Assembly (NCBI RefSeq): GCF_007988945.1
Contig: NZ_BJVC01000001.1
Coordinates: 868,001-932,000, forward strand
Direction: 5' to 3'
Source of the DNA: Swaminathania salitolerans
GTDB taxonomy: Bacteria > Pseudomonadota > Alphaproteobacteria > Acetobacterales > Acetobacteraceae
DNA length: 64,000 bases
In this document: positions 1 to 64,000 of the stretch, piece by piece
Layout of the letters: every line of letters begins with the position of its first letter
Position numbering within the stretch: the first letter of the stretch is position 1
Position numbers and translations under genes: made by a program
Notes under the pieces: generated by a model
The model's input: the letters and a program-made list of their open reading frames with translations, nothing else
Databases searched by the model: none
What the model was told of the DNA's origin: nothing

Positions 1-1578
1 ATGCTCTTCAGTGCCCGTTCCTGCCGTGGCATGGTTACCGCACCGCATCATCTGGCGGCTCAGGCGGGTCGCGACATTCTCAGGGCCGGTGGCAATGCGG
101 TCGAGGCGGCGGTTGCCACGGCGGCGACGCTTTCGGTGGTATATCCCCATATGACCGGGCTGGGAGGAGACGGTTTCTGGCTCATACGCCGTCCTGACGG
201 CGCGGTCTGCGCGATCGACGCATGCGGACGGCTTGCCCGATCCGCGACCCCTGCCTTGTATGCCGGTCTCGACGCAGTGCCATGGCGCGGCGGTCTCGCT
301 GCCAATACGGTCGCCGGAACCGTTGCGGGATGGAATCGCGCGCTCGCCTATGCGGGCGGCCAGATGTCTCTTGCGACCCTGCTCCAGGATGCGATCGGTC
401 ACGCCGAGCAGGGGATGGTCGTGACCGAAAGCATGGCGGGCCTCATGGCCGCGCATCTCGACACGCTCAGCCATATGCCGAATTTTCCCGCACTTTTCCT
501 GCCGGACGGGGAGATGAAGATCGCCGGAGCGGTTCATCGCAATCCGGCTCTCGCCCGTACCCTGCGGCGTCTGGCCGATGCCGGGCTGGGCGATTTCTAT
601 CATGGCAAGCTCGCCGATACGATCGCCGCGGAACTCGAATCATGCGGCTCTCCCGTCCGGCTGGACGACCTCAATCATCATGAGGCCATTCTCTCCGAGC
701 CTCTCGCAGCATCTCTGCATCACGGCCGTTTCTTCAACGTCCATCCGCCGACCCAGGGCGCCGCATCGCTCCTTATTCTCGCGCTGGCCGAGCGGCTCGG
801 CGTGCAGGGTGCCGATACGGTCGAGGACATTCATCGCTGGGTCGAGGCGACCAAGGCAGCCTTTCTGTGGCGCGATCGCACGATTGCCGATCCGGCGATC
901 ATGACGGCATCGCCTCAGGGGCTCCTGAGCGATCCGGCAGCCCTCGACGAGCTCGCGGGCGGCATTGCGCTCGATCGTGCCATGACCTGGCCGCATCCGG
1001 TCCAGCATGGCGATACGACCTGGTTCGGGGTCATGGATTCCGAAGGCTGGGCGGTGAGCATGATCCAGAGCCTCTATTTCGAGTTCGGCTCCGGTGTCGT
1101 CCTCCCCGAAACGGGCATCGTCTGGCAGAATCGCGGAGCGAGTTTCGACCTCAGGCAGGGAATGCTGCGCAGCCTCGTCCCGGGCAGAAAGCCGTTTCAC
1201 ACCCTCAATCCGGCCATGGCGGCTCTGAATGACGAGTCGCTTCTGGTCTACGGGACCATGGGAGGAGAGGGGCAGCCCCAGACCCAGGCGGCGATCGTCG
1301 CCCGCAACGTGATCGCGGGGCTGAGCCTTCAGGAGACGATCACGGCGCCGCGCTGGCTGCTGGGGCGAACCTGGGGCGAGACCTCGACCACGCTCAAGCT
1401 CGAAACGCGTTTCGATCCGTCGATCGTGGACGGATTGCGGGCTTTGGGTCATGAGGTCGAGACACTGACGCCGTTTGCAACGGCCATGGGTCATGCCGGT
1501 GCGATACGCCGCTACCGGGACGGAACGATGGAAGGCGCGACCGATCCGCGCAGTGATGGCGGTGTGGCGGCATTATGA
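1..1578 (+). CDS. hpxW: Gamma-glutamyltranspeptidase-fold amidohydrolase, probable oxamate amidohydrolase (HpxW-like)
   Basis: The 525-residue protein has the Ntn-hydrolase fold of gamma-glutamyltranspeptidases: AGGNAVEAAVA near residue 30, GGDGFW near 56, and the processing/nucleophile site HGDTTW at 336-341, so Thr339 is the predicted self-cleaving catalytic residue. The GTMGGEGQPQTQ motif follows in the small subunit. It has no signal peptide, unlike secreted GGT. It sits directly upstream of puuE, uraD and uraH, and in Klebsiella a GGT homologue of nearly this length, HpxW, hydrolyses oxamate to oxalate and ammonia at the end of the urate/allantoin pathway. Length, cytoplasmic location and context favour HpxW over a true GGT, but substrate cannot be read from sequence. 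The ATG is the first base of the window, so an upstream start cannot be excluded, although the usual N-terminus is only about ten residues before GMVTAPHHLA. Confidence 0.72.
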   Translation: MLFSARSCRGMVTAPHHLAAQAGRDILRAGGNAVEAAVATAATLSVVYPHMTGLGGDGFWLIRRPDGAVCAIDACGRLARSATPALYAGLDAVPWRGGLAANTVAGTVAGWNRALAYAGGQMSLATLLQDAIGHAEQGMVVTESMAGLMAAHLDTLSHMPNFPALFLPDGEMKIAGAVHRNPALARTLRRLADAGLGDFYHGKLADTIAAELESCGSPVRLDDLNHHEAILSEPLAASLHHGRFFNVHPPTQGAASLLILALAERLGVQGADTVEDIHRWVEATKAAFLWRDRTIADPAIMTASPQGLLSDPAALDELAGGIALDRAMTWPHPVQHGDTTWFGVMDSEGWAVSMIQSLYFEFGSGVVLPETGIVWQNRGASFDLRQGMLRSLVPGRKPFHTLNPAMAALNDESLLVYGTMGGEGQPQTQAAIVARNVIAGLSLQETITAPRWLLGRTWGETSTTLKLETRFDPSIVDGLRALGHEVETLTPFATAMGHAGAIRRYRDGTMEGATDPRSDGGVAAL

Positions 1579-1603
1579 GGGCAGCGTTACAGGAATGAGC
1601 GTG

Positions 1604-2500
1604 ATGACACAGGATTACCCCCGCGATCTCCACGGTTACGGCGCGACACCGCCGGAAGCGGCCTGGCCGGGTTCGGCCCGGATCGCGGTGCAGTTCGTGA
1701 TCAACTACGAGGAGGGTGCCGAGAATTCCATTCTGCATGGCGATGCGGGGTCGGAGGCGTTTCTCTCGGAAATGGTCGGAACGCGTCCCGTCATCGGCGC
1801 ACGATGCATGCAGATGGAGAGCCTGTACGAATACGGGGCGCGGGCCGGTTTCTGGCGGCTGCACCGGCTCTTTACGGAGCGCGGCCTGCCGCTCACGGTA
1901 TTCGGTGTCGCAACCGCGCTGGCGCGTCATCCGGAGGTCGTTGCGGCCATGAAGGCAGCCGGCTGGGAGATCGCATCGCATGGTCTGCGGTGGATCGATT
2001 ATCAGGACATTCCCGAGGCCGTCGAGCGTGCGCATATCGAGGAGGCGATCCGACTGCACCGATCCGTGGTCGGCGAGGCGCCGCTGGGCTGGTACCAGGG
2101 GCGCACGAGCCCCAATACGGCGCGCATCGTCTCTGAGGCAGGGTGCTTCGTTTACGATGCCGATTCCTATGCCGACGATCTGCCCTATTACGACCGGAGA
2201 TACGGACGGCCGCAGCTCATCGTGCCCTATACGCTCGACGTCAACGACATGAAGCTCGTCGCGCTGAACGGCTTCACCGAAGGCGAGCAGTTCTTCCGGT
2301 ATCTGCGCGATACGTTCGACATGCTCTATCAGGAGGGCGGACGCATGATGTCGATCGGGCTGCATTGCCGTCTGGCCGGACGACCGGCGAGGGCGCTGGC
2401 GCTCCGCAGGTTTCTGGATCACATAGGCGCTCACGACAAGGTCTGGGTTGCAACGCGTCTCGATATCGCGCGCCACTGGCTGGAGACCCATCCGGCATGA
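1604..2500 (+). CDS. puuE: Allantoinase PuuE (polysaccharide deacetylase/NodB fold)
   Basis: This 298-residue protein is the PuuE-type allantoinase that opens allantoin to allantoate, unrelated to the amidohydrolase-type AllB. Visible family marks are the N-terminal YPRDLHGYG, the VQFVINYEEGAENS strand, EYGARAGFWRL, the EIASHGLRWIDY segment and GWYQGRTSPNT, spanning the full NodB-like domain. An ATG at 1595 is also in frame, but AGGA at 1591-1594 abuts it and lies nine bases before the ATG at 1604, so 1604 is preferred. The stop overlaps the start of uraD in ATGA, implying translational coupling. Together with UraH and UraD it completes conversion of 5-hydroxyisourate to allantoate; no uricase or allantoate hydrolase is in the window. 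Confidence 0.9.
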   Translation: MTQDYPRDLHGYGATPPEAAWPGSARIAVQFVINYEEGAENSILHGDAGSEAFLSEMVGTRPVIGARCMQMESLYEYGARAGFWRLHRLFTERGLPLTVFGVATALARHPEVVAAMKAAGWEIASHGLRWIDYQDIPEAVERAHIEEAIRLHRSVVGEAPLGWYQGRTSPNTARIVSEAGCFVYDADSYADDLPYYDRRYGRPQLIVPYTLDVNDMKLVALNGFTEGEQFFRYLRDTFDMLYQEGGRMMSIGLHCRLAGRPARALALRRFLDHIGAHDKVWVATRLDIARHWLETHPA

Positions 2501-2991
2501 TCGGCGCCGAGACCGAAGACGCTTTCGTCGCACGATTCGGCGATATCTACGAGCACAGCCCCTGGATTGTCCGAGCGGCCTGGCCGGACGCTCCGTTCGT
2601 CAGCGTAGGGGCCATGATCGAGGCGACCGCGCGCATCGTGCGGGCAGCGGGGCCGGAAAGGCAATACGCGCTCGTCAGGGCGCATCCCGAGCTTGCACGC
2701 CGGTTCGGTGTCGATTTGTCGCTCGGTGCCCTTTCCGCCGCCGAGCAGGAGGGCGCCGGTCTGGACCGTCTTTCACAGGCCGAGTTCGAGGAGTTCCGCA
2801 GCCTGAACGATGCATATCGGGCGCGTTTCGACATGCCGTTCGTCATCTGCGTGCGTCGTGCTACGAAAACCCTCATCAGGGACGAGATCAGACGCCGACT
2901 GGCGCAGGCGCCAGCGCAGGAGCTGAGCGAGGCCCTCTCGCAAATCGACGAGATCGCCCGGTTGCGTCTCGCGGACAAGGTGACGATATGA
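2497..2991 (+). CDS. uraD: OHCU decarboxylase
   Basis: The 164-residue protein catalyses decarboxylation of 2-oxo-4-hydroxy-4-carboxy-5-ureidoimidazoline to S-allantoin, the last step of urate conversion. The family hallmarks are visible: YEHSPWI near residue 18, the catalytic-histidine motif VRAHPELA (His63), the LSQAEFEEFRSLNDAYRARF helix and FVICVRRATK, then EIRRRL and the C-terminal EIARLRL helix. Length is normal for the family. The start codon overlaps the puuE stop (ATGA at 2497-2500) and its own stop overlaps the uraH start, so the three proteins are probably made in fixed proportion from one message. Confidence 0.92.
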   Translation: MIGAETEDAFVARFGDIYEHSPWIVRAAWPDAPFVSVGAMIEATARIVRAAGPERQYALVRAHPELARRFGVDLSLGALSAAEQEGAGLDRLSQAEFEEFRSLNDAYRARFDMPFVICVRRATKTLIRDEIRRRLAQAPAQELSEALSQIDEIARLRLADKVTI

Positions 2992-3320
2992 CGACGCTTT
3001 CAACGCATGTTCTGGATACGACCGGCGGATATCCTGCCTCGGATATGGAGGTGACACTCCTCCATGACGATCGGGTCCTTTTTTCCGGCCGGACGGATGG
3101 GGACGGGCGTTGCCCGGAGCTGGGGGCGCTCAGCCTCGATGCGGGCGTCTATCGCCTGTGTTTCGGTGTTGCGCCCTATTTTCGCGATCGCGGACTGGAT
3201 CAGGGCGTGCCGCCCTTTCTCGATATCGTATCCGTCGATTTCGGCATGACCGGAACCGGGCATTATCATGTCCCGCTTCTGGTCTCGCCTTTCGGCTATT
3301 CGACCTATCGCGGAAGCTGA
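2988..3320 (+). CDS. uraH: 5-hydroxyisourate hydrolase (transthyretin-related)
   Basis: This 110-residue protein hydrolyses 5-hydroxyisourate to OHCU. It has the three diagnostic motifs of the transthyretin-like hydrolases: HVLD at residues 7-10, GRTD near 34-37, and the carboxy-terminal HYHVPLLVSPFGYSTYRGS whose last four residues, YRGS, separate the enzyme from vertebrate transthyretin. It shares ATGA with the uraD stop. The ORF lacks a Tat or Sec signal, so the enzyme is cytoplasmic. It is the last gene of the purine operon; a set of short imperfect repeats follows. Confidence 0.94.
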   Translation: MTTLSTHVLDTTGGYPASDMEVTLLHDDRVLFSGRTDGDGRCPELGALSLDAGVYRLCFGVAPYFRDRGLDQGVPPFLDIVSVDFGMTGTGHYHVPLLVSPFGYSTYRGS

Positions 3321-3348
3321 GCGGCCCGGAACCGGGAATGACCCGATC

Positions 3349-3404
3349 AGGACTATCCCCGGGGGCAGGACTATCTCCGGGGGGCAGGACCATCCCCGGG
3401 GAGC
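3349..3404. repeat. Three imperfect 18-19 bp tandem repeats
   Basis: Three consecutive units of the form AGGACTATCCCCGGGGGC occupy 3349-3366, 3367-3385 and 3386-3404, differing by a few bases and one length change. Each unit contains a CCCCGGGG-type core that is itself self-complementary. They lie between the converging uraH and TonB receptor genes. No function is evident; slippage-generated repeat or transcription-stopping element are both possible. Confidence 0.7.
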
Positions 3405-3450
3405 GGGAGGCGGCCTCGTGTCGTCACGCTGCCGCTACCCGGTATGCCCT

Positions 3451-3477
3451 CGATGCCGGGAAACCTGCCCGGCATCG
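3451..3477 (-). terminator. Perfect 10-bp hairpin between converging genes
   Basis: CGATGCCGGG (3451-3460) and CCCGGCATCG (3468-3477) form a perfect stem with a 7-base loop, seven bases beyond the stop of the TonB receptor gene. There is no T-run on either strand, so it would be a Rho-assisted or 3'-end-protecting hairpin rather than a classical intrinsic terminator. Confidence 0.55.
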
Positions 3478-3483
3478 CAGTCT

Positions 3484-6400
3484 TCAGAAGCTGAGACCCG
3501 CCTGGAGGAAGACGTAGCGTCCGAGATAGAGGCCGCTATAGGTATTATCCGCCGAGTTGGACGCCGCGTTCAGGACGAAAGGCGGGTTCTTGCCTGCGAT
3601 GTTCTGCACACCCCCCTCGAAGGACCAGCGCTTCCATGTATAGCCGAGCGAGATGTCCTGCTGGATGATCGCAGGTGTGCGGATCCGGGCATTCGCTGCC
3701 GGGTTTTCCTCGCTCAGGAAGGCCGAGCCGTCATTCCAGTTCATGCCGCCGATATACTGGAACATGTACGAGATACGGAAGGCATTATGCTGCCAGGTCA
3801 GGGTCGCGTAGTCGCGCACGCGCGGTTGACCGATCCCGCTCTGGTAGAACAGCGCACCGGTCTGGTTCAGATAGGCGCCGCCCGGCTGCTGCTGCTGCTT
3901 GTATTTGACCAGCTGCTGGAAGTTGTTGTCCACGATGAAGGAATCGTGCCGCGTGATGCGCCAGCGATAATTCAGGTCGAAATCGATACCGCTCGTGAGA
4001 AGATCGCCGAGATTCTGGTCGAGGGCGGAAACGGTATTGATCTGGCCGTTCGGCAGCCGGTTGATGTCGTTGCAATAGGCCTGGACGCCGCCTTCATAGC
4101 ACTGGTTCAGGATATATTGCGTAGGCAGGGAATTGATCAGCCCCCCAACGGTGTAGTGCCAGTAGGTAACCGATGCAGCGAGGCCGGGGATCCAGCGCGG
4201 CGTGATGACCGTGCCGAATGTATAGGTGCGGCCGGTTTCGGGACGAAGGGCCGAATTGCCGCCCTGGAGGGTCGGAACCTGGCCGGAATTGGCAGAAGTG
4301 AAGCTCTGCGGATTGGCGATACCGGCCTTCATGCAGTTCGCGATCACGTTCGGGCTCGCGGCACCGGCGCAGGGATCGGAAGCCGCGTTATAGCTCAGCC
4401 CCACTCCGCCATAGAGCTCGTAGACGTTTGGCTGACGCAGGGACGTGCCGAGCGTTCCACGGAAGCGGATATCGCGTGTCGGAGCCCAGTCGATTCCGGC
4501 TTTCCAGTTCTTTGCCTGTCCGAACGTGTTGTATTCCGAAATCCGGCCCTGACCGTCGATCGACAGATCCTTGGCGAACGGAACATCCTTGAGAAGCTGT
4601 GCATGCCCCTGGAGATAGCCCTCGGTGACGTTGAATCCGCCTGAAGTGGGTTCGACCGTGTTGGTAAGGCTGTAACCGCTGACGACAAGCGGATCGGGGT
4701 TGTTCGAAAGCTGCTCGCCGCGATGCTCCATGCCCAGCGCGATGCCGAAATCGCCGCCACCCTGCCACGGCATGTGGAAGAGATGGTTGTTGTGGATGCG
4801 CAGGTTGAGATCCCGCAGCTGATACATGGTGTGCTGATGGGTCGTATAGTTCGCGTATTGCACCGCGCCGGGCGAGAGACGCGTGAACGCGTTGGACTGC
4901 ACGCAACCCGGCGATCCGGCGCAGGAATTCGGATTATAGACGAGCGCGCCGTTCGGGTCGTTCGGATCGGCATAGGGTTCGAGACCCCATTCCTGGAGAA
5001 GCTTCGAATAATCGCCCACGCCCTGGAGTTCGTTCGTCACCTGGCTGACGCCATAGGTGTAGGACAGGTCGTATTTCCAGTCCTGCACGATATCGCCGCG
5101 CACGCCGAACATGCCCGTGACGGTATCGCTCGAATTGTTATTCGTGCGCGGGCCGAACTCGTTCAGACGGCGGTAGAGCTGAAGATCCTCTCCCGTTCCG
5201 TTGCCGGGATAACCGGAAGGCAGGATGATGGAATTCGGCAGGGGGGAGGGAGGCACGCTGCCCGTCGCGGGCTCGGGGGCGAGCTGGGTCTTCGACGTCC
5301 GGTGCGCGTAGAGAACGTTGGAATAGACATCGAAATGTCGGTTGATCTCGTAATGGAGATCGCCCGTCAGGGTCGAATCCTGCAACGCGTTGATCAGCCA
5401 CTGGTTCTGGGCGTAATTGTAACGCTTGCTCTTGCTGTAGGGGCTGAGAGAGCCGTTATCGAGATTGCCGACATAGGCATTCCCGCTATCCTCGCCAAAA
5501 TAGGTCCCGCCCGGAGTGATGATCGAACCGACCTGCAGATTGCTGTTGGTCGGATAGTTCCCGGCAGCGCCGAGCGAGGTGCGCGACCATGAGCGGTCGC
5601 GCTGCTTGACCCCGCCCTGGGTCATATAGGAACCGCCAAGGGTCAGATTTCCCTTGCCGTGGTCGAAATTCCAGCCCTTCATGGCCGAAATCATACCGGT
5701 GCGATTGTCTCCATGGCCTGTGATGCCGCCGCGCATCGTGATGCTGCCGGTGTCGAGATCGTGACGGAGCTTGATGTTGATGACGCCCGAGACAGCATCC
5801 GCACCGTAGAGTTCGGAACCGCCATCGCGCAGGATCTCGACCGAGCGGATCATCTGCACCGGAATGGTGTTGAGATCGATACAGTTGTTGTTGCCGTTCG
5901 GGGTCGTACGCTTGCCATCGATCAGGACCAGAACGCGATTCTGGCCGAGATTGCGCAGATCGACGCAGGATGCGCCGTTGCCGCCATTGGTATTGCTGTT
6001 GGCCGTACCGCTCGCACCGATGGACGGCAGGCGGGAAAGATAGTCGTTGAGCGTCGTGGCGCCGGTCTGCTGGATCTGTTTTGCCGTGACGATCTGGACC
6101 GGGTTCGCGCTCGTGTTGTTTGCCGTGCTCAGCGCCGAGCCCACGACGATCAGTTCTTCCGGCTTGCCGGCCCGTACCGAAGTGCTCTCTCCTGCGGCGG
6201 TCGTCTGACGCAATGCCGCTTCCGCACGGGACGTACGCGCCGAGGCGGGCAGAGCATGGATCGGACCGTTGGGGCCCGGCGCGGCAGGCGCGTCGCCCAC
6301 TGCCAGCGGCGCCCTGACCGGTGCCTTGGCCGGTGTGCGTGTCGACGTGCGCGAAGACGATGTCCTGTGATGGGATTTGACGTGGTGAGGCGCAGGCGAG

Positions 6401-6510
6401 ACCGAAGCGCTCTGGGCGTTCGCCGGTGCCGCCATCGCACAGGGCGTCAGTACGATGGCGGCGCCCAGAAGCAGGCGGTTTCGTCCCCGTATCGTTACAG
6501 AAATCGTCAT
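3484..6510 (-). CDS. TonB-dependent outer membrane receptor
   Basis: The 1008-residue precursor starts with a Sec signal peptide (MTISVTIRGRNRLLLGAAIV, cleavage likely after NAQ near residue 33). A Ser/Thr/Pro/Ala-rich spacer of about 80 residues follows, then the plug domain beginning EELIVVGSAL, with LPSIGASG, RVLVLIDGKRT, IRSVEILRDGGSELYGADAV and SGVINI. The beta barrel runs to a terminal aromatic residue (…FLQAGLSF), the BAM recognition signal. The start at 6510 is preferred because GAGGG lies six bases upstream and longer forms hide the signal peptide. It imports an unidentified ligand with energy from TonB-ExbBD. It converges on the purine operon, which makes purine-derivative uptake a reasonable but unproved guess. 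Asn/Gly-rich plug insertions (SNTNGGNGA) are typical of family members with large ligands. Confidence 0.9.
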   Translation of the reverse strand: MTISVTIRGRNRLLLGAAIVLTPCAMAAPANAQSASVSPAPHHVKSHHRTSSSRTSTRTPAKAPVRAPLAVGDAPAAPGPNGPIHALPASARTSRAEAALRQTTAAGESTSVRAGKPEELIVVGSALSTANNTSANPVQIVTAKQIQQTGATTLNDYLSRLPSIGASGTANSNTNGGNGASCVDLRNLGQNRVLVLIDGKRTTPNGNNNCIDLNTIPVQMIRSVEILRDGGSELYGADAVSGVINIKLRHDLDTGSITMRGGITGHGDNRTGMISAMKGWNFDHGKGNLTLGGSYMTQGGVKQRDRSWSRTSLGAAGNYPTNSNLQVGSIITPGGTYFGEDSGNAYVGNLDNGSLSPYSKSKRYNYAQNQWLINALQDSTLTGDLHYEINRHFDVYSNVLYAHRTSKTQLAPEPATGSVPPSPLPNSIILPSGYPGNGTGEDLQLYRRLNEFGPRTNNNSSDTVTGMFGVRGDIVQDWKYDLSYTYGVSQVTNELQGVGDYSKLLQEWGLEPYADPNDPNGALVYNPNSCAGSPGCVQSNAFTRLSPGAVQYANYTTHQHTMYQLRDLNLRIHNNHLFHMPWQGGGDFGIALGMEHRGEQLSNNPDPLVVSGYSLTNTVEPTSGGFNVTEGYLQGHAQLLKDVPFAKDLSIDGQGRISEYNTFGQAKNWKAGIDWAPTRDIRFRGTLGTSLRQPNVYELYGGVGLSYNAASDPCAGAASPNVIANCMKAGIANPQSFTSANSGQVPTLQGGNSALRPETGRTYTFGTVITPRWIPGLAASVTYWHYTVGGLINSLPTQYILNQCYEGGVQAYCNDINRLPNGQINTVSALDQNLGDLLTSGIDFDLNYRWRITRHDSFIVDNNFQQLVKYKQQQQPGGAYLNQTGALFYQSGIGQPRVRDYATLTWQHNAFRISYMFQYIGGMNWNDGSAFLSEENPAANARIRTPAIIQQDISLGYTWKRWSFEGGVQNIAGKNPPFVLNAASNSADNTYSGLYLGRYVFLQAGLSF

Positions 6511-6822
6511 TGATGTCCCTCGTGGAGATTTGTGTGTCACGAGGCTGCGGATTATGACGTTCCATTGCAAGAGCGTTATTGTTCTGTGTCGTTTTCTCTC
6601 CGCTTTGGTTAACGATATGTTGCGAAAATGCATCAAAAACGGAACCGTGGTGTCCGGTTTTGACGTTCGGCCCGTATATCTCCCTTCGGAAAACGCTGGA
6701 TCCTCACGGATTTCCCTCGGGAGCGTCATGACAGATCCCGGAAGTACCGCCGATCGACGGCGGCCGGGAAAGCCCTGTTAATCTCGTTAAAAAGTGACTG
6801 GTCGGTCGGAAAATCGGTCGAC
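6511..6822. other. Intergenic region with bulged hairpin; promoter side of the TonB receptor
   Basis: This 312-base gap has no supportable gene. The half next to the receptor (6540-6640) is AT-rich compared with its surroundings and presumably holds its promoter, though I find no clear -35/-10 pair. Downstream of the DUF4175 gene, 6736-6741 pairs with 6764-6769 and 6747-6752 with 6758-6763, forming a two-part stem with a five-base bulge and no T-run, which may end the lysA-DUF4175 transcript. Confidence 0.45.
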
Positions 6823-9528
6823 TCAGTAGGATTTCAGCAGACGGTCGAGATAATCGAGTTCGGTCTGGGGGCGGGTGCGGTCCGCGTCGCGCCGACGCAG
6901 CTCGCGCTCGATCGCACGAGCCTTTTCCCGACTATCGGCATCCGGAACCGTCCCGTCGGTATCGGCGCCGGAATGACCCTTGCCGAGTTTCCTGCCAAGA
7001 GGGTCGCGGTCTTCATGATGCGCGCCCGAGCCTTCCGACTCGTCGTCCTCGTTTTCACCCTCGCTGGACTGGCCCTTGCCTTTTCCGCCGTGAGCGTGGC
7101 CCGGGCTGCCCATTACCGGCAGCATCGCGATCGGGCCGCCGCCATGCTTTTCCCCCTTCTGCGCTTCGCTCATTTCCTTTCCGGTCTCGGCCAGATCCTT
7201 GAGCACGCGGCGGATCGCCGCTTCCGCCGGTGGGTCATCGGCTTGCGCCAGGGCATGACGTGCGGCGCGCATATCGGTATCGGCCTTGCCCAGTCCTGCC
7301 ATGCTCTTGCCGGTCAGGGATTTGATGTCCTCGTTCAGGAAGCGGGCGACCATCTGCAACGCTCTCTGGCTCGCATGATCGTCGCGCCTCTGGGCGTGAT
7401 TCGGCCCGACATCTTCGGGCGATTCGGGAGCCAGTGGCGCAGGAGCGGGGGGTGTTTCCTCTTTCGCCATATCGGGCGGCGGGGTCATGCCGAGACGCCG
7501 GAGCAGCTCTGCGGTGGACATGGAGGCGACGTCCTGACCCGTTTCGTTGCGCTCGTTTTCCTGTGCGGCGCGGCTTCGCGCGCCAAGACGCGACTGCACG
7601 TGGTCGAGAAGAACGGTCTCGCGATGCACGAGATCATGAAGCGTTGCCCGCTGCGCCTGGGCGCGGGCGCGTGCCTGCATCTGTTGCGCGATTCTGGCCA
7701 GATCCTGCGGCGTGGCCATACGCATGCGCCGGGCCATTTTCCCGAGTTCGTCCAGTCGCTTCAGCGCATCCGATCCGCGTCCGTTGGCGGCGTCGGATTG
7801 CAGGCGGCGCATGAGACGCGAGACAGGATCGCTGCCGTCTCCCGTGGCGCCCCCGGTGTCGGGGATGATCGTCCCGAGTTGCATGCTGCGTAGCATCAGC
7901 GCCTGCATGCGCCTGTTCAGGGCGTCATGCAGGGTCTTCATGCGATGGGCAAGCTCCTCCTGTTCCGCCTCGCCGTGCCCTTTCGCACCGAGGCTGCGCA
8001 TGTGATCGATCTGCGCCTGAACGGCCTTCTGGGCGGCTCTGATCTCGAGATTGGCCTGGGCGGTTTCCCGCCCGGAGTCCTGCGCTTCGTCCAGAAAGAG
8101 CGCAGTGGCCCATGAAAGCCCCAGAACTGCACCCGGATCGTGATCGGCAAGCGGATCGTCGAGCTGAGCAGCCATGTAGAACAGAGCCAGCATGACGCCC
8201 TTGTCCCGTTCGGACACGGCCTGGGCGAGGGTGCGCATTTCATCCGCAGTGCGCGCCGGCGTTTCGAGGCCGAGCCCGAATCTGCGGCGGACACCGATGA
8301 GGGCGCGTGCCACCGGGTCGTGAAAGACCCGCTCCGGCAGGCGCAGGGTCTTCGCGTCGCTCGACGCTGTCTTTCCACTGTGACTCGTGGCACGAAGGCG
8401 GATCGATACCGTCTCTCCGGCCCAGAGCGATTCTGTCAGATCGGCGGAGAAGCTTCCCTCTGCCTTGAGGGGGGCTCCCTTGAGCGGAATGTCGAGTACG
8501 AGCGCGGGTCGATCCGGCTTCGACACCGGCGTGACGATCGCCTCAAGTCGGGACACACCATGGGCCTGGGCGGTCTTCCAGGGGAGAACGGTGTCGTCGC
8601 CGTTTTCCTCACGATGGGGCGGCGCGGTCCACGCGACTTCGGGAGGGCGGTCCGGCACGATCTCGAATCGCCATTCCCCGATCGTCCTTCCGCGCGAGCG
8701 GACGGAAAGGAGGCCGCTTTGCTCGAGCGGGGCGGTAAAGGTCCAGCTTCCCGGATCGAGCTGGCGGGCCGCGATCGTGCCCGTGTCATTGCCGAGAAAA
8801 TGAGGGGCCGAGCGTGCGCCGGTGACATGGACGCTCAGTTTCGCCCCCTGGGGCAGGGGCGATGGCGTGCCACGATCCGCGAGAAATACCGGCGCGCCCG
8901 GGGCATAATCGGGCATGTCGATCCATGCCTCGATATGCGGCATGGGAACGTCGATATCGTCGACACCGGGGAGAAAAGCCGCTTCGAGCCGCGAGGGGGC
9001 TGCCGGTCCGGCCAGAACGAGGCCGAGAGCGAAACAGGCCGAAAAGGCGGCCCATCCGCAAAGACGCGCCCGGCTCCAGACAGGACGGGGCCAGCCGGAA
9101 CGCAAGGGGCCGATCCCGGCCCGGATGCGGTCGAGATGAATCTGCCACAGACCGTTTTCCCGGCCATCCGAAGGATGATCCTCGAGGGTCGCGAGGGGCT
9201 GATGGCGAAGGCCGGAGCGCGTCTCGATCCTTCTGTCGATGCGCGAGAGCGGGATGGGAGGAAGGCGGGAGAGCCCTCGCGCCATCAGGGCGATGGCGCC
9301 CCCTCCGGTTCCGGCCAGCAGAAACGCGTGAAGCGTATCGGGGAGCGACTGGGGAATGCGGAACAGGCCGGTAAGGGCATAACCGCCGAGAAGGGCGAGA
9401 GGCCACTGGAGAACCGGCCATGCGGCTTCTGCCCGCAGCACCCGTCTCGCCCGCTCCCGGGCGCGGCGGATACGATCCGCGAGCAACGTGCCGGCGTTCG
9501 GGTCAGGGGCGGGCGTCGCCATGCTCAT
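6823..9528 (-). CDS. TIGR02302/DUF4175 family membrane protein
   Basis: The 901-residue protein has three predicted membrane helices near the N-terminus (about residues 35-53, 67-85 and 150-170), a periplasmic-looking beta-rich middle with EAWIDMPDYAPGAPVFL, and a long helical second half rich in Arg, Gln and Glu. It ends in a Gly/Asp/Glu-rich low-complexity tail and the short motif ELDYLDRLLKSY. This layout and the position immediately after lysA match the alphaproteobacterial TIGR02302 family, whose function is unknown. The ATG at 9528 overlaps the lysA stop in ATGA, so translation is probably coupled. A longer in-frame start would run into lysA and is unlikely. Confidence 0.82.
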   Translation of the reverse strand: MSMATPAPDPNAGTLLADRIRRARERARRVLRAEAAWPVLQWPLALLGGYALTGLFRIPQSLPDTLHAFLLAGTGGGAIALMARGLSRLPPIPLSRIDRRIETRSGLRHQPLATLEDHPSDGRENGLWQIHLDRIRAGIGPLRSGWPRPVWSRARLCGWAAFSACFALGLVLAGPAAPSRLEAAFLPGVDDIDVPMPHIEAWIDMPDYAPGAPVFLADRGTPSPLPQGAKLSVHVTGARSAPHFLGNDTGTIAARQLDPGSWTFTAPLEQSGLLSVRSRGRTIGEWRFEIVPDRPPEVAWTAPPHREENGDDTVLPWKTAQAHGVSRLEAIVTPVSKPDRPALVLDIPLKGAPLKAEGSFSADLTESLWAGETVSIRLRATSHSGKTASSDAKTLRLPERVFHDPVARALIGVRRRFGLGLETPARTADEMRTLAQAVSERDKGVMLALFYMAAQLDDPLADHDPGAVLGLSWATALFLDEAQDSGRETAQANLEIRAAQKAVQAQIDHMRSLGAKGHGEAEQEELAHRMKTLHDALNRRMQALMLRSMQLGTIIPDTGGATGDGSDPVSRLMRRLQSDAANGRGSDALKRLDELGKMARRMRMATPQDLARIAQQMQARARAQAQRATLHDLVHRETVLLDHVQSRLGARSRAAQENERNETGQDVASMSTAELLRRLGMTPPPDMAKEETPPAPAPLAPESPEDVGPNHAQRRDDHASQRALQMVARFLNEDIKSLTGKSMAGLGKADTDMRAARHALAQADDPPAEAAIRRVLKDLAETGKEMSEAQKGEKHGGGPIAMLPVMGSPGHAHGGKGKGQSSEGENEDDESEGSGAHHEDRDPLGRKLGKGHSGADTDGTVPDADSREKARAIERELRRRDADRTRPQTELDYLDRLLKSY

Positions 9529-10850
9529 CCGGCGCCCAGCCACTCCGGTATGGAGTCGTCCGCCCAGAGGGATTCCAGTCTCTGGCGGGGGGTAATCACT
9601 TCCCATGCCCCGTTCTCGACCATGACCTGGGCGGCGCGCGGGCGGGCGTTGTAAGTGGAACTCATGACCGCACCATAGGCGCCCGTATCGAGAATGGCGA
9701 TGCGATCATCCGGTCGCAGGGGCGGGAGGGCACGATCTCTCGCGAAGACGTCGCTCGATTCGCAAACCGGCCCGACCACGCTGAGCGGCGCGGTTTCGGC
9801 ATAGGCGAGGTCCGGCGCGAGCGGGATCATGCCGTGCCAGGAATCGTAGAGGCTGGGCCGCGCCAGATCGTTCATCGCGGCATCCACGATCGCGAAATCC
9901 GAAATCCCCTCCCTCTGGGCCTTGAGCCCGATGACGGAAGTCAGGAGCACACCGGCAGGGGCTGCGATCCATCGTCCCGGCTCGATGGCGAGACGGAGAT
10001 CGAGGCTGCCGAGCGTCTCGGCGATCGCGCCCGCCAGAATCGAGGGCGGGGGTGCCAGCTCGTCCCGATAGCGGATGCCGAGACCGCCGCCGCAATCGAC
10101 CGCATGAACCGGCAGCCCCTCCTGTCGGAGGCCGATCACCATCTCGGCAATCCGGGCATAGGCAGCCCGGAAGGGTGCGGCGGTCAGGATCTGGCTCCCG
10201 ATATGGGTCGCGAGACCGATCATCTCCAGTCCCGGCAGGGCGCATCCCTCGCGATAGAGCGCCGGTGCCTCGGCCCAGTCTATGCCGAACTTGTCTCCGA
10301 GGCGCCCCGTGCTGATCTTGTCATGTGTGTCGGCATCCACATGCGGGTTGACGCGCAGGGCGACACGCGCGACCGCGCCTGCGGCCGTGGCCAGCCGGGA
10401 GAGACGGCGCAGCTCCTCGGCGCTTTCGACGTTGATCTGGCCGATATCTTCCTGAAGCGCGAGATTCAGTTCCGCATCGGTTTTTCCGACACCCGAAAAG
10501 ACGATATCGCCCGGATGAATGCCCGCCTGACACGCCCGTCGCAATTCCCCGCCGCTGACGATATCCGCACCGCATCCTTCCTGTCGCAATACGGCCAGCG
10601 TGGCGAGATGGTCGTTGGCCTTCAGCGCGTAATGGATGGACATGCCGAGACCGCGTTCGGTAAAGGCCTTGCGCAGATTGCGCGTGCGTCGCCGCAATGT
10701 GCCCGCCCCCATGACCCAGCAGGGCGTGCCCATCTGGCTGGCGATCGTCTGGAGCGGGACCCCCTCGAAGATGAGACCGTCCTGTGCATCCATATGCAGG
10801 GACGGCCGCGATGCGAGGAGGTTCATGATATCGGGGTCATGGCGTGTCAT
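9525..10850 (-). CDS. lysA: Diaminopimelate decarboxylase
   Basis: This 441-residue PLP enzyme of alanine-racemase fold III makes L-lysine from meso-diaminopimelate. The PLP lysine lies in HYALKAND (Lys77). Other marks are GCGADIVSGGEL, NPHVDADTHDKISTG, the glycine-rich phosphate loop DCGGGLGIRY, EPGRWI, and the catalytic GPVCESSDVF near the C-terminus, then GAYGAVMSSTYN. The start at 10850 matches the usual N-terminus (HDPDIMNLLA); no start has a strong ribosome site. It is divergent from cdd, 67 bases away. In many alphaproteobacteria lysA follows argH and a tiny lipoprotein gene; here those two are found about 16.5 kb away on the same strand. Confidence 0.95.
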   Translation of the reverse strand: MTRHDPDIMNLLASRPSLHMDAQDGLIFEGVPLQTIASQMGTPCWVMGAGTLRRRTRNLRKAFTERGLGMSIHYALKANDHLATLAVLRQEGCGADIVSGGELRRACQAGIHPGDIVFSGVGKTDAELNLALQEDIGQINVESAEELRRLSRLATAAGAVARVALRVNPHVDADTHDKISTGRLGDKFGIDWAEAPALYREGCALPGLEMIGLATHIGSQILTAAPFRAAYARIAEMVIGLRQEGLPVHAVDCGGGLGIRYRDELAPPPSILAGAIAETLGSLDLRLAIEPGRWIAAPAGVLLTSVIGLKAQREGISDFAIVDAAMNDLARPSLYDSWHGMIPLAPDLAYAETAPLSVVGPVCESSDVFARDRALPPLRPDDRIAILDTGAYGAVMSSTYNARPRAAQVMVENGAWEVITPRQRLESLWADDSIPEWLGAG

Positions 10851-10917
10851 GGACGGCAGATTACAGATGCGCTCCCGCCCTTCCAAGCCGGGATTATGCG
10901 ACGAGAAAGGAATATTC

Positions 10918-11319
10918 ATGCCCGACGACCTGATCGAGACGGCCTGCGCAGCGCGAAGCCGGGCCTATGCGCCGTATTCCCGCTTTGCCGTCGGTGCTGC
11001 CTTGCGCTGCGAAGGGGTGATCCACGCGGGCTGCAATGTCGAAAACGCGGCCTATCCGCAGGGGAGCTGTGCCGAGGCGGGCGCGATTGCCGCCATGGTG
11101 CTTCATGGCGGGCGTCATATCGAGGAAATCGTCATTGCTGGCGGTGGCGATGCCCCCTGCACGCCCTGTGGCGGCTGCCGTCAGAGATTGCGGGAGTTCG
11201 GTGCTCCCGACATGAGGATCCGCATTGTCGATCCCGAGGGCAGGGTGAAGCTCGAGACGACGCTGGGCAGCCTGCTTCCGTGGTCGTTCGGCCCGGACAA
11301 TCTGACTCGGACGATCTGA
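10918..11319 (+). CDS. cdd: Cytidine deaminase
   Basis: The 133-residue protein is the short homotetrameric type that deaminates cytidine and deoxycytidine in pyrimidine salvage. Substrate residues are in YSRFAVGAAL, and the zinc site is complete: NVENAAYPQGSCAEAGAI supplies the first cysteine and catalytic glutamate, and PCTPCGGCRQ supplies the two further cysteines. AAAGGA lies seven bases before the ATG. The next ORF begins one base past the stop, so they may be cotranscribed. Confidence 0.95.
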   Translation: MPDDLIETACAARSRAYAPYSRFAVGAALRCEGVIHAGCNVENAAYPQGSCAEAGAIAAMVLHGGRHIEEIVIAGGGDAPCTPCGGCRQRLREFGAPDMRIRIVDPEGRVKLETTLGSLLPWSFGPDNLTRTI

Positions 11320-11320
11320 G

Positions 11321-12403
11321 ATGATCCGCGGGCGCATGTTTCTTCGGCGCGTGACCTGTCCCGTGATCTGTCCCGTGATCTGTCCGGGCGGCTGGCGGTC
11401 GCGAGGTCCGGATGCGCTGCCTCGTCCAGGCGGGGGGTGTCGCGAGGCGGGGTGTCCCGAAGAAGAATGCGCCGGACGCTTGCGGGCCGGGCGATTGCTG
11501 GGCAGGCGATTGAGGACAGGGCGCTCGCGGGGCGGGCGACCGGGAAGCGCCTCGTACCGGCTGGTTCTTGCAGCCATGCTGCTCGTTCCGCTCTCTCGCG
11601 GATGGGCTGCCCAGTCTTTCTCCCCCTCTCTTTCACGGGCTTCTCTCTCGCCGGACGTGCCGGACAACAGTTCGGCCTTGCAGGAGGATGGCGGAGCGGA
11701 TGCGGTGATGGATGCCGCTGATATTGCCGGGCGCAGGAAACGTCACGCTGTCGCGCTCGACCGCGCGCCATGGCGTATCCTCGGGCGGGTCCAGACGGAA
11801 CTTGGCGGACGCTGCACCGGCTTTCTCGTCGCCCCTTCGGTTATCATGACCGCAGCGCATTGCCTCTGGCTGCCTCGGACCGGGCATTATGTGCAGCCTG
11901 CGAGCGTTCATTTCATGCTGGGATACGATACCGGCGCCTGGCGCGGTACGGCGCGCGCCATCCGTTTCGTGATTGCACCCGGCTACGATCCCGATCATCC
12001 CTTGCGCACCAGCCAGGCGGATCGTGCCACGATCGTGCTCGACAGGCGTCTTGCTGACAGGAAAGAACTTGTGCCTTTCGCGCGCGCCCGAACCGGCGAT
12101 GCGGCAATGCTTGCGGGATATCAGCAGGACCGGAGAGAGCTTGCGATCGGCGATCTCGATTGCCGGGTCACGGGTGTCAGAGGCGGTCTCGTCGATCATG
12201 ACTGCAAGGCCACGCACGGCGCCAGCGGCGCGCCCCTGATGATCCGGCAGGGGGAGGAGTGGAAGATCGGCGGGATCGATGTCACCGCCATGGCGCAGGG
12301 GAGCGGAGGAACGGCCGTCGCCCTGACGCCGGACTCTGCGGGTGGCACGATGTCCGATCCCGTTCCGCAACAGGATGCAAGGGGGAGGCCCGGGTCACGA
12401 TAA
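11321..12403 (+). CDS. Trypsin-like (V8/Glu-endopeptidase-type) serine protease, exported
   Basis: The reliable part is the chymotrypsin-fold domain from about residue 147: GRCTGFLVAPSVIMTAAHC carries the catalytic histidine, a DRATIVLD segment probably the aspartate, and THGASGAPLM the nucleophile serine with oxyanion-hole glycine. The C-terminus is Pro/Arg-rich and disordered. The first 80 residues are Arg/Gly/Pro-rich and include a VICP repeat from a 12-base tandem repeat, which looks non-coding. A hydrophobic stretch LVLAAMLLVPLSRGWAAQ (about 81-98) resembles a signal peptide, so the true start may be the TTG near 11510 or the ATG at 11576. The coordinates given are the longest frame, beginning one base after cdd. 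Confidence 0.7.
   Translation: MIRGRMFLRRVTCPVICPVICPGGWRSRGPDALPRPGGGCREAGCPEEECAGRLRAGRLLGRRLRTGRSRGGRPGSASYRLVLAAMLLVPLSRGWAAQSFSPSLSRASLSPDVPDNSSALQEDGGADAVMDAADIAGRRKRHAVALDRAPWRILGRVQTELGGRCTGFLVAPSVIMTAAHCLWLPRTGHYVQPASVHFMLGYDTGAWRGTARAIRFVIAPGYDPDHPLRTSQADRATIVLDRRLADRKELVPFARARTGDAAMLAGYQQDRRELAIGDLDCRVTGVRGGLVDHDCKATHGASGAPLMIRQGEEWKIGGIDVTAMAQGSGGTAVALTPDSAGGTMSDPVPQQDARGRPGSR
11351..11386. repeat. Three 12-bp tandem repeats
   Basis: GTGACCTGTCCC, GTGATCTGTCCC and GTGATCTGTCCG follow each other without spacer. They fall in the doubtful N-terminal extension of the serine protease frame, where they would encode VTCP-VICP-VICP. Confidence 0.75.
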
Positions 12404-12480
12404 AGAAATCGCCGGAAGAAAGAACGAATGTCGACAACAATCGTTAATGCCCTCGGAACGTTTTGAGAGGCAGGACGACG

Positions 12481-12885
12481 ATGTCCGCAACCGGGTCATA
12501 TAATCAGGCGCAGAAACCGATCGGCTCGATCGCGCCGACCGTGCTCGTTGTGGAGGATCAGGTCGTCTTGCGCCTTTTCGTCTCCGAGATGATCGAGCAG
12601 GCCGGATACACGGTTCTGCTTGCGGAAGATGCCGACGAGGCGCTTTCGGTCATGGAACGCAACCCCGAAATCCGCCTCGTCTTTTCCGATTTCGAGATGC
12701 CCAGCCTGATGAGCGGGCTCGATCTCGGGCATCATCTGTCGCGACTGCGTCCCGATATCGGGTTCGTGCTCACTTCGGGCCTGAAGATGAGGGAGCAGCT
12801 CCCTCTGCCGCCCAACAGTCTCTTTCTCCCGAAACCTTTTCTCGAAAGCGATGTCTGTGAGGCCCTGCGCAAACTTGTGCACTGA
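12481..12885 (+). CDS. Stand-alone response regulator receiver domain
   Basis: The 134-residue protein is a CheY-like receiver with no output domain. The acidic pocket is VVEDQ near residue 25, the phosphoacceptor is Asp70 in LVFSDFEMP, the signalling Thr/Ser is in VLTSGLK near 98, and the conserved lysine is Lys118 in LPKPF. All key residues are intact, so phosphotransfer is expected. The upstream TTG at 12463 is less likely because GAGAGGCAGGA precedes the ATG at 12481. No histidine kinase is encoded nearby; receivers with FEMP and TSGL motifs are common partners of HWE/hybrid kinases in alphaproteobacteria. Confidence 0.88.
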   Translation: MSATGSYNQAQKPIGSIAPTVLVVEDQVVLRLFVSEMIEQAGYTVLLAEDADEALSVMERNPEIRLVFSDFEMPSLMSGLDLGHHLSRLRPDIGFVLTSGLKMREQLPLPPNSLFLPKPFLESDVCEALRKLVH

Positions 12886-13059
12886 GCCGGGGCGACTGGC
12901 GGACGAACCGTGCCGGTCTGCCTTCCGCTGGCCTGTCTCTCACGCGCTACGATCGTAGGCGGAGTCGTATCGACCGCTTCCGGGCCCGACTACGGAGGGT
13001 CGAGGAGCCGTTCGTTCGGGGGAATCGGGTCGAAGCCGGTTCTGTTGTTTCATGGAATA

Positions 13060-13136
13060 TGGCGCACCCGAAAGGACTCGAACCTCTAACCCCCAGATTC
13101 GTAGTCTGGTGCTCTATCCAATTGAGCTACGGGTGC
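13060..13136 (-). tRNA. tRNA-Arg (anticodon ACG), second of two tandem copies
   Basis: The 77-base minus-strand gene folds as a canonical cloverleaf. The acceptor arm GCACCCG pairs with CGGGTGC, the D-arm begins GCTC, the anticodon stem CAGA/TCTG encloses CTACGAA with anticodon ACG, the T-arm contains GGTTCGAGTCC, the discriminator is G and CCA is encoded. The wobble A is presumably edited to inosine by TadA. It is identical to the copy at 13168-13244 and separated from it by 31 bases. Confidence 0.97.
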
Positions 13137-13139
13137 GAA

Positions 13140-13159
13140 GCGACTGGTCTGGCAGTCGC
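13140..13159 (-). other. Hairpin in the spacer between the two tRNA-Arg genes
   Basis: GCGACTG and CAGTCGC form a perfect 7-bp stem with a 6-base loop in the 31-base spacer. It probably separates the two cloverleaves in the precursor and may guide RNase processing. Confidence 0.55.
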
Positions 13160-13167
13160 GATTTTAC

Positions 13168-13244
13168 TGGCGCACCCGAAAGGACTCGAACCTCTAACCC
13201 CCAGATTCGTAGTCTGGTGCTCTATCCAATTGAGCTACGGGTGC
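13168..13244 (-). tRNA. tRNA-Arg (anticodon ACG), first of two tandem copies
   Basis: Same 77 bases as the 13060-13136 copy, including encoded CCA. Read on the minus strand it is promoter-proximal. It decodes CGU, CGC and CGA after A-to-I editing, and CGC/CGU are frequent in this GC-rich genome. Confidence 0.97.
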
Positions 13245-13256
13245 GTCGTGGGGCGG

Positions 13257-13285
13257 GTTCTACTGTGAGTTTCCCGACCCTGCAA
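13257..13285 (-). promoter_or_regulatory. Probable sigma-70 promoter for the tRNA-Arg pair
   Basis: On the minus strand TTGCAG (-35, 13285-13280) is followed after exactly 17 bases by TAGAAC (-10, 13262-13257). The tRNA begins 12 bases beyond the -10 box, giving a leader of only about five bases. A T/A-rich stretch lies just upstream and could act as an UP element. Confidence 0.5.
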
Positions 13286-13308
13286 GAGGGAAAAAGATTT
13301 TTTTGCAA

Positions 13309-13722
13309 TCAATGCGTTGGTCGCGTCATGACCACATGCGCGCGACAGGATGGCGAGCCGTAGTTGCCGCCGATCGCATTGCCGACCGGATAGCCGTTGA
13401 AGACGATGGTGTAGGGTTTGCGTCCGGCATCCTTCATGGCCAGCCGCGCATGATAATGCAGGTTGTCAGGCCCGCGGCGCCCCTTGAGAACGAGCGCGGA
13501 ATCGCCCGGCGTGAAGGTGATGTCGTTCGCATTGATCTGCAGGGTCGAGTTGCTCTCCGTCGGGCAGGTTCCCTGCTCGGTGACGAGCGCACCGGTCCAG
13601 AGACCGCGGGGATCCTTGCTCGGCGCGGGGGGTGTGGCGCAGGCCGAGAGCAGGAGGACGAACCCGCCGAGGGTTGCAGAAGCCAGGGGCAACGCCCCGG
13701 AGAGCGAACGGTTGAGCCGCAT
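13309..13722 (-). CDS. Small outer-membrane-type lipoprotein, unknown function
   Basis: The 137-residue product has a lipoprotein signal ending in the lipobox LLSAC (cysteine at about residue 28), followed by ATPPAPSKDPRGLW. The mature part is a compact beta-rich domain with two further cysteines that could form a disulfide, and ends YGSPSCRAHVVMTRP. The residue after the lipidated cysteine is Ala, which favours outer-membrane sorting. A GTG at 13761 has a better ribosome site (GGAGG ten bases upstream) but would make the signal 41 residues long. I do not recognise the family. Confidence 0.75.
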   Translation of the reverse strand: MRLNRSLSGALPLASATLGGFVLLLSACATPPAPSKDPRGLWTGALVTEQGTCPTESNSTLQINANDITFTPGDSALVLKGRRGPDNLHYHARLAMKDAGRKPYTIVFNGYPVGNAIGGNYGSPSCRAHVVMTRPTH

Positions 13723-13856
13723 GTCAGTCTTGTCCGGATGGAAAAGGATGAATTTAAGCACGCATCGGCGTCCTCCTTCGGGATGACGCAGGCGCATGAA
13801 CATCCTATACGATGGCGCTTGCCTGTTGCACATGCACGACCCGTTGAAAGAGCGCC

Positions 13857-15452
13857 ATGACCAAGACCGATACTCCGAATGCCGAAATCCTCGATGTGAC
13901 CCTGCACGAGGATCGTATCCTGATTCTCGATTTCGGCAGCCAGGTCACGCAGCTCATCGCACGGCGCGTGCGCGAGAGCGGCGTCTATTGCGAGATATGG
14001 CCCTTCACGGCGAGCGATGCGCGTATCCGGGAATTCCATCCCAAGGGGATCATCCTTTCGGGAAGCCCGGCGAGCGTGCATGACGAGAATGCGCCCGCGA
14101 TCCCGGAAGTCGTTTTCGATCTCGCCGTACCCGTGATGGGGATCTGCTATGGCCAGCAGGCCATGTGCATGCGGCTCGGCGGCAAGGTCGAAACGCATGA
14201 GCATCGGGAATTCGGCCGTGCCCATATCGAGATTGCCGAGGATTGCGCGCTGTTCCGGGGTGCCTGGGCGCGCGGGCATCGCGAGCAGGTCTGGATGAGC
14301 CATGGCGATCGCGTCACATCCCTGCCGCCGGGATTCCGGGCGGTGGCGTGGTCGGAAGGTGCGCCTTTCGCCATCATCGCCGATGAGGGGCGTCGTCTCT
14401 ATGGCGTCCAGTTCCATCCGGAGGTCGTTCATACGCCGCACGGTGCCGCCCTGATCCGGAACTTCACGCATGAAGTGGCCGGGTGCAAGGGAACCTGGAC
14501 GATGGCCGGGTTCCGCGATCTCGAAATCGCGCGAATCAGGGATCAGGTCGGCTCGGGCCGGGTCATCTGCGGTCTGTCCGGCGGGGTCGATTCATCGGTT
14601 GCGGCGAAGCTGATCCACGATGCGATCGGAGACCAGCTTACCTGTATCTTCGTCGATCCCGGCATCCTGCGCGCCGGCGAGGCGGATGAGGTGGTCAATA
14701 CGTTCCGCGGGCGCTTCAATATCCGTCTGGTGCATCGCGACGCCTCCGATCTGTTCCTGAATGCGCTCGCCGGGGTCACGGATCCCGAGACCAAGCGCAA
14801 GACGATCGGTCGCCTGTTTATCGAGGTGTTCGAGGAGGAGGCGACGAAACTCGGCGGTGCGCAGTTCCTCGCGCAGGGAACCCTGTATCCCGACGTCATC
14901 GAATCGGTCAGCTTCACCGGTGGCCCGTCCGTGACAATCAAATCGCACCACAATGTCGGCGGTCTTCCAGAGCGCATGAACATGCAGCTCGTCGAGCCGC
15001 TCCGTGAGCTGTTCAAGGACGAGGTCCGGGCGCTCGGTCGTGAACTCGGTATCCCCGAAGCCATTGTCGGCCGGCATCCTTTTCCGGGGCCGGGTCTTGC
15101 CATTCGTATCCCGGGTGCCATCGACCGGGAAAAGCTCGATCTTCTGCGGAAGGTGGACGCCATCTATCTGGAAGAGATCCGCAATGCCGGTCTCTACGAT
15201 GCGATCTGGCAGGCCTTCGCCGTACTTCTTCCCGTGCGGACGGTGGGTGTGATGGGCGATGGCCGCACCTACGATCAGGCCTGCGCGCTCCGTGCCGTTA
15301 CCAGCACCGACGGGATGACGGCCGAAGTCTATCCTTTCGATTTCGGTTTCCTGAACCGTGTCGCCGGACGTATCGTCAACGAGGTGAGGGGCATCAATCG
15401 CGTCACCTACGACATCACCTCGAAGCCGCCGGGTACGATCGAGTGGGAGTGA
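13857..15452 (+). CDS. guaA: GMP synthase (glutamine-hydrolysing)
   Basis: The 531-residue enzyme aminates XMP to GMP. The N-terminal class I amidotransferase has [15 protein letters not shown], the nucleophile-cysteine elbow [10 protein letters not shown] and the catalytic [11 protein letters not shown]. The ATP-pyrophosphatase domain has the P-loop [12 protein letters not shown] near residue 240, and the dimerisation domain ends [11 protein letters not shown], the invariant family C-terminus. Length is standard. A strong terminator follows. The 3' end of guaA is a known integration target for genomic islands, but no integrase or duplicated gene end is present here. Confidence 0.98.
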
Positions 15453-15499
15453 TCCCGCGTCCGGTATGAGCTGGCACGAACAGGCACCAGAGTGCCACC

Positions 15500-15527
15500 A
15501 AAGCCCGCAGGAATGCGGGCTTTTTTT
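15500..15527 (+). terminator. Intrinsic terminator of guaA
   Basis: AAAGCCCGC (15500-15508) pairs perfectly with GCGGGCTTT (15515-15523) around a six-base loop and runs into a total of seven Ts. It lies 48 bases after the guaA stop and is the clearest Rho-independent terminator on the plus strand in the window. Confidence 0.93.
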
Positions 15528-16395
15528 ATCCTGCATGTCTCGCACTGGACGGTAACGTCAGGCAGAAGTTTTCCGCGGCATGCTGCGTGGCAAGGCGTCG
15601 GTCTGGGCCGCATCGACAGAAAATACGTCGACACGAAATATGGTCCGGAACGTTACGGTGCTGGCCGTCACATAAGTGGCATCATGGGCGAGGTCGCGGC
15701 TGGCCATGACGGCCCGAAATCCCGATTGTACTCGGCCAAGGGGTCCGCAACGCGCCCGGTCGTCCGGTCGTCCGGTCGTCCGGTCGTCCGGTCGTCCGGT
15801 CGTCCTGCCCGGCCTGCATCATTTCCCCCGACCCGGTCTTGCACGAAGCCATGGGGCGTCGTGTCCCTGCTCTTTGATCTCACATACAGCATAGCGCGTC
15901 GTGAGCCCGGGCTATCCCGGGAGGGGGCGATGGCGTCGATTTCGACGGGGATATCGGGGTGGAACAAGCCAGCCACCCCGATCGGCGCGCTGGCTGGCGG
16001 CCGGTCAGGATCGACGCAGCGATTCCGGATGCTCCTGATCGTGGGGAGCTGGGCAGGCTGATAGTCCCGGACGTATATCGTCAGCCTGACCGACATCCGC
16101 GACGCCGACGCCAGCGTTTGCCAGCGCGACGGACGCGCGCGCTCCTGCTCCGGGACCAGCCTTGCCGCTCCGGCATGAAATCTCCGGGGAGGCGTCTTCG
16201 CAGCGCTGCTCATCGTATCTGCTTTTCCGGTGAACAGCCCAGTGCCGATTGCGGTTCTGTTCGGCAGATGAGCGGAAAACGCGAGTTTCATGAACTCGAA
16301 TCGAATCAGTTGACCGTCGAAGGGAAATGACTCCCTCAGGGAGCGGAATCGCGGGGCTGCTCGCGTGGGCGACTGATTTCAGGGGGGGAAGATAC
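15528..16395. other. Long gap without a recognisable gene
   Basis: About 870 bases separate the guaA terminator from the YffB-like gene. Open frames exist on both strands (a 207-codon frame on minus, 15668-16291, and a 189-codon frame on plus), but their translations are Arg/Pro/Gly-rich, contain the translated octamer repeat, lack ribosome sites and resemble no family. I see no RNA gene. The only distinct structures are the 8-bp repeat array and a small dyad CGAGTT/AACTCG at 16282-16298. The stretch may be a decayed gene. Confidence 0.55.
15758..15805. repeat. Perfect octanucleotide tandem array, 6 x GGTCGTCC
   Basis: Six exact head-to-tail copies of GGTCGTCC occupy 15758-15805. Perfect identity over 48 bases implies recent slippage or ongoing copy-number change. 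Since eight is not a multiple of three, copy-number change would shift any reading frame across it. Confidence 0.95.
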
Positions 16396-16776
16396 ATGAG
16401 TGAAGAGATCGTGCTCTATGGGATTGCGACCTGTGCCACGGTGCGCAAGGCGCGGCACTGGCTGGACGCGCACGGAATTGCCTGTCGCTATCACGATCTG
16501 CGCAAGGATGGGTTCACCCGGGCCGATCTCGTCGCATGGGCGGAGGCTTGCGGCTGGGAGAGGCTGGTCAATCGTGCGGGAACGACCTGGCGGCGTCTCT
16601 CCGGACAGGAGCGGGATCTTTCCGGAGCCGAGGACGCCATCGCGCTCATCCTGGCCCATCCCGCAGTCATGAAGCGCCCGCTTCTCCGCATCGGGGATCG
16701 TTTTCACCTCGGTTTTCGCCCGGAGCAATACGCGGCGCTGTTTGGCGCCGATGGCGGGAAATCGCGTCCAGAATGA
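16396..16776 (+). CDS. ArsC/Spx-family thioredoxin-fold protein, YffB-like
   Basis: The 126-residue protein has the ArsC/Spx fold: LYGIATCATVRKARHWLDAHG at the N-terminus with a single active-site cysteine (about residue 13), YHDLRKDGFTRADL, and the conserved VNRAGTTWRRL and MKRPLLRIGDRFHLGF segments. The sequence pattern is nearer to YffB/Spx-like proteins, which bind glutathione or are of unknown role, than to true arsenate reductase ArsC, which carries an additional arginine triad. An AGGGGGGGAA ribosome site precedes the ATG. Its last 110 bases overlap the converging sulfatase gene. Confidence 0.85.
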   Translation: MSEEIVLYGIATCATVRKARHWLDAHGIACRYHDLRKDGFTRADLVAWAEACGWERLVNRAGTTWRRLSGQERDLSGAEDAIALILAHPAVMKRPLLRIGDRFHLGFRPEQYAALFGADGGKSRPE

Positions 16777-18172
16777 GACGATGCAGCCCTGCAGGCGTGA
16801 CGTCGCGCGTCACGCTGGCGGCGGGTCTTACTCCGGAACGGGAAAAAGGCACCACGACATAGGGGGTGGATCGGTCGGGCCCCGCCTCGCTGTGCTGCGG
16901 GATGGACGGTCTGTGATCGCCGAAGAAGACCAGCACGGCGTCGCTCCCTTTTTCGTCCAGTGCATCCATCACGAGGCCGAGCATCGTGTCGCTGTTGCGC
17001 CGATGAAGCGCATAGGCCTCCGCCCCGCCAGCCTCCTTCAGACGGCCGTCAGACCAGGGGCCGTGATTCTCCATGGTGACGCCATAGATGAGCGGCGCAT
17101 GTCCGTCCGGTCCGATCAGGGAGGCGATGAACGCCCCGAAAGCGACGTCGCCGATATAAGGGCCGAAGCGAGGCGCATTGCGGAAGGACTCCTCGCCTAT
17201 GAGGCGGGTAAACCCGAGCTCCGGCATGATCCGGTCGCGTGCATAAAACTTCATGTCATGCGGGTGGACGAATAACCGCTCCGGATAGAGGCGCGCGAGC
17301 TTGTTGCCGAGGCCGTGGCTCGCTTCGCTCCCGGCGGTCAGGAACGGATCGAAGGCGCGGAACCCGAGATCTGTCTCCTCCCGGCCCGACAGAACGCCGT
17401 ATTCGGTGCGCATGGTATAGGCGCCGAACCCGCTCACGAGAAGGCGGCCGCTCGCTTCTGCCCGTGCTCTCGCCCTTGCGAGATTGGGCAGATCGACCTG
17501 CGTTTCCGATCCCAGTGCCATGTCGCAGAACGACTCGCATTGGAGGATGACGAGGGTGGGGGCAGAGGGCGCTGGCGGCTCCTGGGACGCAGGTTCCGGA
17601 GGGGGCGTTTCCTTCCAGCGTCGCCAGTAGAGCACGAGCGTCGCCAGCAGACCGTGACGCGCGAAATCCTGCGCGAGGCAGGGGCGGGACATCAGGCTCT
17701 TGTCGGAAATCAGCGCGCGGAGGGTCGCGAAAGCGAGAAGGGCGGTGATCGCCCCTGCGATGCGCGTCGTCGTCGCCCCGTGCCACGAAACGACGGCAAG
17801 CGTGACGAGCATGAGGGGGAGCCCGACGAGCAGGGCGGCCCGGGCGAGCGGCGAGATTGCGTGCAGATAGAATTTCGGTTCCTTCAGGAAGGATTTCGCG
17901 ACCACCAGATCGCTGAACACCAGAGGTTCTCCGAGAATTCCCAGCTTCGCATTGGAAGAAAGAGCGAGAATCAGCAGAAGCGCCAGAACCAGCAGACAGG
18001 ACACGGCCGGCGAGCCGGTCATCGCACTGCAGATGCCGAACATCAGCGCGGAAAGACTGCCGGCCAGTTCGAATCCCCGGCGGCTACGCAGACCGCGTCG
18101 CGGGATGGCGAGACAATCGAGTATGCCGCTGCCGGTCACAGCGAGCGTGGCAAAAACCAGATAGCGGAGCAT
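16667..18172 (-). CDS. LTA-synthase-like membrane sulfatase (phosphoglycerol transferase-type)
   Basis: The 501-residue protein has four to five N-terminal membrane helices (roughly residues 3-20, 35-75 and 110-155), then a periplasmic alkaline-phosphatase-fold domain. Metal and nucleophile motifs are LVILQCESFCDM, the predicted Thr nucleophile in YTMRTEYGVLSG, VHPHDMKFY, GVTMENHGPW and FFGDHRPSIP. Members transfer phosphoglycerol or phosphoethanolamine, or cleave sulfate or phosphate esters, at surface glycans. It diverges from the kpsC-like gene 133 bases away, so a role in decorating the same polymer is a fair inference. The start is the first ATG; AGGAGAA lies about 14 bases upstream, which is long. 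Its C-terminal 36 codons overlap the converging YffB-like gene. Confidence 0.82.
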   Translation of the reverse strand: MLRYLVFATLAVTGSGILDCLAIPRRGLRSRRGFELAGSLSALMFGICSAMTGSPAVSCLLVLALLLILALSSNAKLGILGEPLVFSDLVVAKSFLKEPKFYLHAISPLARAALLVGLPLMLVTLAVVSWHGATTTRIAGAITALLAFATLRALISDKSLMSRPCLAQDFARHGLLATLVLYWRRWKETPPPEPASQEPPAPSAPTLVILQCESFCDMALGSETQVDLPNLARARARAEASGRLLVSGFGAYTMRTEYGVLSGREETDLGFRAFDPFLTAGSEASHGLGNKLARLYPERLFVHPHDMKFYARDRIMPELGFTRLIGEESFRNAPRFGPYIGDVAFGAFIASLIGPDGHAPLIYGVTMENHGPWSDGRLKEAGGAEAYALHRRNSDTMLGLVMDALDEKGSDAVLVFFGDHRPSIPQHSEAGPDRSTPYVVVPFSRSGVRPAASVTRDVTPAGLHRLILDAISRHRRQTAPRIAPGENRGENDPRCGEAGAS

Positions 18173-18305
18173 GATCGAGCCGGAGATTTCTCCTGGAAAA
18201 GACGGCGTCGCGATGAATCCGCCATACAAATGCAACAAACGGAACCACTTATTGAAGGCCGGTAGTCTTCCAGCGGGGTGTCGTATTGTTTAAGACAGTT
18301 GTCAA

Positions 18306-20084
18306 ATGAAGTCGTCTGTTTTCTCCCGCATCCTGTCCCGTTCCGGTGCGCGCATCTGCGCCCGGGAGGAGGCGGATCCGATTTTCCCCGTGCCACCCTG
18401 GGGGGAAGATGCCCCTCTCGCCATCGTCTCCGGAACGTGGCCCGGGCACGGAACGCTCACGTCCGTGCAATCCGAAGACAAGGACCGTCTCTTCGCCCGG
18501 CTGGCGGCGTCTGGGCTGATCGGCCCCTTCTGGGCCGATCCCGCGCCGGCAATCGGTCCCTTCGCGCGAATCGTCGTCATGCCCGGGCGCAAGGGCGTCT
18601 GCGTATCCGTGCTTGCGACCCTCGCCCGGGAGATGCAGCCGCGTGAGACGCTGCTCTATTTCACCCATGCGCCGGATGCGGCCGTGCTCGAGGAAGTCGA
18701 AGCGTCCGGCTGGCGATATCTGGTCGGCCCGTATGCGCCCCGAAGCCTTCTTGCGCTTTCCTCCGAGATCCATGTGTTCCAGCCGGGCGCCCTTGCGGTT
18801 CAGGGCCTCGTTCAGGGGAGCAGGGTCCGGCTGCGCTCGGAGACGGGCGCGCGCGCACTGGACGCAGGGGAGGCCTATCTGTTCCTGACAGAGGGGCTGA
18901 CCTGTATCTCGCCTTATTCCGGGCAGGTTTCGGATCTTCATGCGTGCCTCGATTGTCTTGAGACGTGGAAGCGTCAGCGTGAGCGGCTTGCTGGTATTGC
19001 CGTCTGCGTCGGTATGTCGTGGTGGAAGCGACGCAGGATCCTGCAGTTCTTTTCCGATGATCGCCGCCCTGTTTTCCGCCGGACTGCCCGTGTTGCGGTC
19101 GAAGCGGCGCGACGCAGGGAGGGGGGCATCGCGGTATGGTCGGCGCGGGTTCCGCGCGGACTGGGAAAACAGGCGCAGAAGGCCGGGGTCGGCATAGCTC
19201 TCGTGGAAGACGGCTTCCTGCGCTCGGTGGGGTTGGGGAGCGATCTTCTTCCTCCGGCTTCTGTCGTGCTCGATCGCAAGGGCATCTATTTCGATCCTTC
19301 GCGGCCGAGCGATCTCGAAGAGATACTTGGACGAACCGAATTCGACGAGGCATTGCTCGCCCGGGCTTCAGCCCTGCGTACGCGTCTCGTTGCCTCGCGA
19401 ATCACGAAATACGGGATCGAATGCGCTGCCGCCCTGCTTCCGGACCGTATGGCGGGGCAGCGCAGGATTCTGGTGCCCGGTCAGGTCGCCGACGATCTCT
19501 CGATCACCCTCGGGACCGCTTTTGCCGGCGAGGCCCAGGTGAGAACGAACGAGGCCCTGCTCCAGGAGGTCAGACGGAGGAATCCGGATGCCTTCATCGT
19601 CTTCAGGCCTCATCCCGACGTCGATGCGGGGCATCGCAAGGGAGCGCTCCCGGACGAGACGGTCCTGCGTCATGCCGATATCGTCGCGCGTGGCGGTTCC
19701 ATCGCCGATCTGATCGCCCAGGTCGACGAGGTCCATACCATGACCTCTCTCGCCGGTTTCGAGGGGCTCATGCGCGGATGCCGCGTCTGTACCTATGGGG
19801 CGCCATTCTATGCCGGTTGGGGGCTGACCGAGGATTTCGGGGCGCCGCCGGAACGCCGGAAGCGTGTTCTGACGCTCGATCAGCTCGTCGCCGGCACATT
19901 GCTTCTCTATCCTCTTTATCTCGATCCCGTCAGCGGTCTGCCATGCGAGGCGGAGCTCCTCGTGGAAAGGCTGCTCGACGAAACGCTCTGGCATCCCGGA
20001 CCGGTGATGAGACTGAGACAGTTTCAGGGCCGTCTGCGCCGGAAGCTCGGAAGGTACGGCGTATCCTCGCCGTGGAAAAACTGA
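18306..20084 (+). CDS. kpsC: KpsC-like beta-Kdo transferase, apparently single-module
   Basis: The C-terminal two thirds of this 592-residue protein match a KpsC module: MSWWKRRRILQFF near 235, IAVWSARVPRGL, VEDGFLRSVGLG near 300, VLDRKGIYFDPSRPSDLE, RILVPGQVADDLSITLG, FIVFRPHPDVDAGHRKG, EVHTMTSLAGFEGLMRG and YGAPFYAGWGLTEDF. KpsC of group 2 capsules builds the alternating beta-Kdo linker on lysophosphatidylglycerol and normally has two such modules in about 675 residues. Here the first 230 residues show no second copy of the EDGFLRS or PHPD motifs, so the enzyme may add one type of linkage or have a divergent N-terminal partner domain. The stop overlaps kpsS by one base (TGATG). Confidence 0.85.
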   Translation: MKSSVFSRILSRSGARICAREEADPIFPVPPWGEDAPLAIVSGTWPGHGTLTSVQSEDKDRLFARLAASGLIGPFWADPAPAIGPFARIVVMPGRKGVCVSVLATLAREMQPRETLLYFTHAPDAAVLEEVEASGWRYLVGPYAPRSLLALSSEIHVFQPGALAVQGLVQGSRVRLRSETGARALDAGEAYLFLTEGLTCISPYSGQVSDLHACLDCLETWKRQRERLAGIAVCVGMSWWKRRRILQFFSDDRRPVFRRTARVAVEAARRREGGIAVWSARVPRGLGKQAQKAGVGIALVEDGFLRSVGLGSDLLPPASVVLDRKGIYFDPSRPSDLEEILGRTEFDEALLARASALRTRLVASRITKYGIECAAALLPDRMAGQRRILVPGQVADDLSITLGTAFAGEAQVRTNEALLQEVRRRNPDAFIVFRPHPDVDAGHRKGALPDETVLRHADIVARGGSIADLIAQVDEVHTMTSLAGFEGLMRGCRVCTYGAPFYAGWGLTEDFGAPPERRKRVLTLDQLVAGTLLLYPLYLDPVSGLPCEAELLVERLLDETLWHPGPVMRLRQFQGRLRRKLGRYGVSSPWKN

Positions 20085-21424
20085 TGACCGATATCGACCA
20101 GCCCTCGCCGGAAGGAGCGCGCGCGCTCGTCGTTCCGCAGATGGCGCCTCTGCCCAGGCGCAATTTCCTTTTCCTGCAGGGGCTCATGGGGCCGTTTTTC
20201 CGAAGGATTGGCGCGGCTTTGCGCCGGGACGGCTACGGTGTCTACAAGGTCAATTTCAACGGAGGCGATGTCGCCTTCTGGCGCCTGCCCAATGGAATTG
20301 CCTATCGGGGGTCACTCGAGGCTTGGCCGGACGCGCTCAGGGCAATCATCCGTCGCTACGACATCACCGATGTCCTTCTCTTCGGCGATTGTCGCCCGAT
20401 GCATGTCGAGGCCCTGACGGTCTGCCGCGAGCTTCATCTTCCGGTTCATGTGTTCGAGGAAGGATATATCCGCCCCAACTGGGTGACGCTCGAGCTCGGG
20501 GGCGTAAACGGTCATTCGAGCCTGCCGCGCGACCCGGACTATTATCGCAAGCTGGCGGCCAGCCTTCCCGACCCCGGCGGAAATGTCCATGTTCCGTCCT
20601 CCTTCCCTCGTCGCGCCGCGGAGGGGGTCGCATATAACGCGGCCGACATCCTGACACGCCGATGGTTTCCGCACTGGAAGGATCATCGTCCCTGGCATCC
20701 GCTCAGGGAAGGGGTGGGCTGGCTGAAGCGCCTGTCCCGTCGTCGTCGGGCGGAGCGCAGAACGCAGGCACTCCTCCGCCAGATCGATTCGTTTTCCGGC
20801 CCCATGATGCTGTTTCCGCTCCAGCTCGATGCCGATGCCCAGGTCCGGCTTCATTCTGCATTCGACGGGATAGCGAGCGCTATCGAGACCGTGATCGGCT
20901 CCTTCGCGCGCCACGCTCCGCGCAATATGCTCCTGGTCATCAAGGAGCATCCGCTCGATAACGGGGTCAAGGACTGGAGGCGCCTGATACGGGAGACCGC
21001 GAAGCGCCACAGGGTCGAGGGGCGCGTCTGCTATATGGAGGCGGGGGACATCGCCCTGATCATCCATCGCGCGAAGGGTGTGGTCACGATCAACAGTACG
21101 ACCGGGACGCTCGCTCTGGCCTTCGGAATCCCGGTGATCACGCTCGGCCATGCCGTGTACGATATTCCGGGCCTCACGAATCAGGGACGCCTCGATCAGT
21201 TCTGGAGCGCCCCCGGCGAGCCGGACCGGGCAACATTCGAGGCCTTCCGTCGTGTCCTGATCGAGACCTGTCTGATCCCGGGAGGATTTTTCTCCGAGCA
21301 GGGACTGGGCCTTCTGGTCGAGCGCGCCATCGAACGGCTCGAGCGTCACAGCCCGATCGCATTCGCGGATTCGGCGCGTCATGTCGTGCCGGAACATTTC
21401 AGCACACCGAAGGCCGTCCATTGA
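20084..21424 (+). CDS. kpsS: KpsS-like capsule beta-Kdo transferase
   Basis: The 446-residue protein matches KpsS, which adds the first beta-Kdo to lysophosphatidylglycerol as the anchor of group 2-type capsules. Family marks include NFLFLQGLMGPFFRRIG, VYKVNFNGGD, the VHVFEEGYIRPNWVTLE segment, FPLQLDADAQVRLHS, LVIKEHPLDNG and the C-terminal VTINSTTGTLALAFGIPV. It begins on the kpsC stop (TGATG) with GGAAAA upstream and overlaps the next glycosyltransferase in TTGA, so the three are one translation-coupled unit. No transporter genes (kpsMT, kpsE, kpsD) are in the window. Confidence 0.9.
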   Translation: MTDIDQPSPEGARALVVPQMAPLPRRNFLFLQGLMGPFFRRIGAALRRDGYGVYKVNFNGGDVAFWRLPNGIAYRGSLEAWPDALRAIIRRYDITDVLLFGDCRPMHVEALTVCRELHLPVHVFEEGYIRPNWVTLELGGVNGHSSLPRDPDYYRKLAASLPDPGGNVHVPSSFPRRAAEGVAYNAADILTRRWFPHWKDHRPWHPLREGVGWLKRLSRRRRAERRTQALLRQIDSFSGPMMLFPLQLDADAQVRLHSAFDGIASAIETVIGSFARHAPRNMLLVIKEHPLDNGVKDWRRLIRETAKRHRVEGRVCYMEAGDIALIIHRAKGVVTINSTTGTLALAFGIPVITLGHAVYDIPGLTNQGRLDQFWSAPGEPDRATFEAFRRVLIETCLIPGGFFSEQGLGLLVERAIERLERHSPIAFADSARHVVPEHFSTPKAVH

Positions 21425-22644
21425 TCGCGCCGGTGCAGGGGGCCGATATCCTGCTGGATATCTCACGGCTCATCGCGAGATCCGGGCAGGAGGTTCCGAC
21501 CGGCGTCGACCGGGTGGAGCTCGCCTGGGCGCGCCATCTCATCGCGCATCATGCCGATCGACTCCATTTTTCTGCGCTTCATCCTGCGGGCCGTTACAAC
21601 GTCCTGCCTTTCGCTCTTGCCGTACGGTTCTGCGAAGCCCTGTCGCGCCAATGGGAAGGGGGCGCTGTCGATGAGATCTCGGCCGATGCCCCGAAGGCAC
21701 TGGGACGCAGGTTACGTCGCTCTCTCTGGCTTCCCGCGCGCCGTCGGCCGAAAGCGGGCTGCTTTCATCTCATCGTCTCGCATCATCATCTGACCCGTTC
21801 CCGCCTCGTCGGGCGTGTGCTCGCCCGTTTCGAGGCACGGCTCGCGGTCATGATCCATGACCTCATTCCCATCGAGTTTCCGGAATATGGCCGCGAGGGC
21901 GAGGATCGCAGGCATCTCGCACGTATGAAAACGGTGCTCAGACATGCCGAGGCTGTGGTCACACCGACGGTTTGCGTCCGGGAGTCGGTCCTGCGGCTCG
22001 CGGCCCAGTTCGGGCGTCCGTCTCTTCCGGTCCATGCCGTCGCTCTGGGGACGGATTCCGTGTCCACGAAGCGCGCCTTGCTTCCGGTCTCGATCAGACA
22101 TCGCGGGCCGTATTTCCTGTTCATCTCCACGATCGAGCCTCGCAAGAATCACTGGATGATTCTCAAGATCTGGCGGCGCCTCGTCGAACGTCTCGGACGG
22201 GATGCCCCCGATCTGGTTCTGATCGGCAAGAGAGGCTGGGAGAACGAGAATGTCGTGGATATGCTCGAGCGCTGTCCGGGCCTCGCCGAGCATGTTCATG
22301 AATTCAACAGTTTGCCGGATGCGGAGGTGCACGGACTTATCCGCGGATGCCGCGCTCTGCTGTTTCCGTCTTTCAGCGAGGGATACGGGCTGCCTCTTGC
22401 CGAGGCGCTCAATTCGGGAGCGCCCGTTCTCTGCTCCGACATCCCTGTCTTCCGCGAGATCGGCGGGTCGATACCGGATTATGTCGACCCGCTGGACGGA
22501 CCAGGCTGGGAGCGTCTCATCATGAGCTACGTGGAGGATGACGGTCCGCGTGAAGCGCAGATGGTCAGGCTGGGCGACTGGAAGGGGCGCGACTGGGATA
22601 CGAGCGTGGCCGAAGGGCTCGCTCGCCTCGGGATCCGGGAATGA
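21421..22644 (+). CDS. Glycosyltransferase family 4
   Basis: This 407-residue GT-B enzyme starts at a TTG that overlaps the kpsS stop; AAGG lies seven bases upstream and no ATG occurs until the middle of the protein. The C-terminal donor domain is canonical: FISTIEPRKNH, VLIGKRGWEN, LFPSFSEGYGLPLAEALN with the EX7E motif, and APVLCSDIPVFREIGG. The N-terminal domain opens LLDISRLIARSGQEVPTGVDRVE and contains HDLIPIEFPEY, seen in mannosyl- or rhamnosyltransferases of exopolysaccharide clusters. Sugar donor unknown. It probably extends the Kdo linker or builds the repeat unit. Confidence 0.88.
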   Translation: MIAPVQGADILLDISRLIARSGQEVPTGVDRVELAWARHLIAHHADRLHFSALHPAGRYNVLPFALAVRFCEALSRQWEGGAVDEISADAPKALGRRLRRSLWLPARRRPKAGCFHLIVSHHHLTRSRLVGRVLARFEARLAVMIHDLIPIEFPEYGREGEDRRHLARMKTVLRHAEAVVTPTVCVRESVLRLAAQFGRPSLPVHAVALGTDSVSTKRALLPVSIRHRGPYFLFISTIEPRKNHWMILKIWRRLVERLGRDAPDLVLIGKRGWENENVVDMLERCPGLAEHVHEFNSLPDAEVHGLIRGCRALLFPSFSEGYGLPLAEALNSGAPVLCSDIPVFREIGGSIPDYVDPLDGPGWERLIMSYVEDDGPREAQMVRLGDWKGRDWDTSVAEGLARLGIRE

Positions 22645-22751
22645 TCTCCGGCGTGCCGGCCCGGCTTCTGACGTGCTCGCGAGACGCGCGGCATATGACT
22701 GTCGGTCGAGGCTCCGTCAGCGATCGTCCTGCTGTTGCCGGTCCACAGAAC

Positions 22752-23468
22752 CTATCGCTTCCATTCCCCCAACGGGACCGGGACTTCGAGAGACACCTTG
22801 GAAATGGGCCGGTCTGAGACCAGTGTGGCATCAGGCTTCAGACTGCGCAGATCCAGGGTATAGAGATAGCTTTCAGAGCCTTTGTTGATGACCAGAGGCC
22901 TTGAACGACCACCGTTTTCAATCGAAAGGCTGGTTCCGGTACCAACCACTATGACGGCCTTTCGGGTGTCAGGCACGAAGGCTGATGCGATAAACCCTGC
23001 CTTTTCGCTGATACGGTCGTCGAGTTTGTGCGCCCATTTTCTCAGTTCAGAAACTGGAAGCCTCTCTTGCGGAGCCAAGGGAAGTTCGACCTGTCCGGAG
23101 AATACGATAGTCTCGCCCGGCGACAGTGCTGCCATGACACTCGGATTCTGGGCTCTCAGGCTTTGCTGTTCTGGTACGGCAATTCGACAATCCCCCTGAC
23201 GGGTAATCGCAACGTGACCGCCTTCTGCTGCCAAATAGAGATGGGCGTCGCCGACTGGCTTGTCGCCCGGAGTGATCGTTCCACAGACTGTCAGCTTCAT
23301 ACCGGTCGGCTGGCCGTGATCAGTTTCAATGGCCTCATACACAGCCAGCATTCTGTCGAGGTTTGAAACGGCCGTTTCTGTATAGTGCGCACGGACGTCG
23401 ACGTCCTCAGCCCATGCGGGAAGTGAAAAAGCAAACAGGCCTGACAACAGGACAAACTCTTTACGCAT
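22752..23468 (-). CDS. Exported protein of unknown function in a lower-GC patch
   Basis: The 238-residue precursor has a clear Sec signal (MRKEFVLLSGLFAFSLPAWA) and a soluble, largely beta-rich mature part with two cysteines (about residues 62 and 94). GGAG sits nine bases before the ATG. I recognise no family. Base composition differs from its neighbours: 28 of 60 bases are G or C at 22861-22920, against 38 of 60 at 19201-19260 in kpsC. The 237 bases upstream are also AT-richer and hold no gene I can support. It separates two glycosyltransferases of opposite orientation, consistent with insertion by horizontal transfer. Confidence 0.72.
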   Translation of the reverse strand: MRKEFVLLSGLFAFSLPAWAEDVDVRAHYTETAVSNLDRMLAVYEAIETDHGQPTGMKLTVCGTITPGDKPVGDAHLYLAAEGGHVAITRQGDCRIAVPEQQSLRAQNPSVMAALSPGETIVFSGQVELPLAPQERLPVSELRKWAHKLDDRISEKAGFIASAFVPDTRKAVIVVGTGTSLSIENGGRSRPLVINKGSESYLYTLDLRSLKPDATLVSDRPISKVSLEVPVPLGEWKR

Positions 23469-23705
23469 GAATCATGACTCCATTGCTTACCTGCGCGCTA
23501 GAGCATGGTCCGATCAGTCTGGCACATATTACGGAAGAAGAGTTATGCCCACCCCGGCATAGGGCAGACAAAAGAGTTCCCTTTTTGCCTGCGGCCTTGC
23601 ATCGGAATCGCAAGGCCATCCGCATTCCGTTGCTTCGATCACGTCGAGCGATATCGTGTTTCCAGGCAGTGACCGAGACGCGCCTGAAGCGCGCATAGAA
23701 CGCGT

Positions 23706-24866
23706 TCAAAGGGCGAGTTTATAGGCCGCATCCAGCCCGGCGCTGAAACGCCCGGGGCTGAAGGCGTCGGCGCGAACGAGGCCGTTCTGCGTCAGCTTGC
23801 CACAAAGCGCGTCGTCCTCTGCTAGCGCCTCCAGACCCGCCTGGATCGAGTCCGTCGAATGCGGATCGACAAGAAGCGCCGATCCGCCCGCGATCTCTTC
23901 GGTAGCATGACCGATACTCGTCAGAACCGGCGTTCCCAGAGCCATGGCCTCGATGATCGGCAGCCCGAATCCCTCGGCGAGAGAAGGAAAGACGACAGCC
24001 CTGGCTTCGCCGATCGTGCGTAAAAGCGAATCGCGGCCCGACCATGGAACGATCCGTATCCGGTCCCGCTTCTCGCCCAGACGATCGAGCTCCGCGAAAA
24101 GGGCATCGGCGCCCAGGCCCGGCTGACCGATCAGGGTGAGCGGGCGTCCGGTGTCACTCGCGGCCCAGGCCCGAACGAGACGCACCAGATTCTTGCGTCG
24201 CTCCAGCGCACCGAAAAAGACAAAACCGCCGGGCTCGACGAGGGCGGGCGCTGCCTGCACCTTTTCGACCGGGTAGGCCGACAGGTCGACAGGCTGATGA
24301 AGTGTGACGACTTTCTCCGGCGGAAGGTCGTCGAAGGCGAGCACGTCGCGACGTACAGCTTCGCTGACCGTGATGATCAGACGGGCCTTCGCGCAGCACT
24401 GCCGGAGCATCCTGCCGAAATGGATGGGAGCGATACCGGTGAGTTCCGGATGCAGAATCGGAATGAGGTCGTGTATCGTCACGACGCCCGGTGTTTCTGA
24501 CCACTCGAGAGGGAGCGGCGTCGTCCAGTGAACCAGATCCGGTTTTTCGACCGAGCGGATCCGGGTCAATCGCCCCGTTTGCCGGAACCGGACATGAGCG
24601 ACCCGATACAGATCGGGGCAGAGCCAGGAGGATTCATGAGTCCGGGCGCCCTGAATCCGGGCGAGGCGGGACGCGCTCAGAGCACGGAGCTGTCTCTGGA
24701 GTTTCGCACCGGGGCTGTGAGGGGAAGCGAGATTGTCTTCTCCGTCTTCGAGCCAGGCGACTTCATGTCCGGCCCTGAGGGACGCAGCAGCCACATTGCG
24801 CGTATAGGTCGCAATGCCGGTTCCGCCACTGCGGCCGGTATTGCGCGTGTCGAGACAGATCTTCAC
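23706..24866 (-). CDS. Glycosyltransferase family 4
   Basis: The 386-residue GT-B enzyme has the N-terminal glycine loop GGTGIATYTRNV, HDLIPILHPELTG, the donor-side FFGALERRKNLVRL and the EX7E motif in SLAEGFGLPIIEAMALG, followed by PVLTSIGHATEEIAGGSALLV. It begins at a GTG with no strong ribosome site. FA2H-type hydroxylase starts 17 bases beyond its own start region on the same strand upstream, so the two may be cotranscribed (hydroxylase first). Donor and acceptor are unknown; location implies surface glycan assembly. Confidence 0.88.
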   Translation of the reverse strand: MKICLDTRNTGRSGGTGIATYTRNVAAASLRAGHEVAWLEDGEDNLASPHSPGAKLQRQLRALSASRLARIQGARTHESSWLCPDLYRVAHVRFRQTGRLTRIRSVEKPDLVHWTTPLPLEWSETPGVVTIHDLIPILHPELTGIAPIHFGRMLRQCCAKARLIITVSEAVRRDVLAFDDLPPEKVVTLHQPVDLSAYPVEKVQAAPALVEPGGFVFFGALERRKNLVRLVRAWAASDTGRPLTLIGQPGLGADALFAELDRLGEKRDRIRIVPWSGRDSLLRTIGEARAVVFPSLAEGFGLPIIEAMALGTPVLTSIGHATEEIAGGSALLVDPHSTDSIQAGLEALAEDDALCGKLTQNGLVRADAFSPGRFSAGLDAAYKLAL

Positions 24867-24882
24867 GAAATCGGTTTCGGAA

Positions 24883-25506
24883 TCAGCGTTTGCGTCCGGT
24901 CGCCCGGGTTCCGAAGACGCGGTCCCAGAAAATCGCGGTTACCGCGTAATTGCAGTGCTCCGCGATATGGTGATGGCGAAGATGATGCTGCTTGAGTTTC
25001 TTGAACAGTGTGAAACGGGACGAATACTGATGCGTCGCATAGTGCACGAAATCGTAAAGGACGTAACCCAGCGCAAATCCGAGGAAGAGCGCCGCGCCTC
25101 CGTTCGGATACAGCGTTCCCATGAGCGCCCAGATGAGAAAGGCCAGCGGCAGGGTCACGACCAGAGGCATCATGTTGCGCAGATAATCCGAAGGATCATC
25201 GTGATGATTGCCATGAATCAGGAAAATGAACTGCTTGCCCTGACGTGAACGCAGATTGAGATGGAAAAGGAATCGATGCGCGAAATACTCGGTGAGGGTC
25301 CATATGGCCAGACCCAGACAGGCGAGAGCGAAGCAGCGCGACAGGGGCAGGGCGCGACAGGACCATCCGGCCGAAGCCAGAATGACACCCCAGACTGGCA
25401 GAAACCAGTGCATCGGCATGTAAGTGAGGCGCTCGAGCGCTGCACTGTTGAAAAGCCTGACACTCACGTTTGCATAATCCCGACCCGCGACAACCTGTTG
25501 TTTCAT
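24883..25506 (-). CDS. Fatty acid 2-hydroxylase (FA2H/Scs7-like di-iron membrane enzyme)
   Basis: The 207-residue membrane protein has the histidine boxes of the sterol desaturase/fatty acid hydroxylase superfamily in order: HRFLFH, LIHGNHHDDPSDYLRNMMP, HYATHQ and LKQHHLRHHH, with FWDRVFGT near the C-terminus. Spacing and wording match the FA2H branch, which hydroxylates carbon 2 of the acyl chain of ceramides. Acetic acid bacteria are known to contain 2-hydroxylated sphingolipids, so ceramide hydroxylation is the leading hypothesis. Four membrane segments flank the boxes. ATGs at 25506, 25521 and 25542 are possible; only 25506 has an AGG at suitable distance. Confidence 0.85.
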   Translation of the reverse strand: MKQQVVAGRDYANVSVRLFNSAALERLTYMPMHWFLPVWGVILASAGWSCRALPLSRCFALACLGLAIWTLTEYFAHRFLFHLNLRSRQGKQFIFLIHGNHHDDPSDYLRNMMPLVVTLPLAFLIWALMGTLYPNGGAALFLGFALGYVLYDFVHYATHQYSSRFTLFKKLKQHHLRHHHIAEHCNYAVTAIFWDRVFGTRATGRKR

Positions 25507-25795
25507 AATAGAGGCCTGCATAACGAGCCCGCAATATGGCATCTCGGTGTCGGGAGAGGATAAAAAGGGTAACAGACGCTCTGTGGCCGCGATTCTGCAG
25601 GATGGGGGCAGGAGTGTGACAGATATGTCCCTTGCGGGACGATCGGACAGGGTCTTCAGCCTCCCGGGATGAGCGCACGATCCGGCGACGTGTCGGACAT
25701 GACCGTGTCGGGACGCATTCGCGGCCGGGGATATCCTCCCGGTCCCGGGATCCGTCGGGAAATCGTCGGAGCCTGTGGGGGCAGGGCCCGAAGGA

Positions 25796-26359
25796 TCACC
25801 CCTCCAGTTCGGAATCCCAGTAGAGATAATCGCGCCAGCTCTCATGCAGGTAGTTGGGCGGGAAACTCCTGCCGTTTTCCTGCAATCGTCGTGTGGTCGG
25901 TTGCATCGGTCTGATTCTGGGATGCATTCCGATTTCGGCCGGGAGCTTCGATCCCTTGATCAGGTTGCACGGGCTGCATGCCGTCACCACATTGCTCCAC
26001 GACGTGCGGCCGCCCTTGGCTCGGGGGACGACATGATCGAATGTCAGTTCGTGGGTCGGGAAGCGGCTGTTGCAGTACTGGCAGGTGAAATTGTCGCGCA
26101 GGAAGACATTGAACCGCGTGAAGGCAGGGCGTCGTGCGGACGGAATATACTCCTTGAGCGCGATGACGCTCGGTACGCGCATCACGCAGCTCGGGGAGTG
26201 AACCGCAACGTCGTCATATTCGCTGAGCACCGAGACGCGGTCCAGAAAGACCGCCTTGACACTCTCCTGCCAGGACCAGAGCGAGAGAGGGAAATAGGAG
26301 AGGGGCCGGAAATCGGCGTTCAGAACAAGGGCAGGGAAATGCTGGGCGGTGGCAAGCAT
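25796..26359 (-). CDS. HNH endonuclease family protein
   Basis: The 187-residue protein has a classic HNH/zinc module: FTCQYCNSRFPTHELTFDHV, then VPRAKGGRTSWSNVVTACSPCN followed by LIKGSK, giving both CXXC pairs and the catalytic His. The N-terminal LVLNADFRPLSYFPLSLWSW and IPSARRPAF match a widespread proteobacterial subfamily often found as a single conserved gene rather than a mobile element part. Substrate is unknown; damaged or phage DNA are proposals for relatives. GAGG lies nine bases before the ATG at 26359, better than the ATG at 26368. Confidence 0.88.
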   Translation of the reverse strand: MLATAQHFPALVLNADFRPLSYFPLSLWSWQESVKAVFLDRVSVLSEYDDVAVHSPSCVMRVPSVIALKEYIPSARRPAFTRFNVFLRDNFTCQYCNSRFPTHELTFDHVVPRAKGGRTSWSNVVTACSPCNLIKGSKLPAEIGMHPRIRPMQPTTRRLQENGRSFPPNYLHESWRDYLYWDSELEG

Positions 26360-26494
26360 CGATCGCATCCTCTTTGGGACGACGCGACCGGATCATTGCA
26401 AGCGCGACGGGAAACCAGCGCCTTTAGATACGCGCCGTCTGTCTGTAGGATTTGACTATTTCAGCTTTCCGTGAAGAGGGCAAGCGAAGGTTTG

Positions 26495-27421
26495 ATGACA
26501 GGTTTTCGTACACGTTTCGCGCCGAGCCCGACCGGATTCCTCCATCTCGGTCATGTCGTTTCCGCCATGTATTCGCGGCAGATGGCCGGACGGGACGGGA
26601 CATTTCTCATCCGTATCGAGGATATCGATACCCAGCGCTGTCTGCCGCGTTACGAAGACGCGCTCCGCGAGGATCTCGGCTGGCTCGGTATCGTGTCCGA
26701 TGAACCCGTACTTCGCCAGTCGGAGCGTCGGGCGCTCTACCTCGCCATGCGCGAGCGGCTGCACGGGATGGGTCTGCTCTATCCCTGCACATGCAGCCGG
26801 GCCAAGGTCCGCGCCGAAGGACTGGGCGAAGCACCCGACGGGAGCGTCGTTTACGGAGGAGCCTGCCGCAGCCATGCGTTGCGCTCCGGTCGCATACCGG
26901 ATGCTCCTCATGTCTGGCGGCTCGATATGCAGGCGGCGCTCGAACGCCTCGGGGGGGCGCCCGGCTGGCGCAATGTCGATGGCACACTCTGCGCCGGACA
27001 GGCGAACGCCTTCGGCGATGTCGTGATCGGGCGCAGGGAGAGCGGGATCTCCTACCATCTCTGCGTGACATGCGACGACGCATTGCAGAACGTCACCCTC
27101 GTCACGAGGGGGGCGGATCTGCTGTCGGCCAGCGGCGTCCATCGCGTATTGCAGGCTCTGCTTGGTCTTCCGTCTCCGCTTTACGCGCATCATCCTCTCC
27201 TGCGCGACGAGACAGGACGGAAACTGTCGAAAAGAGATGGTGACGAGGGGATACGGACGCTCCGGGCCCATGGATTCTCTGCGCGAGACGTCCTCGGGCT
27301 TGCCGGGGACCGTCTCATGCGCGCCCTCAGGGACGAGGCGCGCCCGGAAGACCGACCGGGCGCGGTCTTCCATGCCCCCGGGAACCTTCCCGGTCCGGGG
27401 GATTCCTATTCCGGCGGATAG
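26495..27421 (+). CDS. gluQ: Glutamyl-Q tRNA(Asp) synthetase
   Basis: This 308-residue truncated GluRS paralogue attaches glutamate to queuosine at the wobble position of tRNA-Asp. It has the class I signatures (RFAPSPTGFLHLGHV as HIGH and RKLSKRDG as KMSKS), IRIEDIDTQRC, the four-ligand zinc site (CTCSRAKVRA and GGACRSH), and no anticodon-binding domain. AAGG precedes the ATG at 26495; the GTG at 26471 is less likely. Its last 16 bases overlap the converging LptM-like gene. Confidence 0.93.
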   Translation: MTGFRTRFAPSPTGFLHLGHVVSAMYSRQMAGRDGTFLIRIEDIDTQRCLPRYEDALREDLGWLGIVSDEPVLRQSERRALYLAMRERLHGMGLLYPCTCSRAKVRAEGLGEAPDGSVVYGGACRSHALRSGRIPDAPHVWRLDMQAALERLGGAPGWRNVDGTLCAGQANAFGDVVIGRRESGISYHLCVTCDDALQNVTLVTRGADLLSASGVHRVLQALLGLPSPLYAHHPLLRDETGRKLSKRDGDEGIRTLRAHGFSARDVLGLAGDRLMRALRDEARPEDRPGAVFHAPGNLPGPGDSYSGG

Positions 27422-27543
27422 GTATGCGGATAGGTGATGCGATCGGCGGGGCCGGGCGCATGGGGGGCGCCTTTCTTGCCGCAACCGGCAAGGATGACGC
27501 CTCCGGCCAGACAGAGGCAGAACAGGCGCAGCACAGGCTTCAC
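27406..27543 (-). CDS. lptM: LptM/YifL-like mini-lipoprotein
   Basis: A 45-residue frame begins at a GTG overlapping the argH stop (GTGA). It reads a short positively charged start, a hydrophobic segment ending in the lipobox ILAGC, then [11 protein letters not shown] and a Pro/Tyr-rich tail. The CGKKGP-type sequence right after the lipidated cysteine and the location after argH are characteristic of LptM (YifL), which assists disulfide maturation of the LPS translocon LptD in E. coli. In many alphaproteobacteria lysA follows directly; here it does not. The gene is easily missed because of size and GTG start. Confidence 0.85.
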
Positions 27544-28997
27544 GACCGGTTCTCCCCGAGGCGATCGAGCCAGAGCTGCGCTGCGCGAAGGACGTTTTCA
27601 GGTGCCGTTCCGCCCTCGCTCGTGCGCGAGGCGAGCGAGGAGTCGACGGTCAGGACGTCGAAGATCCCCCGATCGATACGCGGCTCGACGCCCTGCATCT
27701 CCTCGAGGGTGAGATCGGACAGGTCGCATCCTTTCGCTTCGGCCATGCCCACGAGCCGCCCGGTAACGTGATGCGCGGTGCGGAAGGGAAGGCGCGGCAC
27801 ACGCACGAGCCAGTCGGCCAGATCCGTGGCGGTGGCAAAACCCGTCCCGGCGAGGTCACGCATCCGTCCCGTATCCGCGACCATATCGCGGATCATGCCG
27901 TCCATGGCCGCAAGAGAGAGCGTTGCAGCCTCCGTCGCATCGAAGACCGGCTCCTTGTCCTCCTGCGTATCCTTGGCGTAGGCGAGTGGCAGACCCTTCA
28001 TCACCATGAGGAGCCCCATATAGTCGCCGGCGATGCGTCCGACCTTCGCGCGTACCAGTTCGGCCGCGTCGGGGTTCTTCTTTTGCGGCATGATGGAGGA
28101 GCCGGTGGTGAAACCGTCGGACAGGCGAATGAACCCGAACGGCGCCGAGCACCACAGAACGAGTTCTTCCGACAGGCGGGAGAGATGCATACCGAGCAGA
28201 GAGAGCGCCGAGAGATATTCGAGCGCGAAATCCCTGTCGGAGACCGAGTCGAGCGAATTTGCGGTCGGCCGGTCGAATCCCAGCTGCGCAGCGGTGAAAT
28301 GCCGGTCGATCGGGAACGATGTCCCTGCGAGCGCTGCCGAACCGAGAGGACATTCATTGAGTCGCGCGCGCGCGTCGCCCAGACGGCCGAGATCGCGCGA
28401 GAGCATCTCGACGTAAGCGAGGAGATGATGGCCGAACGTTACGGGCTGGGCGACCTGCAGATGCGTGAAACCGGGCATGGCATCGGCCGCATGGTCCCGG
28501 GCACGGGTGGCGAGCGAACGCATGAGCGCCGCGATCTGTCCGCTGATGCCGTCGATCGCGTCGCGAACCCAGAGACGGAAATCGGTCGCCACCTGATCGT
28601 TGCGCGACCGCGCCGTATGCAGGCGCTTTCCGGCTTCGCCGATCCGTTCGGAGAGGCGGGCCTCGATATTCATGTGAATATCCTCGAGCTCCTGCGAGAA
28701 TTCGAACCGGTCGTTCGCGATCTCTTCGGCGATGCCGTTCAGTCCTTCGCGGATCTCCTGCTCCTCGGACGCGGTCAGCAATCCGACGCGTGCGAGCATC
28801 GCCGCATGGGCGAGCGATCCCCGTATATCCTGACGCCACAAGGTCTTGTCGAAAGCAATGGAGGCGTTGATATCGGCCATGATGGCAGCCGGGCCGGCTG
28901 CGAAGCGGCCACCCCATTGCGGGTTTGCCAGTCTCGGCGCGCTGGGGGGCGCAGTTTCTGCGGCGTTCGGATCTGTCTCGGTCACAGGGGTGTCCAT
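27540..28997 (-). CDS. argH: Argininosuccinate lyase
   Basis: The 485-residue enzyme releases fumarate to give arginine. Fumarase/aspartase superfamily motifs are complete: [32 protein letters not shown], the [13 protein letters not shown] helix, and the signature [12 protein letters not shown] carrying the catalytic serine loop. Residues 1-24 are an extra Pro/Ala/Thr-rich leader, slightly longer than usual. The promoter region is shared with the divergent N-formylglutamate amidohydrolase-like gene, 61 bases away. Confidence 0.96.
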
Positions 28998-29058
28998 GGC
29001 GTCAGGAATATGGTCAAGAAGGCCGCAATCTAGTCAGTCAGGACAGCGTGCGCAATTG

Positions 29059-29832
29059 ATGAGCGGAACTCTTCCCCTTCTCGGACCCGACGATCCGGCC
29101 CCCTACAGGGTCATGCAGGCAGAGACGGACTCGCCCTTCGTTCTGGTGAGCGACCATGCCGGTCGCGCCGTGCCTCGGCGACTCGGAGATCTCGGCGTGT
29201 CGGCAGATGACTGGAACCGGCATATCGCCTGGGATATCGGCATTCACGGGGTCGGGGTCGCGCTGCATCGTCTGCTTGGCGCGGATCTGATCGAGCAGGT
29301 CTATTCGCGCCTCGTCATCGACAGCAACCGGGCTCCCGGCCATCCCGGGTCGATTCCCGCGCTCTCGGATCGAACGCCCGTCACGGGTAATATCGCTCTC
29401 GACGCGATCTGCCGGGCGAGGCGGGAAAACGAGATCCTCCATCCCTATCACGACCGGATCGCAGCCGTTCTCGCAGCCCGTCGCCGTCCGACGGCCCTGA
29501 TCGCGCTTCACAGCTTCACGCCATGCATGAACGGGGTCGCACGGCCCTGGCATGTCGGCATCCTTCATCATCGCGATACGCGCTCTGCCGGGATCATGCT
29601 CGATCTTCTCCGTGCGGAGGGGGATCTCTGCGTCGGAGACAATGAACCCTATGTGCTCACCGCGACATCGGATTATACGGTGCCCTATCATGCGGAGAAG
29701 GGCGGATTGCCTTATCTGGAAATCGAGATCCGTCAGGATCTGATAGAAAACGAGGCGGGACAGATATCTTGGGCACGGAGACTGGCGCGGCTGTTGCCGC
29801 AATACTGGCACGCTGTGTCGGAAACGACCTGA
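29059..29832 (+). CDS. N-formylglutamate amidohydrolase family protein
   Basis: The 257-residue protein belongs to the HutG-type N-formylglutamate amidohydrolase superfamily, related to zinc carboxypeptidases. Visible motifs are FVLVSDHAGRAVP (metal ligands), HIAWDIG, DSNRAPG, HPYHDRI, ALHSFTPCMNG and a C-terminal LPYLEIEIRQDL. Relatives of this length often lack a proven link to histidine breakdown, and no hut gene is nearby, so the substrate is open. The gene overlaps the presumed start of aroE by about 64 bases. Confidence 0.82.
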   Translation: MSGTLPLLGPDDPAPYRVMQAETDSPFVLVSDHAGRAVPRRLGDLGVSADDWNRHIAWDIGIHGVGVALHRLLGADLIEQVYSRLVIDSNRAPGHPGSIPALSDRTPVTGNIALDAICRARRENEILHPYHDRIAAVLAARRRPTALIALHSFTPCMNGVARPWHVGILHHRDTRSAGIMLDLLRAEGDLCVGDNEPYVLTATSDYTVPYHAEKGGLPYLEIEIRQDLIENEAGQISWARRLARLLPQYWHAVSETT

Positions 29833-30731
29833 ACCTCGACGCGGCGCGCGAGGCGCTCGCCGCGCTGTTTCCCGCCGGTATCCCGCGTCTTGCCGCAGTG
29901 ACGGGGTGGCCGCTCACTGCCACGCGATCCCCCCTCTTGCACAATTACTGGTGCGATACCCTCGGGATCGAGGGGCTGTATTGCGCCATTCCCCTGCCGC
30001 CCGAGGCCTTCGAGCGGGGGATCAGGACAATGCAATCCCTCGGGTTCAGGGGGAGCAATGTCACGATTCCGCACAAGGAGGCGGCTTTTGCGCTCGTCGA
30101 TCGGCGCACGCGGGCGGCGGACCGTGCGGGCGCGGTGAATACGCTGATATTCGAAGAGGACGGTACGATCACCGGAGATTGCACGGATGGCACGGGCTAT
30201 CTGGCAAGCCTCTCGGAGGCCGGCATCGCGATGCCGCGCAAAGCTCTCGTTCTGGGTGCGGGAGGGGCATCGCGCGCCATCTGCGCCGCCCTTCTCGACT
30301 CGGGATGTTCGCTTCTCCTCGCGAACCGGACCACCGCCAGGGCTGCCGAACTCGTCGAGGCGCTGGGAGGCGGTACGGTCGTCCCCTGGGAGCGCTGGCC
30401 CGAAAGCCTCCCGGAGGTCTCGCTTCTGGTCAACACGACGGCGCTCGGCATGGGCGGACAGGGTGACTATGACTGGAGCGCGGCGCTCGGGGGTGCCGCG
30501 CCGGATCTGGCCGTGTCCGATATCGTCTATATGCCGCTCGAGACACCGTTGCTCGCCGCGGCGCGCGCGCGCGGCCTTGCGACCGTCGACGGGCTCGGGA
30601 TGCTCATCCATCAGGCCCGCCCCGGATTTGCCGCGTGGTTCGGCAGGATGCCGGGCGAGGATCCTGCCGGGGTCACGGAAGAGGGCTCCATGGCAGCCCT
30701 GCGCGCGCGTGTCGTCGCGACTTTGGGCTGA
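29769..30731 (+). CDS. aroE: Shikimate dehydrogenase
   Basis: AroE reduces 3-dehydroshikimate to shikimate with NADPH. The substrate domain has VTGWPLTATRSPLLHNYW and NVTIPHKEAA with the catalytic lysine; the Rossmann domain has LVLGAGGASRAICAALLDSG, the NADP-binding ANRTTARA, LLVNTTALGM and the C-terminal GLGMLIHQA. The conserved core starts at about residue 38. The frame opens at a TTG at 29769, which overlaps the preceding gene by 64 bases; no ATG or well-placed GTG lies between it and the core, so the first 30 residues are uncertain. aroE-coaE-dnaQ is a conserved alphaproteobacterial order. Confidence 0.9.
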   Translation: MGTETGAAVAAILARCVGNDLNLDAAREALAALFPAGIPRLAAVTGWPLTATRSPLLHNYWCDTLGIEGLYCAIPLPPEAFERGIRTMQSLGFRGSNVTIPHKEAAFALVDRRTRAADRAGAVNTLIFEEDGTITGDCTDGTGYLASLSEAGIAMPRKALVLGAGGASRAICAALLDSGCSLLLANRTTARAAELVEALGGGTVVPWERWPESLPEVSLLVNTTALGMGGQGDYDWSAALGGAAPDLAVSDIVYMPLETPLLAAARARGLATVDGLGMLIHQARPGFAAWFGRMPGEDPAGVTEEGSMAALRARVVATLG

Positions 30732-30760
30732 GGGGGATTCCGGGCCGTGAACGCGCGCGA

Positions 30761-31354
30761 ATGATCGTCCTTGGACTGACCGGGGGGATGGCGGCCGGGA
30801 AGACCACGGTCGCGCAGCTGTTCGCGCGCGCGGGCTGGCCGGTATTCGACGCCGATGCGGAGGTGCATCGCCTCCAGGCACGCGACGGGGCTGCAGTGCC
30901 CGCGATTGCGGCGCGCTGGCCCGCTGCCGTGCATGACGGCATGGTGGATCGTGTCGCCTTGCGTCGGGCCGTCATCGGCCAGCCCGGGGAGACGAGGGCG
31001 CTCGAGGCGATCGTTCATCCGCTGATCCGTGCGGCGCGGCGACGATTCCTGCATCGCATGAGGCGCCGTCGCGTTGCGGGATGCGTGCTCGATATCCCGC
31101 TTCTGTTCGAGACCGGCGCCGACCGGGACTGCGACGTGACGCTTGTCGTGACGGCACCGCTACCGGTTCGTCTGGGGCGCATCCGCAGGCGGCGATCCCT
31201 GAGCGAGGCGCAGGCGCGCGCCCTCATCGCCCGTCAGATGGACGATGCCTTGCGGCGACGACGTGCCGATCACGTGATAAGGACCGGGCTTTCCCGCTTC
31301 CAGACACGGCGACAGGTCGAGAAGCTGATCAGGACACTGGAGACCCGCGCATGA
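30761..31354 (+). CDS. coaE: Dephospho-CoA kinase
   Basis: This 197-residue P-loop kinase makes CoA in the last step of the pathway. Motifs: IVLGLTGGMAAGKTTVAQLF (Walker A), VFDADAEVHRL, HPLIRAARRRF, LDIPLLFETGAD and the Arg-rich lid with DDALRRRRADHVI. The stop overlaps the dnaQ start in ATGA. Confidence 0.94.
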   Translation: MIVLGLTGGMAAGKTTVAQLFARAGWPVFDADAEVHRLQARDGAAVPAIAARWPAAVHDGMVDRVALRRAVIGQPGETRALEAIVHPLIRAARRRFLHRMRRRRVAGCVLDIPLLFETGADRDCDVTLVVTAPLPVRLGRIRRRRSLSEAQARALIARQMDDALRRRRADHVIRTGLSRFQTRRQVEKLIRTLETRA

Positions 31355-32028
31355 AGCGATCCATACTTTTCGATACGGAAACGACAGGTCTGGATCCGGC
31401 CACGGGCGATCGCGTGATCGAGATCGCGGCGCTCGAACTGATCGACGATCTGCCGACCGGGCAGAATTTTCACGTTCTCATCAATCCCGAGCGCGATGTT
31501 CCGCCGGAGGCGAGCCGCGTGCATGGATTTACCCTGGCCGATCTGGAGGACAAGCCGAAATTCGCGGAGATAGCAGCAGGGTTCGTTGCGTTCATCGGAG
31601 AGGACGCCCTCATCGCCCATAACGCGCCGTTCGATTTCGGCTTCGTCAATGCCGAACTCGAGCGCTGCGGACAGGCGCCGCTCGCGCGATCGCGCATGAT
31701 CGACACGCTCGAAATGGCCAAGAAACGCTATCCCGGTCTGCCCAACTCGCTCGATGCGCTCTGTCGCCGCTTCGACATCGACCTTTCGGCGCGCACCACC
31801 CATAACGCCCTGCTCGATTGCAAGCTGCTCGCGGAAGTCTATCTGGAGCTGATGGGCGGCCGCCAGCGCGGCCTCGGTCTTGCCGTGTCCGGCAATGGCG
31901 GCGGGGTTGCGACCTACCGGCGCGATCCGGACAGGAAACCGCGCCCGATGGCGCCTCCCGCTGAGGGGGACTGTGCCGCGCACGATGCCTTCGTCCGGAC
32001 CCTCAAGGACCCGATCTGGCTGCGATGA
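31351..32028 (+). CDS. dnaQ: DNA polymerase III epsilon subunit (proofreading exonuclease)
   Basis: The 225-residue DEDDh exonuclease has Exo I FDTETTGLDP, Exo II IAHNAPFDFGFVN and Exo III THNALLDCKLLAEVYLEL, all metal ligands intact. It edits mismatches within the replicative polymerase core. It is coupled to coaE upstream (ATGA) and, less usually, to a GT9 glycosyltransferase downstream, whose ATG overlaps the dnaQ stop. Confidence 0.95.
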   Translation: MKRSILFDTETTGLDPATGDRVIEIAALELIDDLPTGQNFHVLINPERDVPPEASRVHGFTLADLEDKPKFAEIAAGFVAFIGEDALIAHNAPFDFGFVNAELERCGQAPLARSRMIDTLEMAKKRYPGLPNSLDALCRRFDIDLSARTTHNALLDCKLLAEVYLELMGGRQRGLGLAVSGNGGGVATYRRDPDRKPRPMAPPAEGDCAAHDAFVRTLKDPIWLR

Positions 32029-32924
32029 AACGGATCCTGTTCATCACCTCCAACCGTCTCGGGGATGCGGTTATCTCCTCCGGCGTGCTGAACGAAGTGA
32101 TTGCGAGACAGCCCCGGGCGCGCATCACGGTCGTTTGCGGTCCGGTGGCGGCTTCGTATTTCGAGCCATGCCCGGCGGTGGAGCGTGTGATCGTTCTTGA
32201 AAAACGGCGCTTCGATCTGCACTGGGCCGATCTCTGGCGGCGCTGCGTGCTTCGATGGTGGGATATCGTCATCGATCTGAGGGGGTCGGGCATCTCGTTC
32301 TTCCTGCCTTGCGGCACGCGCAGGATCATGCGCGGGGGAAGACGCCCCGGCGCGCGTATCGGGCAGCTTTCATCCGTCTTTCCCGATACCCCCATCCTGC
32401 GCCCCGCGAGCTGGTCCCGACCCGGGCAGATGCGGCTTGCCGAAGCCATTCTCCCGAAGGGAAAGCGGTATCTCGCCCTCGCTCCCACAGCCAACTGGGA
32501 CGGCAAGATCTGGCCGGCCGATCGTTTCGTGGCTCTGGCCGAGGCCCTGGATGCGCAGGGGTTGCAGCCTGTGGTGTTCTATGGCCCGGGAGCGTCGGAG
32601 CATGCCCGGGCAAGGGCGGTTCTCGATGCCCTGCCCGATGCGCTGGATCTCGGCGGGGATCATCCCCTCGGGCTCGTCGCCGCTTTCCTGCGTCGCTGCA
32701 CGCTGTTCGTCGGGAACGATTCCGGGCTCATGCATCTGGCGGCTGCCACCGGTATCGCGACGCTCGGTCTGTTCGGTCCGAGCCGCGTTTCCGAATATGC
32801 GCCATGCGGATCGCGGGCCAGATCCGTCGTGGCGCCCGGGCCGGAAGGAGAGGCGCCGATCGCCGGGCTTTCGACTGCGCAGGTGATCGCCTCGGCTTGT
32901 GCCCTCCTTCGGGATGAAGGATAG
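32025..32924 (+). CDS. Glycosyltransferase family 9 (heptosyltransferase-like)
   Basis: The 299-residue protein is a GT9 enzyme: ILFITSNRLGDAVISSGVL at the N-terminus, the donor-site APTANWDGKIWP, and the conserved CTLFVGNDSGLMHLAAATG followed by TLGLFGPSR. GT9 members add heptose or similar sugars to the LPS core. It is somewhat short for the family (commonly about 330-350). The start overlaps the dnaQ stop. With the following GT4 and AsnB-like genes it forms a compact glycan unit. Confidence 0.88.
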   Translation: MKRILFITSNRLGDAVISSGVLNEVIARQPRARITVVCGPVAASYFEPCPAVERVIVLEKRRFDLHWADLWRRCVLRWWDIVIDLRGSGISFFLPCGTRRIMRGGRRPGARIGQLSSVFPDTPILRPASWSRPGQMRLAEAILPKGKRYLALAPTANWDGKIWPADRFVALAEALDAQGLQPVVFYGPGASEHARARAVLDALPDALDLGGDHPLGLVAAFLRRCTLFVGNDSGLMHLAAATGIATLGLFGPSRVSEYAPCGSRARSVVAPGPEGEAPIAGLSTAQVIASACALLRDEG

Positions 32925-32931
32925 AGAAACG

Positions 32932-34026
32932 ATGAGCGAGGTCAGATCATCGCGTTCCAGCGGAATTTCCTCCGGCGCAAGGTGCGGCCTGCGTATCGCC
33001 CATGTCATGGCCGGTGCGCAAAGTGGCGGGGCCGAGCTTTTCTATGAGCGGCTCTCCATCGCGCAGACCCGTGCGGGGCACGATGTTCTCTCCCTCCTGA
33101 GGCGCGATCCGGCGCGGGAATCGCGTCTCGGCGAGGCCGGAGTGAGGACGGCGGGTTTCCGTTTCGGCGGGCTGCTGGATCTGCGCACGCGCCCGGGACT
33201 GTCCAGGGCGCTCCGCGCATTCGCCCCGGATGTGGCGATCGCATGGATGAGCCGCGCCGCCCGCATGATGCCCGACGGGCCCTGGCCGGTCGCCGGTCGG
33301 CTCGGCGGATATTACGATCTGGCGAATTACCGGCGCTGCTCCGATCTGATCGGCAATACGCAGGGTCTCGTGCGCTGGATGATCGCAGAGGGGTGGCCGG
33401 CAGAGCGCGTTCATCATTTGCCGAATTTCGCGGCTGATCTCGGCAATGTCGATCCGGTTCGGCCTGTGGGGCCGGTCGGGGGCGCACCGTTCATCCTCGC
33501 TCTGGGCCGGTTGCATCGCAACAAGGCCTTCGACGTGCTGATCCGCGCGATGCCGGCGCTTTCCGGCGTTCATCTCGTCATAGCGGGAGAGGGACCCGAG
33601 CGTGCGGCGCTGGAAGAGCTGGCGCGTCGTGAGGGGGTGGCCGAACGCGTGCACATGCCCGGCTGGACCCAGTCGGGCGGTGCGTGGCTGCGGGCCTGCG
33701 ATCTCATGGTCTGTCCGTCCCGGATCGAGCCTCTGGGCAATGTGGTGATCGAGGGGCTTTCGGCAGGGCGCCCGGTGGTCGCGAGCGCCATTCAGGGCCC
33801 GCAGGAGGTGCTCGGGGGCACGCAGGACGGGGTTCTCGTTCCGCCGGAGGACCCCGCTGCCTTGTCCGCAGCGATCGCCGAGGTGCTCGGCGATCCCGGA
33901 AAGGCGGCCGCGCTGTCGCGAAACGGGCGTGCGCGGTTCGAGCGTGAGTTCTCCGAGCCGGTGGTGCTGAGGCGCTGGGATGCGTTCCTGGACGGGATGG
34001 CGAAGAGAAACGGCGGGGAACGCTAG
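32932..34026 (+). CDS. Glycosyltransferase family 4
   Basis: This 364-residue GT-B enzyme opens with a Ser/Arg-rich leader, then RIAHVMAGAQSGGAELFYERL (acceptor loop). The donor domain has FILALGRLHRNKAFDVLI, HLVIAGEGPERAALE, the PSRIEPLGNVVIEGLSAG EX7E region and VVASAIQGPQEVL. The ATG at 32932 follows the GT9 stop by seven bases; GTG 32899 and ATG 32914 are inside GT9 and less likely. Two bases separate it from asnB. Confidence 0.88.
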   Translation: MSEVRSSRSSGISSGARCGLRIAHVMAGAQSGGAELFYERLSIAQTRAGHDVLSLLRRDPARESRLGEAGVRTAGFRFGGLLDLRTRPGLSRALRAFAPDVAIAWMSRAARMMPDGPWPVAGRLGGYYDLANYRRCSDLIGNTQGLVRWMIAEGWPAERVHHLPNFAADLGNVDPVRPVGPVGGAPFILALGRLHRNKAFDVLIRAMPALSGVHLVIAGEGPERAALEELARREGVAERVHMPGWTQSGGAWLRACDLMVCPSRIEPLGNVVIEGLSAGRPVVASAIQGPQEVLGGTQDGVLVPPEDPAALSAAIAEVLGDPGKAAALSRNGRARFEREFSEPVVLRRWDAFLDGMAKRNGGER

Positions 34027-34028
34027 GG

Positions 34029-35777
34029 ATGTGCGGTATAGCGGGGATCGCCTGCCTCCCGGGCCATCGCCCCGATCCGGCCGTGTTGCGCCGCATGGCC
34101 GACGCCCTGAGGCATCGCGGTCCCGATGGCGAGGGGTTCCATGTGACCGGGGCGGCGGCGCTCGTCCACAGACGTCTGTCCATCGTCGATCTGGAAGGGG
34201 GCGCCCAGCCGCTTCTGGACGGGGCGGTGGCTCTGGTGGCCAATGGAGAGATCTATAACGATCCCGACCTGCGCCGCGCGCTTCCCGATGCGCCGTTTCG
34301 TACCGGGAGCGACTGCGAATCGCCGCTCTATCTCTGGCCCGGAAAGGGCATGGAGTACACGCTCGCCCTGCGTGGCATGTATGCGATCGCGATACTCGAC
34401 AGTTCCGGGCCGCAAAGCGTTCTCACGCTCAGCCGCGATCCTTTCGGGATCAAGCCGCTCTATTACGGGCTGGGCGAGGCGGGTGTGGTCTTCGCGTCCG
34501 AACCCGGGGCACTGCTTGCCACGGGGCTGTTCGAGCGGCGGATCCGGCCCGATGCGCGCGACCAGCTTCTCCAGCTGCAGTTTACGAGCGGCAGGGAGAC
34601 GATCTATCCGGGTATCATGCGTGTCCTGCCGGGCGAAACCCTCCGGTTCGTCGATGGCCGCCTTGCCGGATCGCGCCACCAGCCCGGATGCTCGGGGCGG
34701 ATCGTGTCATCGCTCAGCGAGGACCGGGCGCTTGCAAAGCTCGATACGGCGCTCATGGACAGCGTTGCCGCACATGAGCGCGCGGATGTCCCGTTCGGCA
34801 TGTTCCTCTCCGGCGGGATCGACAGCACGGCGGTGCTCGCCGCCATGACGCGCCTCGGTGGAGAGGCGCCTCTGGCCTGGACCGCGCGATTCGATAAGGG
34901 TTCGGTCGATGAAAGCGCGCAGGCGGCCAGTCTGGCGCGCGTTCTGGGCGCGCGTCACGAGATCCTCACGGTGACCGAGGCCATGGTCTGGCGATTCCTG
35001 CCGCAGATCGTCGCCTGTCTCGACGATCCCGTGGCCGATTACGCCACGATCCCGACCTGGTTTCTCGCCCGTGCTGCGCGAAAGGATGTGACGGTCATTC
35101 TCAGTGGAGAGGGAGGGGACGAGCTTTTCGCTGGGTACGGTCGTTACCGCAAGGCCATGCGTCCGTGGTGGCGCGGGGGCAGAATGCCCTATCGACGCGG
35201 CATGCTCGACGGGCTGTGTCGTCTCGCTTCCGGGGGCAGCTGGCGCGGCGATCTGGCACCGGGACGGGAGGAGACCCGGCTGCGCGCGGCGCAGGCACTC
35301 GATCTGAAGGAATGGCTTCCCAACGATCTGCTTATCAAGCTCGATCGCTGTCTCATGGCCCATGGCATCGAGGGGCGAACCCCGCTTCTCGATCCGGCCG
35401 TCGCTACGCTTGCCTGGAGCCTGCCCGACGAACTCAAGATCAGGGGCGGGACGGGAAAATACCTTCTGCGGCGATGGGTCTCCCGCCATGTTCCGGAGGC
35501 GACGCCTTTCGCGCCGAAACAGGGCTTCACGGTGCCGGTCGGAGACTGGATCGCCGCGCGGGCGGCGAGTCTCGGCCCGCTGGTTGCCCGAAGTCGCGGC
35601 CTCGCCGGGGTCGTTCCGCCGGAGACGATCGGGAAACTCTTCCGGGATGCGACCGGGCGGCGAGAGCGCCACGCGGCCTGGGTCCTGCTTTTCTATGCCC
35701 TGTGGCATCGCATCCATATCGAGACCGGGCCATCCGATGGCGACGTGTTCGAGACACTCGCCGCGTCCGGCCCCTGA
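34029..35777 (+). CDS. asnB: Asparagine synthase-type glutamine amidotransferase
   Basis: The 582-residue protein has an N-terminal glutaminase with Cys2 as nucleophile (MCGIAGI), RHRGPDGEG, RRLSIVDLEGGAQP, NGEIYN and SDCESP. The ATP-pyrophosphatase synthetase domain has FLSGGIDSTAVLA near residue 260, then SGEGGDELFAGYGRYR and EGRTPLLDPAV. All residues for ammonia transfer and adenylation appear present. Its position two bases after glycosyltransferase genes suggests it amidates a sugar acid in a surface polysaccharide rather than serving only asparagine supply; that is inference from context. GGGGAA lies eight bases before the ATG. Confidence 0.9.
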   Translation: MCGIAGIACLPGHRPDPAVLRRMADALRHRGPDGEGFHVTGAAALVHRRLSIVDLEGGAQPLLDGAVALVANGEIYNDPDLRRALPDAPFRTGSDCESPLYLWPGKGMEYTLALRGMYAIAILDSSGPQSVLTLSRDPFGIKPLYYGLGEAGVVFASEPGALLATGLFERRIRPDARDQLLQLQFTSGRETIYPGIMRVLPGETLRFVDGRLAGSRHQPGCSGRIVSSLSEDRALAKLDTALMDSVAAHERADVPFGMFLSGGIDSTAVLAAMTRLGGEAPLAWTARFDKGSVDESAQAASLARVLGARHEILTVTEAMVWRFLPQIVACLDDPVADYATIPTWFLARAARKDVTVILSGEGGDELFAGYGRYRKAMRPWWRGGRMPYRRGMLDGLCRLASGGSWRGDLAPGREETRLRAAQALDLKEWLPNDLLIKLDRCLMAHGIEGRTPLLDPAVATLAWSLPDELKIRGGTGKYLLRRWVSRHVPEATPFAPKQGFTVPVGDWIAARAASLGPLVARSRGLAGVVPPETIGKLFRDATGRRERHAAWVLLFYALWHRIHIETGPSDGDVFETLAASGP

Positions 35778-35829
35778 CTGACGATCTTGCCTCTCCCCCC
35801 GACCCTACCCCCCGATCATGGAGCTTATC

Positions 35830-37149
35830 ATGCATTACGATCTCATCATCCGGCGCGGACACTGTGTCTTTCCCTGGGGAGAGGCACAGGCAGATCTGGG
35901 GATCAAAGAGGGGCGTATCGCCAGTCTTGCGGTCGGCCGCGACGATACGGCCGATGAGGTCATCGATGCAAAGGGGCTTCATGTCCTGCCCGGAATGATC
36001 GATTCCCACGTCCATCTGCGCGATCCCGGCAATCCGGCCATCGAATCCATCGCGACAGGGACGCGCGCGGCGGCGCTGGGCGGAATCACGATGGTTTTCG
36101 ACATGCCGAACACGGCGCCATCGATCACCTCTTCCGAGACCCTCGCCGGGAAAAGGGAGACGGTCGAACGGGACGCCTGTGTCGATATGGGGCTCTATGT
36201 CGGAGCGACACGCGCCAATACCGGCGCGCTCGCGCAGCTCGAGCAGGAAGACGGCGTCTGCGCGATCAAGGTATTTGCCGGGTCTTCCACGGGCGATCTC
36301 ATGATCGAGGACGATGCCGGGATAGAGGCCGTGCTCAGGAGCGGCCATCGACGGGTCGCCTTCCACTCGGAGGACGAATACAGGCTGCAGGCACGCAAGC
36401 CGCTCTTCAGCGCCGGTATGCCTCATGTCAATCACATGATCTGGCGCGATGAGGAATGCGCGTTCCTGGGCACGCGGCGCATTACGGCCCTTGCGCTGAA
36501 AACCGGCCGCCCCGTGCATATCCTCCATACGTCCACGGCGGAGGAACTGGACTGGCTCGCGTCCTATCGCAGCCATGTCAGCGTGGAAGTGCTGGTCAAT
36601 CATCTGACCCAGGTCGGGCCTGAATGCTATGAAACGCTCGGTGCCTATGCCGTCATGAACCCGCCGATACGCGATCGTCGCCACCATGACGCCTGCTGGG
36701 CCGCATTGCGCGACGGTCGCGTGGATGTCGTCTCCTCCGATCATGCGCCGCATCCGCGCGAGGCAAAGGAGAAGCCCTGGCCGAGCTGCCCGGCGGGGCT
36801 GACCGGCGTGCAGACGATCCTTCCGATCATGCTCGATCACGTCAATGCCGGGCGACTCTCCCTTTCGCGCCTGGCGGATCTGATGGCGGCCGGCCCGGCC
36901 CGGATTTACGGGCTGCAGACGAAGGGGCGTCTCGCGGTCGGCTTCGATGCCGATCTGACCCTCGTCGATCTGGCGGCCGAGCGCGAGATCCGGAACGAAT
37001 GGATCGCATCTCCGGTCGGATGGACGCCGTTTCACGGTGTCCGGGTGAAGGGCTGGCCGATGGCGACGATCGTCAGGGGACATGTCGTCATGCGCGACGA
37101 CACGATCGTCACTGCGCCGATCGGCAGGCTGGCCCGATTTGCGCCGTAA
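35830..37149 (+). CDS. pyrC: Dihydroorotase (amidohydrolase superfamily)
   Basis: The 439-residue cyclic amidohydrolase has the metal motif GMIDSHVHLRDPGN, MVFDMPNTAPS, the carboxylated-lysine segment CAIKVFAGSS, HILHTSTAEE, and SSDHAPHPREAKEKPW with the catalytic aspartate. The DHAPH wording and HLRDP favour dihydroorotase (class I) over allantoinase or hydantoinase. GGAG lies six bases before the ATG at 35830, preferred to the ATG at 35818. No other pyr gene adjoins it. Confidence 0.88.
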   Translation: MHYDLIIRRGHCVFPWGEAQADLGIKEGRIASLAVGRDDTADEVIDAKGLHVLPGMIDSHVHLRDPGNPAIESIATGTRAAALGGITMVFDMPNTAPSITSSETLAGKRETVERDACVDMGLYVGATRANTGALAQLEQEDGVCAIKVFAGSSTGDLMIEDDAGIEAVLRSGHRRVAFHSEDEYRLQARKPLFSAGMPHVNHMIWRDEECAFLGTRRITALALKTGRPVHILHTSTAEELDWLASYRSHVSVEVLVNHLTQVGPECYETLGAYAVMNPPIRDRRHHDACWAALRDGRVDVVSSDHAPHPREAKEKPWPSCPAGLTGVQTILPIMLDHVNAGRLSLSRLADLMAAGPARIYGLQTKGRLAVGFDADLTLVDLAAEREIRNEWIASPVGWTPFHGVRVKGWPMATIVRGHVVMRDDTIVTAPIGRLARFAP

Positions 37150-37198
37150 TCTCCCTGCATTGCGCGACCCGGTTTTTCTCTGGTGAGGTCGGACGACC

Positions 37199-37564
37199 AT
37201 GAAACATCCCTGTCTTTTCCTGTCCCTCCTGGCGCTCGCGAACGGGGCGGCCTCGGTCGCTCTTGCCGATCCGCGGGCGAAATGCGGCAAGGAGCCCGCG
37301 GCCCCCTCGATCTCCACGGGCGATGCGACGCATTTCAATGCAAGCGTCGACCGGTTCAAGGCGTACGAGAAAGAGGCGCGCAGCTATAACAGCTGCGTGG
37401 TGACCCAGGCGCAGAAAGAGGAGCAGGCCATCAGCGAGGAGGCGAAGGAACGTATCGGGAAGGTCCACGCCGTGACCGTGGCCGTGCAGCAGCGTATCGC
37501 CACGAATTTCAGCCATATCTCGTCCGAGCTTTCCGCAGCCGGAAAGAAACTGGGACACAAGTAA
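37199..37564 (+). CDS. Small periplasmic protein, unknown function
   Basis: The 121-residue precursor has a signal peptide (MKHPCLFLSLLALANGAASV, cleavage after LAD or ALA near 23). The mature part starts with a Cys/Pro segment, contains two cysteines (about 29 and 66) that may pair, and is then strongly helical and charged (AQKEEQAISEEAKERIGKV), ending LSAAGKKLGHK. I do not recognise a family. It follows pyrC by 49 bases and is closed by a 14-bp inverted repeat. Confidence 0.75.
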   Translation: MKHPCLFLSLLALANGAASVALADPRAKCGKEPAAPSISTGDATHFNASVDRFKAYEKEARSYNSCVVTQAQKEEQAISEEAKERIGKVHAVTVAVQQRIATNFSHISSELSAAGKKLGHK

Positions 37565-37577
37565 GGCGCGCGCCCCT

Positions 37578-37622
37578 CCTCCGCCGGGCGCTTCACGGCG
37601 CGTCTGCCGCGCCCGGCGGAGG
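37578..37622. terminator. Perfect 14-bp inverted repeat between converging genes
   Basis: CCTCCGCCGGGCGC (37578-37591) is matched exactly by GCGCCCGGCGGAGG (37609-37622) across a 17-base loop. It lies between the stops of the small periplasmic protein and the beta-lactamase gene. No T-run on either strand, but the stem is very stable and probably stops or protects both transcripts. Confidence 0.65.
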
Positions 37623-37661
37623 CGATGACCTCGTCCATCCGGTGTCGCGTCGTCCGGCCTC

Positions 37662-38693
37662 TCAGGCTATCCGGCGGGTCGCCAATGCGCCGATCTCGCG
37701 AAAGGTCGCGTCGAGCAGAGCCGGGCTCGCGGCGCCACCGGCCGTATAGGTGCTTATCACGACCCGGTGCGTCCCGTTATCGACCGGTCGGGCGAAGGCG
37801 ATGTCGGCGGCGATGTCCTTCCCGTTGCTGCCGGTCTTGTCTCCGCATGTCCAGCCGGGCGGAAAACCCGAACGCAGGCGCGAGGTCCCGGTTCGGCAAT
37901 GCGTCATCCAGCCCCGCAGAAGCCTTTTCGAATCGGTATTGAGCGCGCTGCCATATAGCAGATGGTCCAGGGTTCCGGTCATGGCGCATGGCGAGGTCGT
38001 GTTGGCCAGAGGGTCGGCAGCGGGATGATTGAGCGCGGGCTCGCAGGCATCGAGCCTCGATACGCGATCGCCCTCCTCGCGCCAGAACTGCGTGAGTTTT
38101 CTCGGTCCGCAGAGATGACGCAGAAGAAGATTCGCGCATACGTTGTCGCTTACGGTGATGGCGCCGGCGCAGAGCGCGGCGAGACTGAGGCTGCCGGTCT
38201 CCCGGTTCTCCCGTATGACAGGCGCCCAGAGCGTGCCGATATCCTCGTCCGTGAAAGGCAGGCGCAGGGTCAGGTCGTCGGCACCCTGTTCGCAGCGCGC
38301 AAGAATGCAGGCGACGAGCGACACCTTGAACGTGCTGCACATCAGAAACCGTTCATGGCCGCGCCAGCTCGTCATTCTCCCCGGAGACAATCCCCGGATC
38401 GCAATGCCGATGCGCCCTCCGCTCCTGCGTTCGTAATTCCGGGCCAGCCGGGCGAGATCCTGCGCGTCTCTTCGTGCGCGTTCCTGTTCCTCACGGGTGC
38501 GGGCAGAGGGCGGGACGGCGCCTCCGCCTCTGGAGGGGAGGGACTGGAGCGGAATGCCCAGGGGAAGGGCGAACAGGGGAAGGGCGAACAGGGGGAGTCG
38601 CGCGAGGAAGGACCGTCTCGCAAGCCGGGACGTCGGAGCGTCATTCGTCGACGTATCATTCGTCGGAGCCTCCTCGATGGGGGCATCATTCAT
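37662..38693 (-). CDS. bla: Class A serine beta-lactamase
   Basis: The 343-residue protein carries every class A catalytic motif: Ser120-Thr-Phe-Lys123 (SXXK), Ser182-Asp-Asn184 (SDN), Glu218-Pro-Ala-Leu-Asn222 (the Glu166 region, followed by HPAADPLANTTSP) and Lys286-Thr-Gly. A cysteine precedes the catalytic Ser as in some carbapenemases, but the partner position after KTG is Asn rather than Cys. The export signal is of twin-arginine type: SRLARRSFLARL followed by a hydrophobic stretch. The leader before it contains repeated TND units. The protein is predicted to be active on beta-lactams; spectrum is unknown. No LysR-type regulator is adjacent. Confidence 0.92.
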   Translation of the reverse strand: MNDAPIEEAPTNDTSTNDAPTSRLARRSFLARLPLFALPLFALPLGIPLQSLPSRGGGAVPPSARTREEQERARRDAQDLARLARNYERRSGGRIGIAIRGLSPGRMTSWRGHERFLMCSTFKVSLVACILARCEQGADDLTLRLPFTDEDIGTLWAPVIRENRETGSLSLAALCAGAITVSDNVCANLLLRHLCGPRKLTQFWREEGDRVSRLDACEPALNHPAADPLANTTSPCAMTGTLDHLLYGSALNTDSKRLLRGWMTHCRTGTSRLRSGFPPGWTCGDKTGSNGKDIAADIAFARPVDNGTHRVVISTYTAGGAASPALLDATFREIGALATRRIA

Positions 38694-38984
38694 GGTCGAG
38701 ATCGCCTGTTTCCTCCCTGGCTACCGGTTTTTCCCGAACTGGCTTCCGCATTCCGGTTCCCTGCAAGGCTTTTCGGGGCAGGTCCCTGTCATGTCCCGAA
38801 GCTTGCCGCGTCGGTGTGGCAGAACTTTGTTACGTTTTGCGGCCGGTCCGGTCACATTTCCCGTGTCGCCGGGCAAGTCTGCGTCGTCGGGCGGGCCTGT
38901 GTCTAAGGGCGGGAGAAGAAAGCGATTTGCCGCCCGCACCCCGCGTCTGTATGCTCCGGTCAATACTGTCTCAAGAGGATCACG

Positions 38985-39677
38985 GTGGCAGACGAGTTTT
39001 TCAGTCAGGCTCAGGCGGAGATGCGTGCAGCCGAGCTGCGCCTCACGGCCCGGCGTTACGGAGGGATCGCGATCGGTGTCGCCCTCGTTGCTCTCATAGG
39101 CGTCGGAGGGTGGCAATGGCAGGTTCATGCCCGCCATCAGGCGCAGGCGCGTGCATCGGGGCAATATTTCACCGCCATGGAGGCGCTTCAGGCGGAGCAG
39201 CCCGATGCCGCACTTCGCGCGCGAACGGAGAAGGAGAGCATCGCGACCCTGACCGCCCTTGCGGCGGATGCGCCCGGTGCGACCCGAAGCTTCGCAGCGT
39301 TGCGTCTGGCACAGCTTCTGGCCGGGAAAGGCGACGTCGCGGGCGCCCGCAAGGCGTGGCAGGGCGTGATAGACAATCCGGATGCCGATCCCACGCTACA
39401 TTCCCTCGCCCAGGCTCTCTCGCTCAACAGCCATGTCGATGACAAGGACCCGGCGGGGCTGAGAGCCGGTTACGAGCAGCTTTCGGGTCGCGGCGGCCCC
39501 TGGCGTGCCTTTGCCCAGGAAGGTCTTGCGATGCTCGATCTGCGCAGCGATGCTACCGCCGCCCAGCACGAGGAGGCCAGGAAGATCCTGATCCAGCTCT
39601 CCCAGTCGCCCGATGCGCCGGACGGCATGCGTCAGAGAGTGTCCATTCTTCTGCAAACCTTCGATGGAGCCGGCTGA
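38985..39677 (+). CDS. YfgM-like tetratricopeptide membrane protein
   Basis: The 230-residue protein starts at a GTG with GAGG eight bases upstream. It has one N-terminal membrane anchor (about residues 24-46, RYGGIAIGVALVALIGVGGW) and a periplasmic helical domain of TPR type (AALRLAQLLAGKGDVAGARK and ILIQLSQSPDAPDGMRQRV). In E. coli YfgM works beside SecYEG and periplasmic chaperones and is encoded before bamB and der, the same order as here. The stop shares one base with the bamB ATG. Confidence 0.87.
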   Translation: MADEFFSQAQAEMRAAELRLTARRYGGIAIGVALVALIGVGGWQWQVHARHQAQARASGQYFTAMEALQAEQPDAALRARTEKESIATLTALAADAPGATRSFAALRLAQLLAGKGDVAGARKAWQGVIDNPDADPTLHSLAQALSLNSHVDDKDPAGLRAGYEQLSGRGGPWRAFAQEGLAMLDLRSDATAAQHEEARKILIQLSQSPDAPDGMRQRVSILLQTFDGAG

Positions 39678-41071
39678 TGGTTGCCAGAAACAGCGCTTCT
39701 TCCCGCTCCGTGCATAGCCGACGCTTCTTTCTCGGGTCCTCCCTCGCCGGTGCGGCGATGCTGACCGGATGCGGCATCTTCAAGGACGATCCGAAGCCCC
39801 TTCTCCCGGGGCGGCGATACGACGTGCTTTCGACCGGCGCAGGTCTCGTCGTGGACGAGGAGGATCATACACCGATCGCTCTGCCCGCGCCTCAGCCCGT
39901 GACTGCCTGGCCGCAGGCCGGGCGCGTGCCCACCCATGTGGCTGTGAACACGCCATGGACCGGGGCGACGCTGGCCTGGTCCCACTCCATCGGTCACGGT
40001 ATTTCCGAACCGGCCTTCCTGCATTTTCTGGCGCTCGGACCGAACGGTCGCGGTGCGATCCAGTCGGCGCCCGTCATCGATGGCGGACGTATCTATACCC
40101 GCGACGGAATCGGGACCGTGCGAGCCTGGAACTGGCCCGCCATGACCCTTCTGTGGAGCTTCGTTCCCAAGACGAAAAAGATGCGCTCCAGCGATCTCGG
40201 GGGCGGAATCGGCCTCGAGGGCGATACGCTCTATATCGTCGATGGCGTCGGGCAGGTCGTTGCAGTCTCGGCAGAAACGGGCAAGGTCCGCTGGCGCGCC
40301 GAGACGACGGTGCCGGGGCGTTCCGCGCCCACCATCGTCAATGGACGGGTCTTCTTCGGGACGATCGACGAGAAACTCTTCGCGCTCGATGCCCAGACCG
40401 GCAAGCAGATCTGGACCTATCAGGCGACCGAGGCCGACACGGTCATGTTCGGTCAGGCAGCGCCTGCGGTGTATAACGGTGTGGTCGTGGCCGGTTTCGG
40501 CAGTGGCGATCTCGTGGCCCTTCGTGCCGAATCCGGCGAACTGGTCTGGAGCGACAGCCTCGGCGGGTCGAACGGACGGGGCGCCATGCTCGATCTGGCC
40601 TGTGTGCGCGGCGCGCCTGTGGTGGTCGATGGCACAGCCTATGCGATCTCCCTCTCCAAGGTTCTCGTCGCGATCGACATGCGGTCCGGTCGACGGCTAT
40701 GGGAGCGCGAGGCGAGCGGACAGAACACGCCTCTGATCGTGGGGGACTGGCTGTACGTCATCTCTGCCGATCAGCAGCTCGCCTGTGTCGATCGTCTCTC
40801 GGGTCATGTGCGCTGGCTGCACGACCTCCGGCGCTTCAAGAACGAAACGAAGCAGAAAAACGCGGTGACCTGGTTCGGACCGGTTCTGGCCGACGGCAGG
40901 CTCGTCTGTGTCTCGTCTCTCGAAGAGACCGGATTGCAGGTCGTGGATGCCGTGACCGGCAAGGCCGACGCACCGCTCAAGACCAAGAAACCCACCCTCG
41001 TCGAGCCGATCATCTGTGACGGCAAGGTCCTCGTCCTGTCGACCGACGGCGTTCTGAATGCATATGGCTGA
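39677..41071 (+). CDS. bamB: Outer membrane assembly lipoprotein BamB
   Basis: The 464-residue lipoprotein is an eight-bladed PQQ-like beta propeller of the BAM complex, with repeated blades such as LYIVDGVGQVVAVSAETGKV and RVFFGTIDEKLFALDAQTG. The signal region is unusual: SRRFFLG at residues 14-20 fits a twin-arginine motif and is followed by SSLAGAAMLTGC with Cys32 as the lipidation site. It starts on the previous stop (TGATG) and is three bases before der. Confidence 0.9.
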   Translation: MVARNSASSRSVHSRRFFLGSSLAGAAMLTGCGIFKDDPKPLLPGRRYDVLSTGAGLVVDEEDHTPIALPAPQPVTAWPQAGRVPTHVAVNTPWTGATLAWSHSIGHGISEPAFLHFLALGPNGRGAIQSAPVIDGGRIYTRDGIGTVRAWNWPAMTLLWSFVPKTKKMRSSDLGGGIGLEGDTLYIVDGVGQVVAVSAETGKVRWRAETTVPGRSAPTIVNGRVFFGTIDEKLFALDAQTGKQIWTYQATEADTVMFGQAAPAVYNGVVVAGFGSGDLVALRAESGELVWSDSLGGSNGRGAMLDLACVRGAPVVVDGTAYAISLSKVLVAIDMRSGRRLWEREASGQNTPLIVGDWLYVISADQQLACVDRLSGHVRWLHDLRRFKNETKQKNAVTWFGPVLADGRLVCVSSLEETGLQVVDAVTGKADAPLKTKKPTLVEPIICDGKVLVLSTDGVLNAYG

Positions 41072-41074
41072 TCT

Positions 41075-42484
41075 GTGAACGAAATCGATCAACTCCCGCT
41101 CGTCGTCATCGCGGGTCGTCCCAATGTCGGAAAATCGACGTTGTTCAATCGTCTCGTCGGGCGTCGACAGGCGATCGTGTCCGACATGCCCGGCGTCACC
41201 CGTGATCGCAAGGAGGGCGAGGCGCTCCTTCGCGGGAAGAGGGTCCGGCTGATCGACACGGCCGGTCTCGAGGAGGCGGCGCCGGATACGCTGTACGGCC
41301 GTATGAGAGCCTCGTCGGAATCCGCAGTATCCCAGGCGGATCTCGTCCTGTTCTGTATCGATGCCCGGGCCGGGGTGACACCTGCGGACAAGCATTTCGC
41401 GGCGTGGCTGCGGCGTCAGAACAAGCCGGTTCTGCTTCTGGCGAACAAGGCGGAAGGTGCCGCTGCGACGAGCGAGGTTCTCGAGGCCTATTCTCTCGGT
41501 CTCGGAACGCCCATGGCGCTCTCTGCCGAGCATGGAGAGGGAATCGCCCATCTGATGGGCGAGATCGCGGATCGTCTGCCGGATACGAAGCGCGAGAAGG
41601 CGCCCCGTTCCGATCGCAATGCCAGACGTGACGAAGGCGATGATCCGGAGGAGGATATCCGTCCGGCGGGACCTCTGAGACTGGCTATCGTCGGGCGTCC
41701 GAATGCGGGAAAATCGACCCTGCTCAATGCGCTTCTGGGCGAGGAGCGGATGATCACGGGACCGGAACCCGGGCTGACCCGCGATTCCATCGCCGTCGCC
41801 CTGCATGACGAGGTGGGGCCCATACAGCTCGTGGACACGGCGGGCCTGCGCCGCAAGGCACGCATCGAGCAGGATCTCGAACGGATGTCGGTTTCCGCAT
41901 CGATCGAGGCCCTCAAGATGGCTGAGGTCGTGGTGCTGACCCTCGATGCGACCCTCGGCGTGCATGAGCAGGATCTCCAGATTGCCCGCCTTATCGAGCG
42001 GGAAGGGCGCGCCTGCGTGCTTGCTTTGAACAAATGGGATGCGGTCGAGGATCGCGCGGCCACGCGCCAGGCCATAGCTGACCGGATCGAGACATCCCTT
42101 GCGCAGATGCGCGGGATTCCTGTCGTCACGTTTTCTGCCCTGACCGGGGCCGGTGTCCAGAAGCTCCTCCCTGCGGTGCGGCGCGCGCATGAGGTGTGGA
42201 ATTCGCGCGTGACGACCGGTGAGCTGAATCGCTGGTTCGAGGCGGCGCTGGAGCGGCATCAGCCTCCGCTCGTCGATGGAAGGCGTCTGAAGCTGCGTTA
42301 CATGACGCAGGCCAAGTCGCGCCCGCCGACATTCATTCTTTTCGGGACACGGGCCGAGCTGCTCCCGGATTCGTACAAGCGTTACCTCGTCAACGGCCTT
42401 CGGGAAACGTTCCATCTCCCGGGGACGCCGATCCGTCTCCAGCTTCGCGGCACCAAGAACCCGTATGCGGAGACCCGTTCGTAA
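41075..42484 (+). CDS. der: Ribosome biogenesis GTPase Der (EngA)
   Basis: The 469-residue protein has two tandem GTPase domains, AGRPNVGKSTLFNRLVGRR near residue 13 and VGRPNAGKSTLLNALLGEE near 205, each with DTAG (LIDTAGLEE and LVDTAGLRR) and NKXD-type motifs (LANKAE, LNKWD), and a C-terminal KH-like domain ending TPIRLQLRGTKNPY. It assists 50S subunit maturation. The start is a GTG three bases after bamB. Confidence 0.96.
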   Translation: MNEIDQLPLVVIAGRPNVGKSTLFNRLVGRRQAIVSDMPGVTRDRKEGEALLRGKRVRLIDTAGLEEAAPDTLYGRMRASSESAVSQADLVLFCIDARAGVTPADKHFAAWLRRQNKPVLLLANKAEGAAATSEVLEAYSLGLGTPMALSAEHGEGIAHLMGEIADRLPDTKREKAPRSDRNARRDEGDDPEEDIRPAGPLRLAIVGRPNAGKSTLLNALLGEERMITGPEPGLTRDSIAVALHDEVGPIQLVDTAGLRRKARIEQDLERMSVSASIEALKMAEVVVLTLDATLGVHEQDLQIARLIEREGRACVLALNKWDAVEDRAATRQAIADRIETSLAQMRGIPVVTFSALTGAGVQKLLPAVRRAHEVWNSRVTTGELNRWFEAALERHQPPLVDGRRLKLRYMTQAKSRPPTFILFGTRAELLPDSYKRYLVNGLRETFHLPGTPIRLQLRGTKNPYAETRS

Positions 42485-42496
42485 GGGATAGCCAGC

Positions 42497-43108
42497 ATGA
42501 ATGAAGACAGGGTCGCAGGGCAGGATACCGCGCTTGTCCTGATCGAGTTCCAGAACGATTTCGCCTCTGCCGGCGGGGCATTGCATGAGGGTGTCAGGCC
42601 GGAGATGGAACGTACCGGCATGCTGCCGCGGACGATCGATCTGGTGGCCGCTGCCCGCGCGAAAGGGGTCCGGATCGTCTGGGTGCCGATCGTCTTTGCC
42701 GAGGGATATCCCGAATTGCGGCAGGACATCTACGGCGTGCTCGCCAATGTGGTTGCCACCCGTGCCTTTCGCCGGGATGGCTGGGGCGGGCAGATCATCG
42801 AGTCTCTCACCCCGCATGACGAGGATATCGTCATCTCCGGAAAGCGGGGTCTGTGCGGCTTCGCGAGCACGAATCTCGATTTCGTGCTTCGGCAGAATGG
42901 CATCCGGCGTATCGCCCTCGGTGGATTTCTGACGGATTGCTGTGTCGAATCGACGATGCGGACTGCCTATGAGCGCGGCTACGATGTCGTCACGCTCACC
43001 GATTGCGTTGCGACCCTTTCCCGGGCGCAGCATGAGGCGGCCATCCAGTACAGCTATCCCATGTTCTCGCATCCCATGACGGCACGCGAGTTTCTGGAAA
43101 CGGTCTGA
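42497..43108 (+). CDS. Isochorismatase-family cysteine hydrolase
   Basis: The 203-residue protein has the isochorismatase-fold triad: Asp21 in LIEFQNDFAS, Lys116 in VISGKRGLCGF and Cys149 in GGFLTDCCVESTMRTAYERG with the expected cis-peptide region. Relatives include ureidoacrylate and peroxyureidoacrylate amidohydrolases, nicotinamidases and N-carbamoyl hydrolases. The YSYPMFSHPMT C-terminus is seen in several hydrolases of unknown substrate. It follows der by 12 bases and may be transcribed with it. Confidence 0.85.
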   Translation: MNEDRVAGQDTALVLIEFQNDFASAGGALHEGVRPEMERTGMLPRTIDLVAAARAKGVRIVWVPIVFAEGYPELRQDIYGVLANVVATRAFRRDGWGGQIIESLTPHDEDIVISGKRGLCGFASTNLDFVLRQNGIRRIALGGFLTDCCVESTMRTAYERGYDVVTLTDCVATLSRAQHEAAIQYSYPMFSHPMTAREFLETV

Positions 43109-43243
43109 CCGCCCGGATCGATCGGGCAGGGTCGGAGAAGGAAGACCTTGCCGGATCTGCGGGGGAAGGGCGTGGAGCAGGGCGCAGGTCGTTCGTGCTC
43201 GGACGCGCGACTCTCTGGCGCACGCTGTCCGACCATCGGATGA

Positions 43244-43277
43244 TGCCCGGGCGGTGACCCGCAAGGGGGCCCGGGCA
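43244..43277 (-). terminator. 9-bp inverted repeat downstream of gntP
   Basis: TGCCCGGGC (43244-43252) and GCCCGGGCA (43269-43277) pair perfectly around 16 bases. A second, shorter GGGGC/GCCCC dyad lies between it and the gntP stop. The region separates two converging genes and likely ends both transcripts; no T-run. Confidence 0.5.
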
Positions 43278-43308
43278 GGGATCGGGGCGCCGGATGAGCC
43301 CCGGATCG

Positions 43309-44649
43309 TCAGATGAACAGGGAGGCGAGGAGACAGAATCCCAGTCCGAGAAACGCGATCAGTGTCTCGATCACGCACCATGTCTTGATCGTCTGGGGCA
43401 CGGTCAGGCCCAGATACTCCTTGATCTGCCAGAAACCGGCATCGTTCATGGGACCGAAGGCAACCGAACCCGCGCCCGTCACGAGTACCATCAGTTCCGG
43501 CGAGACGCCGTGACTTTTCAGGAGGATGGGACCGGCGATGCTCGAAGCCGTGCTCATCGCCACCGTGGCGGAGCCACAGGCGACGCGCACGATGACCGCA
43601 AGAAGCCAGCCGAGCACGAGCACAGGGACATGCGCGCCCAGTGCCGCATCGGTGATGGCCTTGGAAACGCCGCTATCCACGAGTTCGCGACCGAAGCCTC
43701 CCCCGGCACCGACGAGCAGCATGATCAGCGCGGTCGGGCCGAGACATTCATTGGTGAATCTGAGAATGGTATCGCGCGAGAAACCGCGCGCCAGCCCAAG
43801 CACGTAAAACGAGAGAATGACCGCGAGAACGAGGGCGATATCGGTATTGCCGATGAAGTGAAGCGCCGTGTTGACCGTCGTGCCGGGGCTGGAAACGCGA
43901 TCTGCCACAGAGGCGACGAGCATCAGCACCACCGGGGAGAGGATGGTGAAGACCGTGATTGCGAAGCTCGGCATATTGGCGGGCGGCTCGCGGTTGACGA
44001 ATTGCGCTGCCAGCGGGTTCGCCTCCGTCAGGGGGACACGGGGGGCGATGAAACGCGAGAAGAGCGGCCCTGCTATGATCGCGATGGGCGTGCCGATCAG
44101 GATGCCGAGGAAGATCGTATGCCCCGTATTCGCATGATAGGCGGAAAGGGCGAGAAGCGTGGCCGGATGCGGCGGGATCATCGCATGGGTGACGGAGAGG
44201 GCGGCGCCCATGGGAAGCGCCACCCGGAGCAAGGGGGTTTCCGTTCGTGCGGCGAGGACGAAGGCCAGCGGGATGAGCAGGACGAAGCCGACCTCGAAAA
44301 AGACGGGCAGGCCGATCAGAAGCCCGATGATCATCATGGCCCAGTCGACCCGGGATCGCCCGGCATAGCCCGAAATCGTGAGGGCGATCCGGTCCGCACC
44401 GCCCGATTCGGCAAGCATCTTGCCCAGCATGGTGCCGAGCGCGATGACCGTGCCGACATGGCCGAGCACATGGCCTGCCCCCTGCTCGAAGGATTTCACC
44501 ACCTCGTCGGCGGGCATCCCTGCGGCGAGGGCAAGCGCCAGAGAGACCGTGAAGAGAACGATGAAGGGGTTGAGCCTGAAATAGGCAATGAGCACGACGA
44601 TCGCGAGAATCGCGGCTGTGGCGAGGGAGATGGCAAAAATCGCAGACAT
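43309..44649 (-). CDS. gntP: GntP-family gluconate permease
   Basis: The 446-residue protein is a polytopic GntP permease with about 12-14 helices. Characteristic segments are FRLNPFIVLFTVSLALALAAG, GHVGTVIALGTMLGKMLAESGG, LPVFFEVGFVLLIPLAF, THAMIPPHPATLLAL, RVACGSATVAMSTASSIAGP and FGPMNDAGFWQIKEYLG. Members carry gluconate or related sugar acids with protons. Gluconate handling fits acetic acid bacteria. An operator-like palindrome lies about 120 bases upstream of the ATG. No gluconokinase is adjacent. Confidence 0.92.
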   Translation of the reverse strand: MSAIFAISLATAAILAIVVLIAYFRLNPFIVLFTVSLALALAAGMPADEVVKSFEQGAGHVLGHVGTVIALGTMLGKMLAESGGADRIALTISGYAGRSRVDWAMMIIGLLIGLPVFFEVGFVLLIPLAFVLAARTETPLLRVALPMGAALSVTHAMIPPHPATLLALSAYHANTGHTIFLGILIGTPIAIIAGPLFSRFIAPRVPLTEANPLAAQFVNREPPANMPSFAITVFTILSPVVLMLVASVADRVSSPGTTVNTALHFIGNTDIALVLAVILSFYVLGLARGFSRDTILRFTNECLGPTALIMLLVGAGGGFGRELVDSGVSKAITDAALGAHVPVLVLGWLLAVIVRVACGSATVAMSTASSIAGPILLKSHGVSPELMVLVTGAGSVAFGPMNDAGFWQIKEYLGLTVPQTIKTWCVIETLIAFLGLGFCLLASLFI

Positions 44650-44767
44650 GGCGTGATCTCGAAACTGAAACCGTCACGTGTCAACGCGGCTTCAGGCGGA
44701 AATGCGATCACATATTGGGTAATAATCCTGCGATATTCGTGGATCAGGCGGAAAAACCCCGACAATC

Positions 44768-44781
44768 TTGGATCGATCCAA
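44768..44781. promoter_or_regulatory. Perfect 14-bp palindrome in the gntP/dienelactone hydrolase interval
   Basis: TTGGATCGATCCAA is fully self-complementary with a central CG, the symmetry typical of LacI-type operators such as those of gluconate regulators. It lies 119 bases before gntP and 139 bases before the divergent gene. No regulator gene is close by. The surrounding 60 bases are AT-rich relative to the genome, as expected of promoters. Confidence 0.5.
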
Positions 44782-44919
44782 ATATCACATTTCCGCCAAC
44801 GCAGCGCCGCCCACCGGCAGGGAATGGCGGAGCTGGGCCGCCTCCTTTAAGGGATTACACAGAGTTTTGACCTTCGTCCGCCGGAAGGCGGGCGTGCAGA
44901 TGTTCCGGGAGACACAACC

Positions 44920-45669
44920 GTGCTGATTCGCAGTGACGAGAAAAACGATATCGAAACCCCGACCGGCCCGATGCGCGTCCATCTGTACCGGCCTGTCGGC
45001 CCGGGACGGTTTCCGGCCATTCTCCTGTTTTCGGAGATCTATCAGGTCACGGCGCCGATCGAGCGCCTCGCCGCCATGATCGCTGGTCAGGGCTATCTCG
45101 TCGCCGTACCGGAAGTCTATCATGAATATGAGGCACCCGGATGCGTGCTTGCCTATGATCAGGCGGGCACGGAGCGCGGGAATACGCTCAAATACACCAA
45201 ACCCGTCGGGCAGTTCGACAGCGATGTCGCCTCTCTTGTCGCGTGGCTTCGCGAGCACGAGGGCTGCAACGGCCGCTTCGGCGCGTTCGGTGTCTGTCTC
45301 GGCGGCCATCTCGCCTTCCGGGCCGCGCAGAACCCCGCGATCGAGGCCACCGCGTGCTTCTATGCGACCGATCTTCACACCGGAACGCTCGGCGGCGAGC
45401 GCGCAGACGGGACGCTGGCCCGGTGCAGCGCGATCGCAGGGGAGATCATGATGGTGTGGGGCCGCTCCGACCCGCATGTTCCCTATGAGGGGAGGCGGCA
45501 GATCAGGGATGCGCTCGAGCAGGCCGGTACGGCTCTCGAATGGCACGAGGTGGATGGCCAGCACGCCTTTCTGCGCGATGGCGCGCCGCGTTTCGATGCA
45601 GCACTTTTCCTTCAGGGAATGGCCTTGACTTCGGCTCTCTATCATCGCGTCTTCATCCGCCAGGTCTGA
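44920..45669 (+). CDS. Dienelactone hydrolase family protein
   Basis: The 249-residue alpha/beta hydrolase has a cysteine nucleophile in AFGVCLGGHLAF (Cys126), a conserved Glu in LLFSEIYQV near residue 39, and the catalytic His in VDGQHAFLRDG. This Cys-Asp-His arrangement is typical of dienelactone hydrolases acting on carboxymethylenebutenolide, but most genomic relatives have other ester or lactone substrates. It starts at a GTG with GGGAG upstream, and the MFS gene follows three bases after its stop, so they are likely one operon. Confidence 0.88.
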   Translation: MLIRSDEKNDIETPTGPMRVHLYRPVGPGRFPAILLFSEIYQVTAPIERLAAMIAGQGYLVAVPEVYHEYEAPGCVLAYDQAGTERGNTLKYTKPVGQFDSDVASLVAWLREHEGCNGRFGAFGVCLGGHLAFRAAQNPAIEATACFYATDLHTGTLGGERADGTLARCSAIAGEIMMVWGRSDPHVPYEGRRQIRDALEQAGTALEWHEVDGQHAFLRDGAPRFDAALFLQGMALTSALYHRVFIRQV

Positions 45670-45672
45670 CCC

Positions 45673-47070
45673 GTGAAGGCGGAGCCGGTCCGGGACGGAT
45701 TGTACGGGGCCGAGCGTGTCCGGGCGATGCTGGCCGTCGCCCTCGCCGTTCTGCTTTCCGTACTCGATTATGCGGTCGCGAATGTGGCGCTTCCGAGCAT
45801 CGCGCATGATCTCGGCATTGCGTCCTCCCAGTCCATCTGGGTGATCAATGCCTATCAGCTCGCCTCGCTCTCGATGCTGCTCCCTCTTGCCTCGATCGGC
45901 GCCAGGATCGGCTTTGCGACGATGTGCCGGTTCGGAATCGCATTGTTCGTTCTCGCCTCGATATTCTGCGCCCTGTCCCATTCGCTGTTGCAGCTTGCCC
46001 TTGCACGCGCCCTGCAGGGCGCGGGGGGCGGCTGCATCATGAGCGTCGCCATCGCGCTGATCCGCTTCATCTATCCGCGAAATGCCCTCGGTCGCGGCCT
46101 GTCGCTCAACGGTCTGATCATCGGAACCGGCGTGGCGCTCGGGCCGACGGTCGGATCTCTCGTTCTCTCGGTCGCATCGTGGCCATGGATCTTCTGGATC
46201 AACGTGCCGCTTGGTCTGGCGGCGCTCCTGCTCGCCCGGTTTGCCTTGCCGACGACGCCCCGCTCGGAAAGGGCGCTCGATCTTCCGGCCATACTCCTCA
46301 CGATCGCTGCCTTCACGCTTACGGTCATCGGCATAGACGATGCCGTGCATGGAGGATCCGCCTCGGGTGCTGCGCTCGTTCTGTGCGGGATCGCTTGCTG
46401 GGCGGGATTGCTCCGCTACCAGAAAGGGCGCGCCGATCCCGTCGTGCCCGTCGATCTTCTGGCCGTGCCGTCCTTTCTCGTCGCTTTCATCGTCGGTCTT
46501 GTCGGCTTCATCGCCTCGAATTTCTTCATCATCGCGATGCCGTTCACGCTTGAGACGGTGTTCCATCGTCCGGCGACCGTCACCGGGTTCCTCATCACGC
46601 CCTGGGCGGTCGGCGTTGCTGTCATGTCGTTTCTGGTCGGGCGATGGGCCGACCGCGTTCCGGCATCGCTGCTCTCGAGCTTCGGTCTGGCAGTCACGGG
46701 CTGCGGTTTTGCCCTTCTGTGGCAGATGCCGCAGGATGCGGGCAATGTCTCGATCGCCTGGCGCGTGGCTCTGGCCGGAGCCGGTTTCGGTATATTCCAG
46801 CCACCGAACAACCGGGTCATGATGCTCTCGGCGCCGACCGGGCGGGAAGGGAGCGCCAGCGGGCTGGTTTCCGTGGCGCGGCTCGGCGGGCAGACGCTCG
46901 GGGCGCTTCTCGTCGCCAGCGTGTTCCGCTTCAGCACGCATGCTTCCGTACTATGTCTGTTCTGCGCGATGTGCGTCGCCTGGCTGGGTGCCACGCTCAG
47001 CGTGGCGAGGCTGCTCGGCCCCGGCTCTGGCCCCGGTTCTGGCCCCGTTCAGCCCGGCAGAATGCGATAG
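45673..47070 (+). CDS. MFS transporter, DHA2 (EmrB/QacA-like) family
   Basis: The 465-residue protein starts at a GTG and shows about 14 helices. Motif C-type and DHA2 marks include LLSVLDYAVANVALPSIAHD, SIWVINAYQLASLSMLLPLA, LARALQGAGGGCIMSVAIA and WPWIFWINVPLG. Such transporters expel drugs or organic compounds by proton antiport. The C-terminal tail GPGSGPGSGPV comes from a 12-base tandem repeat. Its last 22 bases overlap the converging methyltransferase gene. Confidence 0.9.
   Translation: MKAEPVRDGLYGAERVRAMLAVALAVLLSVLDYAVANVALPSIAHDLGIASSQSIWVINAYQLASLSMLLPLASIGARIGFATMCRFGIALFVLASIFCALSHSLLQLALARALQGAGGGCIMSVAIALIRFIYPRNALGRGLSLNGLIIGTGVALGPTVGSLVLSVASWPWIFWINVPLGLAALLLARFALPTTPRSERALDLPAILLTIAAFTLTVIGIDDAVHGGSASGAALVLCGIACWAGLLRYQKGRADPVVPVDLLAVPSFLVAFIVGLVGFIASNFFIIAMPFTLETVFHRPATVTGFLITPWAVGVAVMSFLVGRWADRVPASLLSSFGLAVTGCGFALLWQMPQDAGNVSIAWRVALAGAGFGIFQPPNNRVMMLSAPTGREGSASGLVSVARLGGQTLGALLVASVFRFSTHASVLCLFCAMCVAWLGATLSVARLLGPGSGPGSGPVQPGRMR
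47017..47050. repeat. 12-bp tandem repeat at the 3' end of the MFS gene
   Basis: GGCCCCGGCTCT (47017-47028), GGCCCCGGTTCT (47029-47040) and the partial GGCCCCGTTC (47041-47050) follow in phase with the reading frame, extending the C-terminus with Gly-Pro-Gly-Ser units. The array touches the stop codon of the opposite-strand methyltransferase. Confidence 0.75.
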
Positions 47071-47756
47071 AGCGTGGTGTCGCGCTCCGTCTTGCCTTCG
47101 AGCTCGAGTGTCGTGGCGATGCGGCTCCGGCGCAGGATCTCGATCCCTGTTTTCGGGGCATAGGGTCGGCCCGGATCGGCCATCCAGACTTCCATGGAGG
47201 CGGCGCATCGCCTGAGCCAGGGAATCAGACGATCGGCCATGGACTGGTTGTAGCAGACATCGCCGCAAAGCAGCAGGTCGATCGGCGGCAGGTCGCCGAT
47301 ATCCGTTCCGCTCAGATCGCCGGGGAGGGGCGTGACGCGGACGTCGTTCAGGGTGGCGTTCAGGCCTGCGCAGTGCAGGGCGAGCGGATCGATATCGTTG
47401 ACGAACACCTCTTTCGCTCCCGCCCGGGCGCAAGCGATTGCGGCAAGCCCTCCACCGCAGGCGAAATCGAGAACCGACCGACCGGCAATGCGCCCGGGAT
47501 GATCCAGGGCATAGCGCGCGAGAAGCTGGCTGCCGGGCCAGGAGAACGCCCAGAACGGAGGTTCGATGTTCAGAGCGTCCAGATGCGTTTCCGTCGCCTG
47601 CCAGATCGGCGTGATCTCGGTGGCTAGGTGAAGACGGAGTTCGGGCACGCCCGGAGCGACCTCGATGGTCGTCTGCCCCGCGATAAAGCTGTCGGGATCG
47701 GGAGGCTGCCGGGAGTCGGGGGCGGATCCGGTCGAGGAGGCGGGCCGGGCGCTCAC
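47049..47756 (-). CDS. Class I SAM-dependent methyltransferase (nicotinamide N-methylase/ETFB-lysine type)
   Basis: The 235-residue protein starts at a GTG that overlaps the ubiA stop (GTGA). Motif I is VLDFACGGGLAAIACARAGA followed by VNDIDPLAL; LLLCGDVCYN is the DXXY-type post-motif. ATEITPIWQAT near residue 30 and PFWAFSWPGSQLLARY place it in the protein lysine methyltransferase 20-like group (annotated nicotinamide N-methyltransferase-like in bacteria). A protein substrate such as ETFB is possible. Coupling to ubiA could link it to quinone or electron-transfer chemistry, which is speculative. Confidence 0.85.
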   Translation of the reverse strand: MSARPASSTGSAPDSRQPPDPDSFIAGQTTIEVAPGVPELRLHLATEITPIWQATETHLDALNIEPPFWAFSWPGSQLLARYALDHPGRIAGRSVLDFACGGGLAAIACARAGAKEVFVNDIDPLALHCAGLNATLNDVRVTPLPGDLSGTDIGDLPPIDLLLCGDVCYNQSMADRLIPWLRRCAASMEVWMADPGRPYAPKTGIEILRRSRIATTLELEGKTERDTTLYRILPG

Positions 47757-48673
47757 GCGAGGAACCGCCCGAGCAGAAAGGCCAGCGCCAGAACCATGCC
47801 GACCGGGACGTTCTGGCGGAAGAGTGCGAGGCACCCGGCCGGGTCGTGGATATCGAGATGACGGACCTGACGGAAGAGGAGCCCGCAGGCAAGCAGGGCG
47901 ACAGGCCAGAAGCTCCAGTGCATGGCACCGCCTGCACCGCAGAGCAGGAAGAAGACGCTCGCCCCGCCATAGCACAGGGCGACGAAGAGCCGGGCCTTTC
48001 CCGCCCAGAGGCGCGAGGTCGAGCGCACGCCGATCCGGGCATCGTCATCCATGTCCTGAAATCCGTAGATCGTGTCGAAGCCGAGCTGCCACAGGATCGT
48101 GCCCGCGTAGAGCATGAGTCCCACCGCGTCGAGCCTGCCCGCGCTGGCCGCATATCCCATCGGGGCGCCGAAGCCGAATGTGAAGCCCATCACGAGCTGG
48201 GGCCACCATGTAACGCGCTTTGCTGCCGGGTAGAGGCTGACCAGAAGGAGCGCGAGCGGCGCGAGAGCCCAGCAGATCGGGGGGAGGCAGGCGAGCACCA
48301 GAGCGCCGACGCCCAGAAGCCCGGCGAGAAGGACCAGAGCCTGCCGGACAGAGAGCGCACCGCTCGCCAGAGGGCGGCCCGCAGTACGCGAGACCTGCGC
48401 GTCGATCCGGCGATCCCAGATATCGTTGACGACGCATCCCGCCGAGCGCATGGCGAGCGATCCGACGGCGAAGAGAATGCCGAGCAGGAGAATATGGGCG
48501 GGCCGGGACGTTGCAGGCAGGGCGATCCCCCATAGCCCGGGCAGGAAGAGCAGCCATGTTCCAACCGGACGGTCGAGCCGGGCGAGCAGGAGATACGGCC
48601 GCATTCCCTGCGGGAAACGGGCGATCCAGCCATGAGCGCGTATGTCGGTATGGGACGCGTGCGGGCCGCTCAT
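47753..48673 (-). CDS. ubiA: 4-hydroxybenzoate polyprenyltransferase
   Basis: The 306-residue membrane prenyltransferase of ubiquinone synthesis has both Mg-diphosphate motifs, NDIWDRRIDAQVSRT and YGFQDMDDDARIG, and about eight to nine helices. RLDRPVGTWLLFLPGLWG and GRPLASGALS are also family marks. AAGGAG lies six bases before the ATG at 48673, clearly better than the ATG at 48703. It diverges from rsmE. Confidence 0.94.
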   Translation of the reverse strand: MSGPHASHTDIRAHGWIARFPQGMRPYLLLARLDRPVGTWLLFLPGLWGIALPATSRPAHILLLGILFAVGSLAMRSAGCVVNDIWDRRIDAQVSRTAGRPLASGALSVRQALVLLAGLLGVGALVLACLPPICWALAPLALLLVSLYPAAKRVTWWPQLVMGFTFGFGAPMGYAASAGRLDAVGLMLYAGTILWQLGFDTIYGFQDMDDDARIGVRSTSRLWAGKARLFVALCYGGASVFFLLCGAGGAMHWSFWPVALLACGLLFRQVRHLDIHDPAGCLALFRQNVPVGMVLALAFLLGRFLA

Positions 48674-48747
48674 TCTCTTCTCCTTGTCGTCATGAAGGTT
48701 CATTGCGTCTATGAAAGCGCAACGTCAATCACGATCACGGTGCAATC

Positions 48748-49497
48748 ATGCAGGACAGTCCGCGTCTCCATCTCGCCCCGGAAACCCTGCAGGGCCAGGC
48801 CGGGGAGACGATCGCCCTCGCTCCGGGTCATGTGCGCTATCTGGCGACGGTTCTGCGTCTCGGCGAGGGTGATCTCATCCGGGTGTTCAATGTGCGAGCA
48901 GGAGAGTGGGAGGCCCGTCTCGGGGCGTTGCGCAAGGAGCGGGGAAGCGCGACCCTCGTCCGGCAGCTTCGCCCCCCCTCTCTTCCCTCCGGGGACGTGA
49001 CGCTTCTTTTCGCGCCGCTCAAGCGCGATGCGACCGACCTCGTGATACGGATGGGGACGGAGCTCGGTGTGACGCGGTTCTGCCCCGTCGTGACCGACCG
49101 TACCAACACGCACAGGATCAACGACGAGCGGCTCTCGGCAATCGCTGCGGAAGCCGCGGAACAATGCGAACGCCTCGACGTGCCGGAAATCGCTCCTCTC
49201 GAGCCTCTGACCCGGCACCTCCAGGACTGGCCGGACACGATGCCGGTCTATCTCGCGCTCGAGCGCCACGAGACCGGCGATCGCGACGGCACACCCGCCC
49301 GGCCCTGCGACCCGGTGCCGGAGTCCTATGGATTGCTGATCGGACCGGAGGGCGGATTCTCCGAAGGCGAGCGTCGTTTCCTGCTCGAGCATCCCCGGAT
49401 CCAGGCGATTTCGCTCGGTGCGCTCGTCCTGCGGGCCGATACGGCGGTGGCAACCGGACTTGCCCAGTTGGCGTTTCGCGCCCGTCGGTCCATATAG
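48748..49497 (+). CDS. rsmE: 16S rRNA m3U1498 methyltransferase
   Basis: This 249-residue SPOUT enzyme has an N-terminal PUA-like domain (HVRYLATVLRLGEGD, IRVFNVRAGEWEA) and the knotted SAM domain with KRDATDLVIRMGTELGV, ERLDVPEIAPLEPL, LLIGPEGGFSEGE and the C-terminal LGALVLRADTAVATGLAQL. All knot motifs are present. It precedes gshA by 59 bases, a pairing common in alphaproteobacteria. Confidence 0.94.
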   Translation: MQDSPRLHLAPETLQGQAGETIALAPGHVRYLATVLRLGEGDLIRVFNVRAGEWEARLGALRKERGSATLVRQLRPPSLPSGDVTLLFAPLKRDATDLVIRMGTELGVTRFCPVVTDRTNTHRINDERLSAIAAEAAEQCERLDVPEIAPLEPLTRHLQDWPDTMPVYLALERHETGDRDGTPARPCDPVPESYGLLIGPEGGFSEGERRFLLEHPRIQAISLGALVLRADTAVATGLAQLAFRARRSI

Positions 49498-49556
49498 GAC
49501 GAAACTCCCCGGTTTCTATTTACTGATTCCCGCTTTCCCAGGACCCTGCGCTGCCC

Positions 49557-50939
49557 ATGTCCAATCCCGGTGACCTGAACGATACGCCCATCGAGAGCAA
49601 GACCCAGCTGGTCGAGCTGCTCGCCGCCGGTGCCAAGCCGCCCTGCGACTGGCGGATCGGTACCGAGCATGAGAAGTTCGGTTTCGTTCTCCCCGACGAC
49701 CGGTCCGGACGTCAGGATTATGCGCCCCCGCCTTATGCCCCCGGGGGGATCGAGGATCTGCTGATCGCCCTGCGCGGCAGCGGCGACTCCTGGTCGCCGA
49801 TCGAGGATGGCGGGAAGGTGATCGGCCTCAAGGGGCGCGGCGAGCACAAGGGCGAGTCGATCTCTCTCGAGCCCGCGGGTCAGTTCGAACTCTCCGGTCG
49901 GCCGGTCGCGAACCTGCACGAGACGAGTGCGGAAATGACCGGACATTTCGAAGCGTTGCGCGGGCCGGCTGCCGGGCTCGGTCTCGGTTTCGCGCCGCTC
50001 GGTTTCCAGCCCCTGTGGTCGCGCGATGCCATGCCGCTCATGCCCAAGAGCCGCTATGCCATCATGCGTCGGTACATGCCGCAGGTCGGGACGCTCGGTC
50101 TGGACATGATGACGCGCACCTGCACGGTTCAGGTCAATCTGGATTTCGGCTCCGAGGAGGATATGGCGCGCAAGATGCGTGTCTCGCTGGCGCTCCAGCC
50201 TCTGGCCACGGCCCTGTTTGCGAATTCCCCCTTCGTGGAGGGCAAGCCCAACGGTCTTCTCTCCAACCGTGCCCATATCTGGACGGATACGGATAATGCG
50301 CGAAGCGGCATGCCGCCCTGCTGTTTCGAGGAGGGATTCGGTTTCGAGCGTTATGTGGACTGGATGCTCGACGTGCCCATGTATTTCGTGATGCGCGACG
50401 GGCAGATACGCGATGTTGCCGGCGCGTCCTTCCGGGACTGGATGCAAGGCAGGACGCCCGCGGCGCTGGCAGGACTGACGCCGACCATGGGAGATTTCGA
50501 GGATCATCTCACCACGGCCTTTCCCGATGTCCGTCTCAAGCAGTTTCTCGAGATGCGCGGGGCCGATGCCGGAAGCCCCGCAATGATGATCGCCCAGTCG
50601 GCGCTCTGGGTCGGCCTGCTCTACGATCCGGCGACACTTCTGGCTGCGGAGGCCCTCGTGAAGGAGCAACCCTGGGAGGTCTATCGGACCTTGCGTGGCG
50701 ATGTGCCGGAACATGGTATGGATTCCCCTTTCCCCGGCGGGCTTCGCGACCTCGCAGGACGCGTTCTGTCTCTTGCAGCGCAGGGGCTTCGCGCGCGCGG
50801 GCTGGGCGAGGGCATCTATCTGGCGCCCCTGCAGGCGATCGTCGCAGGGGGGCGCACCCAGGCAGAGTACTGGCTCGAGCAGTATTACGGCCGCTGGCAG
50901 GGCGATGTCCGTTTCATCTTCGCCGAAGCCGCAATCTGA
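49557..50939 (+). CDS. gshA: Glutamate-cysteine ligase, plant/alphaproteobacterial type
   Basis: The 460-residue enzyme makes gamma-glutamylcysteine, the first step to glutathione. It is of the GCS2/plant type: IGTEHEKFGFV, SISLEPAGQFELSG, HFLPxx-like LGFQPLWSRDAMPLMPK, RYMPQVGTLGLDMM, TCTVQVNLDFGSEEDM and ANSPFVEGKPNG. Cysteines of plant redox control are not obvious. AGGA is 13 bases upstream of the ATG, so initiation may be weak. lolA follows ten bases after. Confidence 0.93.
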   Translation: MSNPGDLNDTPIESKTQLVELLAAGAKPPCDWRIGTEHEKFGFVLPDDRSGRQDYAPPPYAPGGIEDLLIALRGSGDSWSPIEDGGKVIGLKGRGEHKGESISLEPAGQFELSGRPVANLHETSAEMTGHFEALRGPAAGLGLGFAPLGFQPLWSRDAMPLMPKSRYAIMRRYMPQVGTLGLDMMTRTCTVQVNLDFGSEEDMARKMRVSLALQPLATALFANSPFVEGKPNGLLSNRAHIWTDTDNARSGMPPCCFEEGFGFERYVDWMLDVPMYFVMRDGQIRDVAGASFRDWMQGRTPAALAGLTPTMGDFEDHLTTAFPDVRLKQFLEMRGADAGSPAMMIAQSALWVGLLYDPATLLAAEALVKEQPWEVYRTLRGDVPEHGMDSPFPGGLRDLAGRVLSLAAQGLRARGLGEGIYLAPLQAIVAGGRTQAEYWLEQYYGRWQGDVRFIFAEAAI

Positions 50940-50949
50940 GGAATATGCC

Positions 50950-51678
50950 ATGAAACGGATGCCCACATGGCTTGCCTTGTCTCTTCTCGTTTCCGGTCCG
51001 GGGATTGCCGGCGCGACGATATCGGCGGCGGCGGCGCAGACGCCCGGCGATGACGTAGGGACGACCTTCCGGGGCTCGGCCTCCGGGGATTCTGACGTGC
51101 GGGGCGCCGATTCCCTGCATCCTGCTGCGCTGCATCCTGCCCCGTTGCGTCCTGCCGATGCCGGCTGGGTGGCGCGCATTCAGGACAGTCTGAACGCGAC
51201 CCATGCCATAAAGGCCCGGTTCCGGCAGATCGCTCCCGATGGCTCCGTCACGACTGGCACGGCCTTTCTCGACCGGCCCGGACGGATGCGTTTCGAATAT
51301 GACAAGCCGAGCCCTCTGCTGCTGGTCGCCAATCATGACCAGATCGTCTATCAGGACCGCGAACTGGGGCAGGTGACCACCATTCCCCTCGAGCGGACTC
51401 CGCTCGGACTGCTTCTGCGCCCCGACCTCAGATTGTCCGGCGACGTGACAGTGACGGCGTTCAGTCATGAGGGGAATGCGCTTCGCATCACGCTCGTGCG
51501 AACGGCGGCCCCGGGGGAAGGAAGTCTGACCCTCGTCTTCGATGCTTCGCCGCTCGCTCTTCGCGCCTGGGTGGTGCGGGATGCTCAGGGCAGGGAGACC
51601 CGCATCGAGCTCTCCGCAATCAGCACCCCGCCCGCCTTGCCCGATTCGCTCTTCGCCCTGCCGCAGAGCGGGGACTGA
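50950..51678 (+). CDS. lolA: Outer membrane lipoprotein carrier LolA
   Basis: The 242-residue precursor has a signal peptide (MKRMPTWLALSLLVSGPGIA, cleavage near AAAQ). After an extra linker of about 45 residues containing the HPAAL/HPAPL/RPAD repeat comes the LolA fold: ARIQDSLNATHAIKARFRQ, FLDRPGRMRFEYDKPSPLLL, VANHDQIVYQDREL and RTPLGLLL. LolA ferries lipoproteins from LolCDE to the outer membrane; the conserved Arg in MRFEYD is present. GAGGA lies eight bases before the ATG. Confidence 0.9.
   Translation: MKRMPTWLALSLLVSGPGIAGATISAAAAQTPGDDVGTTFRGSASGDSDVRGADSLHPAALHPAPLRPADAGWVARIQDSLNATHAIKARFRQIAPDGSVTTGTAFLDRPGRMRFEYDKPSPLLLVANHDQIVYQDRELGQVTTIPLERTPLGLLLRPDLRLSGDVTVTAFSHEGNALRITLVRTAAPGEGSLTLVFDASPLALRAWVVRDAQGRETRIELSAISTPPALPDSLFALPQSGD
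51116..51160. repeat. Three imperfect 15-bp repeats inside lolA
   Basis: TGCATCCTGCTGCGC (51116-51130), TGCATCCTGCCCCGT (51131-51145) and TGCGTCCTGCCGATG (51146-51160) keep the reading frame and give a five-residue protein repeat in the linker before the LolA fold. Confidence 0.7.
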
Positions 51679-51789
51679 GCTGCCTCCCTTTGCGGCCTGC
51701 CCTTTTCCGGGCCTGCTTTTTGCCGCGTATCGCCCGGAGCGCGCGCAATGGACCCGCAACGGGCTCGCAACGGGCAGGCGGAGAGGGAC

Positions 51790-52749
51790 TCAGGATCCCG
51801 GCGTCGTTTCCCGGGCCAGCTCGAGGGCGCGTGCGTAAACGACGCGTCTGGGCAGGGAAACGGCTGTAGCGACGAGCGCTGCCGCGTCCTTGACGGAATG
51901 CGATGCAAGGGCGGTCCGCAGGCGCGTATCGAGATCCTCGCCCGGTTTCGCCTCGCCCTCTCCCGGCGGGGCGAGGAGCACCGTGATCTCACCGCGCGGC
52001 GCGGTCTCCCGGAAATGCGTCCTGAGCGCGTCGAGCGTGCCGCGCCGGACCTCCTCGAAGCGCTTGGTCAGCTCGCGGGCAACGGCGGCATCGCGTTCGC
52101 TTCCGAAAACCGCGATGAGATCCTCGATCATGTCCAGAAGCCGATGCGGTGCCTCGTACCAGATCATCGTTGCAGAAAAACCGGCCTGTTCGGCGGCCCG
52201 CAGAACGGAAAGCTGGCTCCGGCGTGCGGCGCTGCGGGGCGCAGGAAAGCCGTTGAAGACGTAAGGATGCGGCGGCAGGCCCGAAAGGGTGAGCGCCAGA
52301 GTGGCTGCATTCGCTCCCGGAATCGCCCCGACCGGAAGTCCATCCGCAACCGCAGCTCTCACGAGCCTGTATCCCGGATCGGAGACGAGCGGCGTGCCTG
52401 CGTCCGAAACCAGTGCCATACGTGCGCCGTTTCTCAGTCTGCCGAGCAGGGAAGGGATCCGGTCTTCCTCGTTATGATCGTGGAGAATCTGTGTCGGTGT
52501 GGAAACATTATAGGCCTTGAGCAGTTTTGCAGTGACCCGTGTGTCTTCGCACAGGATCAGGTCGACGGCTTTCAGTGTCTCGATCGCCCTGATGCTCATA
52601 TCGCCCAGATTGCCGATCGGGGTCGCGACGAGGGTCAGACCTGCGGAAGGCAGGGTCGCGGAAACGGGCGAAGTGTCATATGGATGCGTCGGACCGTCAG
52701 GGGTCGAATCGTCAACAGGAGTATGGGTGGCAGATGATAGGTCGGACAT
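51790..52749 (-). CDS. rsmI: 16S rRNA (cytidine1402-2'-O)-methyltransferase
   Basis: The 319-residue tetrapyrrole-methylase-fold enzyme has LVATPIGNLGDMSIRAIETL, CEDTRVTAKLL, HDHNEEDR, VSDAGTPLVSDPGYRLV, IPGANAATLALTLSGLP, FNGFPAP and YEAPHRLLDM. The first 36 residues are a Ser/Thr/Pro/Asp-rich extension not needed by the fold, and the chosen ATG lies inside the start of the divergent LpoA-like gene (16-base overlap). A later non-ATG start is possible but none stands out. Confidence 0.93.
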   Translation of the reverse strand: MSDLSSATHTPVDDSTPDGPTHPYDTSPVSATLPSAGLTLVATPIGNLGDMSIRAIETLKAVDLILCEDTRVTAKLLKAYNVSTPTQILHDHNEEDRIPSLLGRLRNGARMALVSDAGTPLVSDPGYRLVRAAVADGLPVGAIPGANAATLALTLSGLPPHPYVFNGFPAPRSAARRSQLSVLRAAEQAGFSATMIWYEAPHRLLDMIEDLIAVFGSERDAAVARELTKRFEEVRRGTLDALRTHFRETAPRGEITVLLAPPGEGEAKPGEDLDTRLRTALASHSVKDAAALVATAVSLPRRVVYARALELARETTPGS

Positions 52750-54218
52750 TCGGTCCCCGTCAGAACGTGGTTTCCTCCACATCGCGCAGGTCGGCCTCGG
52801 CTTGCAAGGTTTCCGCTCTGGCAGGCGTCGCTCTTCTCGGTCTCAATGCATGTAGCGGCCCGACCACCGCACCGCCGCCGGGTGGGTCCGTTTCCCCCGC
52901 TGCACAGGACCGGAATGCGGAGAAGCGCATCGGCATGCTCCTGCCTCTGACCGGACGTTTTGCGAAGCTGGGTCAGCAGATGGCGAATGCAGCGCATATC
53001 GCCGTTCCGGACGGGCATGGCGTCGTTCTCGATATTCGCGATACCGACGCCCCGGGTCAGACCGCCGAGGGGGTCGCACGCTCTGCCCTCGATTCGGGCG
53101 ATCGGGTCATACTCGGCCCTCTGACAGCGGCCCAGACCGGGGCCGTCGCAACCGTGACGCAACCGGCGGCGATCCCCGAATTCGCCTATACCAGCGATCA
53201 GGCGCAGGCGCGCCCCGGGCTCTGGGTCATGGGCGTGACCGTGGAGCAGCAGGTGCAGCGCCTCGTCGAGGCGGCAGTGGCCGAAGGCAGAACCTCTTTC
53301 GCGGCGTTCCTCCCGGAATCGCCCCTCGGTCATGCCCTTGCCGATGCCCTGACCCGGACCTGCGCCAGTAGGGGGCTCGCCACCCCGCGTATCGCTTTTC
53401 ATGAGCGCGATCCGGCTGCCATTGCCGCGGCGCTCAAGACATTTGCCGATCTCGATGCCCGGGAAACGCTGGCCAGGCAGAAGAAAGCGGAGCAGGCGGG
53501 TTCCGTCGGCGCGGCGAACGATCCTGCATCCGGTGGTGCGGCGCGTGGCGCCGCGACGGGTCAGCCCGATGCCGTCAATCCTCTGGGCCTCGATGCGGAA
53601 CCGGCCTCCCCATCCGCTGCGTCACCCTCTGCTCCATCCTCCTCCGCAACGTCCTCTACGGTCCCGTCTGCCGGCGCCTCTTCAGCTTCCGCATCGTCTT
53701 CCGCTGCCGCTCCGGAGGGCGCATCGCGTCAGGATCCGGTTTTCCCGCCCCCCTCTTTCGACGTGCTCCTGCTGGGCGATACGGGGCTTCAGCTCGCCGC
53801 CGTGATCGACGGCATGAAGCAGGCCCATATCGACCCGCGGCAGACGCGGATTCTCGGACCGGGCCTCTGGGCGGCTTTCGTTGCAAAACTCGGGGCGCTG
53901 CAAGGCGGATGGTTCGCCGCTCCGGATCCCTCCTCGCGTCGCGACTTCGCGCAGCGCTATCGCAGCCGCTACGGCTATACGCCATCCGTGCTCGCCAATG
54001 TCGCCTATGATACGGCAACGATGGCGGCAGTGCTCAGCCAGACACCGGACGGCTTCTCCCGGCAATCGCTGCTTCGGCCGGACGGGTTTGCCGGAGCGGA
54101 TGGGACATTCGTGCTGCGACAGGACGGGACGGTGGCCCGCGGTCTCGCCGTTTTCGAGATCCTGCCCCATGGCGGCATGAAAATGTCGTCCAGCGCGCCA
54201 CGGCGTCTGACGCAGTAA
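52734..54218 (+). CDS. LpoA-like penicillin-binding protein activator lipoprotein
   Basis: The 494-residue lipoprotein has the lipobox LLGLNAC (Cys40), then a Pro-rich tether and a type I periplasmic-binding fold: RIGMLLPLTGRFAKLGQQM, VLDIRDTDAP, VILGPLTAAQTGAV, IPEFAYTSDQAQARPG, VLLLGDTGLQLAAVIDGM and YGYTPSVLANVAYDTATMAAV. This matches the LpoA/YraM family that stimulates PBP1A and is often divergent from rsmI, as here. Residues about 265-350 are a Gly/Ala then Ser/Ala/Pro-rich low-complexity insertion within the fold. The ATG at 52734 has GGTGG close by; an alternative ATG is at 52680. Confidence 0.87.
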   Translation: MIGRTFGPRQNVVSSTSRRSASACKVSALAGVALLGLNACSGPTTAPPPGGSVSPAAQDRNAEKRIGMLLPLTGRFAKLGQQMANAAHIAVPDGHGVVLDIRDTDAPGQTAEGVARSALDSGDRVILGPLTAAQTGAVATVTQPAAIPEFAYTSDQAQARPGLWVMGVTVEQQVQRLVEAAVAEGRTSFAAFLPESPLGHALADALTRTCASRGLATPRIAFHERDPAAIAAALKTFADLDARETLARQKKAEQAGSVGAANDPASGGAARGAATGQPDAVNPLGLDAEPASPSAASPSAPSSSATSSTVPSAGASSASASSSAAAPEGASRQDPVFPPPSFDVLLLGDTGLQLAAVIDGMKQAHIDPRQTRILGPGLWAAFVAKLGALQGGWFAAPDPSSRRDFAQRYRSRYGYTPSVLANVAYDTATMAAVLSQTPDGFSRQSLLRPDGFAGADGTFVLRQDGTVARGLAVFEILPHGGMKMSSSAPRRLTQ

Positions 54219-54536
54219 GGCTCGGAACGCAAAAAAGGGGCGGCCTCCGGTCTTCCACCGGGGCCGTCCCGTGCGGTCGAACCATTGCAATCGTATCAGG
54301 CCCCGTCTCGATTCTGCTGTGTTCAATCCGGTTCGTGCCCGGCCTCGTTCCTGTCGGGTCCGGCAATCCTCATGACCCCGGTGGTCCGTAAGCGCCGACA
54401 GGAATGCTCGCTCAGCGCGTTCGGGCGCACGGATACCCAGCGAGGCCTGGGCCATGCTTCGGGTCTCGCCTCCCGGCTGTGCCCCTGTCACGCTGTACCG
54501 ATCATCGCGTCCCGGCAGAACCCGACGGTGACAGCC
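54219..54536. other. Intergenic region holding a minus-strand terminator
   Basis: The 318-base interval between the LpoA-like gene and the unknown minus-strand gene has no supportable coding frame. Its only strong element is the terminator at 54231-54270. Bases 54271-54536 therefore form an unusually long 3' untranslated region for the minus-strand gene, or contain an unrecognised small RNA. Confidence 0.5.
54231..54270 (-). terminator. Strong intrinsic terminator (minus strand)
   Basis: Read on the minus strand, a GC-rich stem (54270-54257 pairing with 54251-54237, with one or two mismatches) and a five-base loop are followed by six Ts (54236-54231). The polarity shows it ends a minus-strand transcript, although the nearest minus-strand stop is 266 bases upstream. 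Confidence 0.8.
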
Positions 54537-54908
54537 TCAGGCAGCGGCGATGGATTTGAGCGGGAGAACAGGCCGGATCGTGTGCAGGGCGTGTTCGAGG
54601 CTGGGAAACAGGCCCAGCTCATATTCGCGGATATGATCGATGAGCACCCATCTCATGCCGCGTGGCTTGATCATATAGGCCGGATCCGCATTTTCGCGGA
54701 CCCATACGAGAATATGGGCGACCGTCTCTTCGCGTCCGTTGAGGCATTCCGTCTCTACATCGGCGTCGCACAGCCCCATCGCCAGGCCGGCCTGGAGCCA
54801 TTGCGAAAGATACTCGCGATGACGGGGCAGCACGTTGAAACGCAGTGGAATCACATTGCTGAGAGGTGCTGGAGTTTCGTGATTGGGAAACGGCAGCGTC
54901 TGGGCCAT
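54537..54908 (-). CDS. Small soluble protein of unknown function
   Basis: The 123-residue product has no signal peptide or membrane segment. It reads as an alpha/beta domain: VIPLRFNVLPRHREYLSQWL, GLAMGLCDADVETECLNG, VAHILVWVRENADPAYMI and RWVLIDHIREYELGLFPSLE. Acidic and Arg/His residues are spread evenly and there are two cysteines. AGGA lies eight bases before the ATG at 54908, better than ATGs at 54923 and 54938. I recognise no family. Codon usage looks native. Confidence 0.72.
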   Translation of the reverse strand: MAQTLPFPNHETPAPLSNVIPLRFNVLPRHREYLSQWLQAGLAMGLCDADVETECLNGREETVAHILVWVRENADPAYMIKPRGMRWVLIDHIREYELGLFPSLEHALHTIRPVLPLKSIAAA

Positions 54909-55095
54909 ACGTTGCGTCCTCATGTCTGGTTCGTTCATGAGGCTAGACGGCAGAACTGGCGCTTCTCAACGTAAAATTGCGTGTCTCGCCGCTGCGGAGC
55001 AATCGTAAACGGATGGTGTTGCCAAAAAGCAATGGTTCGTTTCGCCCGCGCTCATATGACGCAGGCGTAAGCATAATGGTCTTTTCTGGCAGTAA

Positions 55096-56019
55096 TCAGC
55101 GCTTCTGTCTGGCGTAAAGCGCCTTGGGCCAGCGTCTGTGAAGCCAGAGCCAGCTTCCCGGGATCTCGCGGATCCATTCCTCCATCTGATCGTTGAGCTG
55201 CTGCGTGAGCGCGCCGATCTCGTCCTGTCTCGGCGCCCGGGGATCGGGACGGAGGACCCTGCCCACCTCGAGATGAAGACGCGCAGGCCCGAGACGGACG
55301 ATACGCCCGGTCACGATGGGGCAGTCATAGCGATGGGCGAAGGTCGCCGCGGCCGAGGCCGTCATGGCAGGCAGATTGAAAAACCGGCACTCGATCCCGT
55401 CATTCATCTTCTGGTCACCCAGAATACCCAGATGATGCCCATGAGCCAGATGACGCAGCGCCTGACGGGCGCCCTTCGCGCCCTTGGCGAACATCGGCAC
55501 GTCTTCCCCCATGGCGCGTATGCGCAGGCGTCTGATCAGCCGGTCGATCAGCGGGTTTCCTGCCGCGCGGTAGAAGGAGGCGAAGGGCAGGCCGTACCGG
55601 GCAACCACAGGCGGCAGCATCTCCCAGTTGCCGATATGACCCGAGAAGAAGATGACGGGCCGGTTTTCCTCCCGGATCGCTTCCAGTACCGGGGCGCCAT
55701 CGATGCTCCAGCCCGGCCCCGAGGGTGTGTCCTGCTTCAGGCGGGAGAGGTGGCAGAACTCCCCGATCGTTCGTCCCAGATTATCCCAGACATCGCGGAC
55801 AATCCGCTTGCGGGCCGCTTCATCCAGCTTCGGCATGGCGAGGCCAAGATTCATGTCGGCCACATGCGAGACCGGCAGATGGGGGCCGATCGTGCGCGCA
55901 ACCCATCCTCCGAGATTCGAGGCCCAGACCGGTGGGAGGCAGGACAGGCAGGCGAGCAGGCCGCGCGCCACCGCATATTCGGCGTAATGGCGCAAGGCTG
56001 GGAGGTGTTTCTGGCTCAT
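55096..56019 (-). CDS. lpxL: Lipid A biosynthesis acyltransferase (LpxL/HtrB family)
   Basis: The 307-residue membrane-anchored acyltransferase adds a secondary acyl chain to Kdo-lipid A. The HX4E active site is FFSGHIGNWEM (His128, Glu133), followed by FYRAAGNPLIDRLIRRLR and LGILGDQKMNDGIECRFF. The N-terminal hydrophobic segment (about 18-40) anchors it to the inner membrane. It is last in the waaA-lpxK-lpxL operon, nine bases after lpxK. Confidence 0.9.
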   Translation of the reverse strand: MSQKHLPALRHYAEYAVARGLLACLSCLPPVWASNLGGWVARTIGPHLPVSHVADMNLGLAMPKLDEAARKRIVRDVWDNLGRTIGEFCHLSRLKQDTPSGPGWSIDGAPVLEAIREENRPVIFFSGHIGNWEMLPPVVARYGLPFASFYRAAGNPLIDRLIRRLRIRAMGEDVPMFAKGAKGARQALRHLAHGHHLGILGDQKMNDGIECRFFNLPAMTASAAATFAHRYDCPIVTGRIVRLGPARLHLEVGRVLRPDPRAPRQDEIGALTQQLNDQMEEWIREIPGSWLWLHRRWPKALYARQKR

Positions 56020-56028
56020 CGGGGGGAT

Positions 56029-57021
56029 CTACTGCGTCAGGCCGAGACGGTCCAGAAGGCGCTCGGGCGCTTGCGGGTCCGACCAGAGAAGTTCGACATC
56101 GATGGCAATCACGTCGCTTCTGAGCCAGTCGGGCAATTTGACGAGGTCCTTGCGGGTCGTCACGAGCGAGATGCCGGGTTGTCTGGCAAGGGCGGAGAGC
56201 CGACGGCAGTCACGTTCGCTGTACGTGTGATGATCGGGGAAAGAGAGCGTCCTCACCGGGGTTACGCCTGCCTCGATCAGCATATCGAAAAACTTCTGCG
56301 GGCGTCCGATTCCCGCAAAAGCGATGACCTGACGCCCGGGCAGACGCCTTATCGTGGCTTCGGGGATGAGGCGTGCGGCAAGAAAGGGGAGGTTTTCCGG
56401 CAGGCGTGCTGCCATGCCGGTCTCGTCGCGGCCGATCAGGATGATGGCATCGGCCCGGGCGAATCCCTGGTTTGCAGGCTCGCGCAAAGGGCCGGCCGGA
56501 AAAACGCGCCCGTTACCGAGCCCCACACCGCCATCGACGGTCACGAGGCGCAGATCCTGATGCAGGGTCAGGTTTTGCAGGCCGTCATCCATCAGCAGGC
56601 ATCCGGCTCCGGCTTCCCGGGCGAGCCGCGCCGTCGCCGCACGATCGGCCCCGATCCAGACAGGGAAATCCTGTGCGAGCATGAGCGGTTCGTCCCCGAC
56701 ATCCCGGGCGTCATGATGCTGCGTATCGACACGGATCGGCCCTGTCAGGCGTCCTCCATAGCCGCGGCTCAGAATGTGCGGCCGCGCGCCGCGCGCTGCG
56801 AGGCGGGTGGCGAGATCGCGCACGAGAATGGTCTTTCCCGTGCCGCCCATGCTCAGATTCCCGCAACACAGCACCGGGATGTCGACGCGCGCGGTGGTGC
56901 TGCGCAGGCGACGGAGGGCAGCAGCGGCGCCGAATGCCCATGAAAAAGGAAGAAGGACCCGCGCCGGCCATGGCAGGGTGCTGCGACGCCAGAACTGCGG
57001 GGCTTCGCGTGTTATGCGCAT
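56029..57021 (-). CDS. lpxK: Tetraacyldisaccharide 4'-kinase
   Basis: The 330-residue P-loop kinase phosphorylates lipid A disaccharide. Walker A is VLCCGNLSMGGTGKT near residue 50-64; ILSRGYGGRL, DEPLMLA, LLMDDGLQNLTLHQDL and FPDHHTYSERD are further family motifs. An N-terminal hydrophobic helix (20-38) associates with the membrane. It overlaps the waaA stop by 10 bases, implying coupled translation. Confidence 0.94.
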   Translation of the reverse strand: MRITREAPQFWRRSTLPWPARVLLPFSWAFGAAAALRRLRSTTARVDIPVLCCGNLSMGGTGKTILVRDLATRLAARGARPHILSRGYGGRLTGPIRVDTQHHDARDVGDEPLMLAQDFPVWIGADRAATARLAREAGAGCLLMDDGLQNLTLHQDLRLVTVDGGVGLGNGRVFPAGPLREPANQGFARADAIILIGRDETGMAARLPENLPFLAARLIPEATIRRLPGRQVIAFAGIGRPQKFFDMLIEAGVTPVRTLSFPDHHTYSERDCRRLSALARQPGISLVTTRKDLVKLPDWLRSDVIAIDVELLWSDPQAPERLLDRLGLTQ

Positions 57022-58985
57022 GACAGCGCGTCAAGTCGGGCGAGGAGCGTCTCGGGCGGCATCTCATCGCTCTGGATTGCGGCGCGGGCCATGCGAGCCT
57101 GCTCTTTCCTCATCTCGGGGTTTTTCACGCTTTCCACGATCCAACCTGCCAGTTCATCTGCATCGTGTATAGTCGTTACATGGTCGCGGAGTTGCGCAAA
57201 GGCAGGGCCGAAATTGTCGTGCCAGGGCCCGGTCGCTATCGCGGTATCGAGTCTCACGGCCTCGAACGGATTATGACCCCCTCCCGGCGGGAGGAGGGAA
57301 TTGCCGATGAAGGCGCATTGCGCCAGCCGGTAGAAAAGCCCCAGCTCGCCGAGCGTGTCGGCGATCCAGACCGGGTCCGTGGCGGCGGGATCGGCGCGCT
57401 CCGACCGGCGCGGCGGTTCGGGCCGGGCAAGACGTGCGATCGCGGCACCGCGCACCGGATGACGCGGAACGAGAATGGCGAGAAGGTCGGGGATGACGCG
57501 CCGGGCCTGGCTCGCCGCCTCGAGAACGATCTCGTCCTCCCCCGGATGGGTGGACGCGGCGAGGAAGACGGGACGATGCCCGATACAGGCACGCAGCCGC
57601 TCGAGCTCGACCGCGTCGCATCCGGGAGGCGGTGCATTCTGTTTCAGATCGCCATGGGTTTCGACATCGCGCACGCCCAGAGCGCGAAAACGGTGCGCAT
57701 CGTCGCTGCCTCGGGCGGCGACGAGGGCAAGCCGCTCGAAAAGGGGACCTGCAAGGAAGGAGAGGTGCTTCCACCGGCGCCAGGATCGCTCCGACAGACG
57801 CGCATTCAGGACCGCGACCGGAATGGCGCGGCGCGCGCATTGCCTGAGCATGCCCGGCCAGAGCTCGCTATCGGTCAGAAGGAGCATGCCCGGCGACCAG
57901 TGATCGAGAAAGCGGCGGGTCCAGTATGCGACGTCATAGGGGATGAACTGGTGCATGACCGTGCCCCGGGTGGCCCGGGTGCCGCTGGCATCCGGGGATT
58001 CGTCCTGATCCCGTGCGGAAATGAAGCGCGCGAGGATTTCGGCGCCGCCGGTCGTGGCACTGGTCACCAGGATATGACGCGCGGGATGACGCAGGGACAT
58101 CGCCTCGATCAGAGGCAGGACGGAGCGGGTCTCTCCGACGCTCGCGGCATGGATCCAGACGAGCTCGCCGGGCGGACGCCGGATCGTTGCGCGACCGCGC
58201 CGCTCGCCGAGACGGCTGCGGATTTCCTTGCCGCGACGGAGCCTGTGGAGACTCATCAGACGCAGGGCCGGAACGAGTGCGAGCCCGAGCCCTTCCCAGA
58301 TCCTGTCCGGGAGCGTCGCCCTGCCCAGACGGTGCCAGTGCCTTGCCCGGGCGGAGAGCGCGTTGAGCCGGGACGTGATCGTCTCGCTCGTGCTCCCCTC
58401 CGGGACGGGAGGGCCATAAAGAATTACGCCGCGCCCCCATGGGAGCGGCAACGACAGGCCGTCCCAGCTCGGAAGACGCAACGCCGTCGTCCACGCCCCC
58501 AGAGGGACCAGAGGCTTTCCGGTGAGGCGCAGCAATCCTTCCGTTCCGGGCTGGGCGATCTCGGCCGGGCCTCTCGGGCCATCCGGGGTGATGGCAAAGA
58601 CCGAACCCCTTTGCAGTTCGAGGCAGGCCCGTCTGAAGGCACGGCTGCCGCCCTTGTTCTTGCCTTTACGGTCGCTCGACCCCTCGATTCCCTCAATCCC
58701 CCACGGGGCTACGAGATCGCTGATGAAGCGGCCATCGCGGTTCCGGCTGATCATGACCTTGATGACCAGGGTCGGGTTCTTGTTGCGCGCCCAGCTGCAA
58801 AGCGCGGGCAGGAGCAGGAGCGAGCGATGCCAGGCGGCGACGATCGCCCCCTGACCGGCACGGTCCCCGGTCTGCGTCAGGATGGGCACACTCGTCGCGG
58901 CGCCCGAGATCGTCCAGCGCGTCGTATGCAGGGCGAGGCCCAGATAGGCCCGGGCCAGAGACCGCAGCGCTGTCCGGAGAGTCAT
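57012..58985 (-). CDS. waaA: Fusion of DUF374 acyltransferase-like domain with Kdo transferase WaaA
   Basis: This 657-residue frame joins two proteins that are normally separate neighbours. Residues 1-220 match DUF374 (lysophospholipid acyltransferase-like): AAWHRSLLLLPAL, VMISRNRDGRFIS, FAITPDGPRGPAEIAQPG and LTGKPLVPLG. Residues about 227-657 are WaaA/KdtA: KEIRSRLGERRG, WIHAASVGETRSVLPLIEA with the catalytic Glu, LVTSATTGGAEI, LLTDSELWPGML, LNARLSERS, GDLKQNAPPP, ASTHPGEDE and GGGHNPFEAVRL. WaaA transfers Kdo from CMP-Kdo to lipid IVA. No stop or frameshift separates them and the linker is short. The ATG at 58985 matches the DUF374 start. Confidence 0.9.
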   Translation of the reverse strand: MTLRTALRSLARAYLGLALHTTRWTISGAATSVPILTQTGDRAGQGAIVAAWHRSLLLLPALCSWARNKNPTLVIKVMISRNRDGRFISDLVAPWGIEGIEGSSDRKGKNKGGSRAFRRACLELQRGSVFAITPDGPRGPAEIAQPGTEGLLRLTGKPLVPLGAWTTALRLPSWDGLSLPLPWGRGVILYGPPVPEGSTSETITSRLNALSARARHWHRLGRATLPDRIWEGLGLALVPALRLMSLHRLRRGKEIRSRLGERRGRATIRRPPGELVWIHAASVGETRSVLPLIEAMSLRHPARHILVTSATTGGAEILARFISARDQDESPDASGTRATRGTVMHQFIPYDVAYWTRRFLDHWSPGMLLLTDSELWPGMLRQCARRAIPVAVLNARLSERSWRRWKHLSFLAGPLFERLALVAARGSDDAHRFRALGVRDVETHGDLKQNAPPPGCDAVELERLRACIGHRPVFLAASTHPGEDEIVLEAASQARRVIPDLLAILVPRHPVRGAAIARLARPEPPRRSERADPAATDPVWIADTLGELGLFYRLAQCAFIGNSLLPPGGGHNPFEAVRLDTAIATGPWHDNFGPAFAQLRDHVTTIHDADELAGWIVESVKNPEMRKEQARMARAAIQSDEMPPETLLARLDALSCA

Positions 58986-59133
58986 CGGAAACCCGCTGCA
59001 GGGCGATCTGCGATGGGGAGAACTGCGGCGAGCGGGCACATACCGCGCGGGTAGCATGTCCGGGGCGGTATGGCAAAAAGCCGCGCATCGAGGGGAGGGC
59101 GCGCCCTCGGGATGCACGCCCGACCGAAGGCGA

Positions 59134-60021
59134 TCAGCGGCTCATGAGAACCGTGATCGTCGCGTTCTCGAGCACATGGCGGGTCGCGCCGCCGAGAATC
59201 ATCTGGCGCAGTCTGGAATGCGAATAGGCGCCCATCGAGAGCATGTCCGCGCCGAAATCGCTGCAGGCCTGAAGGATCCCCGCGCCGATATTGCGATCGA
59301 TGGCGTGAAAGCGCCGTATCTCGGCCTCGACGCCGTGAAGTCTGAGATAGTCCTGTACCGTTTCCGCCTCGGGGCCGCGGCGATGATAATCGACACTCGC
59401 GAGAATCTGGACCGCCTCCGCCTTGCGGGCGAACGGGATCGCGCCGCGAAGGGCGGACCCTGCCTCCGCCGTCCCGTTCCAGGCGATGCAGAGCCGTCGC
59501 CCCGCGCTCTCGGGCGGGGTGGGCGGGGCGATCACGAGCGGACAGCCGCTGTCGTACAGCACGGCATGCAGAACCTCAGAGGCACGCGCATTGTCGCTTA
59601 CCCCGAGATGGGGCATCAGGGTCAGGTCCGACAGGCGCGCGCGCCAGGTGACGGCCTCATGTTCGGAGCCGGTGAGGAATTCGAGCGAGGCGCTGAGGCG
59701 GGATTGCGCGAGAGGATCCTCTTCCAGAAAACCGTGTTTGGGAACGATATCGTTCTCGCGAACGAAAGCGTCGAATTTCAGCCTTACCTGTAGCATCCTG
59801 CGATGCGCCTCATGTTCGGCAGCCTCCATCATCTCGCCGATCATCGCGCTGGAGAGGCCTTCGCCTGTCAGGGCGGCCATCTCGTTCGGGTCGTCCCCGA
59901 CCATGACCGTCGAGAGATGGGCGTTGAAAGCGCGGGCGTGGAGCAGGCCCACGCGCAGGACAGCGTCGATATTGCCCGCCCCGTTGAGCGGAACGAGGAT
60001 GTTTCTGACGTCGTTGGCCAT
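59134..60021 (-). CDS. Universal stress protein with two Usp domains
   Basis: The 295-residue protein contains two tandem Usp domains. The first begins NILVPLNGAGNIDAVLRVG; the second begins RRLCIAWNGTAEAGSALRGA and ends with the ATP-binding consensus GADMLSMGAYSHSRLRQMILGG. AAGGAG sits six bases before the ATG, an ideal site, so the 22-residue longer frame is rejected. Such tandem Usp proteins respond to nutrient, oxidative or acid stress. The gene stands alone; no regulator is adjacent. Confidence 0.92.
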   Translation of the reverse strand: MANDVRNILVPLNGAGNIDAVLRVGLLHARAFNAHLSTVMVGDDPNEMAALTGEGLSSAMIGEMMEAAEHEAHRRMLQVRLKFDAFVRENDIVPKHGFLEEDPLAQSRLSASLEFLTGSEHEAVTWRARLSDLTLMPHLGVSDNARASEVLHAVLYDSGCPLVIAPPTPPESAGRRLCIAWNGTAEAGSALRGAIPFARKAEAVQILASVDYHRRGPEAETVQDYLRLHGVEAEIRRFHAIDRNIGAGILQACSDFGADMLSMGAYSHSRLRQMILGGATRHVLENATITVLMSR

Positions 60022-60256
60022 GGTGATCTCCTTGGGTTCCGCCGCGGATCCTGCTGCGCCTCTGCATGGAACGGCCGTGGCAAACACGGGTTCGACAGGG
60101 CGCAGAAGCGGCGCATGAGCGACGCGGGTGCAGTGGAGCAGAACCCGCGGGATACAGGCAAGAGAGAACCGGAAACCGTCCGACCCCGGACAGTTCCGCC
60201 CGGCCGGTCAGGCTCGGTCGGCCCTGCTTGTGTCCTTTCCGGGGTTCCGGCCGTGA

Positions 60257-60868
60257 TTACGGATAGAGGCGGGTCGTGACCCAGTCGTTCTCCTGACGTG
60301 TCCAGACGGCGCGATCATGCATGCGATAGGGACGGTCCTGCCAGAATTCCATCTGGTCGGGGAGGACGCGGAACCCGGACCAGTTGGGCGGCCGCTCGGG
60401 TTCGCGCCCCTCGTAACGCGCGCTTGCCGCCTCGATTCGACGCTCGAACTCGGCCCGGTCGCTGAGCGGACGGGACTGGTCGGAAGCGATGGCGCCGATA
60501 CGGGAATTGCGACTCCTGCTTGCGAAATAGCGGTCGGCTTCAGCATCGGTCACTGCTTCGACCGGACCCTCGATACGGATCTGCCGGCGAAGCGACTTCC
60601 AGTGGAACAGAAGGGCGGCGAAGGGATTCTCGGCGAGATCCTCGCCCTTGCGGCTCTCGAGATTGGTGTAGAAGACGAATCCGCGCTCATCGAATCCCTT
60701 GAGCAGGATCATGCGCACCGATGGCCTGCCAGCGGCATTCGCCGTGGCGAGCGCCATGGCATTCGGATCGTTGGGCTCATGCGTCTCTGCTTCCGCGAGC
60801 CAGTCCGCGAAAAGCGCAAACGGATCGGCATCCAGCGGAATCAGGGGGGGGGTCGTTGGCTCGGTCAT
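60257..60868 (-). CDS. pdxH: Pyridoxine/pyridoxamine 5'-phosphate oxidase
   Basis: This 203-residue FMN enzyme makes pyridoxal phosphate. FMN and substrate motifs: DPNAMALATANAAGRPSVRMI, LLKGFDERGFVFYTNLESRKG, PFAALLFHWKSLRRQIRIEG, YFASRSRNSRIGA, and the C-terminal MEFWQDRPYRMHDR ending RLYP, the family signature. It diverges from fabI; pdxH beside fabI-aroC is a conserved alphaproteobacterial arrangement. Confidence 0.95.
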   Translation of the reverse strand: MTEPTTPPLIPLDADPFALFADWLAEAETHEPNDPNAMALATANAAGRPSVRMILLKGFDERGFVFYTNLESRKGEDLAENPFAALLFHWKSLRRQIRIEGPVEAVTDAEADRYFASRSRNSRIGAIASDQSRPLSDRAEFERRIEAASARYEGREPERPPNWSGFRVLPDQMEFWQDRPYRMHDRAVWTRQENDWVTTRLYP

Positions 60869-61018
60869 GGGGAAGGGGCTCCTGCACCGTTTTGTTCTCT
60901 GCCTGCATGCGGCTTCACGACCTGAACGTGTCGTCCCGACACTTGTTTGCGTCGCTGGCTTGTGCGACGAAGCAGAGCATTATTATTTCTTTTTCTGACA
61001 TTAACCGGGATCTGCCTT

Positions 61019-61861
61019 ATGTCCACCGCTTCGTTCGACCTCCCGACCGGGACGCTGATGGCGGGCAAGCGTGGCCTGGTGATGGGTGTCGCCAATGACC
61101 GCTCCATCGCCTGGGCCATCGCTTCTGCCTGTGCTGCACAGGGAGCTGAGCTTGCTTTCACCTATCAGGGCGAGGCGTTGGGCAAGCGCGTCAGGCCGCT
61201 CGCCGAGAGCGTGGGGTCCAGCCTTGTCCTGTCCTGCGATGTCGGCGACGACGCCGATATCGATCGCGCGTTCGACGAGATCGAGAAGGAATGGGGCAAG
61301 ATCGACTTCGTCGTGCACGCCATAGGCTGGGCAGACAAGCAATATCTGCGTGGGCGTTACGTCGACACCCCGCGCGATGCCTTCCTCAAGGCCATGGACA
61401 TCTCCTGTTTCTCCTTCACGGCTGTGGCGCGACGGGCTGCTGCCCTGATGAAGGATGGCGGTTCTCTGCTGACGCTCAGCTATCTCGGAGCCGAGCGCGT
61501 CATGCCCCATTACAATGTCATGGGTGTTGCCAAGGCGGCGCTCGAGGCCTCGGTCCGCTACATGGCGGCCGATCTGGGACGCGACAATATCCGGGTGAAC
61601 GCCATCTCCGCAGGGCCGATCATGACCCTCGCTGCAAACGGGATCGGCGATTTCCGCTATATCCTGCGCTGGAACCAGCTGAACGCGCCCATGGAGCGCA
61701 ATGTGGCGCTCAAGGATGTCGGCGGTGCCGGGCTGTATTTCCTCTCCGATCTGTCCTCGGGCACGACGGGGGAAATCCATCATGTCGATTGCGGCTATCA
61801 CCTCGTGGGAATGAAGAACCCCTCCGCGCCGGATATTTCCGTCGCATCGTCCGAAGGCTGA
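61019..61861 (+). CDS. fabI: Enoyl-[acyl-carrier-protein] reductase (NADH)
   Basis: The 280-residue SDR enzyme reduces enoyl-ACP in fatty acid elongation and is the target of triclosan-type inhibitors. [20 protein letters not shown] is the FabI nucleotide-binding signature, [12 protein letters not shown] follows, and the catalytic residues are Tyr155 and Tyr165 with Lys172 in [34 protein letters not shown] corresponds to the flexible substrate loop. GGGA lies nine bases before the ATG at 61019; aroC begins two bases after the stop. Confidence 0.96.
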
Positions 61862-61862
61862 T

Positions 61863-62960
61863 ATGTCGGATAACAGTTTCGGTCAGCTTTTCAGGGTAAC
61901 GACCTGGGGAGAAAGTCACGGTCCGGCAATCGGGTGCGTGATCGATGGCTGTCCTCCCGGTATTCCCCTGTCGGAAGAGGACATCCAGCCCTGGCTGGAC
62001 CGGCGGCGTCCCGGGCAATCCAGGTTTACGACCCAGCGACAGGAGGCGGATCGTGTCCGAATCCTGTCGGGCGTTTTCGAGGGAAAGACCACGGGTACGC
62101 CGATCTCGCTGATGATCGAGAATACGGATCAGCGTTCGAAGGATTATTCCGATATAGCCCTTCGGTACCGGCCCGGTCACGCCGATGTCACCTACGATCT
62201 GAAATACGGTCATCGCGATTATCGCGGGGGTGGCCGGTCATCGGCGCGTGAGACCGCCTGTCGGGTCGCCGCCGGAGCGGTCGCGCGAAGGGCGATCGCG
62301 TGGCTTCTGGGTCCCGAATGCAGGATCAGGGCCGCGCTCGTGCAGATCGGTGCGCTCTCCGTCGATCGCGAACGGTGGGATTGGGACGAAACGGAACGCA
62401 ATCCGTTTTTCTGCCCCGACGCCCTGACGGCCATCGAATGGGAGGCGCTGCTGGGCGCCGTCCGCAAGGAAGGCTCCTCCATCGGGGCTCTGGTCGAAAT
62501 CGTGGCTGAAGGTTTCCCTCCGGGGTTGGGTGCGCCTGTCTATGGCAAGCTCGATGCCGATATCGCCTCTGCCCTGATGGGGATCAACGGGGTCAAGGCG
62601 GTGGAGATCGGTGAAGGGCTCGGCGTTGCAGCCCTTCGCGGCGAACAGAATGCCGATGCGATGCGGATGCATGAAGGGGCGTTGCATTTCACCAGCAACA
62701 AGGCAGGGGGGATCCTGGGCGGGATCTCGACCGGACAACCGATCACCGCGCGTTTCGCGATCAAGCCCACGAGTTCGATTCTTGTTCCGGTTCCGTCGGT
62801 CAACAGGCGTGGCGAGGAAATCGACATCGTGACGAAAGGGCGCCACGATCCCTGTATCGGCATTCGTGCCGTGCCGGTTGCCGAGGCGATGCTGGCCTGT
62901 CTGCTGCTCGATCACCTGCTTCGCGATCACGCCCAGAACGCCTGGCACAGGAATGGCTGA
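61863..62960 (+). CDS. aroC: Chorismate synthase
   Basis: The 365-residue FMN-dependent enzyme makes chorismate. The three signatures are visible: [19 protein letters not shown], the [30 protein letters not shown] region with the two catalytic histidines, and [19 protein letters not shown]. It is cotranscribed with fabI. Its 3' region converges on the osmC-like gene with a hairpin between. Confidence 0.97.
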
Positions 62961-63035
62961 GCCCGCAGACCCGGCGAGCGCGGCCCCGCATGGAGCGGGC
63001 ATGGCAGCGAGCGCTGTCGGCAGCCGGACTGTCCC

Positions 63036-63064
63036 GCGCCGGATGCTTGGGAAACATCCGGCGC
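63036..63064. terminator. Perfect 10-bp hairpin between aroC and osmC
   Basis: GCGCCGGATG (63036-63045) and CATCCGGCGC (63055-63064) pair around a nine-base loop, 12 bases from the osmC stop. No T-run. It resembles the hairpin at 3451-3477, also placed between converging genes. Confidence 0.6.
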
Positions 63065-63076
63065 AGAGGTAACGCG

Positions 63077-63505
63077 TCAGGCGAGCTTCGCCGACAGGCT
63101 GATATCGGTCTTGAAGAGCTGGGAGACCGGACAGCCATTCTTGGCCTTGGTCGCCAGAGCCTCGAATTTCTCCTGATCCGCGCCGGGGACCGTCCCGACC
63201 AGATCGAGATGGATTGCGGAGATGGCAAACCCGTCATCCGTCTTGTCGAGGGAGACGGTCGCCTTCGTCTCGAGTCTGGTTGCGGTAAGACCCGCCTCAC
63301 CGAGGATCATCGACAGCGCCATCGTGAAGCAGCCTGCATGTGCCGCGCCGATCAGCTCTTCCGGATTGGTGCCGACCTTGTCCTCGAAGCGCGTGTTGAA
63401 GCCGTAGGGCTGGTCGCTCAGTGCCCCGCTCTGGGTGGAGATCGAGCCTTTTCCGTCCTTGAGGCCGCCGCTCCATTCCGCGCTGGCTGATTTCTTGATG
63501 GTCAT
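63077..63505 (-). CDS. osmC: OsmC/Ohr-family peroxiredoxin-like protein
   Basis: The 142-residue protein has the two reactive cysteines of the family, Cys59 in GAAHAGCFTMAL and Cys125 in AKNGCPVSQL, and Glu residues in NPEELIGAA. The HAGCF and GCPVS context and the length match OsmC rather than Ohr. It detoxifies organic hydroperoxides with lipoyl or thiol reductants. AGGAG lies nine bases before the ATG. Confidence 0.93.
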   Translation of the reverse strand: MTIKKSASAEWSGGLKDGKGSISTQSGALSDQPYGFNTRFEDKVGTNPEELIGAAHAGCFTMALSMILGEAGLTATRLETKATVSLDKTDDGFAISAIHLDLVGTVPGADQEKFEALATKAKNGCPVSQLFKTDISLSAKLA

Positions 63506-63908
63506 CGCATCTGCTCCTGGGTCATCCGCGCCCGTTACGGGCCGGTTGCCAAGGCAACGCGAAAGCGTCGCAATTGTTCACGGTAAAATCGCGCCCGCCT
63601 GTCTCGACCGGCGCGGTCATGTGTTTCCCCGGCAGGAGGAACACGCGCGCCGACCGCCCGGATGGACGATACGGGTGGACGACACGGATGGGCGACACGG
63701 ATTGACGGCGGGGAGGGACGATCCGCTGCGTCACCCGGATGCCCGGGAAATTTTTCCCTTGAAAAATCTCTCTTCGGGGAACCCCAGTCCTCTCAACGGC
63801 TTCTGCCCTGTCAACACCAGATATAGTGGCCGGGATAAAATTTAACCCGATATATTGCTTGTCTGGTGAGGCGGGTTTGCGCCAAGAGGGCACTCAGAGA
63901 GTGCGATC
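63506..63908. other. Intergenic region with three dyads
   Basis: The 403-base gap has no supportable gene. It holds ATTTTTC/GAAAAAT (63750-63756 and 63761-63767), an operator-like 19-base dyad CGGGATAAAATTTAACCCG (63831-63849, eight of nine pairs), and GCACTC-AGA-GAGTGC (63890-63904) just before the next start. The AT-rich stretch 63820-63865 is the likely promoter of the gene cut by the window edge. Confidence 0.5.
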
Positions 63909-64000
63909 ATGACATTCGGGAGATGGCCGGTGAGCCTGCTAGACGACACCACACGCGAATCTGTTTCGATGGATCCGGCCTCGACGGCCCGCGCCGCGGC
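63909..64000 (+). CDS. Start of a gene truncated by the window edge, product unknown
   Basis: An open frame runs from ATG 63909 to the last base. An in-frame GTG at 63930 has GGAG about seven bases upstream and may be the true start, giving SLLDDTTRESVSMDPAS after the initiator. Thirty codons are too few to identify the product. The three dyads upstream suggest a regulated promoter. Confidence 0.45.
   Translation, partial: MTFGRWPVSLLDDTTRESVSMDPASTARAA

Follow-up and report, generated by a model that had tools for sequence, protein, structure and literature searches.

Known enzymes and lipid A structures

LpxJ, for which DUF374 was the earlier name, belongs to the late acyltransferases of lipid A, and its homologues are DUF374 members (passages of PMC6148475). 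It adds a secondary chain onto the 3' primary acyl group of lipid A, and the LpxJ enzymes differ from one another in substrate and in order of action (passages of PMC6148475 and PMC6286764). According to the same passages, Kdo is not required by the LpxJ enzymes of H. pylori, C. jejuni and W. succinogenes, a test that did not include the R. typhi enzyme, and H. pylori LpxJ is also independent of the LpxL chain. Mutations of R. typhi LpxJ indicate that W60, H61, D86, D132, W172 and D173 are critical and that H84 is dispensable; H61 is the proposed catalytic base and D132 the proposed partner of this histidine (passages of PMC6148475). WaaA adds Kdo at the 6' hydroxyl group of the same distal sugar and accepts substrates with 3 to 6 acyl chains, and the roles of the catalytic and binding residues of A. 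aeolicus WaaA have been described (passages of PMC6286764).

The known lipid A of the Acetobacteraceae is unusual in that it contains GlcN3N as the distal sugar, and Ko. As described in passages of PMC8036547, phosphate was not detected in Granulibacter lipid A, which carries one secondary chain on the distal GlcN3N, the sugar that also carries Ko at position 6. This chain is drawn at N-3, with the amide chains not precisely assignable between the amino groups. The lipid A of A. pasteurianus is reported in the same source to be hexa-acylated, with Ko.

The preliminary description of this locus treated the role of DUF374 as unknown, a view superseded by the work on LpxJ as a lipid A 3'-secondary acyltransferase in the cited passages of PMC6148475 and PMC6286764. 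The function of DUF374 is already known from other bacteria, and the fusion described here reveals no new one. In a passage of PMC3035290, DUF374 appears as a single entry of an annotation list. The cited passages on LpxJ mention no fusion, the word 'fusion' does not occur in PMC6148475, and no paper describing an LpxJ-WaaA fusion was found among the titles and abstract openings listed in searches of the open-licence PMC literature.

Architecture of the fusion gene

The window analysed is a 64,000-nucleotide stretch of DNA with a G+C content of 64.1%, from a genome of 2.92 Mb in 9 contigs. The fusion gene, its parts and the two genes that follow it are listed below.

57012..58985, minus strand: lpxJ-waaA fusion gene, 657 amino acids, stop codon included in the coordinates; assigned from the ORF and from homologues of the same architecture
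58371..58985, minus strand: LpxJ (DUF374) half, residues 1-205, with the Pfam core at residues 73-141
58296..58385, minus strand: linker, residues 201-230, weakly conserved; the site where separate waaA genes begin
57015..58310, minus strand: WaaA (Kdo transferase, GT-B) half, residues 226-657
56029..57021, minus strand: lpxK, tetraacyldisaccharide 4'-kinase (PF02606, E 5.1e-91; TIGR00682 over its cut-off)
55096..56019, minus strand: LpxL-type late acyltransferase gene (PF03279, E 9.1e-43)

The preliminary description held that a single uninterrupted frame joins DUF374 to WaaA, and the ORF agrees with this. It runs on the minus strand from ATG at 58985 to the stop codon at 57012, encodes 657 amino acids with zero internal stops, and contains both Pfam domains above their cut-offs. 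DUF374 (PF04028) is matched at residues 73-141 with an E value of 9.5e-19 and a score of 67.2 bits, as compared with the gathering score of 26.8, and Glycos_transf_N (PF04413) is matched at residues 258-449 with an E value of 7.1e-52 and a score of 176 bits, as compared with 23.9. Five NCBIfam WaaA models match residues 230-641 (best E 2.6e-90), all of them under their own curated cut-offs (best score 303.3 versus 617). An upstream GTG at 59117 is a possible alternative start, giving 701 amino acids; ATG at 58985 is the start that fits the alignment of the homologues. A profile search of the genome gives one DUF374 match, which is the fusion itself.

The end of the fusion gene overlaps the following gene, lpxK, by 10 bases, and the LpxL-type gene, which gives the only PF03279 match in the genome, lies 9 bases beyond lpxK. 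In the family, lpxK directly follows in 33 of the 34 fused loci and is next in 39 of the 41 split loci defined below.

Active-site residues and structure of the two halves

The positions of the LpxJ half that correspond to the critical residues of R. typhi LpxJ, and two positions of the WaaA half, are listed below. The R. typhi equivalences were set by motif order and rough spacing, and the spacing between the motifs differs.

58827..58832, minus strand: W52-H53, equivalent to R. typhi W60-H61; kept in 34/34 fused and 40/41 split rows, the remaining row being a gap
58734..58736, minus strand: D84, equivalent to R. typhi D86; 34/34 fused and 39/41 split rows (one E, one gap)
58581..58583, minus strand: D135 in TPDGPRGP, equivalent to R. 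typhi D132; 34/34 fused and 41/41 split rows
58461..58466, minus strand: W174-D175, equivalent to R. typhi W172-D173; 34/34 fused and 41/41 split rows
58131..58133, minus strand: E285, equivalent to A. aeolicus WaaA E31 (proposed catalytic base); E in 90/90 WaaA rows
57870..57872, minus strand: D372, equivalent to A. aeolicus WaaA E98; an acid position, E in 80/90 rows and D in 10/90

In the DUF374 alignment, all six positions that match the critical LpxJ residues are kept in all 34 fusions. The preliminary description referred to an 'HX-motif' in this half. The classical form of it, HX4D/E, does not apply: no D or E stands five residues past H53 in any of the 16 fusions aligned for it. LpxJ likewise lacks a classical HX4D/E motif, and its proposed pair of a histidine and a distant aspartate has both residues present in the fusion. 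From the motif order, and from the published DUF374 membership of the LpxJ homologues, the DUF374 half is best read as the equivalent of LpxJ. As compared with LpxJ of Helicobacter, Campylobacter, Wolinella and Rickettsia, it contains the same PF04028 domain, and the order of the six residues tested by mutation is unchanged, but it is joined as an N-terminal half to a Kdo transferase and has asparagine at the H84 position. This position, residue 82 (58740..58742), is N in 31 of the 34 fused rows and H in 37 of the 41 split rows. The predicted structure of the DUF374 half has a mean pLDDT of 44.7 and does not provide a reliable model for judging whether it has an LPLAT-type fold.

For the WaaA half, residues S282, G284, E285, K448, P507, R508, N572 and E575 are identical in all 90 WaaA rows and correspond, in a profile alignment to 2xci, to S28, G30, E31, K162, P211, R212, N273 and E276 of A. 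aeolicus WaaA. Aspartate at the E98 position is found in ten rows, every one of them fused (10/34), including that of the window gene; the difference between D and E at this position probably reflects ancestry. From residue 261 onward, the ten-residue block means of pLDDT for the model of the WaaA half are 60-96. The nearest solved structure is that of A. aeolicus WaaA (2xci), with a Z score of 31.3 and an rmsd of 5.8 over 350 residues, and the WaaA half is accordingly modelled with a GT-B fold. This fold is common to the fusion and to WaaA/KdtA of A. aeolicus (2XCI/2XCU) and A. baumannii (C-terminal domain, 4BFC), whereas the fusion has an extra N-terminal acyltransferase of about 200 residues.

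Distribution of fused, split and DUF374-less forms

Among 299 genomes of the same family, probably the Acetobacteraceae, 246 contain a DUF374 match and 281 match the fusion protein somewhere, at least 32 of them with one full-length open match. The comparison of fused with split forms that the preliminary description had proposed was carried out within this family, on 90 loci classified by script (30 fused loci and 60 further regions, each genus contributing one to four of the latter). Thirty-four of these loci are fused, 41 are split, with DUF374 beside waaA on the same strand, and 15 have no DUF374 beside waaA. The preliminary description is right for the family in that DUF374 and waaA often occur as neighbouring genes of their own (41 of the 90 loci). 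As compared with the split pairs of the same family, the fusion has the same two domains in the same order and on the same strand, but the pairs consist of two ORFs, which often overlap.

A sequencing artefact, chance or a local assembly error was considered as the source of the open frame and is excluded, because the same open architecture is present in at least 34 of the 299 family genomes, a lower bound, as the reading at sequence level covered part of the 299. Two single cases concern sequence quality. Genome G246 reads as split because it differs by one base from the closely similar G214 (14 mismatches in about 1872 bases overall), and this difference could equally be a true mutation or an error in the sequence. 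The fusion of genome G215 (L071) is given little weight, because its linker resembles an out-of-frame read.

Thirteen of the 15 loci without an adjacent DUF374 are from genomes without any DUF374 match; in the other two (G181 and G170), DUF374 lies elsewhere in the genome. Ten loci (L064-L067, L076, L077, L089, L090, L095 and L113) come from the sampled genomes of g73, g60, g101, g32 and g61, genera close to the fused clade; these genomes lack any DUF374 match and have a stand-alone WaaA before lpxK. The DUF374-less genomes of these five genera are predicted to have lipid A without the 3'-secondary chain. No clear sign of an excess of PF03279 compensating for the loss of DUF374 is seen in the 13 DUF374-less genomes: tallied by eye, they contain one PF03279 match in 10 and two in 3, and the 34 fused genomes contain one in 21, two in 11 and three in 2. 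The activity of DUF374 is dispensable in the family, because 13 relatives are without DUF374 and have no clear excess of LpxL-type genes. A further locus, L132:3485-4695 (minus strand) of the 1.7-Mb genome G209 (g30), contains a waaA match in two adjoining pieces, and DUF374 was not found beside it; it lies outside the 90 loci counted. The six other g30 loci examined are all fused.

In a sample of 385 genomes of the class, 295 match the fusion profile at an E value of 1e-85. Among the matches listed (to about 1e-130), 16 rows besides that of the window span both halves, and none of them is an open fusion: each contains one or two internal stops and is most simply read as a pair of separate in-frame neighbours. 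In a phylum sample of 299 genomes, 12 pass an E value of 1e-135. Five of these extend over both halves: the row of the window itself, three rows that have a single internal stop, and G897. Fusions weaker than these E thresholds would escape detection in both scans. G897, from another family of the same class, contains an open fusion (L131:1456-3498, plus strand) of 680 amino acids with both Pfam domains above their cut-offs, which is likewise under all five NCBIfam WaaA cut-offs. It has ADVP in place of PDGP and WS in place of WD, and its DUF374 half perhaps represents a divergent subtype with another active site or acceptor.

A scan of named genomes with patterns of the window's protein, which have a short reach, gave eight loci matching the WaaA half or an adjoining short stretch, with no nearby DUF374 at an E value of 1e-4. 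No fusion was found among 72,556 plasmid records, in which 34 matches were obtained, none covering 80% of the query. A scan of viral contigs gave three loci, one of which (L133) has a DUF374 ORF followed by the beginning of a waaA gene in another frame.

Origin of the fusion

In 23 of the 41 split pairs, the waaA start is at -3 from the last base of the DUF374 stop codon (ATGA or GTGA overlap). One base is shared in 4 pairs, waaA follows directly in 2, and the start is elsewhere or was not found in 12. These counts used the nearest possible waaA start, a choice that leans towards overlap. In four of the 41 split loci (L060-L063), the two ORFs share one reading frame and are separated by a stop. 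Because the split pairs have such stop/start overlaps or in-frame stops, a small indel or a lost stop would be enough to join the two genes.

In a tree of the 90 WaaA halves, 26 core fusions are placed on one side of a branch, against the split rows and the other fusions, with a weak support of 44. The core fusions span ten genera (g1, g85, g22, g25, g37, g79, g46, g48, g54 and g30), and further fusions are present in g42 (5 of 6 loci), g44, g71 and g43, the last two represented by one genome each. The fused and split states alone require six changes on this tree. An AU test on this tree, picked after the tree was seen, rejects a single origin of all 34 fusions (p 5.1e-5). The fusion arose more than once, as the rejection of one origin indicates. 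The DUF374-less genera g101, g32 and g61 are placed beside fused g54 with a branch support of 99 (SH-aLRT). This grouping with a fused genus suggests that these three genera descend from an ancestor with the fusion and have lost its LpxJ half.

Selection on the two halves

The dN/dS ratios (Nei-Gojobori) over 11 pairs of fused relatives, which exclude the window's own gene and in several of which the synonymous sites are near saturation, are 0.04-0.39 for the DUF374 half and 0.05-0.40 for the WaaA half, and the ratio is lower for DUF374 than for WaaA in 8 of the 11 pairs. These ratios indicate that both halves are under purifying selection in these relatives.

Function of the fusion protein

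The fusion is best explained as a bifunctional LpxJ-WaaA enzyme, both halves of which would modify the same distal sugar of a single lipid A precursor. We assign a probability of roughly 0.73 to this reading. In its favour are the single frame, the conservation of the active-site residues of both halves, the dN/dS ratios, the adjacent lpxK gene, and the single DUF374 and PF03279 matches of the genome. Weighing against it are the differing motif spacing and low pLDDT of the DUF374 half, the WaaA scores under the NCBIfam cut-offs and the 13 DUF374-less relatives, and the Granulibacter structure leaves the 3' position unsettled. The LpxJ half would add the 3'-secondary acyl chain, the WaaA half would add a sugar at the 6' position of the same distal sugar, and the adjacent LpxL-type enzyme would add the 2'-secondary chain. 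The most likely effect of fusion is that two enzymes whose genes already overlapped as neighbours are held at a 1:1 ratio and at the same place in the membrane. The lipid A structures of Granulibacter and A. pasteurianus are compatible with such a bifunctional enzyme. We infer from the sequence the presence of both activities in the fusion protein, their order and any channelling or coupling. Because the three epsilonproteobacterial LpxJ enzymes are independent of Kdo and WaaA tolerates 3 to 6 chains, the two halves would share a substrate without a forced order.

The preliminary description proposed that DUF374 acts on or near Kdo-lipid A intermediates. It is right to connect the domain with lipid A and Kdo, but the use of Kdo-lipid A as a substrate does not follow from the fusion, because three epsilonproteobacterial LpxJ enzymes needed no Kdo. 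A stronger proposal is that 3'-acylation and 6' sugar transfer are coupled on one bound precursor, such that only sugar-bearing, 3'-acylated lipid A is released. We regard this coupling as rather unlikely. If it is true, the order would be fixed, unlike that in E. coli, and the repeated origin of the fusion and its retention under selection would be explained.

It is quite unlikely that the DUF374 half, though active, acylates a different acceptor (a lysophospholipid, for example, or another chain of lipid A) and became fused to WaaA only because the two genes were neighbours. LpxJ enzymes do differ in substrate and order, the known lipid A of the Acetobacteraceae is unusual (GlcN3N as the distal sugar, Ko and, in Granulibacter, no detected phosphate; passages of PMC8036547), and phmmer gives one weak match of the DUF374 half to the PlsC-type phospholipid acyltransferase 5kym (E 0.0088), which fits the broad superfamily only. 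However, 34/34 fusions retain the full set of six residues linked to 3'-acylation in LpxJ, and the gene is grouped with lpxK and the LpxL-type gene. The position of the Granulibacter secondary chain on the distal sugar, drawn at N-3 (PMC8036547, same passages), also speaks against another acceptor, but helps little, because the amide chains are not precisely assigned. That the DUF374 half has no catalytic activity, and instead tethers WaaA to the membrane or regulates it, is hardly probable at all: the 13 relatives that have WaaA without any DUF374 match would be in line with such a role, but the six critical residues are kept in every one of the 34 fusions and the constraint on the DUF374 half is about equal to that on WaaA in the 11 pairs. 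A silent DUF374 half could apply to the L131 fusion, with its ADVP for PDGP and WS for WD.

One frame might also yield two working proteins, either by proteolysis in the linker or from an internal start near codon 225, the region in which the start of separate waaA genes usually falls. In most of the 11 pairs, conservation is lower in the linker than in each of the two halves, and an in-frame ATG is present at codon 244 in 16 of the 34 fusions, including the window gene. This codon is, however, past the usual start of separate waaA genes, and no Shine-Dalgarno-like run is flagged before it in the window gene. Four of the 34 fusions (L041, L044, L055 and L056) contain no ATG or GTG in codons 205-258, TTG not being counted. 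Production of two proteins is therefore judged very unlikely, and the sequence evidence favours one polypeptide.

With the bifunctional LpxJ-WaaA enzyme as the preferred reading, two late steps of lipid A assembly would be joined in one protein. This joining occurred repeatedly in evolution, and the family concerned has a known lipid A of unusual chemistry that is stable to acid. New here are the architecture and its recurrence, the lack of an LpxJ half in some of the related genera, and the tests made possible by these findings. With the fusion, it can be cleanly tested whether the LpxJ step precedes or follows Kdo transfer, and the series of fused, split and DUF374-less forms predicts which species should be without a 3'-secondary acyl chain.

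Flanking genes

A 133-aa ORF (54537..54938, minus strand) lies downstream of the LpxL-type gene on the same strand. It has no Pfam or NCBIfam match at an E value of 0.001, and a search of 24 other genomes gave homologues with 46-56% identity in three, each of them from the same family; its predicted product is an unnamed conserved protein. Upstream of the fusion gene and on the same strand is a universal stress protein-like gene (59134..60027, minus strand), with PF00582 at residues 180-296.
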